Part shown: piece by piece, positions 1-49,519 of the stretch
Numbering within the stretch: the first letter of the stretch is position 1
Layout of the letters: the number at the start of each line of letters is the position of its first letter
Assembly (NCBI GenBank): GCA_006212015.1
Contig: SDAY01000004.1
Span: 1 to 49,519, forward strand
Length of the DNA stretch: 49,519 nucleotides
Reading direction: 5' to 3'
Origin: Halothiobacillaceae bacterium
Lineage (GTDB): Bacteria; Pseudomonadota; Gammaproteobacteria; Halothiobacillales; Halothiobacillaceae
The notes under the pieces: generated by a model
Told to the model about the DNA's origin: nothing
The model's input: only the letters and a program-made list of their open reading frames with translations
Databases searched by the model: none
Made by a program: the position numbers and the translations under genes

Positions 1-73
1 CCGCATGCTTTTGCAGCCAGATCGTCTCAAGTCCGACAGGCTGCTCGATCCCTCGTGACCGGTTTGTGCCCCC
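1..73. other. Window edge; possible tail of a plus-strand gene
   Basis: Too short to assign. One plus-strand frame is open from the edge to a TGA at 56-58 and would make the last residues of a protein convergent with pgl, but all three plus frames are open here, so this is weak. No start codon with a ribosome-binding site is visible on the minus strand downstream of pgl. Confidence 0.2.
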
Positions 74-796
74 TCAAACGGCAGGGGCGGCCGCCGGGTC
101 GATATGCCACTCCAGGCTCGCCTGGGCCCGAAGCCGGGCGATGGGCAGCAGGGAGTCGGGCTCGTGCAGGACCTCGGCCAGGGCAGCCCGCTTGTCGGCG
201 CCACTGACCATGACGATGCGATGCCGCGCGGCGGCAATCACCCGGCGGCCCAGCGAGATCCGCCAGGCGCCGAGCTTCTCCACCCGGACCGGCAGGACGA
301 GGCCTTCGCGGTCCTCGAGCGCGGTGGTGCCGGGAAACAGCGAGGCGAAGTGGCCGTCCGCGCCCATGCCGAGCAGGACGAGGTCGAAGCAAGGCACGGG
401 GCCGTCCTCGGTCAGGCGGTCACGCAGCAGGGCGCTGTAGCGGGCGGCGTCCTGAGCGGGCTGGTCCGGCGTGCTCACCATCGGGAAGAAGCGGGGCGGG
501 TTCGGCAGCCGGTCGAGCAGGGCCTCGCGCACCATGCGTGCATTGCTGTCGGCATGGTCGCCGGGCACGCAGCGCTCATCGCCCAGATAGAGTTCGGTCT
601 GCGCCCAGGGCAGGCGATCCGCCCAGGCGGGGCTGGCGAGCCGCTCGTACAGGGCGCGGGGCGTGCGGCCACCGGAGAGGGCGACGGTGAAGCGTCCATG
701 CTCGCGGATGGCCTCCCCGGCCAGCGCCGCCCAGCGCGCGGCGACCGCCTCGGCGAGGGCGGCGGCATCGGCGTGGATGCTTGGTGTAGCCGTCAT
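74..796 (-). CDS. pgl: 6-phosphogluconolactonase
   Basis: Hydrolyses 6-phosphogluconolactone to 6-phosphogluconate in the oxidative pentose phosphate or Entner-Doudoroff route, in the cytoplasm. The 240-residue protein has the usual size for the DevB/SOL-type lactonase family. Visible family motifs are SGGRTPR at 41-47, GDERCVPGDHADSN at 72-85 and GMGADGH at 143-149, the sugar-phosphate-binding segments shared with glucosamine-6-phosphate isomerases. The ATG overlaps the rsmA stop as ATGA and is preceded by GAGG about 5 nt away, so the two genes are probably translationally coupled. A REP-like palindrome pair lies just upstream, inside the rsmA tail. pgl more often sits beside zwf or edd; neither is visible here, although the window ends 73 bp downstream. 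The identification is secure. Confidence 0.95.
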   Translation of the reverse strand: MTATPSIHADAAALAEAVAARWAALAGEAIREHGRFTVALSGGRTPRALYERLASPAWADRLPWAQTELYLGDERCVPGDHADSNARMVREALLDRLPNPPRFFPMVSTPDQPAQDAARYSALLRDRLTEDGPVPCFDLVLLGMGADGHFASLFPGTTALEDREGLVLPVRVEKLGAWRISLGRRVIAAARHRIVMVSGADKRAALAEVLHEPDSLLPIARLRAQASLEWHIDPAAAPAV

Positions 797-1650
797 GGCG
801 CCTCATCTGTGGGAGCGAGCTTGCTCGCGATCAAGCCACCATCGCGGGCAAGCCCGCTCCCACAGGCCACACGACTCAGGGTGGCGAATTCCTCCAGGCT
901 CAGGGTTTCCGGCCGGCGCACCGGGTCGATGCCCGCGGCTTCGAAACCGGCTGCGTCGACAAAGCCCTTCAGCCCGTTGCGCAGGGTCTTGCGGCGCATG
1001 TTGAAGGCCTGGGCCACCATGCGGTCAAACAGCCCCTTGTCGCCGACATCCACCGGCGGCTCGCCATGGGGGGTCAGGCGAACGATGCCGGATTCCACCC
1101 TGGGCGGCGGGTTGAACGCCCCGCGCCCGACATGGAACAGGAACTCGATCCGCGCGTGATACTGCGCCATCACCGACAGCCGGCCGTAGTGCTCGGTATT
1201 CGGCGCGGCGGCGAGCCGCTGGCAGACCTCGAGCTGGAGCATGAAGGTCATGTCCGAGATGACCGGGCGGTCGTCGCGGGTCTGATCGAACAGGTGGAAC
1301 ATCAGCGGGGTGGAGATGTTGTAGGGCAGGTTGCCGATGACCCGCAGCCTTTCATCCGGCCCGGCCAGATCGGCGAAGCGGAACTGCAGGGCATCGACCT
1401 GGTGGACGACCAGCTCGCCCCTGCCCTCGCAGGCCGCGATCAGGTGCGGGATCACGTCGCGGTCCAGTTCGACCACGTCCATGCGCTTGCAGCGCTCCAG
1501 CACCGGCAGGGTGAGCGCGCCAAGGCCCGGACCGATCTCGACGATGCGCTGGCCGGGCCGCGGGTCGATGGCCTGCACGATGCGCAGGATCACGCCGCGA
1601 TCATGCAGGAAGTGCTGGCCGAAGCGCTTGCGGGGGATGTGGGTGGTCAT
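793..1650 (-). CDS. rsmA: 16S rRNA (adenine1518/1519-N6)-dimethyltransferase RsmA (KsgA)
   Basis: Dimethylates two adjacent adenines in helix 45 of 16S rRNA using S-adenosylmethionine, late in 30S assembly. The 285-residue protein starts with the typical KRFGQHFL segment (8-15), has the SAM-binding motif EIGPGLG at 38-44 and the catalytic NLPYNIS at 107-113. The ATG overlaps the pdxA stop as ATGA. The order pdxA-rsmA matches the classical lptD-surA-pdxA-rsmA operon; apaG-apaH, which follow in E. coli, are replaced by pgl. Oddity: roughly residues 263-281 are encoded by a pair of inverted REP-like palindromes (808-864), so the last ~20 residues are not family sequence but a translated repeat. 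The fold should end before this tail. Confidence 0.97.
808..864. repeat. Inverted pair of REP-like palindromes inside the rsmA 3' end
   Basis: Two ~23-bp units, at 808-830 (TGTGGGAGCGAGCTTGCTCG...) and 842-864 (its near reverse complement, ending CCCGCTCCCACA), are separated by 11 bp. Each unit is itself partly palindromic. The unit sequence is the style of repetitive extragenic palindrome common in Pseudomonas genomes. Here the pair lies in frame within the rsmA coding sequence and 12 bp upstream of the pgl start codon. A related unit is at 45525-45562. Confidence 0.85.
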
Positions 1651-2636
1651 GGGGTTTTCGATGAGGCCATGGTGTGGGCCATCAGCACGGCCTGGCGCAG
1701 GCTCATCACCCGGGCGCGGCCGGTGCCGGCGAGTTCAAGCGCGGTGCCGTGATCGACCGAGGTGCGCAGCAGCGGCAGGCCGAGGGTGATGTTGACCGCC
1801 TCGCCGAAGCCTGCGTACTTGAGCACGGGCAGGCCCTGGTCGTGGTACATGGCGAGCACGGCGTCGGCGCCTTGCAGGCGGTCGCGGGTGAACAGGGTGT
1901 CGGCGGGCAGGGGGCCGATCAGGTCCAGGCCCTCGGCGCGCAGGCGCGCAAGCACGGGCTCGATGATGTCGATCTCCTCGCGCCCCAGATGCCCGCCTTC
2001 GCCGGCATGCGGATTGAGGCCGGCGACCAGGATGCGCGGGCTGGCGATGCCGAAACGCACGCGCAGGTCGTGATCGAGGATGCGGCAGACCTTCTCCAGC
2101 AGCGGCTGGTCGATCGCGTCGGCCACCTCCCGCAGGGGCAGGTGGGTGGTGGCGAGCGCGACGCGGAGATGGCCGGTCGCCAGCATCATGACCGGATGGC
2201 CGTCGCTCAGTTCGGCGAGGAATTCGGTGTGGCCGGTGAATGAAACTCCGCCCTCGTTGATCACGCCCTTGTGCACCGGGCCTGTGACCAGCCCGGCCAG
2301 TTCGCCGGACAGGCAGGCGCGGGCGGCGAGGCGCAGGGTGTCGAGCACATAGTCGGCATTGGCGGGATCGAGCCGGCCCGCGTGGGCGGGGGCGCGCAGC
2401 GGCACGGGGGCGATGCTCAGCTCACCCGCGTTGCCCAATCGCGGCGGGCGGTGCGGGTCGTGCGGGATCAGTCGCAGCGGCAGGCCCAGCCGCGCGGCGC
2501 GCGTTTCCAGCAGATCGGGGTCGGCGAAGGCGACCAGTTCGACCGGGAGGGCCTCCTGGGCGAGCTGGATGGCAAGATCAGGCCCGATCCCGGCCGGTTC
2601 GCCAGGGGTCAGGGCCAGTTTCGTGGCGGCGCTCAC
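1647..2636 (-). CDS. pdxA: 4-hydroxythreonine-4-phosphate dehydrogenase
   Basis: Oxidises 4-phosphohydroxy-L-threonine with NAD(P)+ in the DXP-dependent route to pyridoxal phosphate; cytoplasmic, metal-dependent. The 329-residue length is standard. Family signatures include the start [11 protein letters not shown] (10-20), [13 protein letters not shown] (118-130), the metal-ligand histidine in GHTEF (135-139), a second histidine in [11 protein letters not shown] and a third in MYHDQG. The start codon is GTG, overlapping the surA stop as GTGA; no better upstream start exists and the N-terminus fits the family. It shares an operon with surA and rsmA. Its co-substrate pathway gene dxs is also in this window (28141-29997). 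Confidence 0.96.
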
Positions 2637-3982
2637 TTCTTGCCGTTGTCGCCGATCAGGATCTCGACGAAGGCCTCGTCGCGCAGGCGGCGCTGCCAGC
2701 GCTCCAGCTCTTCCTCGGCCTTGCGGCGACCGATGGCCTCGCGGGCCTGCTGGCGCAGGTAGTCGACATTGCCGCTGGCGTCGCGGCGTTCGATCACCTG
2801 GAGGATGTGCCAGCCGAACTGCGAGCGGAAGGGCTCGCTGATCTGGCCGGGCGGGATGCTGTTCATGACCTGCTCGAAGGCCTCGACCATCTGTCCGGGG
2901 CGCGCCCAGCCGAGGTCGCCGCCACGCTCGGCGGAGCCCTTGTCGTCCGAGTAGGTGCGCGCCATGTCGGCGAAGGATTCGCCCTTGGCGACGCGGTTGC
3001 GCAACTCGCCCAGGCGGCGGCGGGCCTCGTCGTCGGAGACGTTGTCGCGGGTCTGGATCAGGATGTGGCGGGCATGGGTCTCGGTCAGCTTGGCGACCTG
3101 ATCCCGTGCGCCACGGACGTCCTGCAACTGGACGATGTGGAAGCCGCTGGGGGAGCGGATCGGTTCGGAGGTCTGGCCGGCCTTCAGGCCCTGCACGGTC
3201 TCGGCATAGACCGTGGGCAGGCGGTCGATGGCGCGCCAGCCCAGGTCGCCCCCCTCGATGGCGTCGCGCGCGTCGGAGGACTTCGCGGCCACGGTGGCGA
3301 AGTCGGCGCCGCCCCGCAGTTCCTTGAGGGCGCCCTCGGCCTTGGCGCGGGCCTTGGCAATGTCGTCCGGGCTTGCGGATTCCGGCAGCGCGACGAGGAT
3401 GTGGCGGACATGGAACTCGCGGGTCTCGCCCGACTTGATCTGCTTGTTGGCGAGGAAGTCATCGATCTCCTTGTCGGAGACCTGCATCCGGTCCAGCACC
3501 TCGCGCTTGTGCAGGCGACCGAGGATGATCTCCTGGCGGACCTGCTCGCGGAAGCGCGCCCAGTCCGTGCCTTCCTTGGCCAGCGCGGCGCGGAACTGCT
3601 CGACGGCCATGCCGTTGTCGCTGGCGATGCCGCGCACGGTGTTGTCCAGGGTCAGGTCATCGACCGAGATGCCGCTCTGTCTGGCGAACTGGAGCTCGGC
3701 GCGCTCGACAATCATGCGTTCCAGCACCTGCTGCATCAGCACGGACGTGGGCGGTACGGCACGCTTGCTGCCGCGCAGCTGGTTGCCGACGCGGACCATC
3801 TCCGCCGCCAGTTCGCGTTCGGTGATGGCCTCGTTGTTGACGATGGCGACGACGCGGTCGAGTTCGACCCGTTGATTGTTCGCCGCGGCGGGGGCAGCTG
3901 CCAAGGTGGCGGTCGCCGGGGCGGCATGAAGCGGGCTGCCAAGGGTGAGCAGCATGCCAAGGGCGATCAATGAGCGGGGCAT
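2633..3982 (-). CDS. surA: Periplasmic chaperone and peptidyl-prolyl isomerase SurA
   Basis: Chaperones unfolded outer-membrane proteins across the periplasm to the Bam complex. The product has 449 residues. The first 20 form a signal peptide ending near LHA|AP. Next come the SurA N-terminal domain (about 37-175), two parvulin (PPIC) domains opening at EFHVRHIL (about 190-290) and THARHIL (about 302-402), and a short C-terminal helix. This matches the family's domain order and length. I chose the ATG at 3982; a TTG lies directly before it at 3985 but ATG is the simpler start, with AAGG upstream. It lies 45 bp downstream of lptD, a principal SurA client, as in E. coli. Confidence 0.96.
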
Positions 3983-4027
3983 CAAGCAAGGACCTTAAGG
4001 ATGGGTGTTGATGCTCGCGGGCCTGTT

Positions 4028-6229
4028 TCAGTCGGCCTGGAGCGAAGAGAAGCCAAGAATATCACGTTCGAATTGCCTGTCAGCCTGCTGGCCAAGGCCG
4101 CCAAGGCCCTTCAATTCAAGCTGGATGAGCACGGCGGTATCGGTTTCGATGACGTCGATATCCGGGCTGTCGACCACGTAGCGGCGCGCGCCCATGCGCA
4201 GGCGCCAGCAGCAGCTGTCGTACTCGACCCCGGCCAGCGCCTGGATGACGGCCTCGCCCTTGAGGTCTTCCACCACGCTGCCCAGCAGTCGCCACTGGCG
4301 GCTGACGGGCCAGGCGAAAGAGAGGCCGGCCTGTTCGAGGTCGGGCAGGCCGGGGTCGTCCTTGTGCTGGGCGTAGTGGAGATTGAAGAGGTGGCCGCCC
4401 TGACCGCGGTAGCCGAGCAGGGCGTAGGTCTGGGTGAGTTTGTCGATGTTGGCGTCGGTCGCGGCGGTCAGGCGCAGGCGCCAGGCGCGGCTGAGGCCGA
4501 TGCCGATCTCGCCCATGACCTCGCCCGCGCCGCTTGAGTTACTGGGGTCGCCCGGGTTCAGGGTGACGCGCTCGTCGCTGAAACGGTAGCGCTGGCCCAG
4601 TGCGACGCTGGCGCGCTCGAAGCCTTCCAGCGCATCCAGCGCCCGCCAGGTCAGGGCGTAGCTCAGTGCATGGGCATCGCCTAGGCGATCGCGGCCGACG
4701 AAACGGTTGGGGGTGAACAGGCGTGACAGGCTCGGGCTGGCGAGGCCGCTGTCGAACAGCGGCCCGTCCTGCTTGCGGTACGGGACATAAAGGTAGTACA
4801 GGCGTGGCTCGAGCTGCTGGTGCAGGGTGTCGCCGTAGCGGTCGAAGAACAGGCGGGTGTCGAGGCTTGTGATCGGCGTGGTGCGCTCGAAGCTGCCGGT
4901 GTCGAGCTGGTCGTGGGTCGAGTCCAGCGCCACGCGCGGGGTGATGCTGTACCAGCCCTCCTGGATCGGCAGGCTGAGCGCGGGCTGGATGGCGTAGCGC
5001 TCGCCCTCGGGGTTGGGGGCGAATTCATGGGCGAAGCGCACGGCCTCGGTGTCGAGCGTGAGCTCGAGCGGACCGAGCGCCTCGTGGCCGGTCAGGCGGA
5101 CCTGCGGCAGGCGACGGTAGGGGCGCGCGGCCTCGGTGACGTTGTAGGTCAGGGTCTGCCATTGCTGGGCGTTGAGCAGCAGGTTCCAGTGGCCGTAATC
5201 GCGACGCGCGCTGGCGTGGGATTCCAGATAGTCGGTGGTGCTGCCCCAGGGGGTCAGGCTGAAGTCGCGCATGAAATCCCTGTCGGAGGCGCGGCGCAGG
5301 GCGAGCGAACCGTTCCAGTCGGCGACCTGGCCATCGGCGCGTGTGTTGACGAGGTAGCGGTTCTGCTGGCCGCTGTCTTCATCATGGGGCAGCCAGTCGA
5401 GGTTGGCCTGGGCCTGGCCCGCCCGCCAGAGCTGGCGGTATTCGCCCTGCAGCATCAGGCCGCGCTGGCTCATGGGCCGGAAGGTGAGGGTGGCATCGCG
5501 GTCGGGGGCGATGTTCCAGTAGTAGGGCATGCCCAGCTCGACGCCACGCGGGCTGCTGAAGCCGAGGCTCGGGTAGAGGAAGCCGCTGGCGCGTCGGTCA
5601 TCGAGCGGGAAGTCGAGCCACGGCGAATAGAACAGCGGCACGCCCTTGAAGCTCAGCCAGGTGTCATGGGCCACGCCACGGCCACGGTCATGGTCGAGGT
5701 CCATGCGGGCGGCCTCCAGCACCCAGTCGCGCTTGCTGGTGGGGCAGCTGCTGAGGCTGACCGCATCGAGCCGGTCCTGCCGGGCGTTCAGCCGGGTGAC
5801 CTTCGCGCTCTCGCCGGAGAGGTGGTTCGGCGGCAGCCAGAAGCGCACGGCCTCGAGTTCGCCGCGATCCTCGCCGGGCCAGAAGGCGGCGCGTTGCGCG
5901 AACAGGATGCGCTGGCTGTCCCAGAAGCGCAGGTCGCCATCGACCTCGATCTTTTCGGGCGCGAGGGTGTAGCGGATGTGTTCGGCCAGCAATCGCTGGT
6001 CGCCGCGCTGCAGGCGGACATCGCCCTGCATGTCGGCCACGCGGCCATCATGGCGCGCGCGGTCGGCCTCGGCCCTGGCCGGAGCATCGGGGGCAAGGGT
6101 CGGGAGTTCGGGCAGCTCCGGCCCGAAGGGCGGGCAGAGTGCATAGGGGTCGGCGGCATGACCGGCCGCCGAGAAGCTGGCCGACGCGAGCGCCACCGCC
6201 AGGGCGAAGGGGATGCGCTGGTTAGACAT
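4028..6229 (-). CDS. lptD: LPS-assembly protein LptD
   Basis: Outer-membrane beta-barrel of the LptD-LptE translocon that inserts lipopolysaccharide into the outer leaflet. The 733-residue product has a signal peptide cleaved near GHA|AD (25), a periplasmic beta-jellyroll (about 50-190) and a large C-terminal barrel. Four cysteines sit where the family needs them for its rearranging disulfides: C32, C162 and the adjacent pair C673-C674. The length is somewhat short compared with E. coli (784). The start is the ATG at 6229, giving a clean signal peptide; extending the frame upstream would run into adk. It is separated by 16 bp from the adk stop and is followed by surA. The disulfides imply a need for DsbA-type oxidation. 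Confidence 0.95.
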   Translation of the reverse strand: MSNQRIPFALAVALASASFSAAGHAADPYALCPPFGPELPELPTLAPDAPARAEADRARHDGRVADMQGDVRLQRGDQRLLAEHIRYTLAPEKIEVDGDLRFWDSQRILFAQRAAFWPGEDRGELEAVRFWLPPNHLSGESAKVTRLNARQDRLDAVSLSSCPTSKRDWVLEAARMDLDHDRGRGVAHDTWLSFKGVPLFYSPWLDFPLDDRRASGFLYPSLGFSSPRGVELGMPYYWNIAPDRDATLTFRPMSQRGLMLQGEYRQLWRAGQAQANLDWLPHDEDSGQQNRYLVNTRADGQVADWNGSLALRRASDRDFMRDFSLTPWGSTTDYLESHASARRDYGHWNLLLNAQQWQTLTYNVTEAARPYRRLPQVRLTGHEALGPLELTLDTEAVRFAHEFAPNPEGERYAIQPALSLPIQEGWYSITPRVALDSTHDQLDTGSFERTTPITSLDTRLFFDRYGDTLHQQLEPRLYYLYVPYRKQDGPLFDSGLASPSLSRLFTPNRFVGRDRLGDAHALSYALTWRALDALEGFERASVALGQRYRFSDERVTLNPGDPSNSSGAGEVMGEIGIGLSRAWRLRLTAATDANIDKLTQTYALLGYRGQGGHLFNLHYAQHKDDPGLPDLEQAGLSFAWPVSRQWRLLGSVVEDLKGEAVIQALAGVEYDSCCWRLRMGARRYVVDSPDIDVIETDTAVLIQLELKGLGGLGQQADRQFERDILGFSSLQAD

Positions 6230-6245
6230 GCGACCCCCCACTCGA

Positions 6246-6896
6246 TCAGGCCAGGCCGTCAATGATGGCGCGGAAGTCCGCGAAGATGGCGTCCATCGCG
6301 CGGCGTCCGTCGACGCTGTGCAGCTTGCCCTCGGCCTTGTAGAAGTTGACCAGCGGCGCGGTCTGCGCCTCGAACACATGCAGGCGCTTGCCGACGGTCT
6401 CCTCGTTGTCGTCCGCGCGCTGGGTCAGTTCGCCGCCGCAGGCGTCGCACACGCCGGCCTTGCGCGGGGCGTGGGTGTACTTGTTGTAGACCGCGCCGCA
6501 CTTGGCGCAGGTCATGCGACCGGTCAGGCGCTGCATCAGGTCCTCGAACGGCACGTCCAGCAGGATGGCGGCCTGCAGCGGCTTGCCGAGGTCTTCCAGC
6601 ATGGCGTCCAGGGCGCTGGCCTGGGCGATGTTGCGCGGGAAACCGTCGAGAATGAAGCCAGCCTGGGTATCGTCCTCGTCGAGGCGCTCGCGGATCATGC
6701 CGAGCACGATGTCGTCGGAGACCAGCTGGCCGTTGTCCATCGCCTCCCTGGCCTTGCGGCCGAGCGGGCTGCCCGCCGCGACCTGGGCGCGCAGCAGGTC
6801 GCCGGTGGAGATCTGCGGCACCTTGTAGTGGTCGACGAGGAACTTGGACTGGGTGCCCTTGCCGGAGCCGGGCGCGCCGAGGAGAACGATACGCAT
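6246..6896 (-). CDS. adk: Adenylate kinase
   Basis: Catalyses ATP + AMP = 2 ADP. The 216-residue length is that of the long-LID form. Visible are the P-loop GAPGSGKGT (7-15), DGFPRN (84-89) and the LID, which carries four cysteines as C130-x2-C133 and C150-x2-C153. This Cys4 set is the zinc-binding arrangement typical of Gram-positive and some other adenylate kinases; the E. coli enzyme has His/Ser/Thr/Asp instead. The ATG at 6896 gives the canonical MRIVLLGAPG start. It is the first gene of the minus-strand run leading into lptD-surA, and diverges from ppa across 97 bp, so two enzymes of adenylate and pyrophosphate balance share one control region. Confidence 0.97.
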   Translation of the reverse strand: MRIVLLGAPGSGKGTQSKFLVDHYKVPQISTGDLLRAQVAAGSPLGRKAREAMDNGQLVSDDIVLGMIRERLDEDDTQAGFILDGFPRNIAQASALDAMLEDLGKPLQAAILLDVPFEDLMQRLTGRMTCAKCGAVYNKYTHAPRKAGVCDACGGELTQRADDNEETVGKRLHVFEAQTAPLVNFYKAEGKLHSVDGRRAMDAIFADFRAIIDGLA

Positions 6897-6931
6897 GCTG
6901 GATGCTCCTGGTACGAGGTGGGGGCGCCGCA

Positions 6932-6961
6932 TGGTCGGCGCCCATTCAAACCGTTTATAAT
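6932..6961 (+). promoter_or_regulatory. Candidate ppa promoter in the adk-ppa divergent region
   Basis: A perfect TATAAT (6956-6961) lies 32 bp upstream of the ppa start. The best -35 at an acceptable distance is TGGTCG (6932-6937, 18-bp spacer), which is weak. The -10 is part of a TATAATA stretch that on the minus strand reads TATTATA, so the same AT-rich island could also serve adk. Confidence 0.5.
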
Positions 6962-6993
6962 ACACGCTCACCCAATATGACGAGGCATGGAAC

Positions 6994-7533
6994 ATGCTGC
7001 TTGAACACATCCCGGCGGGCAAGAGCCTTCCCGAAGACATCAACGTGGTCATCGAGATCCCGGCTCAGGGCGCCCCGATCAAGTACGAGATCGACAAGGA
7101 TAGCGGCGCGCTGATGGTCGACCGCTTCATGGCCACCGCCATGTTCTACCCCTGCAACTACGGTTTCATCCCGCACACCCTGTCCGAGGACGGCGACCCG
7201 GTCGACGTGCTGGTGGTGACCCCGACCCCGCTGATGCCGGGCGCCGTGATCCGCTGCCGTCCGGTCGGCATGCTGAAGATGAGCGACGAGGCCGGCGTGG
7301 ACGCCAAGCTGGTGGCCGTGCCGTTCGGCAAGCTCACCCCGCTGTACGACCATGTCCAGGAAGTCACCGACCTGCCGGAGCTGCTGCGCGGCCAGATCGC
7401 CCATTTCTTCGAGCAGTACAAGGCGCTGGAGAAGGGCAAGTGGGTCAAGGTGGACGGCTGGGCGGACGCCGCCGCCGCGCGCGCCGAGATCATCGCTTCC
7501 GTCGAGCGCTACAATAACGACATGCCGGGCTGA
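6994..7533 (+). CDS. ppa: Inorganic pyrophosphatase (family I)
   Basis: Hydrolyses pyrophosphate to two phosphates, pulling biosynthetic reactions forward; soluble Mg2+-dependent hexamer in bacteria. The 179-residue length matches bacterial family I enzymes. The signature D66-G-D68-P-V-D71 (DGDPVDVLV) supplies the metal-binding aspartates, and the N-terminal segment [14 protein letters not shown] (21-34) carries conserved substrate residues. Its start has a GAGG-like sequence upstream. It lies 33 bp upstream of mrdA on the same strand, so may be co-transcribed with the cell-elongation genes, and is divergent from adk. Confidence 0.97.
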
Positions 7534-7566
7534 TCCCTTTCGTCCCGAGACCCCTGTACGGCGCCC

Positions 7567-9420
7567 ATGAAACAGCCCCGCCCCATGGAGGATGCGGCCC
7601 GCGCGCGGGACATCCTCCTGCGGCGGGCCGTGCTGGCCGCCGTCTTATGTTTTCTCCTGCTTGGCGCGGTGGTCGCGCGCGTGGCCTGGCTGCAAGTCAC
7701 CGCCCACGAGCGCTTCGTCAACCTGGCCGAGCAGAACCGTACCCGCATCGAACCCATCCCCCCGGCCCGGGGCCTGATCCATGACCGCAACGGGGTGGTG
7801 CTGGCGGACAATGCGCCGTCCTTTCAGGTCGAGCTCGTTCCCGAGCAGGTGCCCGACATGGAGGCCACGCTCGCCCATCTTGCGCGTGTGCTTGTCCTGG
7901 ACGAGGCCGATCTGTCGCGTTTTCGCAAGGCGCTCAAGTCGGGCAAGTCCTTCGACAGCATTCCGCTGAAACTCAATCTCGACGAAGAGGAGATCGCGCG
8001 CCTGGCCTTCGAGCGCCCGCGCCTGCCGGGGGTGGAGGTTCAGGCGCGCCTGACCCGGGTCTACCCGCATGTGGAGCGGGTTTCCCATGTGGTCGGCTAT
8101 GTCGGGCGGATCAACGAGCGCGAGATGCAGGTCATCGACGCCGAGGCCTACCGCGGCAGCTCGCATATCGGCAAGACCGGGCTGGAACGCTTCTACGAGG
8201 ATCGCCTGCACGGCAAGGTCGGCTACCGCAAGCTGGAGGTCGATGCCCACGGTCGCACCCTGCGCGTGCTGGAGGAGGTTCCCGCGACCTCGGGCGAGGA
8301 CGTGCACCTCACCCTGGACCTGCGCCTGCAGGCGGTGGCCGAGGCCGCGCTGGGGGACTTCCTGGGTGCCATCGTCGCCATCGACCCGCGCAATGGCGAG
8401 GTGCTGGCCTTCGTCAGCAAGCCGGGCTTCGATCCGAACCTGTTCGTCAACGGCATCCGTACCGGCGACTACAAGGCGCTGATCGAGAACCCGGACCGCC
8501 CGCTGTTCAACCGGGCCCTGGCCGCAGCCTATCCGCCGGGCTCCACGGTCAAGCCGGTGATGGGGCTGGCGGGGCTGGAGTACGGACTGATCACGCCCGA
8601 GTACCGCATGTTCGCCGGGCCGCACTATCAGTTGCCCGGCCAGGATCACAAGTATCGCGACTGGAAGAAGGGCGGACATGGCTGGGTGGATCTGGATCAT
8701 GCCATCGCCCAGTCCTGCGACGTGTTCTTCTACGATCTGGCTCATCGCATGGGCATCGATCGCATGCATGCCTTCTTTTCGGAGTTCGGTCTCGGTCGCC
8801 CGACCGGCATCGACCTGCCGGGCGAGGTGTCCGGCCTGATGCCTTCGCGTGAGTGGAAGCGCGCGGCCAGGAACCAGATATGGTATCCGGGCGAGACCCT
8901 GATCGCGGGGATTGGCCAGGGGTACATGCTGGCCACGCCGCTGCAGCTCGCACAGATGACGGCCACGCTGGCGCGGCGGGGCGAGGCCGTGCGCCCGCAT
9001 CTGTCGCGGGATGCCGTGATGGATCCCCTGGCGCCGATCAAGCTGCGCAGGGAGGCCTACTGGGACGTGGTGCTGGGCGGCATGGATCATGTCATCAACT
9101 CGGACTACGGCACGGCCAGGGCCCTGAAGGGCGGGCCCTACCGCATGGCCGGCAAGAGCGGCACGGCGCAGGTCTTCACGGTGAAGCAGAGCGAGAGCTA
9201 TGACGAGAAAAGGCTTTCCCGCAAGCTGCACGACCATGCGGTGTTCGTCGGCTTCGCCCCGGTCGAGCAGCCCCGGATTGTCGTGGCGGCCTTTGTCGAG
9301 CATGGCCAGCATGGTTCGAGTACCGCGGGGCCGATCGTGCGCAGGGTGATGGATGGCTGGCTGCTGGGGGACTTCGAGCTGAAGGCGGCGGAAGTGAATG
9401 ACAAGGCGGAGACCGACTGA
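7567..9420 (+). CDS. mrdA: Peptidoglycan D,D-transpeptidase PBP2
   Basis: Class B penicillin-binding protein that cross-links peptidoglycan during rod elongation, partner of RodA. The 617-residue protein has a short cytoplasmic tail, one transmembrane segment (about 21-42), a dimerisation/pedestal region and a C-terminal transpeptidase domain. The three active-site motifs are present: S326-T-V-K329, S383-C-D385 (the PBP2 variant of SxN) and K530-S-G-T. Length and motifs match E. coli PBP2 (633). The stop overlaps the rodA start by one nucleotide (TGATG), which suggests coupled translation of the two complex partners. Confidence 0.97.
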   Translation: MKQPRPMEDAARARDILLRRAVLAAVLCFLLLGAVVARVAWLQVTAHERFVNLAEQNRTRIEPIPPARGLIHDRNGVVLADNAPSFQVELVPEQVPDMEATLAHLARVLVLDEADLSRFRKALKSGKSFDSIPLKLNLDEEEIARLAFERPRLPGVEVQARLTRVYPHVERVSHVVGYVGRINEREMQVIDAEAYRGSSHIGKTGLERFYEDRLHGKVGYRKLEVDAHGRTLRVLEEVPATSGEDVHLTLDLRLQAVAEAALGDFLGAIVAIDPRNGEVLAFVSKPGFDPNLFVNGIRTGDYKALIENPDRPLFNRALAAAYPPGSTVKPVMGLAGLEYGLITPEYRMFAGPHYQLPGQDHKYRDWKKGGHGWVDLDHAIAQSCDVFFYDLAHRMGIDRMHAFFSEFGLGRPTGIDLPGEVSGLMPSREWKRAARNQIWYPGETLIAGIGQGYMLATPLQLAQMTATLARRGEAVRPHLSRDAVMDPLAPIKLRREAYWDVVLGGMDHVINSDYGTARALKGGPYRMAGKSGTAQVFTVKQSESYDEKRLSRKLHDHAVFVGFAPVEQPRIVVAAFVEHGQHGSSTAGPIVRRVMDGWLLGDFELKAAEVNDKAETD

Positions 9421-10565
9421 TGTCCATGTTGCGCGAGGGCTGGAACCGGGCCATGCAGCCCTACCGTGAGGGTGATGGCGCGCTGTTCCACTGGCTGCGC
9501 CTGGATCCATGGCTGCTGTTCGCCCTGCTGCTGCTGCTCGGCGCTGGCGCGGTGACGGTCTACAGCGCCTCGCACCAGAGCATGGCGCAGCTGACCAGCC
9601 TTGCGGCGCGCATCGGCCTCGGTTTGACGCTGATGCTGGTCATGGCGCGCATCCCGCCGCGCATCTACCTGCTCTGGTCGCCTTGGCTGTTCGGCGCCGG
9701 GCTGGCGCTGCTGGTCGCGGTCGAGTTGTTCGGCCATGTCGGCAAGGGTGCGCAGCGCTGGCTCGATCTCGGCTTCATCCGCTTCCAGCCCTCCGAAATG
9801 ATGAAGCTGGCGGTACCGATGATGGCCGCCTGGTACCTGTCCCAGCGCACCCTGCCGCCGCGTCCGCTGGATGTGCTCGTGACCCTGGCCCTGGTGCTGG
9901 CGCCGATGGGGCTGATCATGCTGCAGCCGGATCTTGGCACCGCGCTGCTGGTGGGGGCCGCGGGCATCTTCATCCTGCTGCTTGCCGGGCTTTCATGGCG
10001 ATACATCGCCGGGGGGCTGCTGGCGCTGGCGGCCATCATCCCGGTGATGTGGAGCTTCGTGCTGCACGACTACCAGAAGCAGCGGGTCATGACCCTGCTC
10101 GACCCGGAGGCCGATCCGCTCGGCGCCGGCTACCACATCATCCAGTCCAAGATCGCGATCGGCTCGGGCGGGGTGTTCGGCAAGGGCTGGCTGAACAGTA
10201 CCCAGTCCGGGCTGGACTTCCTGCCCGAGGGCCACACCGACTTCATCTTCGCGGTGTACGCGGAGGAGTTCGGCCTGATCGGCGTGGCGCTGCTGCTGGC
10301 GCTCTACCTGTTCATCATCCTGCGCGGGCTGGTGATCGCGGTACAGGCGCCGACGGTTTACGGCCGCCTGCTGGCCGGCAGCCTGAGCCTGAGCTTCTTC
10401 GTCTACGTGTTCGTCAACACCGGCATGGTGACGGGCCTGCTGCCGGTGGTCGGCGTGCCGCTGCCGCTGGTGAGCTACGGCGGAACGGCCATGGTGACCC
10501 TCATGGCGGGATTCGGTATGCTCATGTCCATCCACAGCCACCGCCCCTTCCTTGCCGCCCGATGA
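9420..10565 (+). CDS. rodA: Peptidoglycan glycosyltransferase RodA (SEDS family)
   Basis: SEDS-family polymerase that builds glycan strands for lateral wall growth together with PBP2. The 381-residue protein is strongly hydrophobic, with about ten membrane segments. Typical family stretches include QRWLDLGFIRFQPSE (about 117-131), QPDLGTALL, the large periplasmic loop with GWLNSTQSGLDFLPEGHTDF, and VPLPLVSYGGTA near the C-terminus. It overlaps mrdA by 1 nt and mltB by 4 nt (ATGA). FtsW is the obvious paralog, but the mrdA neighbour and length fit RodA. Confidence 0.97.
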   Translation: MSMLREGWNRAMQPYREGDGALFHWLRLDPWLLFALLLLLGAGAVTVYSASHQSMAQLTSLAARIGLGLTLMLVMARIPPRIYLLWSPWLFGAGLALLVAVELFGHVGKGAQRWLDLGFIRFQPSEMMKLAVPMMAAWYLSQRTLPPRPLDVLVTLALVLAPMGLIMLQPDLGTALLVGAAGIFILLLAGLSWRYIAGGLLALAAIIPVMWSFVLHDYQKQRVMTLLDPEADPLGAGYHIIQSKIAIGSGGVFGKGWLNSTQSGLDFLPEGHTDFIFAVYAEEFGLIGVALLLALYLFIILRGLVIAVQAPTVYGRLLAGSLSLSFFVYVFVNTGMVTGLLPVVGVPLPLVSYGGTAMVTLMAGFGMLMSIHSHRPFLAAR

Positions 10566-11569
10566 TTTCTTCACCCGCACTCTCTGCCCTGCTCCTTCCC
10601 CTCGCCCTGCTGGCCACCCAGGCGCTGGCGGCCCAAGGCTTCGCCGAGCGCGCCGACGTGCAGGCCTTTGCCCGGGAGATCAGCGAACGCAACGGGCTGG
10701 ACCTTGCCGACGTGCGTGCGGCCCTGGGCCGGGCGGAATCGCAGAAATCCATCATCGAGGCCATGACCCGTCCGGCCGAGGCCAAGCCCTGGCACCGCTA
10801 CCGCCCCATCTTCCTGACCGAGAAGCGCATTGCCGATGGCGCCGTGTTCTGGCGCGAGCATGCCGAGCGGCTGGAGAGGCTGGAGAGGCAGTACGGCGTG
10901 CCGGCCGAGATCCTGGTTGCCATCGTGGGGGTGGAGACGGGCTACGGCCGCAACGTCGGCAAGTACAACGTCATCGACGCGCTGGCCACGCTGGCCTTCG
11001 ACTATCCGCCGCGCGCCGCCTTCTTCCGCAAGGAGCTGGAGCAGCTGTTCCTGCTCTCGCGCGACGAGCGTGTGTCGGTCAACGGCGTGAAGGGTTCCTA
11101 CGCCGGCGCCATGGGCATGCCCCAGTTCATGCCCTCCAGCTACCGCGAGTATGCGGTCGACGGGGATGGCGACGGCCGTCGCGACCTGTGGGTGAATGTC
11201 GACGACGTGCTGGCCAGCGTCGCCAACTACTTCGCCCGCCACGGCTGGCAGCCCGGCGGCGAGGTGGCCTGGCCGGTCGAGCTGGCCGATCCGGCGGCGC
11301 TCGATGGCCTGATGAATCGAGGCCGCGACCTTGCGGCCAGGACCACCGTGGGTGAACTGCGCAAGCACGGCGTGCGCCTTCCGGCCGGGGGCGATGAACT
11401 CGCGGCGATGCTCATCCCACTCCAGGACGAGGAGGGCGAGGCCTACTGGGTGGGGCTGCCCAACTTCTATGTCATCACCCGCTACAACCACAGCGCCCTT
11501 TACGCGATGGCGGTCTGGCAGCTTGCCCAGGCCGTGAAGGCGCGGGCCGCCGGGGCTGACGGCGCATGA
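10562..11569 (+). CDS. mltB: Lytic murein transglycosylase B
   Basis: Cleaves glycan strands with formation of 1,6-anhydromuramic ends, in the periplasm. The 335-residue protein has an N-terminal signal peptide ending near ALA|AQ (about 21); there is no lipobox cysteine, so unlike E. coli MltB it is predicted soluble rather than lipid-anchored. The catalytic glutamate is E125 in GVETGYGRN, followed by the family stretch GSYAGAMGMPQFMPSSYREY and an EF-hand-like DGDGDGRRD loop. It overlaps rodA and rlpA by 4 nt each (ATGA at both junctions). In gammaproteobacteria this gene often lies between rodA and rlpA, as here. Confidence 0.95.
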   Translation: MISSPALSALLLPLALLATQALAAQGFAERADVQAFAREISERNGLDLADVRAALGRAESQKSIIEAMTRPAEAKPWHRYRPIFLTEKRIADGAVFWREHAERLERLERQYGVPAEILVAIVGVETGYGRNVGKYNVIDALATLAFDYPPRAAFFRKELEQLFLLSRDERVSVNGVKGSYAGAMGMPQFMPSSYREYAVDGDGDGRRDLWVNVDDVLASVANYFARHGWQPGGEVAWPVELADPAALDGLMNRGRDLAARTTVGELRKHGVRLPAGGDELAAMLIPLQDEEGEAYWVGLPNFYVITRYNHSALYAMAVWQLAQAVKARAAGADGA

Positions 11570-12411
11570 CCCGCCGGAGCACCGCCACGCGCGCCCACGG
11601 CCTTGCGCTGATCGCGGGCGTGCTGGCGCTGGCGGGGTGCTCATCCTCGCCATCCACGCGCGACGCGGTGCCGCGCGCCGAGCCCTACAGCAAGTACGGC
11701 AATCCGCAAAGCTACGAGGTGCTCGGGCATCGCTACGAGGTGATGCGCGACAACGGCGGCTACAGGGAGACCGGCATCGCGTCCTGGTACGGTCCCGGCT
11801 TCCACGGCAAGCGCGCCTCGGCGGGCGAGGAGTACGACATGCACGCCATGACCGCCGCCCACAAGACCCTGCGCATCCCCTGCTATGTCGAGGTCACCAA
11901 CCTGCAGAACGGCAAGCGTGCCGTGGTGCGGGTGAACGATCGCGGCCCCTTCCACGACAACCGCATCATCGATCTTTCCAAGGCCGCCGCGGACAAGCTC
12001 GGCGTGACCGCCAAGGGCACGGCGCTGGTCGAGGTGCGGCACATCGAGCCGGGCGATCCCGTCAGTCCGGATGCGGCACCCGTCCAGCTGGCCATGGCGC
12101 CGGCAGCGGCGATCATGGTGCCGGGGGCCATGACCAGAACCCCTGAGGCCATCGAGGAATCGCGGCGCCCGGCGCCCGAGTGGGGGCGCAATGTTTTCAT
12201 GCAGATCGGTGCTTTCTCCGAATCCATCAATGCCGATCGCCTGCGTTCACGCCTGGCATCGGCCGGCATCGAGCGGATCAGCGTGACGCGGCAGGTGGAT
12301 GGGTTTCATCGGGTCAAGATCGGTCCGTTGACGTCGGTGGACGAGGCGGACGGGCTCTCGGTGCGGCTTGATGCCCTGGGCGTGTACGGGCGTCACATCG
12401 TGGTGGAGTGA
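11566..12411 (+). CDS. rlpA: Septal ring lytic transglycosylase RlpA-type lipoprotein
   Basis: Lipoprotein that in Pseudomonas cleaves denuded glycan strands at the septum. The 281-residue protein has a lipobox LALAGC with the lipidated cysteine at 25, a double-psi beta-barrel domain (about 66-150) containing GIASWYGPGFHGKRASAGE and VRVNDRGPFHDNRIIDLS, a proline-rich linker, and a C-terminal SPOR domain (about 205-281) that would target denuded glycan at the division site. The ATG overlaps the mltB stop. dacA, the usual next gene, is absent; a tripartite efflux operon follows after 142 bp. Confidence 0.94.
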   Translation: MTRRSTATRAHGLALIAGVLALAGCSSSPSTRDAVPRAEPYSKYGNPQSYEVLGHRYEVMRDNGGYRETGIASWYGPGFHGKRASAGEEYDMHAMTAAHKTLRIPCYVEVTNLQNGKRAVVRVNDRGPFHDNRIIDLSKAAADKLGVTAKGTALVEVRHIEPGDPVSPDAAPVQLAMAPAAAIMVPGAMTRTPEAIEESRRPAPEWGRNVFMQIGAFSESINADRLRSRLASAGIERISVTRQVDGFHRVKIGPLTSVDEADGLSVRLDALGVYGRHIVVE

Positions 12412-12489
12412 TCGGGAGATGGTCGTTGCCTGAAACATGCGCCATCCGAAGGGCAACCCGGCTTGCCCGGGGCGATAAGTTCCAAGTAT

Positions 12490-12505
12490 ATTAGCAGCAA
12501 CTAAT
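12490..12505. promoter_or_regulatory. Candidate operator palindrome upstream of the efflux operon
   Basis: ATTAG and CTAAT (12490-12494 and 12501-12505) form an inverted repeat with a 6-bp centre in an AT-rich island unlike its surroundings. It overlaps TATATT, a possible -10 (12487-12492). The form resembles operators of MarR- or TetR-type regulators, but no such gene is adjacent. Confidence 0.4.
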
Positions 12506-12514
12506 TTATGCCCT

Positions 12515-12537
12515 GCCCCCGCGGGGCTTTGATTTTT
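12515..12537 (+). terminator. Terminator-like hairpin in the tolC leader
   Basis: GCCCC, a CGC loop and GGGGC (12515-12527) are followed by TTTGATTTTT. It ends 16 bp before the tolC start codon and just before its ribosome-binding site. It could be the terminator of the rlpA transcript or an attenuator of the efflux operon. The stem is short (5 bp), so confidence is limited. Confidence 0.45.
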
Positions 12538-12553
12538 CTTGAGGGACGAGTGG

Positions 12554-13948
12554 ATGAACCAGATATTCAGCCTGCGGCGCATGGCACTGAGCCTCGCGCT
12601 GGCCGCCCTGAGCGGGGTGGCCGTGGCGGAGACGCTGGGCTTCGAGCGCTGCGCCGAGATCGCCCTGGGCCAGAATGCGGACATGGAGATCAGCCAGGCG
12701 CAGATCGAGCAGGCCCAGGCGGCCGTCCGCCAGGCCGAGGCGAACCACATGCCGAAGGTGAACCTGTCGATGACGGGCACCTACACCAATGACGCGCTCA
12801 ATGCCTTCGGCCTGAAGCTTGGTCAGCGCAAAGCGACCTTTGGTGATTTCGGCTTCAGCCAGATCAATCCCACGATTCCCTTTTCCGATCAGCTCAACGT
12901 CGCCCCGGATGACCTCAATCACCCGGGCAACGTCGGCAACGTCAATACCCGCATCGAGGTGCTGATGCCGGTCTACAACGGCGGCATGGTCGCAAGCTAC
13001 GTGCGCCAGGCCCGCGCCTTCACCAAGGCGGCGCAGGAGGGCGATGCCCATGCGCGTCAGCAACTCCTCAAGCAGGTTCTGCAGGCCTATCAGGGCGTGC
13101 ATGCCGCGCGGGCCTACGTGAAGGTCGGCGAGCAGGCGCAGGTCGCGTCCGAGGAGTATGTGCGCATCACCGAGCGCCTGATGCAGCAGGGCATGGCGGT
13201 CAAGAGCGATGTCCTGACCGCCAAGGTGCATCTGGAAGACGTGAAGGTGCAGATGGCCCAGGCGCGCAATGCCGAGGCCACCGCGCTGGACCAGTTGCAC
13301 CTGCTGATGGGCAAGCCGCTGGACGAGCCGCTGGATGTTGGCCCGACCGTCATGCCCCGCCCGCTTCAGGGCGAGATGAGCGAGCTGTTGGCACAGGCCC
13401 GGGCCAATCACCCGGCGCTCAAGGCCATGCGCAACCAGCTCGATGGCGCCGCCGCGAATGTCGATGTGGCGCGCGCCGGCCTGCTGCCGCAGTTCAATGT
13501 GATGTTGCGCCAGGACTGGAACGACAAGGATCTGGGCTTCGACAGCGCCTCCTATACCGCGGCCGGTGTGCTCTCCTGGAACGCCTTCGATGCCGGGGGC
13601 ACCAGCGCCGCGGTGGACCGCGCCCAGGCCGCGCGCATCGAGCTGATGGCCAGGCTGCGTCAGGCCGAGGAGGGGGTGCAGTTCCAGCTCAAGGAGGCGG
13701 CGCGCAAGGCGAGGGAGGCCGAGGACCGCGTGACCGCGCGGGAACTGGCCGTCGAGCAGGCCGAGGAGGCCCTGCGCCTGGTCAGGAAACGCTACGAGAA
13801 CGGTCTGGCCACCATCGTCGAGCTGCTCGCCGCCCAGACCCAGCAGGACAAGGCCAACGCCGACCTGGTCTCCGCACGCTACGAGCAGGTGGTCCAGCGC
13901 GCCGAATACAAGCGCGCCGCCGGCATGCTCACGATCGAACAACTTTAA
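12554..13948 (+). CDS. TolC-family outer membrane efflux protein
   Basis: Outer-membrane channel of a tripartite pump. The product has 464 residues with a signal peptide ending near AVA|ET (about 23). Two OEP-type helical hairpin repeats are visible: the first includes QIEQAQAAVRQAEANHMPK, the second QAEEGVQFQLKEAARKAREA; ALRLVRKRYENGLATIVEL is a typical OEP ending. I chose the ATG at 12554, preceded by GAGGG about 8 nt away; a TTG 15 bp upstream (12539) is in frame but lies in the T-rich terminator tail. It is followed after 10 bp by the adaptor gene. Substrate cannot be read from the sequence. Confidence 0.92.
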   Translation: MNQIFSLRRMALSLALAALSGVAVAETLGFERCAEIALGQNADMEISQAQIEQAQAAVRQAEANHMPKVNLSMTGTYTNDALNAFGLKLGQRKATFGDFGFSQINPTIPFSDQLNVAPDDLNHPGNVGNVNTRIEVLMPVYNGGMVASYVRQARAFTKAAQEGDAHARQQLLKQVLQAYQGVHAARAYVKVGEQAQVASEEYVRITERLMQQGMAVKSDVLTAKVHLEDVKVQMAQARNAEATALDQLHLLMGKPLDEPLDVGPTVMPRPLQGEMSELLAQARANHPALKAMRNQLDGAAANVDVARAGLLPQFNVMLRQDWNDKDLGFDSASYTAAGVLSWNAFDAGGTSAAVDRAQAARIELMARLRQAEEGVQFQLKEAARKAREAEDRVTARELAVEQAEEALRLVRKRYENGLATIVELLAAQTQQDKANADLVSARYEQVVQRAEYKRAAGMLTIEQL

Positions 13949-13958
13949 GGACTGCCCC

Positions 13959-15047
13959 ATGCGCCCGTCACTTGCCCCCATGCTCAAGCCGCTCGCCTTC
14001 GCCCTCGCCGTCCTGATGGCCGGGTGCTCGCATCAGGACGACACCCAGACTGCGCAAACCGCCCCTGCGCGCGAAATGACCGCCACCCTGGCGGAGGTTC
14101 GTTCGGTGGACATGGCGGTGCAGGTGCCGATGGCGGGCCGTGTCATTGCGGTCGAATCCGTGCAGCTCAGCTCGCGCATGATGGGCTACCTCCGTGACCT
14201 GAAGGTCGTGGAGGGGCAGGCGGTCAGGAAGGGCGAGCTGCTGTTCGAGATCGACCCGGTCGACGTGCAGGGCGCGGTGGCGCAGGCCCAGCAGGGGTTG
14301 ATCCAGGCCGAGGCGGCGATGCGCGATGCGCGGGCGGATTTCGAGCGCTTCGAGCAGCTCTACAAGGACGAGGTGGTCAACCGCCAGCAGTTCGAGAAGA
14401 TGAGGCTGAACCATGAGGTGGCCAGGAGTCGCGTGGCCCAGGCACGCGCGGCGCTGGCCCAGGCGCGCGGCCAGTTCGACTACACGCGTGTGACCGCCCC
14501 GATCGACGGCGTGGTGACGGGCAAGTTCGCCAACGAGGGCGACATGGCCGCGCCCGGTCATCCGGTCGTCGCGCTCGAGGACAGCTCGCGCCTGCAGGTG
14601 CAGACCAGCGTGCCCGAGTCCATCTTCCGCCATCTCTCGCTGGGCATGGCGGTCAACGTGGAGATTGACGGCCAGCCCAAGGCCCTGACGGGCAAGGTCG
14701 CGCGCCTCTCGCCTTCGGCCGATCCGGTGGCCCATACCTATCCGGTCAAGCTGGATGTCGAGGCGCCGGGCCTGCGCAGCGGAATCTTCGCGCGCGTGCT
14801 GTTCACCACGGGCACCCGCAAGGCGCTCGGCATCCCGGCCAAGGCCGTCATCCAGCGTGCGGGCATGACCGGGGTGTTCGTGATCGACGCCCAGTCGCTG
14901 GCCCAGTACCGCATGGTGCGTACCGGCGCCCAGGTCGACGGCATGATCGAGATCCTGTCCGGTGTGCAGGAGGGCGAGAAGGTCGTGGTCGTGGGCGCAA
15001 GCCAGATGCAGAACGGCGACAAGGTCGTTACGGGGCAGGCGGGCTAA
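13959..15047 (+). CDS. RND efflux periplasmic adaptor lipoprotein
   Basis: Membrane-fusion protein linking the inner-membrane RND pump to the TolC-type channel. The 362-residue protein has a lipobox LMAGC with lipidated C23. It shows the split barrel-sandwich (lipoyl) hybrid: VQLSSRMMGYLRDLKVVEGQ before an alpha-helical hairpin (about 100-155) and DYTRVTAPIDGVVTGKFANEGD after it. A beta-barrel domain and a membrane-proximal domain follow. There is no histidine- or methionine-rich metal-binding extension of the CusB/CzcB kind. It is placed 10 bp after the channel gene and 3 bp before the pump gene. Confidence 0.93.
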   Translation: MRPSLAPMLKPLAFALAVLMAGCSHQDDTQTAQTAPAREMTATLAEVRSVDMAVQVPMAGRVIAVESVQLSSRMMGYLRDLKVVEGQAVRKGELLFEIDPVDVQGAVAQAQQGLIQAEAAMRDARADFERFEQLYKDEVVNRQQFEKMRLNHEVARSRVAQARAALAQARGQFDYTRVTAPIDGVVTGKFANEGDMAAPGHPVVALEDSSRLQVQTSVPESIFRHLSLGMAVNVEIDGQPKALTGKVARLSPSADPVAHTYPVKLDVEAPGLRSGIFARVLFTTGTRKALGIPAKAVIQRAGMTGVFVIDAQSLAQYRMVRTGAQVDGMIEILSGVQEGEKVVVVGASQMQNGDKVVTGQAG

Positions 15048-15050
15048 GTC

Positions 15051-18000
15051 ATGCACAACGCAACGCACCAGGACGAAGCCGCCGAGCTGAACATCGCGGG
15101 CAAGCTTGCCCGCATGTTCCTGCATTCCAAGATCACCCTGCTGGCCATCATCGCCCTGTTCCTCACCGGCCTGCTGGCGCTGGCGGTCACGCCGCGCGAA
15201 TACAACCCGAAGATCGTCGTTCCGGCCGCCAACATCATCGTGGCCAAGCCCGGCGCCACGCCCTCCGAGGTGCGCAACCTGATCGTGGCCCCCTTGGGCA
15301 CCATCATGAATGCGATGGCCGGGGTCGATCACACCTATGGCTACGCCACCCAGGATTTCGGCCTGGTCACGGTGCAGTTCAAGGTGGGCGAGGATCAGGA
15401 AGACAGCCTGGTCAAGCTGTACAACCAGCTGATGCAGAACATGGACCGGATGCCGGCGGGCGCGATGCAGCCGATCGTCAAGCCGGTCAATGTCGACGAC
15501 GTGCCCATCCTGACCATCAACCTGGGCTCCATGGTGCATGACGAGGTGCAGCTGCGCGAAATCGGCCTGCATGTCATCGAACAGCTGCGCAATGTGCCGG
15601 GCGTGTCCTTCACCGAGGTCGTCGGAGGGCGTGCGCGCGGGGTCAGCGTCTGGCTCGATCCGCAGCGTCTCGATGCGCACGGGCTGACGGTCGACCAACT
15701 CGGCCGGATGCTGGAGGGCACCAATGTCGCGGCGCCCCTGGGCGAGCTCGTGGCGGGCAACCTGAGCGTGCCGTTGCGCCTCAAGGGCTTCCTTGGCACG
15801 GCCGAGGAGGTGGCGGACATCGTTGTCGGCGTGTCCAGGCAGGGTCGACCCATCTACCTCAAGGATGTGGCCCGGGTCGAGGATGGTCCGGTGGAGATCG
15901 AGCAGGTACACCGCCTGGCCCACGGCCCGGCCCATGCCGCGTCACCGGGTCAGTCTGCCGTGGCGGGTGAAATGCCTGCCGTGACCCTGGTCATCGCCAA
16001 GCGTGCCGGTACCAACGCCGTGCAGGTGGCTGAAAGCGTGCTGGCCAAGCTCGATGAGCTCAAGCGTAAGGCCATTCCAAGTGGCGTCGAACTGGTCGTG
16101 TCGCGCAACGACGGCGCCAAGGCCGACGAGGCGGTCAACGTCCTGATCGAACACCTCGGCATCGCGGTCGGCTCGGTGGTGCTGATCCTGATCGTCTTCC
16201 TTGGCTGGCGCGAGGCGGGGATCGTGACCCTGACCGTGCCGCTGATCCTGTTCGTGGTGCTGGCGGTCGGCCTGCTGTTCGGCCAGACCATCAACCGCAT
16301 CACCCTGTTCGCCCTGATCCTGTCCTTGGGCCTGCTGGTGGACGCGGCGATCGTGGTGATCGAGAACATCCACCGGCACATGCACCAGGGGCAGATCACC
16401 GACTTCTCGGCCTTGCTGGTGCGCGCGACCAACGAGATCGGCAATCCGACCAACATCGCCACCATCGCGGTCATCCTCGCCTTCATTCCCATGGCCTTCG
16501 TGACCGGCATGATGGGGCCGTTCATGATGCCCATCCCGTTCAACGTGCCGGTGGCCATGATCGCCTCCCTGGTCATCGCCTACATGGTGGTGCCCTGGGC
16601 CACCCGCCTCTGGCTGGGCGGGAAGGTCGCGGCCATGCAGGCGCTGGCCTCCACGCCGAGCATGGAAGAGCTGGGCCAGGAGAAGAAGGACATCCTGCAC
16701 CGCGCCTATCTGGCCGTGATCACGCCCCTGCTGCACAAGCGCGGCCTGCGCTGGTTCGTGATGCTGGGCGTGATCGGTCTGCTGATCGGCGCCATGCTGA
16801 TGCCGGCCTGGCAGTTCGTCCGCCCGGCCGGCATGAACGGTCCGCTCTCGCCCCTGGGCGTCGAGCTGAAGATGCTGCCCAACGACAACACCAACACCCT
16901 CCTGCTGCAGGTCGACACCCCGGCCGGAACGGCGCTGGCCGCGACCGATCAGGTGGCGCGTTCGGTGGGGCAGATCCTGGGCCGGCACCCGCATGTGACG
17001 GACTACGGCACCTATGTCGGCATGACCGCGCCGATCGACTTTGCCGCGCTGGTGCGGGGGGACATGATCAAGCGCGGGACCAACCTTGCGCAGATTCGCG
17101 TCAACCTGATCGGCAAGGCCCATCGCGATGACAGCTCGCACACCATCGCGGAGCAACTCGACCGGATGCTGGAGCCGGTGCGCGTCGCCTTCCCCGGCAC
17201 CAAGCTGAAGATCTACGAGACCCCGCCGGGACCGCCGGTGCAGGCGCAGATCCTCGCCGAGCTGTACGGCCCGGACTACGACACGCTGCGCGAGGCCGCC
17301 GCCAGCGTGAATGACGCCTTCGGCGAGGTCTACGGCATGATCAACGTGGACGATTCGGTGACCGCCAACGCCGACAGTTTCCACATCCATGTCGATGCCG
17401 AGAAGGCCATGCTCTCGGGCATCGCGCCGGGACAGGTGGCCAAGCTGCTGCGCGACCATGTGAGCGGGCTGTCGATCGGCACCCTGCATGTGGAGGAGGC
17501 GCGCGAGCCGGTCAACATCACCCTGCGCCTGCCGCGCGAGCTGCGTTCCGCGCCCGAGGCCCTGCTGGCGTTGCACGTCACCAATCCCCAGGGCGTCAAG
17601 GTGCCCTTGTCGGCCATCGCCACCATCGAGCGCGTGACCCAGGCCAAGCCCTACTACGGCCGCGACCGCCACTCCATGGTCATGGTCGGCGGCGAGCTGC
17701 TGCGCTCCAGCCCGGTGTACGCCGTGCTCAGCCTGGACACGATGCTGGACGGTGTCGAGCTGCCGAACGGGGTCAAGTTCACCACCGGCAACCTCGGCTT
17801 CGTGGAGGCCCAGCCGAAGGACCTGGTCGACTACACCCTGCTGTGGGGCGGCGAGATGCGCCTGACCCTGGACGTGTTCCGCGACCTCGGTTCCGCCTTC
17901 ATCGTGGCGCTCATCCTGATCTACCTGATGCTGGTGGCGTACTACAAGTCCTTCATGATGCCGTTCATCGTCATGGGCGCCATCCCCTTGACCATGGTCG

Positions 18001-18365
18001 GCATCTTCCCGGGGCATTGCCTGACCGGCCAGGCGTTCACCGCCACCTCCATGATCGGCCTGATCGCGCTGGCGGGCATCGTGGTGCGCAACTCGCTGCT
18101 GCTGATCGACTTCATCCTCGACTATCGCAAGCAGGGGTACTCGCTTGAGGACGCCGTGATCGAGGCGGGCGCCGTGCGCTTCCGCCCGATCCTGCTGACT
18201 GCGCTCGCGATCATCCTCGGCTCGCTGATCATGATCACCGATCCGGTGTTCGGCGGACTGGCCGTGTCGCTGATCTTCGGCACCTTCGCCTCGACCCTGC
18301 TGACCCTGGTGGTGATCCCCCTGCTGTACTGGCGCTGGCAGCGCGGTACGGACAAGGCTGTTTGA
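15051..18365 (+). CDS. RND-family efflux pump permease
   Basis: Proton-driven inner-membrane pump. The 1104-residue length fits a full RND permease with twelve membrane segments in two halves and two large periplasmic loops. The TM4 motif reads GLLVD431-A-A-IVVIEN: it has one aspartate where AcrB-type drug pumps have a D-D pair, resembling the VDAA of CusA-like metal pumps. The C-terminal half includes TATSMIGLIALAGIVVRNS and RFRPILLTALAIILGS, typical RND segments. The first periplasmic loop contains PVNVDDVPIL. It is the last gene of the channel-adaptor-pump operon. I infer export of a small molecule or metal but cannot choose between them. Confidence 0.92.
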   Translation: MHNATHQDEAAELNIAGKLARMFLHSKITLLAIIALFLTGLLALAVTPREYNPKIVVPAANIIVAKPGATPSEVRNLIVAPLGTIMNAMAGVDHTYGYATQDFGLVTVQFKVGEDQEDSLVKLYNQLMQNMDRMPAGAMQPIVKPVNVDDVPILTINLGSMVHDEVQLREIGLHVIEQLRNVPGVSFTEVVGGRARGVSVWLDPQRLDAHGLTVDQLGRMLEGTNVAAPLGELVAGNLSVPLRLKGFLGTAEEVADIVVGVSRQGRPIYLKDVARVEDGPVEIEQVHRLAHGPAHAASPGQSAVAGEMPAVTLVIAKRAGTNAVQVAESVLAKLDELKRKAIPSGVELVVSRNDGAKADEAVNVLIEHLGIAVGSVVLILIVFLGWREAGIVTLTVPLILFVVLAVGLLFGQTINRITLFALILSLGLLVDAAIVVIENIHRHMHQGQITDFSALLVRATNEIGNPTNIATIAVILAFIPMAFVTGMMGPFMMPIPFNVPVAMIASLVIAYMVVPWATRLWLGGKVAAMQALASTPSMEELGQEKKDILHRAYLAVITPLLHKRGLRWFVMLGVIGLLIGAMLMPAWQFVRPAGMNGPLSPLGVELKMLPNDNTNTLLLQVDTPAGTALAATDQVARSVGQILGRHPHVTDYGTYVGMTAPIDFAALVRGDMIKRGTNLAQIRVNLIGKAHRDDSSHTIAEQLDRMLEPVRVAFPGTKLKIYETPPGPPVQAQILAELYGPDYDTLREAAASVNDAFGEVYGMINVDDSVTANADSFHIHVDAEKAMLSGIAPGQVAKLLRDHVSGLSIGTLHVEEAREPVNITLRLPRELRSAPEALLALHVTNPQGVKVPLSAIATIERVTQAKPYYGRDRHSMVMVGGELLRSSPVYAVLSLDTMLDGVELPNGVKFTTGNLGFVEAQPKDLVDYTLLWGGEMRLTLDVFRDLGSAFIVALILIYLMLVAYYKSFMMPFIVMGAIPLTMVGIFPGHCLTGQAFTATSMIGLIALAGIVVRNSLLLIDFILDYRKQGYSLEDAVIEAGAVRFRPILLTALAIILGSLIMITDPVFGGLAVSLIFGTFASTLLTLVVIPLLYWRWQRGTDKAV

Positions 18366-18372
18366 TAGGGGT

Positions 18373-18401
18373 TTAACGAAATTTATGATTGAAGCTAGAA
18401 T
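18373..18401 (+). promoter_or_regulatory. Candidate promoter of the LysR gene
   Basis: TTAACG (18373-18378), a 17-bp spacer and TAGAAT (18396-18401) lie 33 bp upstream of the start codon, in a short AT-rich gap after the RND gene. The spacing is ideal and the hexamers match 4/6 and 5/6. Confidence 0.6.
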
Positions 18402-18434
18402 GAGCCTTGTTATTCATCATCCGCGGAAGACGAC

Positions 18435-19331
18435 ATGGCCGATCGCAGACTGAAGGTGTTCTACACCGTGGCCCGGTTGCTCAGCTTCACCAAGGCCGCT
18501 GAGGCCTTGCACATGACCCAGCCGGCGGTCACCTTCCAGGTGCGTCAGCTTGAGGAGTATTTCGATACCCGTCTGTTCGACCGTACCCACAATCGCGTGA
18601 CCCTGACCGATGTGGGGCGGGTGGTCTACGAGGTGGCCGAGCGCATCTTCGAGCACTACGACGAGATGGAGCGGCGGGTGCGCGAGATGACCGGCGAGCG
18701 GGGCGGTTCGCTCAACATCGGCGCCAGCATGACCATTGCCGAGAACATGTTGCCCGCGCTGCTCGGCCAGTTCCGCAAGAAGCACCCCGAGCTGAACGTG
18801 CGCCTGAAGGTGGGCAATACCGAGGCGGTCGTGTCCATGGTCGAGCACAACGTGATCGACCTCGCCATCGTCGAGGGCAGCATCACCAACAAGAACCTGC
18901 TGGTCGAGGTCTGCCGCAGCGACGAGCTGGTCGTGATCATGCCGCCGGATCACCCGCTGGCGAAGCACAAGAGCCTGAGCGTCGACCAGCTGATGCCCTA
19001 CCAGTTCATCTGCCGCGAGGAAGGCTCCGGCACCCGCGAGGCCATCCTCAACTACCTTGCCGAGCAGGGCTATCCCGACGGCTGGAGTGTCTGCATGGAG
19101 CTGGGCAGCCCCGAGGCCATCAAGGGCGCGGTCGAGGCGGGCATGGGCCTGTCGGTGATGTCCAAGACGGGCATTTCCAAGGAACTGAAACTGGACATGC
19201 TGACCTGCCTGCCGCTGGACCCGCCGCTGCTGCGCGACTTCTCCTTCGTGCGCCAGCGTCACAAGTTCCGTCTCCCGGCGATGGAAGAGCTGCTGGAGTT
19301 CTCGCGCCAGTTCTGCCAGAAGGCAGGCTGA
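18435..19331 (+). CDS. LysR-family transcriptional regulator (CysL/YeiE-like)
   Basis: DNA-binding regulator of 298 residues, the standard LysR length. The winged helix-turn-helix is at 1-60, with FTKAAEALHMTQPAVTFQVR as the recognition region. The effector domain (about 90-295) is of the periplasmic-binding type, and EEGSGTREAI (about 195-204) resembles the CysL/YeiE/CbbR branch rather than drug-responsive LysR proteins. It has its own promoter and lies 69 bp after the RND gene on the same strand. Whether it regulates that operon is unclear, since LysR regulators usually act on divergent genes and this one is co-directional. A terminator follows. Confidence 0.88.
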   Translation: MADRRLKVFYTVARLLSFTKAAEALHMTQPAVTFQVRQLEEYFDTRLFDRTHNRVTLTDVGRVVYEVAERIFEHYDEMERRVREMTGERGGSLNIGASMTIAENMLPALLGQFRKKHPELNVRLKVGNTEAVVSMVEHNVIDLAIVEGSITNKNLLVEVCRSDELVVIMPPDHPLAKHKSLSVDQLMPYQFICREEGSGTREAILNYLAEQGYPDGWSVCMELGSPEAIKGAVEAGMGLSVMSKTGISKELKLDMLTCLPLDPPLLRDFSFVRQRHKFRLPAMEELLEFSRQFCQKAG

Positions 19332-19368
19332 TCCGGCCCGAGCAGGGGCAGCGGTCCTCGCCAAGACG

Positions 19369-19394
19369 AAAGGCGGTCCACATGGGCCGCCTTT
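19369..19394. terminator. Terminator between the LysR gene and the convergent GGDEF gene
   Basis: AAAGGCGGTCC and GGGCCGCCTTT pair over 11 bp (one G-T pair) around an ACAT loop. A pyrimidine-rich stretch follows on the plus strand and the A run gives T residues on the minus strand, so it may serve both convergent genes. Confidence 0.8.
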
Positions 19395-19437
19395 CTGCTT
19401 TCATGGCCTGACTTTCTGGCGCCCGATCCCGTCGCCG

Positions 19438-21717
19438 TCAGCCATCGGCTGGGCGCGTCATGACGCGATCGCGGCCCTGCTGCTTGGCCTGGTACAGCGC
19501 CTGGTCGACGCGCGTGAGGCAGCCATCCAGCGTGTCGGCCGGGGTGCAGGCCGTGACGCCGAGGCTGCAGGTGAGCCTTTCGCCATGCGGGAAACCATGG
19601 TCCGCGATGCCCGCGCGCAGCCTCTCGGCAAGCTGCCTCGCTTCTTCGAGGCCCGTCGGGCTCATGATGACGAACTCCTCGCCGCCCCAGCGGGCGAACA
19701 GGTCGGTCGAGCGCAGCTTGCCGCAGACGAAGCGGGCGAGTTCCTTGAGGACCTCGTCGCCGACCAGGTGGCCGTAGGTGTCGTTGATGGCCTTGAAGTG
19801 GTCGATGTCGAGCAGGATGACGTCCATTTCGCCGCCGTAGCGCCTGATGCGCGCCATCTCCGCCTGCATGGCGCGGTCGAGGCGGGCGCGGTTGGCGATG
19901 CCGGTGAGGGCATCGGTCTCGGACAGGCGGGTCACCTCGGCGACCTGCTCGACCAGCCTGGCGTTGAGTGTTTCGGCGTCGAGTTGTGCCTGCTTGAGGT
20001 CGCTGATCTCGAACATGTAGCCGTCGAAATGCGTGGCCCGGCCCTCGTCGTCGCGGCGGATCACGGTGAAATCGTGAATCCATATCCAGCGGCCGCGGGC
20101 GTCCCGGATGCGGTACTGCTCCTCGAAACGCTCGGCGGTGCCGGCGGCGTGGGCCTGCACGCGTTCGCCCACATGTTGCAGGTCGTCGGGGTGAACGATG
20201 TCCGCATAGGGCAGCTTGCCATTGAGGACGTCCTCGGGCGGGTATCCCCACTGCGCCACGCTCGGCGAGACGAACTCGACCGGCCAGCCCGGGGCGTTGC
20301 GCCAGGTGAAGACCACGACCGGCCCGGCCTGGAACAGGCGCAGTTCGCGCTTGAGGGCCTCTTCCCGTTCCAGGCGCGTGCTGTCGTCATGGAAGATGGC
20401 CAGCGAACCCAAGACCTCCCCGTTGATCATGACCGGGCTCGTGGCATAGGACACCCGCAGTGGCTGGCCATTCTTGTGCCAGAAGACATCGTCCTCCCTG
20501 AACAGGGATGCCCCGTTGTCGATGGCGAGGTTGATCGGGCAGGCGCTGGCTGGTACGGGGGCGCCGTGGACGTCATGGTGGTGAATGAGGTCATGCAGGT
20601 CGCGGCCCATCAGCTCGCCTTCCTGGTAGCCCAGCATGTCGAGCGCCGCCGGGTTGATGAAGACCAGCTTGCCATGCGGGTCCAGCATGTACATGCCCTC
20701 GTTCATGCTCTTCGCCATGGCCTGCAGGCGCGCATGCCCGGTGGCAAGCTCCCGTTCCATGCGGCCCAGGGTGCGACGGATGAACAGGACGATGGCCAGC
20801 AGCGCGATCAAGGCGCTGGAGATGATGGCCAGCACGGTCTGATGGAACCCCTGGAGATGCTCCGAGATGTCCTGGATGACGACCAGCGAGGCGATGCGCT
20901 GCCCCTGGTCGTCCCTGAAGTCGATGTCGCTGTGCAGGATGTAGGTCCGCCCGTTCAGCCTGACGCGCTCCGGAACGGGGGCCGGCACGAAGCCCTCGGG
21001 CAACTGGAAGACGGTGTCCTCCAGGCAGAGGCGCAAGGCGATGCCCTGGCAGCTGGGCGGTGAGGGGGCGAGGTCGCTGACCACCTGCTGCGCGGCCTCG
21101 GGGGCGATCAGCAGGATGGCCTCGGCGCCGGTCGCGTCCCGCACGCGCTTCAGGATGGCCTGCGGATGGACGCCGAATTCAAGCGCGCCCACATAGGTCT
21201 GGTCGATGAAGGCCGGCACGATGGTGCGCAGGAACAGCCCGAAGCGCCCAAGCTCCAAGGTGCGGGATTCGGCATGGGTCTGGTGGACGCGCGCCAGCAG
21301 CGGGCGGGTCGAGGCAATCGGGTCCCCCCACGGGTCGGGGTGGTGCATGCGCAGCAGGCTGGTGCCGTCGGCGGCATGGAAGTGCATGACGGCAAGCTCC
21401 GGGCTTTCCCGCTGCAGGATCTCGAAGCGCCCCCTGGTGAGGGCGAGGAGGGCATCGTGATCCCTGTCGCGCATGGCCTCGAGGATGCCCGGCGAGGCCA
21501 GGTTCGCGCGGGCCCGATGGCTGAAGAACTCGAGCTGGCGCTGGGTGTCCTGCTCGGCGATGCGGTGCAGGGCCTGGTGGAAGTCCTCGATGTCCTGCTC
21601 GATGCGGGCATGATGCAGGCGCAGCAGCAGGATGATGAAGATGGTTGTCAGCAGGACAACCACCCCCATGGTCATCAGCAGGGTTTTGCTGCGGGTAGCG
21701 AGTTTGATGCGTGGCAT
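19438..21717 (-). CDS. Membrane-bound PAS-PAS-GGDEF diguanylate cyclase
   Basis: Predicted to make cyclic di-GMP from two GTP. The 759-residue protein has a TM segment near 12-32, a periplasmic sensor of about 250 residues, a second TM near 290, two PAS domains (one with NEGMYMLDPHGKLVFINPAA, the next with PAC-like GRWIWIHDFTVIRRDDEGRA), a short coiled coil and a C-terminal GGDEF domain. The active site is GGEEF at 678-682. A product-inhibition site R669-S-T-D672 sits five residues upstream, so c-di-GMP feedback is expected. There is no EAL domain. The ATG at 21717 gives a sensible N-terminal anchor; an in-frame TTG 48 bp upstream adds nothing recognisable. It is convergent with the LysR gene and lies 56 bp after the PhoH-like gene. 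The sensed signal is not evident. Confidence 0.93.
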   Translation of the reverse strand: MPRIKLATRSKTLLMTMGVVVLLTTIFIILLLRLHHARIEQDIEDFHQALHRIAEQDTQRQLEFFSHRARANLASPGILEAMRDRDHDALLALTRGRFEILQRESPELAVMHFHAADGTSLLRMHHPDPWGDPIASTRPLLARVHQTHAESRTLELGRFGLFLRTIVPAFIDQTYVGALEFGVHPQAILKRVRDATGAEAILLIAPEAAQQVVSDLAPSPPSCQGIALRLCLEDTVFQLPEGFVPAPVPERVRLNGRTYILHSDIDFRDDQGQRIASLVVIQDISEHLQGFHQTVLAIISSALIALLAIVLFIRRTLGRMERELATGHARLQAMAKSMNEGMYMLDPHGKLVFINPAALDMLGYQEGELMGRDLHDLIHHHDVHGAPVPASACPINLAIDNGASLFREDDVFWHKNGQPLRVSYATSPVMINGEVLGSLAIFHDDSTRLEREEALKRELRLFQAGPVVVFTWRNAPGWPVEFVSPSVAQWGYPPEDVLNGKLPYADIVHPDDLQHVGERVQAHAAGTAERFEEQYRIRDARGRWIWIHDFTVIRRDDEGRATHFDGYMFEISDLKQAQLDAETLNARLVEQVAEVTRLSETDALTGIANRARLDRAMQAEMARIRRYGGEMDVILLDIDHFKAINDTYGHLVGDEVLKELARFVCGKLRSTDLFARWGGEEFVIMSPTGLEEARQLAERLRAGIADHGFPHGERLTCSLGVTACTPADTLDGCLTRVDQALYQAKQQGRDRVMTRPADG

Positions 21718-21773
21718 GGAGGGACCTGTTGCGGATACTGCAATGATAGGCCCCCGCGCAAGCAATCAGACAA

Positions 21774-23189
21774 TCAGAGGGTTTCGGAAGCGAACTCCGC
21801 CAGGCGCGAGCGCTCGCCGCGCAGCAGGGTGATGTGGCCGCCATGCGGCCAGCCCTTGAAACGGTCGACCACGTAGGTGAGGCCCGAGGTGGTCTCGGTC
21901 AGGTAGGGCGTGTCGATCTGCGCGATGTTGCCGAGACAGATCACCTTGGTGCCGGGGCCGGCGCGGGTGATGAGGGTCTTCATCTGCTTGGAAGTCAGGT
22001 TCTGCGCCTCGTCGATGATGAGGAACTTGTTCTGGAAGGTGCGTCCGCGCATGAAGTTGAGCGAGCGGATCTTGATGCGCGAGCGCACCAGGTCCTGGGT
22101 GGCCTGGCGCTCCCAGCTGCCGCCGCCCTCGGTCTTGGTCAGCACCTCCAGGTTGTCCATCAGGGCGCCCATCCAGGGGGTCATCTTCTCCTCCTCGGTG
22201 CCGGGCAGGAAGCCGATGTCCTCGCCCACCGGCACGGTCACGCGGGTCATGATGATCTCGGAGAACAGGTTCTTCTCCAGCGTCTGCACCAGCGCGGCGG
22301 CCAGGGTCAGCAGGGTCTTGCCGGTGCCGGCCTGGCCGAGCAGGGTGACGAAATCGATCTCCGGGTCCATCAGCAGGTTGAGGGCGAGGCTCTGCTCCCG
22401 GTTGCGTGCGTGAATGCCCCACACGGTGTTCCTGGGCAGGGTGTAGTTGATGGCGGTCTCGACGATGGCGGCGCCATCCTCGTCATGTTCGCGCACCACG
22501 CCTTCGAACGGCGAGGCGCCGTCCAGGCAGATGAATTGGTTGGCGTGCCACTCCGCAGTCAGCGGGCCGTGGATGCGGTAATAGCTGCGGCCTTCGTCCT
22601 GCCAGGCGTTCAGGTCCTTGCTGTGGGTGGTCCAGAAATCGTCCGGCAGGGTGGTGACGCCGGTATAGAGCAGGTCGACATCGTCCAGGACCTGGTCGTT
22701 CTCGTAGTCCTCCGCGAGGATGCCAAGCGCGGTGGCCTTGATCCGCAGGTTGATGTCCTTGGACACCACGATGACCTGGCGGCCCTTGTGCTCCTTCATC
22801 AGGGCCAGGGTGACGCCGAGGATGGCATTGTCCGCCTTGGCCCCCGCCAGTACCTGTGGCAGTGGCGCGTCGAGGATGCGGGTCTGGAAGAACAGGCGGC
22901 CGCTGCTGCTGCGCAGGCGCGCTTCATGGAAGGGGTGGTTGATGGGCAGGCCGGCGTCGATCTCGGTGACGTTGGCGTCCGCCATCAGTTCGTCGAGGAA
23001 GCGGCTGGCCTGGCGGGCGTTGCGGGCAATCTCCGAGGTGCCTTTCTTGATGCCGTCCAGTTCCTCGAGGACGACCATCGGCAGGTAGAGGTCATGTTCC
23101 TGGAAGCGGAACAGGGCGGTGGGGTCGTGGATCAGGACATTGGTATCGAGTACGAACAGGCAGGGACGGGTGCGTTCGTGATGGATCAT
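21774..23189 (-). CDS. PIN domain-PhoH ATPase fusion (PhoH2-like)
   Basis: The 471-residue protein joins an N-terminal PIN-type nuclease domain (about 10-150; acidic residues in FVLDTNVLIHDP and VLEELDGIKKG) to a C-terminal PhoH ATPase. The ATPase shows Walker A GQAGTGKT at 285-292 and Walker B-like FLIIDEAQNLT. In characterised PhoH2 proteins this pairing gives ATP-dependent RNA unwinding and cleavage; here that is inference from family. The ATG at 23189 has AAGGAC upstream. Its stop is followed after 56 bp by the GGDEF gene, and it lies 36 bp after bcp. No small antitoxin-like frame precedes it. Confidence 0.92.
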   Translation of the reverse strand: MIHHERTRPCLFVLDTNVLIHDPTALFRFQEHDLYLPMVVLEELDGIKKGTSEIARNARQASRFLDELMADANVTEIDAGLPINHPFHEARLRSSSGRLFFQTRILDAPLPQVLAGAKADNAILGVTLALMKEHKGRQVIVVSKDINLRIKATALGILAEDYENDQVLDDVDLLYTGVTTLPDDFWTTHSKDLNAWQDEGRSYYRIHGPLTAEWHANQFICLDGASPFEGVVREHDEDGAAIVETAINYTLPRNTVWGIHARNREQSLALNLLMDPEIDFVTLLGQAGTGKTLLTLAAALVQTLEKNLFSEIIMTRVTVPVGEDIGFLPGTEEEKMTPWMGALMDNLEVLTKTEGGGSWERQATQDLVRSRIKIRSLNFMRGRTFQNKFLIIDEAQNLTSKQMKTLITRAGPGTKVICLGNIAQIDTPYLTETTSGLTYVVDRFKGWPHGGHITLLRGERSRLAEFASETL

Positions 23190-23225
23190 GATCAGTCCTT
23201 ATCCTCTGGTTTCAGTGCTGGTGTT

Positions 23226-23684
23226 TCAACATAATTCTTTCAGCGCGGCCAGTACGGCCTCGGCATGGCCTTGAACCTTCACGCCGCGCCATTCGGCGCG
23301 GACGCTGCCTTGCGGGTCGATCAGGAAGGTGCTCCTGTCGACCCCAAGATACTCCTTGCCATACAGCTTTTTGGGCTTGATGACACCGAAGGCCTGGCAC
23401 AGGCCTTCGTCGCGATCACTGATGAGATCGAAGGGGAAATCGAACTTGGCGCGGAAGTTGGCGTGGCTCTTCAGGCCGTCGCGCGAGACGCCGAGAATGC
23501 GGGCACCCAGCGACGCAAACTCCGGCGCCAGGCGGGCGAACGCCAAGCCTTCGGTGGTGCAGCCCGGGGTGTTGTCCCTGGGATAGACGTAGAGCACCAG
23601 CCACTGGCCGAGCAGATCATCGGGGAGATGCAGGGGGCCTGCCGTGCTTTCAACATCGAGTCGGGGCAGGGTGGCTTCGGGCAT
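23226..23684 (-). CDS. bcp: Peroxiredoxin, Bcp/PrxQ type
   Basis: Thiol peroxidase reducing hydrogen and organic peroxides in the cytoplasm. The 152-residue length is usual. The peroxidatic cysteine is C42 in NTPGCTTE. The resolving cysteine found five residues on in E. coli Bcp is absent (leucine at 47). Other cysteines are one in GLCQAF and the very last residue, so the enzyme may act as a 1-Cys form or use an atypical partner. The position next to the GcvR-like gene and opposite dapA-bamC matches the E. coli gcvR-bcp arrangement. Confidence 0.94.
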   Translation of the reverse strand: MPEATLPRLDVESTAGPLHLPDDLLGQWLVLYVYPRDNTPGCTTEGLAFARLAPEFASLGARILGVSRDGLKSHANFRAKFDFPFDLISDRDEGLCQAFGVIKPKKLYGKEYLGVDRSTFLIDPQGSVRAEWRGVKVQGHAEAVLAALKELC

Positions 23685-23710
23685 GCGGTCCTCCTCGCGA
23701 TGCGGGTGCT

Positions 23711-24238
23711 TCAGCGGACGGGGTCGAGCGTGGCGTCCAGGTTGAGTTCGTCACAAAGGTCGTAGAAGGCGTCCTTGAACAGGGCGAGGCGACGGTCGGC
23801 GGGCAGGTCGATCTGCAAGCGCAGGGAAAGCATGCCGGTGGAGGAGCCGGCGGCCTGATAGGGCATGGTGCTCAGGTCGCGGATATTGACGCCCTGCGCG
23901 GCGAAGAACTGGGCGAGGACATGGGGGATGTCCGGGTCGTTGATGCCGACGATGTCGATCACGTAGGGCAACTGCGCGCTCATCGGCGGCGGGGGTTCGG
24001 TGCGGGTGAGCAGCAGGGACATCTCGAACTGCGCGGCCATCTGGCGGAGGGCGATCTCGAGCTTGGAAATGCGGTCCCAGCTTCCGCTGATCAACAGCGA
24101 AGCGGAAAACCGATCACCGAGGGTGACCATGCGGGAATCAAGGATGATGCATTTGTTCTGCGCAATCGGGCGTGTCACACGCTCGACCAGCCCGATGGCA
24201 TCCTTGGCAAGCAGGTTGACGGCCAGATGGGTTTGCAT
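23711..24238 (-). CDS. gcvR: GcvR-like double-ACT-domain regulatory protein
   Basis: In E. coli GcvR binds glycine and holds GcvA in repressing form at the glycine-cleavage operon. The 175-residue product has two ACT-type segments, about 4-75 (NLLAKDAIGLVERVTRPIAQ) and about 92-170 (IDIVGINDPDIPHVLAQFFA), the same build as GcvR. It is divergent from dapA across 143 bp, a conserved arrangement. No gcvA or gcv operon is in the window, so the regulatory target is inferred only from the family. Confidence 0.85.
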   Translation of the reverse strand: MQTHLAVNLLAKDAIGLVERVTRPIAQNKCIILDSRMVTLGDRFSASLLISGSWDRISKLEIALRQMAAQFEMSLLLTRTEPPPPMSAQLPYVIDIVGINDPDIPHVLAQFFAAQGVNIRDLSTMPYQAAGSSTGMLSLRLQIDLPADRRLALFKDAFYDLCDELNLDATLDPVR

Positions 24239-24270
24239 GACTTACACGCTTGGGGGCTTGGCCCGAGTGT

Positions 24271-24290
24271 ACACGCCGTTTCGGGCGTGT
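24271..24290. other. Hairpin in the gcvR-dapA divergent region
   Basis: ACACGCC and GGCGTGT pair around a 6-nt GTTTCG loop. No T run follows on either strand, so it is not a terminator; it may be a 5' leader structure or a protein-binding palindrome. Confidence 0.35.
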
Positions 24291-24381
24291 GGAACCATGC
24301 CCGTGCATGTCGTTCCAATGCCTTGCGCCACGCGCCTTGCGGCGGGTACCATGGTGCGATTTTCTTGTCTGGGGTGATCTC

Positions 24382-25260
24382 ATGTTTCACGGCAGTATGG
24401 TGGCCCTCGTCACGCCGATGCACGCGGACGGGTCGCTGGACTACGACGCCCTGCGTCGGCTGGTCGATTGGCACATTGCCGAAGGGACGGACGCCATCGT
24501 CGCGGTCGGTACGACGGGCGAATCCGCGACCCTGGATGTCAAAGAGCATCTCGAGGTCGTCCGCCGCACGGTCGAATATGTGGACGCTCGCGTGCCCGTC
24601 ATCGCCGGCACGGGGGCCAACAGCACAAGGGAGGCCATCGAACTGTCCAGGCAGGCGGTCGAAGTCGGCGCCGAAGCCTGCCTGCTGGTGACGCCCTATT
24701 ACAACAAGCCGACCCAGGAAGGCCTGTACCGTCATTACATGGCCATCGCCGAGGCCGTGCCCGCGCCGCACATTCTCTACAACGTGCCCGGCCGCACCGC
24801 CTGCGACATGCTTCCCGCCACGATCGAGCGCCTCGCCGACGTGCCGAACATCGTCGGGATCAAGGAGGCCTCCGGCTCGCTCGCGCGTACCCGTGAGCTG
24901 ATCGACAGGGTCGGCGGTCGCATCGATGTCTACAGCGGCGACGATGACCTCGGCCGCGAGGTCATCCTGCAGGGCGGCAAGGGCGTGATCTCGGTCACCG
25001 CCAACATCGCGCCGCGCGCCATGCACCTGATGTGCGAGGCGGCGCTGGCCGGTGATGCCGCCGCTGCCGAGCAGTTCGACCTGCCGCTGCGCGGCCTGCA
25101 CAAGAACCTGTTTATCGAATCCAACCCGATCCCGGCCAAATGGGCGCTGCATGCCATGGGTCTGGTCGGGAATGGCATTCGCCTGCCGCTGACCTGGTTG
25201 TCGGCGGCCCATGAAGAACCACTGCGCCAGGCCATGCGGGCCGCTGGCGTACTGAACTGA
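24382..25260 (+). CDS. dapA: 4-hydroxy-tetrahydrodipicolinate synthase
   Basis: Condenses pyruvate with aspartate semialdehyde, the first committed step of diaminopimelate and lysine synthesis. The 292-residue product shows the TIM-barrel aldolase motifs GTTGES (43-48), Y133 and R138 in LYNVPGRT, and the Schiff-base lysine K161 in GIKEASG, all at the E. coli positions. The start ATG at 24382 has GGGGTGAT upstream. A possible weak promoter is TTGCGC, 18 bp, TACCAT, ending about 30 bp before the start. bamC follows after 9 bp. Confidence 0.97.
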   Translation: MFHGSMVALVTPMHADGSLDYDALRRLVDWHIAEGTDAIVAVGTTGESATLDVKEHLEVVRRTVEYVDARVPVIAGTGANSTREAIELSRQAVEVGAEACLLVTPYYNKPTQEGLYRHYMAIAEAVPAPHILYNVPGRTACDMLPATIERLADVPNIVGIKEASGSLARTRELIDRVGGRIDVYSGDDDLGREVILQGGKGVISVTANIAPRAMHLMCEAALAGDAAAAEQFDLPLRGLHKNLFIESNPIPAKWALHAMGLVGNGIRLPLTWLSAAHEEPLRQAMRAAGVLN

Positions 25261-25269
25261 GGAATTGAA

Positions 25270-26397
25270 ATGCCATTGAGCCGTGTGAAAGCGCTTGCCC
25301 GGATCGTACTGCCAGCCGCCGGGATCATGCTCCTCGCAGGCTGCTCGTACATCCCCGGCATGGGCAAGGATGATGCCCGCGAGGCGCGCCGGACCGGCAG
25401 CCTGCCCAAGCTTGAGGTGCCCCCCGTCTTCACCGCCCCGGACCCCGCGCTGGTCACCAGCGTGCCGCGCGCGGCCACTGCCTCCGGCGAGGCGGCCAAG
25501 GGCGCTACGGCGGGTGGCGGCGTCCTGCTCAAGTCGGCCTCCGTCAGCGTCGAGGGTTCGCCGGATGCGCGCTGGCTGAAGGTCGACGCGGCACCGGCGT
25601 CGGTCTGGCCGCGCCTGTCCAGTTTCCTGCAGGAAGAGGGCTATCAGCTCGATCGCCAGGATCCGAAGCTTGGCATCCTCGAGTCCGACTGGACCGGCGG
25701 CAGCGCGGGCGGCCCGGACACCGGCGGCCTGCAGGGCCTGCTCAAGGGCATCACCCGCCTGTTCTTCGTGCCCGATCACATGGATCGCGTGCGCCTGCGC
25801 ATGGAGCGCGGCGAGTCCGATGGCGAGACCCGCGTGTTCCTGACCAGCCAGCGCATGGAGCGGGTCGAGGATGCCCCGCTGGTGCCGGGCGGCTCGTCCG
25901 ATTCCTTCAAGTGGCAGATGGGCCAGAGCAACCGCGACTTCGAGGCCGAGATGCTCAAGCGCCTGATGGTCTACCTGTCCGGCGACAGCGCCGAGGCCCG
26001 CGCCCAGCTGGCAGCCTCGCTCCAGCCGCGTGCGCGCATGGTGTTCGATGCCAACAAGGACCAGCGTTACCTGCTCGTGCAGCAGGCCTATCCGGTGGTG
26101 CTGAACCGTACCAGCATGGCGATCGAGCGCCTCGGCTTCGATGTGGTCAAGAAGGATGCCGAGAATGGCGTGCTCCAGCTCAAGCATGCCCAGCCGCGTT
26201 CGCTCTACGAGGGCGTGATCCTGCGTGGTGCCGAGCTCAAGGAAGGCAGCGGCGCCGTGCCGGTCGCCGTGACCCTGCAGCTCAAGCCGCTCAAGGATGG
26301 CGATACCCGCATCGACATGGTGGACGTGGCCGGCGACAAGGACCTGCCGAAGTTCACCGCAGTGTTGGGCGAGCGCCTGACGCAGATGCTGCGCTGA
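25270..26397 (+). CDS. bamC: Outer membrane assembly lipoprotein BamC
   Basis: Accessory lipoprotein of the beta-barrel assembly machine. The 375-residue product has the lipobox MLLAGC with lipidated C25, an extended N-terminal region of about 60 residues rich in Pro/Ala (the part that wraps BamD in E. coli), and two helix-grip domains (about 90-215 and 250-370). The sequence is divergent from E. coli but the dapA-bamC adjacency, lipobox and length support the call. purC, which follows in E. coli, is missing; a strong terminator ends the operon. Confidence 0.9.
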   Translation: MPLSRVKALARIVLPAAGIMLLAGCSYIPGMGKDDAREARRTGSLPKLEVPPVFTAPDPALVTSVPRAATASGEAAKGATAGGGVLLKSASVSVEGSPDARWLKVDAAPASVWPRLSSFLQEEGYQLDRQDPKLGILESDWTGGSAGGPDTGGLQGLLKGITRLFFVPDHMDRVRLRMERGESDGETRVFLTSQRMERVEDAPLVPGGSSDSFKWQMGQSNRDFEAEMLKRLMVYLSGDSAEARAQLAASLQPRARMVFDANKDQRYLLVQQAYPVVLNRTSMAIERLGFDVVKKDAENGVLQLKHAQPRSLYEGVILRGAELKEGSGAVPVAVTLQLKPLKDGDTRIDMVDVAGDKDLPKFTAVLGERLTQMLR

Positions 26398-26422
26398 TCC
26401 CCCACGCGGGCACGTGACGCGA

Positions 26423-26453
26423 CGAACCCGGCTTGTGCCGGGTTCGCTTTTTT
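26423..26453 (+). terminator. Rho-independent terminator of dapA-bamC
   Basis: A perfect stem CGAACCCGGC/GCCGGGTTCG with a TTGT loop (26423-26446) is followed by C and six T residues, 25 bp after the bamC stop. Confidence 0.95.
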
Positions 26454-26948
26454 GGGGACGGCCATGGACCGTCGGGGGCCGCCACGTGCCCGTTTCCCCC
26501 TTCGGAAACGACAATCCCGGCTCAACAGGTCTGGGGTTTCGGGTTTCCGCCGGATACCCATCATCAGTCGAGTCGCCCGGATGCAGCGCAGCGAAATCCG
26601 GGAATTCGAGGTGTTGGGCAAGGGTTCATGCGTCAGTTCCCCGGATTGCGGCCCAAGGGCCTTCATCCGGGCTACGCTGGCTGTCCGGCAGACGAAGGTT
26701 TGGCGGACAGGCTGGCAGGAGGGCTCATCCCCCTTGGGGCCGCTTGCCTTCGGCAAGTTCCCGTGCCCCGAACCCGATCAAGGGGCCGCTTTGACGGGGC
26801 ATCCTGCCCCGGCAAAGCTGAATGCGCCATCCATGGCTCATTCACCCCTCGCTCGGGCTCGCGTCCCGGCGGCTCCCGAGGGGCGGGAACCCTGCCTCAT
26901 CCTTTGGCCTGTCCGGCCAAACCCTCGGTTGACGAGCATCCCCGGCGA
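26454..26948. other. Gene-free region with dispersed repeats
   Basis: About 495 bp between the bamC terminator and the folE2 stop. Several frames are open, as expected at this GC content, but none looks like a protein. It contains the paired repeat at 26575-26676, a small hairpin CTTGCC-TTC-GGCAAG (26743-26757), and TTTGGCC-TGTCC-GGCCAAA (26903-26921) close to the end of folE2, which lacks a T run and so is a doubtful terminator. Confidence 0.7.
26575..26676. repeat. Paired dispersed palindromic repeat
   Basis: The left unit (26575-26602) reads GCCCGGATGCAGCGCAGCGA and on to ATCCGGGA. The right unit (26639-26676) reads CCCCGGATTGCGG...CTTCATCCGGGCTACG. They are inverted relative to each other and share the CCCGGAT core. 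A related pair is at 45460-45510. Intergenic repeats of this type are widespread in gammaproteobacteria. Confidence 0.75.
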
Positions 26949-27725
26949 TCAGCGGCTCAGGCGCGCGTAGGCCGAGTGGTTGTGGATGGACTCGAAGTTC
27001 TCCACGTCCACGCTGAAGCCGTGGATGCGCGGTTCCTCGCCCAGCGCGTGGGCCACGTCGCGGATCATGTCCTCGACGAACTTGGGGTTCTCGTAGGCGC
27101 GCTCGGTGATGTGCTTCTCGTCGGCGCGCTTGAGCAGGCCGTACAGCTCGCAGGAGGCCTGCGCCTCCAGCCGCTGGATCAGCTCGGTCAGTGACAGGTC
27201 GGCATCGGCCTGCACGTCCACGCGGATGTGGGAGCGCTGGTTGTGGGCGCCGTACTGGGAGATTTCCTTGGAGCAGGGGCACAGGCTGGTGACCGGCACC
27301 TCGACGCCCATGGTCACGTGCGTCGCCTCGCGGTCGCCGAAGGCGGACAGGCGGGCGACGTAGTCCATCAGGCTGGAGACGCCCGACATCGGCGCGATCT
27401 TGCGCACGAAGAAGGGAAAGCTCATCTCGATGCCGCCCTCGTCGGCTTCGAGCAGGACCAGCATCTCGCGATGCATGTCCGCTATCAGCGGGGCCGAGAT
27501 GGCGCGCGGCGCATCGCCCAGCAGGCCGACGAAGCGCGACATGTGCGTGCCCTTGCGGTCGTGCGGCAGGTTGACGGTGAAGCTGCAGGTGGCGACGGTG
27601 GACTGGCTGGAACCGTCGGGCTCCTGGACCACGAGCGGGTGGCGCAGGCCCTTGATGCCGACCGCGTCGATGGCGATGCGGCGGGTGTCGATCAGGCCCT
27701 GGATGTCCGGAATGGCTGCGCTCAT
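26949..27725 (-). CDS. folE2: GTP cyclohydrolase FolE2 (type IB)
   Basis: Converts GTP to 7,8-dihydroneopterin triphosphate, the entry to folate and queuosine synthesis. FolE2 does not strictly need zinc and often backs up FolE1 in zinc shortage. The 258-residue product shows the characteristic SLCPCSKEIS segment with active-site C149, the following HNQRS (161-165), and the tunnelling-fold glutamate in FESIHNHSAY near the end. The ATG at 27725 overlaps the queD stop (ATGA), so the product of FolE2 and its user QueD are translationally linked. It is the last gene of the run from xseB. Confidence 0.95.
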   Translation of the reverse strand: MSAAIPDIQGLIDTRRIAIDAVGIKGLRHPLVVQEPDGSSQSTVATCSFTVNLPHDRKGTHMSRFVGLLGDAPRAISAPLIADMHREMLVLLEADEGGIEMSFPFFVRKIAPMSGVSSLMDYVARLSAFGDREATHVTMGVEVPVTSLCPCSKEISQYGAHNQRSHIRVDVQADADLSLTELIQRLEAQASCELYGLLKRADEKHITERAYENPKFVEDMIRDVAHALGEEPRIHGFSVDVENFESIHNHSAYARLSR

Positions 27726-28111
27726 CGGTCGTTGGTCTCTCTGTAGGTCACGCAGGCGCGGTCCGTCTCCCACAGGGTGACGGCGCTGACCTGCTGGTGT
27801 TCGCCGTTCAGGCGCTGGGCCACCTCCTGGTAGAACCAGGCGGCGATGTTCTCGGCGGTGGGATTGATCCGATCGAACGGCGGGATGTCGTTCAGGTAGG
27901 CATGGTCGAGATGCTCGGCCACCTCGCGCGCGGCGCGCTTCATCGCCTTGAAGTCCACCACCATGCCGACGTCATTGAGGCGCGATCCGGTGACCTCCAC
28001 CTCGACCTTCCAGTTGTGGCCATGCATGCGGGCGCAGTTGCCGGGATAGCCGTGCAGCTGATGGGCGGCGGCGAATTCGGCGTGGACTTTGAGGGTGTAT
28101 TGGGCGGCCAT
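27722..28111 (-). CDS. queD: 6-carboxytetrahydropterin synthase QueD
   Basis: Converts dihydroneopterin triphosphate to 6-carboxy-5,6,7,8-tetrahydropterin, an early step of queuosine tRNA modification. The 129-residue protein carries the zinc histidines H17, H30 and H32 and the catalytic cysteine C26 in C-x3-HGH, the QueD/PTPS signature. I chose the ATG at 28111 since it gives MAAQYTLKVHAEF, the normal family start. It follows dxs after 29 bp and overlaps folE2, forming a GTP-to-queuosine-precursor pair. Other queuosine genes (queC, queE, queF) are not in the window. Confidence 0.94.
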   Translation of the reverse strand: MAAQYTLKVHAEFAAAHQLHGYPGNCARMHGHNWKVEVEVTGSRLNDVGMVVDFKAMKRAAREVAEHLDHAYLNDIPPFDRINPTAENIAAWFYQEVAQRLNGEHQQVSAVTLWETDRACVTYRETNDR

Positions 28112-28140
28112 GGTGGTTCGGGATGGGCAAAGCGGGGATG

Positions 28141-29997
28141 TTAAGGGCGCGTGTCGCGTGAGGCAAGCAAGGCCCTGATTTTTATCAGGATACCCTCGGC
28201 ATCCAGGCCATAGTGGCGGTACAGCTCGGCCTGCGTGCCCTGCACGGTGATGACGTCCGGCAGGCCGATGCGCAGCACGGGCACGGCCAGCCCCTCCTCG
28301 CACAGGGCCTCCAGCACGGCACTTCCGGCGCCACCCATCAGGGCATGATCCTCGATGGTCACCAGTTGCGTGTGACCGGTCGCGGCCTCGCGCAGGGCCT
28401 CGCGGTCGATGGGCTTGACGAAGCGCATGTCGATCACGCTGGCATCCAGCGCTTCGGCGGCCTTCATCGCCTCGTGCAGCAGGGGGCCGAAGGCGAGGAT
28501 GGCGATGCCCTGGCCGCGTCGGCGCCAGATGGCCTGGCCGATGGTCAGGGCCTCGGTAGCCCGGCTGACCATCGCGCCGCAGCCGGCGCCGCGCGGGTAG
28601 CGCACGGCGGCCGGGCCTTCATGCGCAAGCCCGGTGTTGAGCATGCGATGGCATTCGGCCTCGTCGCTCGGGGTCATCAGCAGCATGTTGGGCACGCAGC
28701 GCAGGAAGGCGAGGTCGTACAGGCCCGCATGGGTGGCGCCGTCCGCGCCCACGAGGCCTGCGCGGTCGATGGCGAACAGCACGGGCAGGTTCTGCAGGGC
28801 GATGTCGTGCACGGCCTGGTCGTAGCCGCGCTGCAGGAAGGTGGAGTAGATCGCCATGACCGGCTTCATGCCGGCGGCGGCCAGCCCGCCCGCGAAGGTC
28901 ACGGCGTGCTGCTCGGCGATGCCGACATCGTAATAGCGCTCGGGGAAGCGCATGGAGAAGTCCACCATGCCCGATCCTTCGCACATGGCGGGGGTGACGC
29001 CGACCACCCGGTCGTTGCGTTCGGCCGCCTCGCACAGCCAGTCGCCGAACGCGCTGGTGAACGTGCTGGCGCTTTTCGCGGGCGTGGCGGGTTCGATCTT
29101 GTAGGGGTTGAACCGGCCGACGCCGTGGAAGCGCACCGGGTCGGCCTCGGCGGGGGCGTAGCCGCGACCCTTCTGGGTGACCACATGCAGCAGGCGCGGG
29201 CCGGTCTGTTCGGTCAGGTTGCCAAGCACCTCGATCAGGGTGTCGAGGTCATGGCCATCGACCGGGCCGACATAGCGAAAGCCGAGCTCCTCGAACAGCG
29301 CGCCCTGGGTCAGCATGCCCTTGACCTGCTCGCGTGCCCGGTGCACCAGCTGGCTGCCGGGCAGGACATCGAGCAGCTGCTTGCCGCCTTCGCGCACCCG
29401 GTTGTAGGTGCGGCTGGTGATCAGGCGGGCGAGGTGCCTGTTGAGCGCGCCGACGTTGGGCGAGATCGACATGGCGTTGTCGTTCAGCACCACCAGAAGG
29501 TTGGCGCGGCCTGCGCCGGCATGGTTGAGCGCCTCGAAGGCCTGCCCGGCGGTCATGGCGCCGTCGCCGATGACGGCCACGGCCTGGTGCGGCAGGCCCT
29601 GCATCCTGAAGGCCTTGGCGAAGCCCAGCGCGGCGCTGATCGAGGTGCTGGAGTGTCCCGCGCCGAACGGATCGTAGGGGCTCTCGTCGCGCTTGGTGAA
29701 ACCGGACAGGCCGCCGAACTTGCGCAGGGTGGACATGGCCTCGCGGCGACCCGTGAGGATCTTGTGCGCATAGGCCTGGTGGCCGACGTCCCAGATCAGC
29801 GCGTCGTCGGGAAGGTCCAGCACGCGATGCAGGGCGAGGGTCAGCTCGACCGTGCCAAGGTTGGCGGCGAGGTGGCCGCCGGTGGATGAGACACTGTCGA
29901 TAAGGAAGCCGCGCAGTTCGGTCGCGAGGTCGCCGAGCTGTTCGGCTGACAGCGCCTTGAGGTCGGCAGGGGTGTGAATGGATTCGAGCAGCTGCAT
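28141..29997 (-). CDS. dxs: 1-deoxy-D-xylulose-5-phosphate synthase
   Basis: Thiamine-diphosphate enzyme joining pyruvate and glyceraldehyde 3-phosphate, the first step of the MEP isoprenoid pathway and a precursor for PLP and thiamine. The 618-residue length is normal. It shows [15 protein letters not shown] (70-84), [10 protein letters not shown] (112-121), the ThDP/Mg motif GDGAMTAG (144-151) with N-D-N (172-174), and the transketolase pyrimidine-binding domain with [16 protein letters not shown]. ispA lies 6 bp upstream, the common gammaproteobacterial order. Confidence 0.98.
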
Positions 29998-30003
29998 GGG
30001 GAC

Positions 30004-30891
30004 TCAGGCCTGCCGCTCGACGATGTAGCGGGCCAGTCCGCGCAGGGTCTCCGCCCCGGCGAGGCCTTCCAGCGCGGCCTCGGCCTCGTCGCGCAGGCGC
30101 AGGGCGAGCGACTGGGCGGCGTCCAGACCGAGCAGGCTGACATAGGTGGGCTTGTTGGCGGCGGCGTCCTTGCCCCGGGTCTTGCCGATCACCGCGCTGT
30201 CGCCGGTCACGTCCAGCACGTCGTCGCGCACCTGGAAGGCGAGGCCGATGGCGCGGGCGTAGTCCTTCAGGCGGGAATGGAGGGCCTCGTCCGCGCCTCC
30301 CGCCAGCGCGCCCATGCGCACGCTGGCCTCGATCAGGGCGCCGGTCTTCATGCGGTGCATGGCCTCAAGACCGACCAGGTCGAGGCCCTGGCCAACGGCA
30401 GCGAGATCGAGCGCCTGCCCGCCCGCCATGCCCAGCGAGCCGGATGCGCGGGTGAGGGTTTCGATCATCCCGAGGCGCGTCTCCGCCGAAAGGCCGGGGG
30501 CGGTGCTGAGGGTCTGGAAAGCCAGGGTTTGCAGGGCGTCACCGACCAGGATGGCGGTCGCCTCGTCATAGGCGCGGTGGCAGGTCGGACGGCCGCGGCG
30601 CAGGTCGTCGTCGTCCATCGCGGGCAGGTCGTCGTGGACCAGCGAATAGGCGTGGATCAGCTCCAGCGCGCAGGCCGGGGCGTCGAGCGTTTCGGCGGGC
30701 GCACCGGCAAGCGCGCCGGCGGCATGGACCAGGAAGGGGCGCACCCGCTTGCCGGGGCCCAGCGCGGCGTAGCGCATGGCCTCATGCAGGCGGCCAGGCG
30801 CGGCGTCGGAGGCTGGCAGGGCGCGATCAAGCGCGGCTTCAACCCGGATGCAAGCGGCCTTCAGCGCGTGTTGCAGGGGCTCAGCGTGCAT
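30004..30891 (-). CDS. ispA: Farnesyl diphosphate synthase
   Basis: Makes geranyl and farnesyl diphosphate from IPP and DMAPP. The 295-residue product has GKRVRP (47-52), the first aspartate-rich motif DDLPAMDDDD (87-96), and the second, FQVRDDVLD. The two residues between the aspartates of the first motif mark a bacterial-type short-chain synthase. I chose the ATG at 30891, which overlaps the end of xseB by 11 bp; it gives the normal N-terminus. It sits between xseB and dxs. Confidence 0.96.
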   Translation of the reverse strand: MHAEPLQHALKAACIRVEAALDRALPASDAAPGRLHEAMRYAALGPGKRVRPFLVHAAGALAGAPAETLDAPACALELIHAYSLVHDDLPAMDDDDLRRGRPTCHRAYDEATAILVGDALQTLAFQTLSTAPGLSAETRLGMIETLTRASGSLGMAGGQALDLAAVGQGLDLVGLEAMHRMKTGALIEASVRMGALAGGADEALHSRLKDYARAIGLAFQVRDDVLDVTGDSAVIGKTRGKDAAANKPTYVSLLGLDAAQSLALRLRDEAEAALEGLAGAETLRGLARYIVERQA

Positions 30892-31159
30892 CGTCGTCCG
30901 TGACGAAGGGCTCGATCTGGCCGGTCCTTGCACTGAGGATGTCGACCCGTTGTTGTGCGCTGGCGAGCATGCCCTGGCAGGTGCGGGTCAGTTGCACGCC
31001 ACGCTCGAAGTCGCGCAGCGAGGCCTCCAGCGACTGCTCACCCTGCTCCATGCGCTGCACCACCGCCTCAAGCTCCTTGAGCGAGGCCTCGAAAGCGGCG
31101 AGGTCAGGCTGGGCCTGGTCGGGTTCGGGTTCAGCCGTTTTACGGGGACGGGTCGCCAT
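30881..31159 (-). CDS. xseB: Exodeoxyribonuclease VII small subunit
   Basis: Small subunit of the XseA-XseB single-strand exonuclease. The 92-residue protein has the family core FEASLKELEAVVQRMEQGEQ followed by SLEASLRDFERGVQL, a helical hairpin. I chose the ATG at 31159 (MATRPRK), giving the usual size; an earlier in-frame start would add 22 residues with no family character. The order xseB-ispA-dxs is conserved widely in gammaproteobacteria. Confidence 0.95.
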   Translation of the reverse strand: MATRPRKTAEPEPDQAQPDLAAFEASLKELEAVVQRMEQGEQSLEASLRDFERGVQLTRTCQGMLASAQQRVDILSARTGQIEPFVTDDDAR

Positions 31160-31221
31160 GCTGCTCGGGATCGATGGAAGTAAAGCCCGTGATTCTATCA
31201 CGCAAAGGATGCGCTTATCGT

Positions 31222-31758
31222 TCACCAGATCAGCGAGAAATCAAGGCGGATCCGGCACTTGCCAAGGTCGAAGTCGACGGTTTCGGTCCCGACATCGGCC
31301 AGCTTGATGTAGCGGCCCTCGAACAGGACGAAGATGCGGACGGTACGGTCCTCGGGCGCGACCATGGCGTAGTACTTCACGCCTTCGCGCTCGTAGATGG
31401 CGAACTTGGTGTTCTGGTCCTTGAGCGCTGTGGATTTGGACAGCACCTCGAAGATCAGCACCGGGGCGCGGGTGATATAAGCGCCCTCGACCGGGTGGCA
31501 GACCACGAGGTTGTCCGGCTGGAGCACGGTGTCCTCGGCGATGCGCCAGTCGACCGGGAGCAGGGCGCGGCATTCGTCACATTCATCCAGTGCCTCGTCG
31601 AGCAGACGGGCGATCTTGCTGCTGACCGACGGGTGGGCGATGGATGGCGCGGGCGACATGGCATGGGGGATGCCGTCGATCAGCTCCCAGCGGCCTTCCC
31701 ATAGCCTGTAGTCGTCGTAGGTGTAGTGCGGCAGGTCGAAGCGTTGTGCGTGGCCCAT
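31222..31758 (-). CDS. Uma2-family (DUF820) PD-(D/E)XK nuclease-like protein
   Basis: The 178-residue protein belongs to the Uma2/DUF820 group, which has a restriction-endonuclease-like fold and an unproven role; many copies are abundant in cyanobacteria and scattered elsewhere. The family layout is visible: Y-T-Y-D-D-Y-x-L-W-E-G near the start, WELIDG, then D in QPDNLVV and E in LIFEVLSKST with a later KYYAMVAPEDRTVRIF strand. The start at 31758 has GGAG 8 nt upstream; an in-frame ATG 27 bp earlier lacks a ribosome-binding site. It stands alone between radA (74 bp) and xseB (62 bp) on the same strand. Confidence 0.85.
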   Translation of the reverse strand: MGHAQRFDLPHYTYDDYRLWEGRWELIDGIPHAMSPAPSIAHPSVSSKIARLLDEALDECDECRALLPVDWRIAEDTVLQPDNLVVCHPVEGAYITRAPVLIFEVLSKSTALKDQNTKFAIYEREGVKYYAMVAPEDRTVRIFVLFEGRYIKLADVGTETVDFDLGKCRIRLDFSLIW

Positions 31759-31832
31759 CTTTTGGCTCCGAGGCGGACAGTGCATGGGATTCGATATTAA
31801 CGCGCCGGACCGGATTTGGCGCGCACGACGCG

Positions 31833-33194
31833 TCAGAGCAGCCCCAGCGCCTCGGTCAGGCGGGTCACGCCGTGCAGTTCCATGCCCTTGGGGACGTCGC
31901 CCTGCAGGTTGGCTTTCGGCACGATGGCGCGCTTGAAGCCGTGCTTGGCGGCCTCGCGCAGGCGTTCGAGACCATGGGGCACGGGGCGTAGCTCGCCTGC
32001 AAGGCCGACCTCGCCGAAGATGATGGTGTCGGCGGGCAGGGGGCGGTTGCGCAGGCTGGAGAGCGCGGCGCAGAGCAGGGGCAGGTCGGCGGCGGTCTCG
32101 CTGATCTTGACTCCGCCGACCACGTTGATGAACACGTCCTGATCGAACATGGCGATCCCGCCGTGACGGTGCATGACCGCCAGCAGCATGGCCAGGCGGT
32201 TCTGTTCCAGACCCAGGGTGACGCGGCGCGGCTGGCCGAACGGGCTTTCGGAGACCAGCGCCTGGACCTCGACCAGCAGCGGGCGCGTGCCCTCGCGCGT
32301 GACCATGATGACGCTGCCGGAGACCGGCTCCTCGTGGCGCGAGAGGAAGATGGCGGAGGGGTTGCTGACCGGCTTGAGGCCGTGCTCGGTCATGGCGAAC
32401 ACGCCGATTTCATTCGCCGCGCCAAAGCGGTTCTTCACCGCGCGTACCAGGCGGTAGCGGCTGCCGGGCTCGCCTTCGAAATACAGCACGGTATCGACGA
32501 TATGCTCCAGCAGGCGCGGCCCGGCAATCGCGCCTTCCTTGGTCACATGGCCGATGATGAAGACGCAGATGCCGCGCTGCTTGGCCATGCGCGTGAGCAG
32601 GGCGGCGGCTTCGCGTACTTGCGAGACCGAACCGGGGGCGGCGGTGAGCTTGTCGGAGAACAGGGTCTGCACCGAATCGACCACCATCACGCCGGGGTTG
32701 AGCCGTTCGGCCTGCTGCACGATGCGCTCGACCGAGGTTTCGGCCAGAAGCTGCAGGTCGGCGGCTTCGAGGTTGAGGCGTTGGGCGCGCAGGGCGATTT
32801 GCGCCAGCGATTCCTCGCCGGTGACGTACAGGCCGGGCAGGGTGGATTGCAGGGCGACCAGGGTTTGCAGCAGCAGGGTGGATTTGCCGATGCCGGGGTC
32901 GCCGCCCAGAAGGATCACCGAGCCCGGCACCAGCCCGCCGCCGAGCACGCGGTCGAGTTCATCCATGCCGGTGGGCAGGCGCGGGGTGTCGGCCAGCTTC
33001 ACTTCGCCGAGACGGCGCGCTTCCTGCGCGCCGGCGTACTGCATGATCGCGCGCTTGGCCGGACCTGAAGCGCCGGGCGCGGCCTGTTCGGCCAGGCTGT
33101 TCCAGGCGCCGCATTCGCCGCACTGGCCGGCCCATTTGGGCGAGGTCGCGCCGCATTCGGCGCAGACGTACTGGGTCCTGGGTTTCAGTGCCAT
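31833..33194 (-). CDS. radA: DNA repair protein RadA
   Basis: Promotes branch migration and processing of recombination intermediates. The 453-residue length is typical. It has an N-terminal zinc finger (C11-x2-C14 ... C25-x2-C28), the Walker A GDPGIGKST (98-106), the KNRFG motif of RadA/Sms proteins, and a C-terminal Lon-protease-like domain (about 270-453). The ATG at 33194 gives MALKPRTQYVCAECG, the canonical start. It follows the CNNM gene after 10 bp. Confidence 0.97.
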   Translation of the reverse strand: MALKPRTQYVCAECGATSPKWAGQCGECGAWNSLAEQAAPGASGPAKRAIMQYAGAQEARRLGEVKLADTPRLPTGMDELDRVLGGGLVPGSVILLGGDPGIGKSTLLLQTLVALQSTLPGLYVTGEESLAQIALRAQRLNLEAADLQLLAETSVERIVQQAERLNPGVMVVDSVQTLFSDKLTAAPGSVSQVREAAALLTRMAKQRGICVFIIGHVTKEGAIAGPRLLEHIVDTVLYFEGEPGSRYRLVRAVKNRFGAANEIGVFAMTEHGLKPVSNPSAIFLSRHEEPVSGSVIMVTREGTRPLLVEVQALVSESPFGQPRRVTLGLEQNRLAMLLAVMHRHGGIAMFDQDVFINVVGGVKISETAADLPLLCAALSSLRNRPLPADTIIFGEVGLAGELRPVPHGLERLREAAKHGFKRAIVPKANLQGDVPKGMELHGVTRLTEALGLL

Positions 33195-33204
33195 GGCATG
33201 CCCA

Positions 33205-34485
33205 TCAGGGTTCCAGCTCGGTGGCGTGTTCGAGCGACGACCACAGGCGCGCCTGCTCCACCACCTTGCGGGCGATGCGGGTGACCTCGACCGTGCAGCC
33301 GTACATGTCCAGCCGCACGCCGACATCCGGCAGCTCCTGCAGCTGCTCGAGGATCAGGCCACTGAGGGTGTTGGCGGTGTCGGTCGGCAGCTCGGTGCCG
33401 AGCCGCTTGTTGATCTCGCGCAGCGGGATCTGGCCCTCGATCAGGTAGCTGCCATCCTCCTGCAACTGGATGCCCATGCATTCGTCGGTGGGTTGGGAGG
33501 TGAATTCGCCGACGATCTCCTCGAGGATGTCCTCCAGCGTGACCAGGCCGAGGATGTCGCCGTACTCGTCGACGACCAGGCCCATGCGCTTCTTCTCGCG
33601 CTGGAAATTGAGCAGCTGGGTGTGCAGCGAGGCGCCCTCCGGCACGTAGAAGGGCGCCTCGACCGACTTCACGAGCGTCTTCAGGGTCAGTTCGCCCTTC
33701 TGCACGATCGGCAGCAGGTGGCGCAGGTTGACCGTGCCGACGATGTGTTCGAGCCCGCCGCGATGGACCGGCAGGCGGCTGTAGGGGGTCGAGCCGATGG
33801 TGCGCAGGATGTCGTCCCAGTCGGAATCAAGATCGATGCCGCCCATCTCCTGGCGCGGCACCATGATGTCCTCGACCCGGGCTTCCTCCAGATCGAGGAT
33901 GCCGAGCAGCATGGCCTGGTAACGCTCGGACACCAGCCCGCCGGCCTCGCCCAGCAGGGTGCGCAGCTCCTCGCGCGAGATGTCGTGGCTGCGCGCGGAG
34001 GTGACGCGCACGCCGAACAGGCGCAGCAGTCCGTTGGACAGCAGGCCGACCGCCCACACCAGCGGGCCGAGAACCTTCTGCAGCCCGGTGTAGACATAGG
34101 CCGCGGGCCAGGCGATGCGTTCGGGATGCAGGGCCGCCATGGTCTTGGGCGCGACCTCGCCGAAGATCAGCAGGGTCAGGGTCAGGATGCCCGCCGCGAT
34201 GGCGATGCCGGCCTCGCCGAACAGGCGCATGAAGATCAGGGTGGCGAGCGTGGAGGCCAGCACGTTGACGAAATTGTTGCCGAGCAGGATCAGGCCGATC
34301 AGCCTGTCGGGACGTTCCAGCAGGCGCTGGGCGAGGATGGCTGCGCGGCGCCCCTGCTGGGCGAGATGCCGCAGGCGGTAGCGATTGAGGGTCATCAGGG
34401 CCGTTTCGGAACCCGAGAAGAAGGCCGACAACATGATCAGGCCGATGAGCGCGCCGATCAGGGCGCCGAGGGATATGTCGTCCAA
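33205..34485 (-). CDS. CNNM/CorC-family membrane protein with CBS domains
   Basis: The 426-residue protein has a DUF21/CNNM membrane domain (about 7-195, with FFSGSETALMTLNRYRLRHL and IFGEVAPKTMAA), a CBS pair (about 210-330) and a C-terminal CorC/HlyC domain (about 340-420). Relatives take part in magnesium or cobalt export or tolerance; E. coli YfjD is the positional match beside ypjD. The start is TTG at 34485 (family-typical MDDIS): no ATG or GTG gives the conserved N-terminus, and a clear ribosome-binding site is not visible. It lies 55 bp after ypjD. Confidence 0.92.
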   Translation of the reverse strand: MDDISLGALIGALIGLIMLSAFFSGSETALMTLNRYRLRHLAQQGRRAAILAQRLLERPDRLIGLILLGNNFVNVLASTLATLIFMRLFGEAGIAIAAGILTLTLLIFGEVAPKTMAALHPERIAWPAAYVYTGLQKVLGPLVWAVGLLSNGLLRLFGVRVTSARSHDISREELRTLLGEAGGLVSERYQAMLLGILDLEEARVEDIMVPRQEMGGIDLDSDWDDILRTIGSTPYSRLPVHRGGLEHIVGTVNLRHLLPIVQKGELTLKTLVKSVEAPFYVPEGASLHTQLLNFQREKKRMGLVVDEYGDILGLVTLEDILEEIVGEFTSQPTDECMGIQLQEDGSYLIEGQIPLREINKRLGTELPTDTANTLSGLILEQLQELPDVGVRLDMYGCTVEVTRIARKVVEQARLWSSLEHATELEP

Positions 34486-34540
34486 GAAGGATGCGCGGGT
34501 AGTGGAATCAGTCTGGATGATAAGGCATTGGCATGATCAA

Positions 34541-35359
34541 TCAATGACTGATGCCCAGCACCCACTCCAGCACGATCTTGCTGCCGAAGTAGGCCAGCAG
34601 GAGCACGCCGAAGCCGCTGAGGGTCCAGCGCACCGCGGTGCGGCCGCGCCAGCCCATGAACAGGCGGCCGAGCAGCAGGGCGCCGAACACCGCCCAGGAG
34701 ACGATGCTGAGGACGGTCTTGTGGACCAGGTGCTGGGCAAAGATGTCCTCCAGATACATGAAGCCGCTGGCCAGCGCGAGGGTCAGCAGGATGAAGCCCG
34801 CGCCGATGAAGCGGAAAAGCAGCGTTTCCATCAGTTCGAGCGGGGGCAGGATGCGCGACATGGCGAGCGGGCGGCGCTCGTGCAGGGCGCGGTGCTGCCT
34901 GGCCAGCAGCAGAGCCTGCAGCGCGGCCAAGGTGAACAGGCTGTAGGCCAGCACGGACAGAAGGATGTGGGCCTCCAGGGCCGGCTGGGTGCCCACCAGG
35001 TTGCGCGGCGCGGTGGGCCAGGCCAGCTGTGCGCCGAGCGCGAGCATGGTCAGCGGGAGCACGGCGAGGGCGAGGTTCTCCAGCGGCTGGCGCAGGCTGG
35101 ATGCCAGCACCAGCAGCAGGGTGACCAGGCCGGACAGCGACAGGGCCTTGAGCACGCCCAGGTCGAGCCCCTCGTCGATGCAGGCGCAGCTGGCCAGGGT
35201 TCCTGCATGCAGGACGGCGCCAAGGAAGGCGATGGCCATCGCAGCCCGCTTGGAGGGCGATTCCCCGGCGCGCAACAGGCCGATGCGCCGCCACAGCAGC
35301 AGGGCGGCGATGGCATAGGCGATGAGGGCGGTGATTCCGAATCCGAGCGAGGCGGACAT
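34541..35359 (-). CDS. ypjD: YpjD-like inner membrane protein, cytochrome c assembly (CcsA/CcmC) fold
   Basis: The 272-residue protein has eight likely membrane helices and belongs to the CcmC/CcsA/YpjD group. Conserved histidines such as the one in ALEAHILLSVLAYSLFTLAA and the later HLVHKTVLSIVSWAVFG (a tryptophan-containing helix) fit the fold, although YpjD itself is not a proven haem handler. Its gene usually sits divergent from ffh and upstream of the CNNM gene; here the CNNM gene is present but ffh is not, and a hairpin cluster occupies the upstream side. Confidence 0.88.
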   Translation of the reverse strand: MSASLGFGITALIAYAIAALLLWRRIGLLRAGESPSKRAAMAIAFLGAVLHAGTLASCACIDEGLDLGVLKALSLSGLVTLLLVLASSLRQPLENLALAVLPLTMLALGAQLAWPTAPRNLVGTQPALEAHILLSVLAYSLFTLAALQALLLARQHRALHERRPLAMSRILPPLELMETLLFRFIGAGFILLTLALASGFMYLEDIFAQHLVHKTVLSIVSWAVFGALLLGRLFMGWRGRTAVRWTLSGFGVLLLAYFGSKIVLEWVLGISH

Positions 35360-35379
35360 GGGCTATTCCTTGAGTAACG

Positions 35380-35625
35380 CGCTCAGAGGCTGTGAAGAAA
35401 TCGTAGCGAGCGCCCCGAACAGGATGCTGAAAAACCTCATCCATGAGTTTTTCGGCCATACCAAGTCCGGTACACGCCCGGACTTGCCATGCGAAAATCA
35501 ATCACTTACGTGATTGATTTTCGTGCGGGACATCCATGTCCCGCCTTAGCAGGCTGCTGAAATAAGTATTTCAGCAGCCTGCGAGAGCTGCGTTGGGGCG
35601 CGCAGTAAATTAATTTACGATTTCC
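35380..35625. mobile_element. Hairpin-cluster element resembling a MITE
   Basis: Within about 250 bp of gene-free sequence are outer imperfect inverted ends (AAATCGTA 35398-35405 against TACGATTT 35616-35623; GCGCCCC 35410-35416 against GGGGCGC 35595-35601). Inside are five consecutive hairpins: 35426-35456, 35463-35485, 35492-35523 (perfect 14-bp stem, TTAC loop), 35525-35544 (perfect 9-bp stem) and 35549-35582 (perfect 16-bp stem). A 14-bp palindrome GTAAATTAATTTAC (35605-35618) follows. The left edge carries the 17-bp sequence CGCTCAGAGGCTGTGAA, repeated exactly at 45407-45423. No transposase is encoded. Confidence 0.65.
35549..35582. repeat. Perfect 16-bp-stem inverted repeat
   Basis: GCAGGCTGCTGAAATA, AG, then the exact reverse complement. 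It is the strongest single hairpin of the 35380-35625 cluster. It lies just after the end of the FAD-linked oxidase gene, so could stop or stabilise that transcript, but no T run follows on either strand. Confidence 0.9.
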
Positions 35626-35629
35626 TAGT

Positions 35630-37054
35630 TTATGACGCGCTTGCCTGCCCCGACAATGGGGCGGACAGGCCGCCGGTCAGCGGCAGCGTCTTGTCGGCAT
35701 TGAGGATGCCCGCGGGATCGAACACGGTCCTGATCTGGCGCATCAGGTCGAGGGCGGTGTCACCCAGTTCCCTGTCGATGAAGTCGCGCTTCTCAAGGCC
35801 CACGCCATGCTCGCCGGAGAGCGTGCCGCCGAGTTCGAGCACCAGGGCGAAGACCTCGTCCAGGCAGGCATGGGCGCGCTCCCATGCGCCGGGTGCGTCC
35901 GGATCGAGCAGCAGGTTGACGTGGATGTTGCCGTTGCCGGCATGACCGAAGTTGATGATCGGGATGGCATGCGCGGCAGACAGCTTTTCCAGCCCGCCGA
36001 TCAGGGCGGGGATGCGCGAGACCGGCACGACCACGTCCTCGTTGATCTTCTTCGGCGCGACCTTGCGCAGGGCCGGGGAGAGCGCCTTGCGGGTCGCCCA
36101 CAGGGTCTGGACCTCGGCCGCATCCCTCGCCTCGCGCCATTCCAGCAGGCCGTCGACCCCGGCCGCCGCGCGGATGGAGGCGAGGGCTGGTTCCAGGCAG
36201 GCGGCCGGGCCGTCGACCTCGATCATCAGCATGGCGCGGGCGTGCACGGGCAGGTCGGCATCGGTGTGGCCGCGGATCATGTCCATCGCCGCGCCGTCGA
36301 TGAACTCCAGCGCGCAGGGTGTGACCGGCTGGGCCATCAGGCGGGCAACCGCGTCCGCCGCGCTCTGCATGTCGCGGTAGAGCGCGCGGGCGGTGCGAAT
36401 GGCCTCCGGCAGCGGGGTGAGCCGGAGCGTGGCCTCGGTGATGATGGCGAGGGTGCCCTCCGAGCCGACCAGCAGGCGGGTCAGGTCATAACCCACCACG
36501 CCCTTGGTGGTGCGGGTGCCGGTGCGGAAGTCGCGGCCGTCGCCGCTGATCGCCCGCAGGGCCAGCACGTTGTCGCGCACCGTGCCGTACTTGACCGCGC
36601 GCGGTCCGGCGGAGTTGTAGGCAAGGTTGCCACCCACGGTGCAGAACGCCGAGCTGGTCGGGTCGGGTGGCCAGAAAAAACCATGCTCGCGGGCGGCGTC
36701 CTGCACCTCGCCATTGGTCACGCCTGGCTCGACGACCATCAGCCGGTCCTCCGGGTTCACCTCCAGAATGCGGCTCATGCGCTCGAAGCTGAGCACCACC
36801 CCGCCATGAATCGGCACGGTGGCCCCGGTGGTGCCGGTGCCCCGCCCCCGCGCGGTCAGCGGGATGCGATGCGTGAAGCAGGCCTGGACCACGGCGCGGA
36901 CCTGCGCGTGATCGCTGGCGTACACGACGGCATCCGGCAGGGCATGGCGGCGGCTGTTGTCCATGCCGTAGGTCCACAGGGTGGCCCGCTCGGTGGACAT
37001 GTTGCCCGGACCCGCAGCGCGCTGGATGGCTTCAAGCTGAACCGGCCCAAGCAT
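35630..37054 (-). CDS. FAD-linked oxidase, D-lactate/glycolate dehydrogenase type
   Basis: The 474-residue flavoprotein has an N-terminal PCMH-type FAD-binding domain (about 40-215; PLTARGRGTGTTGATVPIHG, with FCTVGGNLAYNSAGPRAVKYG and LLVGSEGTLAIITEATL) and a C-terminal FAD-linked oxidase domain ending in NFGHAGNGNIHVNLL and TLSGEHGVGLEKRDF. These are the GlcD/Dld-like signatures; the substrate is probably a 2-hydroxy acid. There is no iron-sulphur domain or GlcE/GlcF partner nearby. The ATG at 37054 overlaps the last base of the SIS gene stop (TGATG). The stop TAA abuts the hairpin cluster. Confidence 0.92.
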   Translation of the reverse strand: MLGPVQLEAIQRAAGPGNMSTERATLWTYGMDNSRRHALPDAVVYASDHAQVRAVVQACFTHRIPLTARGRGTGTTGATVPIHGGVVLSFERMSRILEVNPEDRLMVVEPGVTNGEVQDAAREHGFFWPPDPTSSAFCTVGGNLAYNSAGPRAVKYGTVRDNVLALRAISGDGRDFRTGTRTTKGVVGYDLTRLLVGSEGTLAIITEATLRLTPLPEAIRTARALYRDMQSAADAVARLMAQPVTPCALEFIDGAAMDMIRGHTDADLPVHARAMLMIEVDGPAACLEPALASIRAAAGVDGLLEWREARDAAEVQTLWATRKALSPALRKVAPKKINEDVVVPVSRIPALIGGLEKLSAAHAIPIINFGHAGNGNIHVNLLLDPDAPGAWERAHACLDEVFALVLELGGTLSGEHGVGLEKRDFIDRELGDTALDLMRQIRTVFDPAGILNADKTLPLTGGLSAPLSGQASAS

Positions 37055-37614
37055 CAGGCCAGTCCGAGCAGGCGATGATCGAGTGCCTCGCACAGCGCAT
37101 GGGCCGCTGCCAGCGAGGTTTCATGCAGGGTGGTGGGGCAGGAGGTATCGAAGCTGATCACCAGGTCATCGTCCTGCAACTGACTCATCATGCTGTCCGC
37201 AAGGGCCGTGCCCATCAGGATCAGTCGCATGTCATGCTGGCGGGCACGTTCGATCAAGACGTCCAGGCCCTTCTGACGCCCACCGCTCAGGGCGAGCAGG
37301 GTGTCGCCGGGCGATGCGAGGCTACCGATCTGGATGCCGCATGAGGGGCCTTCGCCGGGCAGTGGGTGAAGCAGCACCACGGGCAGTCCGGGTCGCGGCA
37401 TGACCACGCCACGCAGGAGCAGGCCGGCAATCTGCTCGGCCAGCGATTGGGTTTCGCGCTGCGGGCAGAGGTAGACGCGGTGGCCATTGAGGCAGGTGCT
37501 CAACAGCAGTTCGGCGGCTTCGGCGAGCCTGGGGGCGGCGAGCTCGAGATGGGCGCGAACGCGCTCGAGGCGCTCGTTTGAGAGACGCAGGATCAGGTCG
37601 GAAAGAGGACTCAT
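37054..37614 (-). CDS. diaA: SIS-domain protein, DiaA-like
   Basis: In E. coli DiaA binds DnaA and times initiation; the fold is that of phosphoheptose isomerases (GmhA). The 186-residue product has a sugar-isomerase (SIS) layout: helical N-terminus, CLNGHRVYLCP, the segment SLASPGDTLLALSGGRQKGL, and a C-terminal HETSLAAAHALCEALDH. The position after lpoA-yraN is the conserved DiaA context, which is the main reason for the name; sequence similarity is modest. I chose the ATG at 37614, 7 bp after the yraN stop; an in-frame ATG at 37647 would overlap yraN. Confidence 0.75.
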   Translation of the reverse strand: MSPLSDLILRLSNERLERVRAHLELAAPRLAEAAELLLSTCLNGHRVYLCPQRETQSLAEQIAGLLLRGVVMPRPGLPVVLLHPLPGEGPSCGIQIGSLASPGDTLLALSGGRQKGLDVLIERARQHDMRLILMGTALADSMMSQLQDDDLVISFDTSCPTTLHETSLAAAHALCEALDHRLLGLA

Positions 37615-37621
37615 TCGGGAC

Positions 37622-38005
37622 TCATGCGGGGGAGGCTTCAAAGGCATTTTGCAGCCATTCTATCGAATGCTTGCCCGCGGCATGGGTGATTCCGACCACA
37701 TCGAAACGGCAGGCCCGTTGCGCATGTTGGGGATTGCGGCCGAGGAAGATGCGCGCGGCGGTCACGATACGCCGCTGCTTGGCGGGCGTGACGCTCTCCA
37801 GTGCGCCGACCAGGCCGCGCGCGGCGCGGGCGCGCACCTCGACAAAGACCAGCGCCGGGCCGTCGAGCATCACCAGGTCGATCTCGCCCCCTCGGGCATG
37901 GACGTTGCGCGCGACCAGTCGCAAGCCTTGGCGCTCGAGGTGCTCGAGTGCATGCTGCTCGCCCGCGGCCCCGCAGGCCTGGCGTGCTTCCGATCGCTCG
38001 GTCAA
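37622..38005 (-). CDS. yraN: UPF0102 family protein YraN
   Basis: Small protein of the UPF0102 family, an endonuclease-like fold of unproven function. The 127-residue product carries the family motif GGEIDLVMLDGPALVFVEVR with E41, D43 and E56. The start appears to be TTG at 38005, overlapping the lpoA stop as TTGA; no ATG or GTG precedes the conserved region closely enough. It lies in the conserved lpoA-yraN-diaA order. Confidence 0.92.
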   Translation of the reverse strand: MTERSEARQACGAAGEQHALEHLERQGLRLVARNVHARGGEIDLVMLDGPALVFVEVRARAARGLVGALESVTPAKQRRIVTAARIFLGRNPQHAQRACRFDVVGITHAAGKHSIEWLQNAFEASPA

Positions 38006-39828
38006 GGCTGGATGACATCCAGCGGGTTGGCCAGTCCGCCACGGAACAGGGCCCAGCCTGGCAGGCGTCGAATCCGGTTGCCTGCATCAAGCTTCAGCAG
38101 GCCGGTCTGGCCGCGCAGGGCGCCCTTGTGCCTGAGGTCGTCAAAGCGGGTGGCCAGCACATAGGCATCGTAGCCGAGTGCGAACAGGCGTGGCTGGCCT
38201 GTCAGCGCGGCCTGTTCGAAACGGCCGGGTTGCTCCTGGCCCGGGCGGCGTGCATAGGCGAGGATCAGCGGCATGTCGCAGAAATAGAGGCCGTCCTTGT
38301 CGCGGTCGCTGGCTGGCCTGGGGGCGCCGTCGTAGACATGCGAGGTGGCGAGGATGGGCAGGTTGCCGCCACCCTGGGCGCGCAACAGGGGCACCCATTG
38401 CTGGGCGTCGCGGGACCGCGCGACGAGGAACAGGGCATCGGCATCCTCGCGCATGCGCGGGCTGCCATCGATGGGGTCCGGGTGCGGTTGAAGCAGCTGC
38501 CGGGCCTGAGCGTCCCAACCGCCGGGCTGGTTGCCATAGCGCATGGACTCGACAATCCGCCCCCCCGCCGCCTGGTAGCGCGCGGTAAAGGCCTTGAGCG
38601 TGCGCTCGCCCAGGCTGTCTGACGGGGTCAGCGCCAGCACGCGCAGGCTGCCCTGGGCGATCAGGCGATCGGCCACCGCTTCGGCTTCATCCTCGGGCGG
38701 AAGGCCGAACTGAACCATGTTGCCTTGCGTTCCGCCGCCATTCTCGAGCGTGTTGAGGGCGATCATGGGGACCGCCGAACGAAAGCCGACCAGTGATTGC
38801 AGGGTTTCGCGGTCGAGCGGGCCAATGACGCTGGTGGCCCCTTGGGCGATGGCCTCCTCGTAGTTGCGCCTGAAGGCCTCCCGGTCCGTGGCGCCGGGAT
38901 ATTCACGCACGGGGAGGGCGGCCTCGCCGGCCTGCATCTGTGCAAGCATGACGCCGGCGCTGATCGCGTGCGCGGCCTCGGCCAGGCGGGCGTCCTGCGA
39001 CAGGAGCAGGGCGACATGCGGGGTGATGCGTGGCGCCCGCGCGGCCGCCTCGCGCTGGAGGCGTTCGAGGATGACGGGCAGCAAGGGATGACCCGGGTGA
39101 CCCTGGCGCCACTGGGCAAGCTTGTCCCCGCCATCGTGGTCAGCCTTGACCAGTTGCAGCCAATCGGCCAGCTCGGGTTCCATGATGTCGATCAGGGCCT
39201 TGTCGAAGGCGGCCTTGCCCATGCCGCCAAGCAAACGGAGGATGGCCTCCTGATTGGCCTGGCGAAGCGACTGCGGAACCAGTGTGTCGAGCGCGATGCG
39301 CTGGCGGGCGGCGTCCAGTGGGCGTTTGTCGGCGTCCAGTGCCTGGGCCAGCAATTCCAGCCGGCGAGCCGCCTCTGGCGGGGCCAGCGGCGCGGGAATA
39401 TCCTGCAGAATCCGGATGGACTCGGCGGTGCGCCCCTGCTGGAGTGCCTCGTAACCCTGCACGATACGCGCCCGGCGTGGTTCGAGGCGCAGCCAGTCCG
39501 CGCGCCGGGCCTGTGCGTCCTTGAGGTAGGCCTGCGCATTCTGGGGTTTGTTGGCGTCGATCAGGACTTCGATGGCGCCAAGCTGAAGATCGCTGCTTTG
39601 CGGGGCCGGTTGCGCGGCGGCCTTGCGCCAGAGCGCAGCGGCCAGACGAATGGGATCCTGGCTGCGCTCGGCGTCGATAATCGCCTGATCGAGCGCCGGA
39701 TCAGGGCGATGGGGTTGCGGCGCGCATGCGCCAAGCAGGGTGGCGATCAGGGCCATGGTCAGACCCATGCGCGTCAGTCGGGTCCGGCGTCCACGAAGCA
39801 ATCCCGTCACAATAGTTTCCCCTGTCAT
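38002..39828 (-). CDS. lpoA: Penicillin-binding protein activator LpoA
   Basis: Outer-membrane lipoprotein that activates PBP1a across the periplasm. The protein has up to 608 residues, with lipobox LLGAC and lipidated C35, a TPR-like N-terminal domain (about 45-270) and a C-terminal periplasmic-binding-like domain (about 285-600). The ATG at 39828 has no good ribosome-binding site, whereas an in-frame GTG at 39810 is preceded by AGGGGA, so the true start may be 39810; both keep the signal sequence. It is divergent from rsmI across 53 bp, as in E. coli. Confidence 0.93.
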   Translation of the reverse strand: MTGETIVTGLLRGRRTRLTRMGLTMALIATLLGACAPQPHRPDPALDQAIIDAERSQDPIRLAAALWRKAAAQPAPQSSDLQLGAIEVLIDANKPQNAQAYLKDAQARRADWLRLEPRRARIVQGYEALQQGRTAESIRILQDIPAPLAPPEAARRLELLAQALDADKRPLDAARQRIALDTLVPQSLRQANQEAILRLLGGMGKAAFDKALIDIMEPELADWLQLVKADHDGGDKLAQWRQGHPGHPLLPVILERLQREAAARAPRITPHVALLLSQDARLAEAAHAISAGVMLAQMQAGEAALPVREYPGATDREAFRRNYEEAIAQGATSVIGPLDRETLQSLVGFRSAVPMIALNTLENGGGTQGNMVQFGLPPEDEAEAVADRLIAQGSLRVLALTPSDSLGERTLKAFTARYQAAGGRIVESMRYGNQPGGWDAQARQLLQPHPDPIDGSPRMREDADALFLVARSRDAQQWVPLLRAQGGGNLPILATSHVYDGAPRPASDRDKDGLYFCDMPLILAYARRPGQEQPGRFEQAALTGQPRLFALGYDAYVLATRFDDLRHKGALRGQTGLLKLDAGNRIRRLPGWALFRGGLANPLDVIQP

Positions 39829-39881
39829 TTGGCAGCGGGCTAAAGTATATCCCAGTCAGAAATGCTCATTAGGATCGTCTC

Positions 39882-40733
39882 ATGCCTTTCGGCACTTTGT
39901 ATGTTGTAGCAACGCCCATCGGCAATCTGGGTGACTGGAGTCCGCGTGCCCGTGAGGTGCTGGCCGGTGTCGATCTGGTGGCCGCCGAGGATACCCGCCA
40001 CAGCCGGCCCCTGTTGCATCATTTTGGCATCGGCACGCCGATGACGGCGGTACATGCGCACAATGAGAGCGCGCGCGTGGATGACCTCATCGAACGGCTC
40101 ACGGGCGGACAGTCCATCGCCCTGATCAGCGATGCGGGCACCCCCCTGGTCAGCGATCCCGGCTTTCCGCTGGTGCGGGCCGCCCTGCGGGCGGGGGTTC
40201 GTGTGTCGCCCATCCCGGGTCCGAGCGCGGCGATGGCGGCCCTGTCCGTAGGCGGCTTGCCGAGCGACCGGTTCGTGTTCGAGGGTTTCCTGCCCGCGCG
40301 TTCATCGGCACGCAAGAGACGCCTTCAGGACCTGGTCGATGAAACGCGCACGCTGATTTTCTTCGAGGCGCCGCATCGCGTGCTTGAATCCTTGCGGGAC
40401 ATGACGGAGGTGATGGGGGCGGGGCGGGCAGCGACGCTGGCCCGTGAAATCACCAAGACCTTTGAAACCATTCGTATGGATACCCTGGGGGCCTTGGCCG
40501 AATGGGTGGCCAGCGATACCGATCAGCAGCGCGGGGAATGTGTCATTCTGATCCAGGGCGCCGAGCCCAGGAGCGAGGAGGGCGCGGCGGGAATCAGGCA
40601 GGACGTCTTGCTGAAAACGCTTTTGCAGCATGGCGTGTCGGTCAAGAGCGCGGCATCCATTGCCGCTGACCTGCTGGGTGGCAGCAAGAAAACCTACTAC
40701 CAGGCCTGTCTTGAATTGCAGAAGACGGAATGA
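39882..40733 (+). CDS. rsmI: 16S rRNA (cytidine1402-2'-O)-methyltransferase
   Basis: Methylates the 2'-hydroxyl of C1402 in the ribosomal P site with SAM. The 283-residue product is a tetrapyrrole-methylase-fold enzyme: YVVATPIGNLGD (7-18), AAEDTRHS, LISDAGTPLVSDPG and VSPIPGPSAAMAALSVGGL are the family motifs. The start ATG has AGGATC upstream. It faces away from lpoA and ends in a bidirectional terminator shared with the H-NS-like gene. rnpB, which follows rsmI in pseudomonads, is not here. Confidence 0.97.
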   Translation: MPFGTLYVVATPIGNLGDWSPRAREVLAGVDLVAAEDTRHSRPLLHHFGIGTPMTAVHAHNESARVDDLIERLTGGQSIALISDAGTPLVSDPGFPLVRAALRAGVRVSPIPGPSAAMAALSVGGLPSDRFVFEGFLPARSSARKRRLQDLVDETRTLIFFEAPHRVLESLRDMTEVMGAGRAATLAREITKTFETIRMDTLGALAEWVASDTDQQRGECVILIQGAEPRSEEGAAGIRQDVLLKTLLQHGVSVKSAASIAADLLGGSKKTYYQACLELQKTE

Positions 40734-40764
40734 AAAAAAGGCCCCGAAACCGGGGCCCTTTTTT
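40734..40764. terminator. Bidirectional terminator between rsmI and the H-NS-like gene
   Basis: A run of A residues, GGCCCCG, a short loop, CGGGGCC and a T run form a symmetrical hairpin with A/T flanks on both sides. It starts at the rsmI stop codon and lies 18 bp from the H-NS-like stop. Confidence 0.95.
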
Positions 40765-40782
40765 GAATGATGTCCGGGTGGA

Positions 40783-41127
40783 TCAGCGAATCAGGAAATC
40801 CTCCTGATGCGCGCCCTGCTCCAGGCGCTCACGCAGCCAGACCGGCTTCTGGCCGCGGCCAGTCCAGGTTTGCTCCGGGTTGGCCGGGTTGCAGTATTTC
40901 GCCGCGACCTTGCCGCCGGTGACACGCTTGGTGGCCTTGGCCGGCTTTTCCAGGCCAACCAGTTCGGCAACGGAAATACCCAGGTCTGAAGCGGTCTGCT
41001 CAACCTGACGACGCAGATCACCGGCGCGCTTGGCCTTGACCTGGCGAATGGTGGCTTCGGCGCGGTTAATCAGGGTTTCCAGGTCTTCGATGCTGAATTG
41101 ACCGAGGTCGATGGAATCAATGTGCAT
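40783..41127 (-). CDS. H-NS-family nucleoid protein
   Basis: Predicted DNA-bridging protein that silences AT-rich DNA. The 114-residue protein has an N-terminal helical oligomerisation part (about 5-60) and a C-terminal H-NS DNA-binding domain whose core is TWTGRGQKPVWL (87-98), after YCNPANPEQ. The TWTGRGxxPxWL form is that of the HvrA/Bordetella-type H-NS proteins rather than enteric H-NS. It has a very good promoter of its own just upstream (41169-41196) and a shared terminator downstream, so is probably monocistronic and abundant. Confidence 0.93.
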   Translation of the reverse strand: MHIDSIDLGQFSIEDLETLINRAEATIRQVKAKRAGDLRRQVEQTASDLGISVAELVGLEKPAKATKRVTGGKVAAKYCNPANPEQTWTGRGQKPVWLRERLEQGAHQEDFLIR

Positions 41128-41168
41128 GATGGTTGTTCCTGTTTGAGGAGGCTGGGGAAACTCGGGCC

Positions 41169-41196
41169 ATTCTATGCATCAATCCCGTTTTTTCAA
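41169..41196 (-). promoter_or_regulatory. Promoter of the H-NS-like gene
   Basis: On the minus strand TTGAAA (41191-41196), a 16-bp spacer and TAGAAT (41169-41174) are each one mismatch from consensus. The -35 lies 5 bp from the stop codon of the upstream helical-repeat gene. This is among the clearest sigma-70 promoters in the window. Confidence 0.8.
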
Positions 41197-41201
41197 ACGA
41201 A

Positions 41202-42347
41202 TTATTTCGAACGGCCCACCGGAATGCATTTTTCATGATTGAAAAGCCATTCTCCGGTTTCATCCTGTTCTTCAATCATCTCCAGTGTGCTGGCGACGAC
41301 CCCATCTTCCGCGCGCATCTTTTCATTCTTCATCCAATCCTTGATTTCCGTTTCATGTATCCCCTGCAGGCGCGCGCAGGTCATCAGGTGGGTAATCGCC
41401 ATGCGGTGGTTTTCCGCGTGGCGCGGCACATCGCGTGACAGGCCTTCGATGATCGCCAGCACGGCGGCGGCGACCCTGGCGGCCTCCGGCAGGGATTTCT
41501 GCTCCTCGCGCATGAACAGCCAGGCCTGCGCGTTCATCAGCCCGTCCATCGGGCCGCCCTGGGCGAGCATGACCCAGAGGGACTGCCAGGCGGCATCGCG
41601 GCGGGACTGGGTGCGGGCGATACGGAACAGGGTGCGCGCCAGTTCCGTCCACAGGCCGGCCTCGGCCAGGGCCTCGATGGCCTCCTTGCGCAGCTCGATC
41701 TCGGCCTCGGGCTGGCCTTCGGCCTTGGCGACCTCGGCCAGCTCCAGCAGGGCGCGGGCCGCGTCTTCCGGCAGGTGGGATCGCCTGGCGATGTCGAGCA
41801 CGTTCAGCCACTTGTCGGCGGACTGGGTGTTGTCGCCCATGTCCAGCGCCAGGCGGGCGAGGGCGCTCTCGCAGCGCAGGCGCGCGGCGGCGTCGCCCAG
41901 GCCTTCATGCTGTTCGCTGGCCTGCTCCAGCGCCTGCCAGGCGCGCAGGGTCTTGCCCTGCTCGCGGCAGATCGTGCCGAGGTGCTCGAGCATGTCCGCG
42001 CGCAGCGCGGCGAGCTCCGCATCCCCGGACGCATCCCCGGCCGTGCCGATCGCCTTCAGCGCCTGCTCCAGATGACCGATGGCATCGTTCGGACGCCCCA
42101 GCGCGTGCTCGGCCAGGGCCTGGGTGTGCAGCAGGGCGAAATCCGGCCCGGCGGCCAGGGCCTGTTCCGCGATGGCTGCGGCCTCCTGCGCCCGGCCGGC
42201 GGAAAGCAGGGCATAGGCCAGGTGGTCGGCGGCCTCGAAGGCGATGTCGGCCTGGCCCCTGGTCAGGGCCTGGTCGATCAGGGCGCGCTGGCCGGCCTCA
42301 TCGAGGGTGCCTTCGCGCAGGGCGTTCAATGCGTCTTGTGTGTTCAT
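41202..42347 (-). CDS. Uncharacterised TPR-like helical-repeat protein
   Basis: I do not recognise a named family. The 381-residue protein is almost wholly alpha-helical and Ala/Leu/Glu-rich, with repeated 30-40-residue units resembling tetratricopeptide repeats (for example LAYALLSAGRAQEAAAIAEQ and LAEHALGRPNDAIGHLEQAL) up to about residue 235, then a less regular helical C-terminal part. There is no signal peptide or membrane segment, so it is probably a cytoplasmic scaffold. I chose the ATG at 42347 because sequence upstream in the frame looks non-coding; the ribosome-binding site is poor. It diverges from the M16C peptidase across 124 bp and is followed by the H-NS-like gene. Confidence 0.8.
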   Translation of the reverse strand: MNTQDALNALREGTLDEAGQRALIDQALTRGQADIAFEAADHLAYALLSAGRAQEAAAIAEQALAAGPDFALLHTQALAEHALGRPNDAIGHLEQALKAIGTAGDASGDAELAALRADMLEHLGTICREQGKTLRAWQALEQASEQHEGLGDAAARLRCESALARLALDMGDNTQSADKWLNVLDIARRSHLPEDAARALLELAEVAKAEGQPEAEIELRKEAIEALAEAGLWTELARTLFRIARTQSRRDAAWQSLWVMLAQGGPMDGLMNAQAWLFMREEQKSLPEAARVAAAVLAIIEGLSRDVPRHAENHRMAITHLMTCARLQGIHETEIKDWMKNEKMRAEDGVVASTLEMIEEQDETGEWLFNHEKCIPVGRSK

Positions 42348-42471
42348 GATCAATGAGGACAAGGCCCTTGCGGGCGCGGGGTTGGAACGGGCTGAAACGG
42401 GCCGCATGGTATCATCCCGGCCATCCCCCATACCGAATACCCGCCAGCGCGCCGGGTGAGAAACCCCTGAA

Positions 42472-45399
42472 ATGACAGCCTCCAAGAATACCGTTCCCGC
42501 CCATCATTCCGCCTTTGCCTTCAAGCGCCGCCAGTGGATCGAGGCGCTGCAACTGCATGTCGACGAATTCGAGCACCTCGCCACCGGCGCGCGCCATTTC
42601 CATCTCGCGGCGGCGGATGGCAACAACGTCTTCCTGGTCGGCCTGCGCACCGTGCCGCAGGATTCCACCGGCGTGGCGCATATCCTCGAACATACCGCGC
42701 TATGCGGCAGCGAGCGTTTCCCGGTGCGCGACCCGTTCTTCATGATGACGCGCCGCTCGCTCAATACCTTCATGAACGCCTTTACCTCCAGCGACTGGAC
42801 GGCCTATCCCTTCGCCAGCCAGAACCGCAAGGACTTCTTCAACCTGCTGGACGTCTATCTGGATGCGGTGTTCTTCGCCCGCCTGGATGCGCTGGATTTC
42901 GCCCAGGAAGGCCATCGGGTGGAATTCGCCAAGGCGGATGATCCGGAGAGCGAGCTGGTATTCAAGGGCGTGGTGTTCAACGAGATGAAGGGGGCGATGA
43001 GCAATCCCGTCAGCACCCTCTGGCAGTCGCTCACCCGATACGTCTACCCCACAGTCACCTACCACCACAACAGCGGCGGTGATCCCGAGGCGATTCCCGA
43101 TCTGACTTATGAGCAACTGGTCGCCTTCTACACGCGTCATTACCACCCGTCCAATGCGGTGTTCATGACCTACGGCGATCTCCCGGTGGCCGAACTGCAG
43201 GCGATGTTCGAGGACAAGGCGCTCTCGCGCTTCCAGAAGATCGACCCGAACACCACGGTGCCGGCCGAGCAGCGCTACGGCATGCCCAGGGCCGTGACCG
43301 AGCCCTATGCGGTCGAGGGCGAGACCGCCGACAAGACCCATCACGTGGTCGGCTGGCTGTTGGGCGAGAACGCCGACCTCGAGGGCCTGCTGGAGGCGCA
43401 ACTGCTCTCCGGCGTGCTGCTCGACAACAGCGCATCCCCGCTGATGCAGGCCTTGGAGACCACCAAGCTCGGCAGCGCGCCCTCGCCGCTGTGCGGGCTG
43501 GAGGACTCGCAGAAGGAGATGCTGTTCGCCGCCGGGGTGGAGGGTTCCAACCCGGAGCATGCGGGCGCGGTCGAGCAGATGATTCTCGACGTGCTCAACA
43601 AGGTGGCCACCGAGGGCGTGTCGCTGGAAATGGTCGAGGCGGTCCTGCACCAGCTCGAACTCTCACAGCGCGAGATCACCGGCGATTCCTACCCCTACGG
43701 CCTGCAACTGATCCTGCATGCCCTGCCTGCCGCCATCCACGATGGCGATCCGGTCGCCCTGCTGGATCTGGAACCGGTGCTCGCCCGTATGCGCGAGCGC
43801 ATCCAGAATCCGGATTACATCAAGGGGCTGGTGCGCCGACTGCTGCTCGACAACCCGCACCGCGTGCGTCTGGCGCTGGTGCCGGATACCGAGCTGGCCG
43901 CGCGCAAGGTCGAGGCCGAGAAGGCCCGCCTGGCCGGGATGAAGGCGGGCATGAGCGAGGCTGACAAGCAGGCGGTGGTCGAGTTGGCTAAAGCCCTGCT
44001 CGCGCGTCAGGCCCGCCAGGACGACCCGGACATCCTGCCCGAGGTCACCCGCGAGGACATTCCCGCCACGCTCGACATCCCCGAGCCGGCCAGGGTGGAC
44101 ACCGCGCCGCGCCGCACCAGTTGGTTCGATGCCAGCACCAACGGCATCGTCTACAGCCAGGTGGTCATGCCGCTGCAGCAGCTCTCCGACGACGAGCTGG
44201 AGCTGCTGCCCTTCGTCACCGGCATGCTCAGCGAGGTGGGCGCCGGCGAGCACGACTACCTCTCCATGCAGCAGCGCCTGTCCGCCGCCACCGGCGGCAT
44301 CCATGCCTATGCATCGGTGCGCGCCCAGCTTGAGGACGAGCAGCGGACGCGAGGTTATGTCGTGGTTTCCGGCAAGGCGCTGGCGCGCAACGGCGCGGCC
44401 CTGCAGGGCCTGATGCGCGAGGTGCTGGAGACCGCCCGCTTCGACGAGCTGCCGCGCCTGCGCGAGCTGGTCGCCCAGACCCGCTACGCGCGCGAGCAGG
44501 GCGTGACCTCGGCCGGGCACAGTCATGCCATGGCGATCGCCTCCTCGCGCCTGTCGCCCTCCGCGCGCCTCGCCCACCGCTGGGGCGGCCTGCAGGGGTT
44601 GCAGGCGCTCAAGGCGCTGGACGACGGCCTGGACGATGAGGCGAACCTTGCCGCCTTCGCCGGGCGCCTGCGCGCGCTGCATGGCAAGCTGGTCGAGGCC
44701 CCGCGCGAGTGGCTGATGGTGGCCGAGGGCCGCGGCTTCGCCGATCTGACCAAGGCGCAGGCCGCGACCTGGGGCGAGCGTGCCGCGGGCGCCTCGACCA
44801 TCGCCCTGCCGGGCATCCGCGAGGCGACCCGCGAGGCCTGGCTGACCAACACCCAGGTGCACTTCTGCGCCAAGGTCTACCCGGCCGTGCCGGTCGATCA
44901 TCCGGATGCCGGCCCGCTGGCCCTGCTGGGCGCCTACCTGCGCAACGGCTTCCTGCACCGCGCCATCCGCGAGCAGGGCGGGGCCTACGGCGGCGGGGCG
45001 AGCTACGATCCGGAATCCGCGAGCTTCCGCTTCTACTCCTACCGCGATCCGCGCCTTTCCGACACGCTGGCCGACTTCGACCGCGCCATCGACTGGCTGC
45101 ACGCGGACGGCCATAGCGCGCAGGCGCTGGAAGAGGCCCTGCTCTCCGTCATCTCCAGCATCGACAAGCCGGGCTCCCCGGCGGGCGAGGCGAAGAAGGC
45201 CTTCCACAATGCCCTGCATGGCGCCACCCCGGAGCGCCGCATGGCCTACCGCGCGCGCCTGCTGGACGTGACCCTGGACGACCTGCGCCGCGTGGCGAGC
45301 GTGTACCTGAAGCCGGAGCAGGCCAGCCTGGGCGTGCTGACCCATGCCGGGGCACGCGCCGAGGTCGAGGGGCTGGGGCTGGCCATCGAGCAGGTCTGA
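42472..45399 (+). CDS. M16C metallopeptidase, PreP/Cym1-like presequence protease
   Basis: The 975-residue protein belongs to the M16C pitrilysin group whose eukaryotic members (PreP, Cym1) degrade short peptides such as mitochondrial presequences inside a closed chamber. The inverted zinc motif H70-x2-E73-H74 (AHILEHTALCGS) is followed by a distal glutamate in VVFNEMKGAMS. The four-domain M16 halves are fused in one chain, as in PreP, and the second half keeps REQGGAYGGGASYD near its end. There is no signal peptide, so it is cytoplasmic. It diverges from the helical-repeat gene. The likely role is turnover of small peptides. Confidence 0.94.
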   Translation: MTASKNTVPAHHSAFAFKRRQWIEALQLHVDEFEHLATGARHFHLAAADGNNVFLVGLRTVPQDSTGVAHILEHTALCGSERFPVRDPFFMMTRRSLNTFMNAFTSSDWTAYPFASQNRKDFFNLLDVYLDAVFFARLDALDFAQEGHRVEFAKADDPESELVFKGVVFNEMKGAMSNPVSTLWQSLTRYVYPTVTYHHNSGGDPEAIPDLTYEQLVAFYTRHYHPSNAVFMTYGDLPVAELQAMFEDKALSRFQKIDPNTTVPAEQRYGMPRAVTEPYAVEGETADKTHHVVGWLLGENADLEGLLEAQLLSGVLLDNSASPLMQALETTKLGSAPSPLCGLEDSQKEMLFAAGVEGSNPEHAGAVEQMILDVLNKVATEGVSLEMVEAVLHQLELSQREITGDSYPYGLQLILHALPAAIHDGDPVALLDLEPVLARMRERIQNPDYIKGLVRRLLLDNPHRVRLALVPDTELAARKVEAEKARLAGMKAGMSEADKQAVVELAKALLARQARQDDPDILPEVTREDIPATLDIPEPARVDTAPRRTSWFDASTNGIVYSQVVMPLQQLSDDELELLPFVTGMLSEVGAGEHDYLSMQQRLSAATGGIHAYASVRAQLEDEQRTRGYVVVSGKALARNGAALQGLMREVLETARFDELPRLRELVAQTRYAREQGVTSAGHSHAMAIASSRLSPSARLAHRWGGLQGLQALKALDDGLDDEANLAAFAGRLRALHGKLVEAPREWLMVAEGRGFADLTKAQAATWGERAAGASTIALPGIREATREAWLTNTQVHFCAKVYPAVPVDHPDAGPLALLGAYLRNGFLHRAIREQGGAYGGGASYDPESASFRFYSYRDPRLSDTLADFDRAIDWLHADGHSAQALEEALLSVISSIDKPGSPAGEAKKAFHNALHGATPERRMAYRARLLDVTLDDLRRVASVYLKPEQASLGVLTHAGARAEVEGLGLAIEQV

Positions 45400-45406
45400 A
45401 TCGAAC

Positions 45407-45423
45407 CGCTCAGAGGCTGTGAA
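45407..45423. repeat. 17-bp end motif shared with the 35-kb hairpin element
   Basis: CGCTCAGAGGCTGTGAA is identical to 35380-35396. Looser forms occur at 45566-45579 (CAGAGGCTTGTGAA) and, inverted, at 45862-45876 (TTCACAGGTTCTCAG). Confidence 0.75.
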
Positions 45424-45459
45424 TTTTTCACCCCACCCTGCCTGATCAGGCGTCGACAT

Positions 45460-45510
45460 GTAGCTCGGATGCAGCGCAATCCGGGCATTCGAGGCGCCCA
45501 CCCGGGCTAC
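45460..45510. repeat. Dispersed palindromic repeat, same family as 26575-26676
   Basis: GTAGCTCGGATGCAGCGCAA ... CACCCGGGCTAC forms an imperfect inverted repeat and matches the units near 26.6 kb in the CGGATGCAGCGCA and CCGGGCTACG parts. Confidence 0.7.
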
Positions 45511-45524
45511 GCGGGCCCTTGGCG

Positions 45525-45562
45525 GTAGGCGCGAGATTGCTCGCGAGCAAGCTCGCTCCTAC
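45525..45562. repeat. REP-like palindrome
   Basis: GTAGGCGCGAG (45525-45535) and CTCGCTCCTAC (45552-45562) pair with one mismatch around a TTGCTCGCGAGCAAG core. The right half, TCGCGAGCAAGCTCGCTCCT, is the same unit as in the rsmA tail. Confidence 0.8.
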
Positions 45563-45659
45563 GCGCAGAGGCTTGTGAAATCATCGGCAAGCACGGTCAA
45601 GGTCGTGATCGGGGCTGGGCGTCATTCGGCCCGGGGGCGGGCTCCCGCAGGCGCATCAT

Positions 45660-45748
45660 CGTCATTGCGAGGCCGAAGGCCGTGGTGGGAAGCCATCCAT
45701 GAACCGCCGAGCCCGTGGATCGCCACGGCCTTCGGCCTCGCGATGACG
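45660..45748. repeat. 89-bp element with 26-bp terminal inverted repeats
   Basis: The ends at 45660-45685 and 45723-45748 are reverse complements with 25 of 26 positions matching (CGTCATTGCGAGGCCGAAGG... against ...CCTTCGGCCTCGCGATGACG). The centre, about 37 bp, holds GGGAAGCCATCCATGAACCG. No coding capacity; it looks like a small non-autonomous or folded-RNA repeat. Confidence 0.85.
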
Positions 45749-45879
45749 TTGCAGGAGCCCTCGCCGCGATCAAGGCAGTGTGCGAATGAATACGCACCCA
45801 CGAGGGAGCGCAGGAGCGCGTACCGCCCAACGCAGCCATCGGGACGGGCAGGCGGTTTCTTCACAGGTTCTCAGACCAC

Positions 45880-45903
45880 AAAGGGGGCTTCGGCCCCCTT
45901 TTT
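45880..45903. terminator. Terminator with TTCG tetraloop near the patatin-like gene
   Basis: AAAGGGGGC, TTCG, GCCCCC and a run of five T residues on the plus strand. It lies 8 bp beyond the patatin-like stop (minus) and shows a shorter TTT on that side, so it can act in both directions. For plus-strand transcription the nearest gene (peptidase) ends 480 bp earlier. Confidence 0.85.
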
Positions 45904-45911
45904 CATGTCTG

Positions 45912-47222
45912 TCAGTGTGTGCGGGTGAGGCGCTGGAATTCCGGGTCGGCGAGCAGCAGCTCGCGTGCGGCACGGCGAAGGGCATCGACATCGCCTGGCG
46001 GGAGCGTCAGTGCGGTCGGCAGCATTTGCAGACGGACGCGCTGGGTCGGGTCGGCAAGCTGGGCGAGGTTCACCTCGATCATGTCGACGTCCAGACCCTG
46101 CGTGCGCCAACTGTCGGCGCGCGCCTTCAGGGCTTTCATGGTCTCGCGATTGGCGTTCAGCAGCGGGATGCCCGAGGCGGCCTCAAGCACGGCTTCCGGG
46201 GACGGAATGCGGTCCGTGCGTTCCCAGCGCCGGTCGAGCGGCGCGGTGGCATCGGCCAGGATGACCACGACCTTGCGTGTATTTGGAAATCCGGCGTCGC
46301 GCAGTACCTGCAAGGGGTCGTCGTGTTCACCGGCCCGCGCCAGCAGGACGCCAAGGCCAAGGTTGTCGTGCAGGCCGCCATCCAGCAGCTGGATGTAGCA
46401 GCCGGTGCTCGGTTCGGCCTGGGCTTCGGTCTTGTCCGTGGAGGGTGGCGGGAGATTCAGGCAGCTGGTGTCACGGAAATCACGCAGCACAATGGGCGAA
46501 AACACGACCGGTACCGCCGATGACGCGGCCACGGCGCGCGCGACGGTGAAGCTGTCCGGGTTGGAGCCCATCGCCTCGAACTGGCGCGGCGTGAAGGCGA
46601 AGGGCGTGCCGCGGGTCATGCGGGTGGCGTTGATGATGATGCGCGGACCGCCGTTGCGATGCAGGTCACCCAGGGTTGCGCCATGAAACAGGAGGCGATC
46701 GTAGTGTTCCGCCAGTGCATCCGATCGACCGAAAAAGGGCGAGGTCAGGCGGGAGAGATTGCCCGTCGTCAGCATCTGGTCCTTCAGTTCGGCCTCGACG
46801 TCGCGCTTGAGGAAGGCGGCTTCGAATTCGTTGAAGGTCTGCTCGCCGCGCAGTCCGAAATAGGCGGCGGTGAAGCTGCCGCCGGACACGGCGGAGATCA
46901 CGTCGATCTCGTCCAGCAGGCGGCGTGCCCGGCCTTGCCAGGTGATCTCCTGTGTTGCCAATGTTTCGAGCACGCCATAGGAGAGGGCTGCCGCGCGCGT
47001 GCCGCCGCCCGAGAAGGCGAGGATGACCAGCAGGTCGTCGGCATTCGGACGTGCCTCACCTCGTGGCTGCGGCTTGGACAGCACGGCGCCGGCCTCGGGC
47101 TTGTTGATGGGGTAGTGCGCGTTGCTCGCGCAGCCTGCGGCCATGGCGGCGATCAGGACGGCAAGGGATGCCCGAAACCAGGCGCGGAACGGGGCGAATG
47201 AGCTTGGCTTGATGGGGTTCAT
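45912..47222 (-). CDS. Patatin-like phospholipase family lipoprotein
   Basis: Predicted lipid acyl hydrolase attached to a membrane. The 436-residue protein has a lipobox ending AAGC (lipidated C31), the oxyanion motif SGGGTR (71-76), the nucleophile S113 in AVSGGS and the dyad aspartate D281 in LLDGGLHDN. The elbow reads A-V-S-G-G rather than G-x-S-x-G, a variation also seen in serine hydrolases of this fold. C-terminally there is a helical region with no other domain. It lies 46 bp downstream of tRNA-His on the same strand, with its ribosome-binding site inside a predicted hairpin (47224-47253). The substrate is unknown. Confidence 0.88.
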   Translation of the reverse strand: MNPIKPSSFAPFRAWFRASLAVLIAAMAAGCASNAHYPINKPEAGAVLSKPQPRGEARPNADDLLVILAFSGGGTRAAALSYGVLETLATQEITWQGRARRLLDEIDVISAVSGGSFTAAYFGLRGEQTFNEFEAAFLKRDVEAELKDQMLTTGNLSRLTSPFFGRSDALAEHYDRLLFHGATLGDLHRNGGPRIIINATRMTRGTPFAFTPRQFEAMGSNPDSFTVARAVAASSAVPVVFSPIVLRDFRDTSCLNLPPPSTDKTEAQAEPSTGCYIQLLDGGLHDNLGLGVLLARAGEHDDPLQVLRDAGFPNTRKVVVILADATAPLDRRWERTDRIPSPEAVLEAASGIPLLNANRETMKALKARADSWRTQGLDVDMIEVNLAQLADPTQRVRLQMLPTALTLPPGDVDALRRAARELLLADPEFQRLTRTH

Positions 47223-47223
47223 G

Positions 47224-47253
47224 CAATGTCACCTTCGTGGAAGGGCTGCATTG
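47224..47253 (-). promoter_or_regulatory. Hairpin covering the ribosome-binding site of the patatin-like gene
   Basis: On the minus strand CAATG, CCTTC, a CAC loop, GAAGG and CATTG form a two-part stem. GAAGGTGA, the only plausible Shine-Dalgarno sequence, is in the downstream arm, about 6 nt before the start codon. No T run follows, so it is not a terminator. Confidence 0.5.
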
Positions 47254-47268
47254 AAGGGGAGAATGAGG

Positions 47269-47345
47269 TGGGGTGATCGATGGGGCTCGAACCCACGACA
47301 ACTGGAATCACAATCCAGGGCTCTACCAACTGAGCTACGACCACC
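47269..47345 (-). tRNA. tRNA-His (GTG)
   Basis: Cloverleaf with acceptor GTGGTCG/CGATCAC, D-loop AGCTCAGTTGGTAGAGC, anticodon loop with GTG, T-loop GGTTCGAGCCC and encoded CCA. The extra G at position -1 opposite C73, diagnostic of tRNA-His, is present in the gene. It is the last of three tRNAs. Confidence 0.97.
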
Positions 47346-47362
47346 ATAACAAACTGGGCACA

Positions 47363-47439
47363 TGGTGCGCCCGGCAGGACTCGAACCCGCTACCCTCGGC
47401 TTAGAAGGCCGATGCTCTATCCAGATGAGCTACGGGCGC
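47363..47439 (-). tRNA. tRNA-Arg (TCT)
   Basis: Acceptor GCGCCCG/CGGGCGC, anticodon loop CTTCTAA with anticodon TCT, T-loop GGTTCGAGTCC, encoded CCA. Middle gene of the Pro-Arg-His cluster; reads AGA codons, which are rare in this GC-rich window. Confidence 0.97.
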
Positions 47440-47465
47440 AGTATGAGCACGAAAACCATTCAATA

Positions 47466-47542
47466 TGGTCGGAGAGGGGGGATTTGAACCCACGACCACC
47501 TGGTCCCAAACCAGGTGCGCTACCAGGCTGCGCTACACTCCG
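47466..47542 (-). tRNA. tRNA-Pro (TGG)
   Basis: Acceptor CGGAGTG against C-x-CTCCG, D-arm AGCGCAGCCTGGTAGCGC, anticodon loop TTTGGGA with anticodon TGG, encoded CCA. First gene of the cluster, 32 bp or so after the predicted transcription start. Confidence 0.97.
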
Positions 47543-47581
47543 ATACTGAATATCTTACCTGCTCAAACGTAAGAGGCGCGC

Positions 47582-47610
47582 ATGATAGCCATTGCGCGCC
47601 GATGCGTCAA
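47582..47610 (-). promoter_or_regulatory. Promoter of the tRNA-Pro-Arg-His operon
   Basis: On the minus strand TTGACG (47605-47610), a 17-bp spacer and TATCAT (47582-47587), followed by the GC-only discriminator GCGCGCC. The -35 overlaps the stop codon of the merR gene. A GC-rich discriminator is the hallmark of stringently controlled stable-RNA promoters. Confidence 0.8.
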
Positions 47611-47984
47611 TCGTTCTGTTGAGCGCCTTGGCGCAGCAGGGCAAGCACGGATTCAAGTTGAACGATCATGGCCTGTACCGAGGGCGGCGCTCCGCCGCCA
47701 TCGCCCTCGGCGCCGTCCATCTGTTGGCGCGCCCCGTTGATGGTGAAGCCCTGATCGTAGAGCAGGGTACGGATGCGCCGGATCAGCTCGATATCCTCGC
47801 GCTGGTAATAGCGACGGTTTCCGCGCCGCTTGACCGGGCTGAGCTGCGGGAACTCCTGCTCCCAGTAGCGCAGCACATGCGGCTTGACGGCGCACAGCTC
47901 GCTGGCCTCGCCGATGGTGAAGTAGCGCTTGCCCGGGATGTCGGGCAGTTCATCCTGATCTTCAGGTCGCTTGCGAGCTTGCAT
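47607..47984 (-). CDS. MerR-family transcriptional regulator
   Basis: The 125-residue protein has an N-terminal MerR winged helix (about 21-90; [20 protein letters not shown], then [20 protein letters not shown]). The following coiled coil is short and there are no effector-binding or metal cysteines at the C-terminus. It is the conserved but uncharacterised regulator that follows ihfA in many gammaproteobacteria. Its ATG lies inside ihfA, with a 23-bp overlap. The tRNA promoter starts at its stop codon. Confidence 0.92.
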
Positions 47985-48264
47985 GTTCCTCGACCAGCGA
48001 CTTGAGTTTCTGACCGGCGCGGAAGGTCACCACGCGGCGTGCACTGACCGGGATCATCTCGCCGGTCTTGGGGTTGCGGCCGGGGCGTTCGTTCTTGTCG
48101 CGCAGATGGAAGTTGCCGAAGCCGGAAAGCTTGACGTCGTCGCCCTGGGCGAGCGCACTGCGGATCTCTTCGAAGAACATCTCGACCAGGTCCTTGGCCT
48201 CGCGTTTGTTGAGACCGAGCTCCTCGAAGAGGCGTTCGACCATGTCGGCCTTGGTCAGCGCCAT
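47962..48264 (-). CDS. ihfA: Integration host factor subunit alpha
   Basis: DNA-bending protein that pairs with IHF-beta to make a sharp bend. The 100-residue length is standard. The DNA-binding arm [12 protein letters not shown] (62-73) carries the intercalating proline P65, and [20 protein letters not shown] is the typical start. It follows pheT after 4 bp, with an AGGAC ribosome-binding site at the pheT stop, the widely conserved pheT-ihfA arrangement. Confidence 0.98.
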
Positions 48265-48268
48265 AGCG

Positions 48269-49519
48269 TTACGTCCTCAGGGTGATGCCAAAACGGGTGT
48301 GCAGTCGGGCAAGCATCGCGGCGATCAGCGCATCCACGTCTCCGTCGCCAAGAGTGCGCTCGCTGTCCTGCAAAATCAAGCGGATAGCGATGCTTGCGAA
48401 GGTATCAGGTACGCCCTGGCCGCGATAGACGTCGAACACTTCGACTTCGCGCAGGAACGCCGGGGCCTCTTCGCGCATGCAGGCGAGCACCTCGGCGCTG
48501 CCGATCGCGTCCGGCACCAGCAGGGCCAGATCGCGGCGGATGATGGGGAAGCGGGAGGCGGCCTCGTAACGGGGCACGCGACGCTGGAGCAGGGCATCCT
48601 GGCGAAGCTCGAACAGGAACACCTTGCCGGGGATGTCGAGCGCCTTTTCAAGGCTGGGGTGCAGCAGCCCCGCCCATCCCATGTCCTCGCCATCCACCAT
48701 CAGGCGCGCGGAAACGCCTGGATGCAGGGCAGGGCATGCGCTGGAGTCGGTGGCACGCGTCCATTGCACGCGGTCCTTCAGCTGGCCGAGTTCGAGCAGG
48801 GCTTCGATATCGCCCTTCATGTCGAAGAAGTCGGCCTTGCGTGCCTTGTCGCCCCACTGTTCGGGCAGGGCATCGCCGTAGATCAGGCCTGCGAACATCG
48901 GCTCCTGGGCCAGGCCATGGCCGCCCTGGACAAAGCGCAGGCCGCTCTCGAACAGACGGGCGCGGCCCTGCTGGCGGTTGAGGTTGTAGCCCAGTGTGTT
49001 GAGCAGCCCGGCCCACAGGGTGGTGCGCATCGCCGCCATTTCGCTGGAGATGGGGTTGGCGAGCACCAGCGGGGTGTGATCCGGGGTCAGCTTTTCCAGC
49101 AGCGGGGTGTCGACGAAGCTGTAGGTGATGACTTCGCGGTAGCCCAGGCTGACCATGCGGTCGCGCAGGGCGTCGAGATCCAGGCGGTTTTCCGGGCGGG
49201 GTTCGATGGCAAGCGGCGCAATGGGCAGGGTGGCGGGCAGGTTGCGGTAGCCGTTCAGGCGCGCCAGTTCCTCGATCAGGTCGACCTCGATGGCCATGTC
49301 ATGGCGATGGCTGGGGGCGGTGGCGATCCAGCCCCCGGCGCTGCGCTCGATCCGCAGGCCAAGACGGCCGAGGATGCCTTCCACGGCCTCATCCGCAAGC
49401 ACAAAGCCGAGGATGCGCTCGATACGCGCACGGCGCAGGGTGATCGGCTCGCGCATCGGCATGTGCTTCGCGCTGGTGTGCTCGACCACCGGGCCGGGCG
49501 TGCCGCCGTAGAGTTCGCA
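48269..49519 (-). CDS. pheT: Phenylalanyl-tRNA synthetase beta subunit (partial, 5' end outside window)
   Basis: The last 416 residues of PheT; the frame stays open to the window edge, and the full protein is normally about 790 residues. Visible are a B5 domain segment ([20 protein letters not shown] with DLIEE metal-side residues), the catalytic-like core domain ([29 protein letters not shown]) and the C-terminal anticodon-binding ferredoxin-like domain ([15 protein letters not shown] to the end). A methionine does not mark the start here, since coding continues upstream without a break. It charges tRNA-Phe together with PheS. Confidence 0.97.

Follow-up and report, generated by a model that had tools for sequence, protein, structure and literature searches.

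The window, by which we mean the whole 49,519-nucleotide stretch of DNA analysed here, carries at 35420..35581 of its plus strand a non-coding, non-autonomous element of 162 bp that is built of five hairpins and is here called E1. Our verdict is that E1 represents a new, widespread and structurally conserved kind of MITE. We consider it likely that E1 is a MITE-type element served in trans by a DDE transposase, that it belongs to a family defined by five palindromes, and that the two arms of each palindrome are matched to each other at the level of the DNA. That a MITE lies nested within another repeat is ordinary and has good support; what is unusual is how broadly the five-palindrome plan is found, together with the strand-symmetric upkeep of the stems.

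The Element and Its Setting

E1 lies between two genes of the minus strand, as the preliminary description of this DNA had placed it: a ypjD-like gene for a cytochrome c assembly protein of the YpjD/CcsA type (34541..35359; PF01578) and, upstream of it on the same strand, a gene for an FAD-linked oxidase (35630..37093; PF02913 and PF01565). The distance from the ypjD start codon to E1 is 61 bp, and the named relatives of the ypjD protein (n = 3) come from two gammaproteobacterial MAGs and one Parendozoicomonas, which points to Gammaproteobacteria as the class.

The termini of E1 are inverted repeats of the type CAGG..TGAAA. The unit starts with CAGGATGCTGAAAAAC, its left terminal inverted repeat (TIR; 35420..35435, plus strand), which is 88% complementary to the right end, and it finishes with GTATTTCAGCAGCCTG; the right TIR (35566..35581), found by inverted-repeat and motif search, reads CAGGCTGCTGAAATAC on the minus strand. 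Between the ends every arm of the five tandem hairpins that had been described for 35380-35625 could be located, all of them given here on the plus strand. Hairpin H1 (35426..35456) has 10-nt arms that match at 90%, and H2 (35457..35491) has 14-nt arms that match at 86% in the window copy, which contains mismatched pairs. H3 (35492..35523, 14 bp), H4 (35525..35544, 9 bp) and H5 (35550..35581) are perfect, as stated before, although the 16 bp formerly counted for H5, in which the right TIR pairs with an inverted copy of itself, take in one flanking base on each side. Adjoining H5 is an internal tetranucleotide, TTAG (INT; 35546..35549), which in other copies often has the right flank as its reverse complement. 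The flanks themselves are CGAA on the left (35416..35419) and CGAG on the right (35582..35585), which agree at 3 of 4 bases. As RNA, 35420-35581 folds with -85.3 kcal/mol (z = -12.5; equalled by 0 of 200 shuffles), and as DNA the 246 bases of 35380-35625 fold with z = -11.9.

The region had been read as one bounded feature. Its outer arms, GAAATCGTA (35397-35405) with TACGATTTC (35616-35624) and GCGCCCC with GGGGCGC, are indeed present, but they belong to a second dispersed repeat, E2, whereas the five hairpins belong to E1. E2 was recognised as a separate family of matches covering 35379-35421, copies of which (e.g., L184 and L185) run CTCAGAGGCTGTGAAGAAATC or near to it. The left part of E2 in the window (CTCAGAGGCTGTGAAGAAATC.., 35380..35415, plus strand) was delimited by genome search and comparison of E2 copies, and the right part (..GGGGCGCGCAGTAAATTAATTTACGATTT, 35586..35625, plus strand), which is rearranged relative to other copies, by the same comparison. 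E1 lies inside a decayed copy of E2, and this copy supplies the outer arms, so that the earlier suggestion of nested insertions holds.

In the uninterrupted E2 copies L184 and L185 the sequence is ..GCGGCCCGAGAGC.., whereas the window reads ..GCGCCCCGAA, then E1, then CGAGAGC..; from this comparison E1 probably landed in CGAG. The right flank of E1 is accordingly the target-site copy, at which L184 and L185 read ..CCCGAGAGC.., and CGAA on the left is probably a decayed copy of the 4-bp target duplication. It should be noted, however, that because the E2 of the window is rearranged and some E2 copies (e.g., L187) have CCGAACAGGATCC where the left border lies, the exact left edge is less certain here than in other copies. 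E2 itself measures roughly 150-200 bp, and its ends resemble CTCAGRGCYTGTGAAGAAATC (copies L184, L185, L188, and L193). It has served as a landing site of E1 elsewhere too, at L003 and probably at L010.

Copies, Target Duplications and Empty Sites

When 35350-35650 was used to search the own genome, which comprises 2.39 Mb in 227 contigs, 55 matches resulted; at about 20 loci 35418-35583 is present in full or in part, with 83-97% identity. With at most one mismatch allowed, the end motif CAGGNNGCTGAAAWAC was counted 47 times, vs 0 times for the reversed control. The exact E1 pattern had no match in the search of genome contigs, and plasmid and phage records gave no match to E1. As is characteristic of MITEs, E1 is short, multicopy, without a transposase gene and bordered by TIRs. 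It is neither a single copy absent from relatives nor an element with unconserved hairpins: both copies and relatives were found. The idea that each hairpin might move independently was not borne out, since the order and length of the hairpins are kept among copies, apart from rare deletions inside the unit and H5 palindromes that stand alone.

Such solo palindromes of about 32 bp were seen at L142, L133, L151, and L196, the last flanked by TTAA and TTAG. Several other loci deserve mention. L048 (1360-1516) is a 157-bp unit that has E1-like ends but a differing G- and C-rich interior, and L028 (1575-1725), in the own genome, is a unit of five hairpins whose ends are of the GGGAAGCGCTGAACAA type; it adjoins a decayed E1 copy and scores 73.2 bits. 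In three copies from genome G024 (L198, L199, and L200) short stretches around H4 are duplicated in tandem, which looks like an arm copied twice, and one copy from G139 (L242) has in H2 a 12-base insert with an inverted repeat of its own.

For the analysis of target sites 55 units were extracted from ten genomes, and the flanks of 53 of them were compared, two being omitted as not five-hairpin units. The 4-bp flanks are identical in 22 of these 53 copies, vs 8.2 when right flanks were shuffled within genomes (reached in 0/5000 shuffles). Flank positions 1 and 4 both agree far above chance (0/2000 each) and a 5-base match occurs in no copy, from which it follows that the duplication is exactly 4 bp. 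Its consensus is YTAR. Exact 4-bp duplications are found also in other genera, in 7 of 28 loci vs 1.7 expected (1/5000; of 29 loci, L205 was omitted, its genome being part of the first set), and in 14 of 27 further copies from G139, G093, and G041 vs 6.8 expected (0/5000; G287, with heterogeneous copies and uncertain ends, is excluded from this count); examples are CTAC/CTAC, TTAT/TTAT, and TTAC/TTAC.

An E1 copy of G024 sits in the orfA of an IS3 element with TTAA on both sides: when E1 and one TTAA are removed, an uninterrupted OrfA results (PF01527, 6.3e-24). Together with the uninterrupted E2 copies L184 and L185 this orfA provides the empty sites expected of a MITE. The 4-bp duplications and the IS3 orfA copy with its rejoinable flanks show that E1 has been mobile. 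The reading as a non-autonomous mobile element, one of several that the preliminary description had offered, holds in the main.

A Five-Palindrome Plan Across Gammaproteobacteria

By DNA matching, first relatives of E1 were found in 13 of 57 genomes and in 3 of 34 genera. From the 55 units of ten genomes an alignment of 52 was made, three being omitted as not five-hairpin units or badly decayed. In it 88.1% of the cells are paired (89.6% in helix 1, i.e., H1), 34 of 63 pairs are altered on both sides, and covariation is seen in 13 of 13 pairs of H2; the covariation score is 0.250, vs 0.110 for shuffled columns and at most 0.095 with slid partners. The covariance model built from the 52 units gives the window copy 189.7 bits. 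Run on a sample of 274 genomes of the class Gammaproteobacteria, it matched 39, corresponding to 33 of 222 genera; the other 235 were without a match. The 29 loci taken from them show mostly five palindromes in order (least clearly L225, L228, L230, and L232), and most have ends of the type CAGG..TGAAAAA or GGAARCTCTGAA.

A further alignment comprises 24 of the 29 loci, with an E-value limit of 9e-15 that was set to exclude opposite-strand matches. Mean pairwise identity is 54%, 60 of 63 pairs show changes in both partners, and the covariation score reaches 0.635, vs 0.173 after shuffling and no more than 0.119 after sliding. The alignment was fitted to the covariance model, which favours pairing; the target duplications at the ends of the model are independent of this. 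Conserved loops, considered as a sign of function, were dismissed because the loops vary about like the stems, except in H2. Apparently, E1 belongs to an undescribed, widespread group of MITEs that is conserved in architecture. In the open-access literature, searched also by end and stem sequences and without subscription papers, no description of E1 was recognised.

Candidate Mobilising Enzymes

Young MITEs usually share their ends with an autonomous insertion sequence (IS) of the same genome, which is not, however, required. For E1 no mobilising transposase was found among the families searched. No paired TIRs at IS distance, as an autonomous partner of E1 would have, were found in the draft genome G000 or in the closed genome G008. 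PF01609 transposases are missing from G002, G003, G024, and G041, although G024 is rich in similar copies, and the one PF01609 match in G000 is an IS1182-like fragment without E1 ends. Searches for PF13751, PF13546, and IS30 revealed no E1 ends at any scanned locus, L180, L181, and L183 not being among these, and PF13546 (IS701-type) occurs only in G016 among the genomes searched. IS1182-like and other PF01609/PF13751 elements were therefore rejected as parents, their scanned loci (L180 and L181 excluded) being without E1 ends.

An IS30-like element was likewise rejected as the parent. A TIR does lie beside an IS30-like gene at C154, but a second copy of this IS, on C93, starts with GGCGCGCTCAAAATCC and is without the TIR, which indicates that the IS30-like IS jumped into an E1 copy. 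The IS30-like insertion at C154 (L036; G000:C154:2939-3153) lies in the first hairpin of an E1 copy, and the contig breaks there.

A 4-bp YTAR target duplication is characteristic of IS5-family derivatives. E1 could accordingly be a decayed derivative of this family, moved by IS5-type transposases, with hairpins that are a historical accident. Autonomous IS5 of E. coli ER1709 (1195 bp; ends GGAAGGTGCGAACAAG and GGAAGGTGCGAATAAG) is flanked by TTAA/CTAA, similar to the YTAR-like duplications of E1, and in 7 of the 29 loci the ends, which are of the GGAARCTCTGA type, match 10-11 of the first 16 IS5 bases, a result equalled by 0 of 300 shuffles. The CAGG-type ends to which the window copy belongs, however, match only 7-10 of 16 IS5 bases, which is mostly within the shuffle range. 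Moreover, PF01609 is absent from four copy-rich genomes, including G024 and G041, and an accident would not lead one to expect one and the same plan of five palindromes in 33 genera. We regard this derivation as a real possibility that nevertheless falls well short of an even chance. IS5-like mobilisation of E1 is a lead, not a finding; the DDE transposase of our preferred reading may perhaps be IS5-like.

Pairing Kept as DNA or as RNA

Strong covariation is commonly associated with structured RNA, which was another of the readings first offered for this region: E1 would be a mobile structured RNA, transcribed, with hairpins under RNA selection for transcript stabilisation or as an sRNA. The highly stable fold and the covariation in both the 52 elements and the 24 loci agree with this. 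There are precedents too, in that the QMITEs of Coxiella burnetii yield sRNAs (PMC5896051) and among bcr repeats about one copy in two is transcribed (PMC3446304).

Selection on RNA tolerates G-U pairs but not A-C pairs. The first set, with 3236 cells, contains 83 G.T and 116 A.C; for the second, with 1395 cells, the counts are 36 and 35, respectively. Under neutral decay the mismatches in dead copies are strand-symmetric regardless of what the master copy does, and therefore only the consensus-level count, which comes nearer to the mobile master but is small, is really diagnostic: of 542 pairs in within-genome consensuses, 492 are Watson-Crick, 6 G.T, 14 A.C, and 30 other (G041 enters twice, with two sets of copies, and G287, with 10 loci, and genomes with fewer than three rows are omitted). 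By comparison, nine tRNAs of the same loci have 12 G.T and 0 A.C among 193 pairs, a lenient control because ARAGORN favours such pairs, and one from which a tRNA-Lys call was omitted as apparently spurious. Since E1, unlike the tRNAs, shows no excess of G.T over A.C, the matching of its arms is probably maintained in the DNA, with template switching in hairpins as a plausible means, and not by selection on RNA.

Also against an RNA role, 35340-35660 is without a sigma-70-like promoter, the covariance model fits the opposite strand of several copies as well (L262 was left out of this run), and the Rfam search gave only matches far below the gathering scores, so that there is no Rfam family above noise to which E1 would belong. 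On balance a functional RNA appears improbable, and the covariation, strong as it is, does not bear out this part of the preliminary description.

How the arms change is seen when copies are compared with the consensus of their own genome: 87 double changes restore a Watson-Crick pair and 6 fail to do so, beside 223 one-sided departures (these are counts of cells, not of independent events). The tetranucleotide INT and the right flank are reverse complements of each other in 30 of 53 copies, vs 15.4 expected (0/5000), and this match is strongest beside the H5 stem and absent from position 5 outwards. Because the flank is host DNA, the process that matches the arms appears to act beyond E1. INT as a guide for insertion was rejected as the main reading, since copies with an intact duplication often mismatch INT and the match fades away from the stem.

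In the MITE reading that we prefer, a DDE-type transposase supplied in trans would recognise the short TIRs of E1, and E1 would insert at YTAR-like sites, duplicating 4 bp there. The family would have spread over Gammaproteobacteria with its palindromes unchanged in number, order and size while the letters drift. A change in one arm would be copied into the other, or corrected against it, while the DNA is single-stranded or cruciform, so that the arms stay matched; this upkeep may proceed via template switching or hairpin repair, and the four bases flanking H5 may be subject to the same process. Template switching is the likeliest cause both of the arm matching and of the flank effect, and homogenisation of this kind could have produced the covariation. 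It alone leaves unexplained why exactly five palindromes persist across many families; the five-palindrome layout may bring a benefit.

Relation to Known Elements

The nearest parallels of E1 in the open-access literature are the bcr repeats and the QMITEs of Coxiella. Like E1, QMITEs and other bacterial MITEs (reviewed in PMC10969869) are short, multicopy and foldable with TIRs and direct repeats. QMITE1 has 300-400 bp, and its authors found no orthologues elsewhere; QMITE2 has direct repeats of 7-11 nt and a GTAG REP (both PMC5896051). E1 differs from QMITEs in its 4-bp YTAR repeats, its five palindromes and its relatives in many families. The bcr1-bcr3 repeats of the Bacillus cereus group have been called MITE-like (PMC3446304), and Bcr1 is of similar size (147-167 bp) with a conserved predicted structure (PMC2267715). 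They differ from E1 in belonging to another phylum and, by the title of the paper that first described bcr1, in being specific to the B. cereus group; the comparison is one of descriptions only.

The IS5 of E. coli shares with E1 the YTAR-like flanks, and its ends resemble those of the GGAARCTCTGA subgroup of the E1 family, but it is autonomous with 1195 bp, and the CAGG-type ends of E1 are different. With respect to upkeep of the arms, template switching has been described as creating and maintaining hairpins of RNA genes (Monttinen and Loytynoja, 2022; PMC8794818). The multibase compensatory changes that this model predicts, which keep stems perfect, are like those of E1; the model was described there for RNA genes, whereas E1 is mobile DNA and the effect includes the host flank.

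REP/BIME elements, which are moved as single-stranded DNA by hairpin-reading HUH transposases of the RAYT type, are also dispersed palindromes. E1 would be REP/BIME-like in being hairpin-rich and dispersed and in having a tetranucleotide that precedes the H5 palindrome. However, E1 has true TIRs and lacks a fixed GTAG/CGTC tag, and its 4-bp target duplication speaks against simple HUH movement; REP/IS200-type movement is not known to produce a target duplication. We consider this origin very improbable. Finally, the hairpins might be terminators or unrelated inverted repeats clustered by chance, for which one terminator-like site in the region might be adduced. This reading is already refuted by the genome copies and the covariation of the 52 elements, and the only such site falls outside E1, which has, besides its repeated copies, a fold of z = -12.5 and a conserved architecture.

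Significance

MITEs are usually described per genome, their recognisable sequence being soon lost. The family of E1 is united by its five-palindrome architecture rather than by sequence, and covariance models make it possible to follow such elements through a whole bacterial class. That G.T and A.C occur about equally often offers a simple test that separates RNA selection from upkeep of palindromes at the DNA level, and multi-copy families like E1 could let template switching be measured in nature. Tentatively, and with slightly less than even confidence, we propose that a mobile DNA family here keeps its five palindromes by arm-to-arm copying of DNA and covaries without being a functional RNA. 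If this is true, the E1 family would be an example from nature in which covariation does not prove an RNA structure, and it would record template switching that reaches into the flanking DNA of the host.
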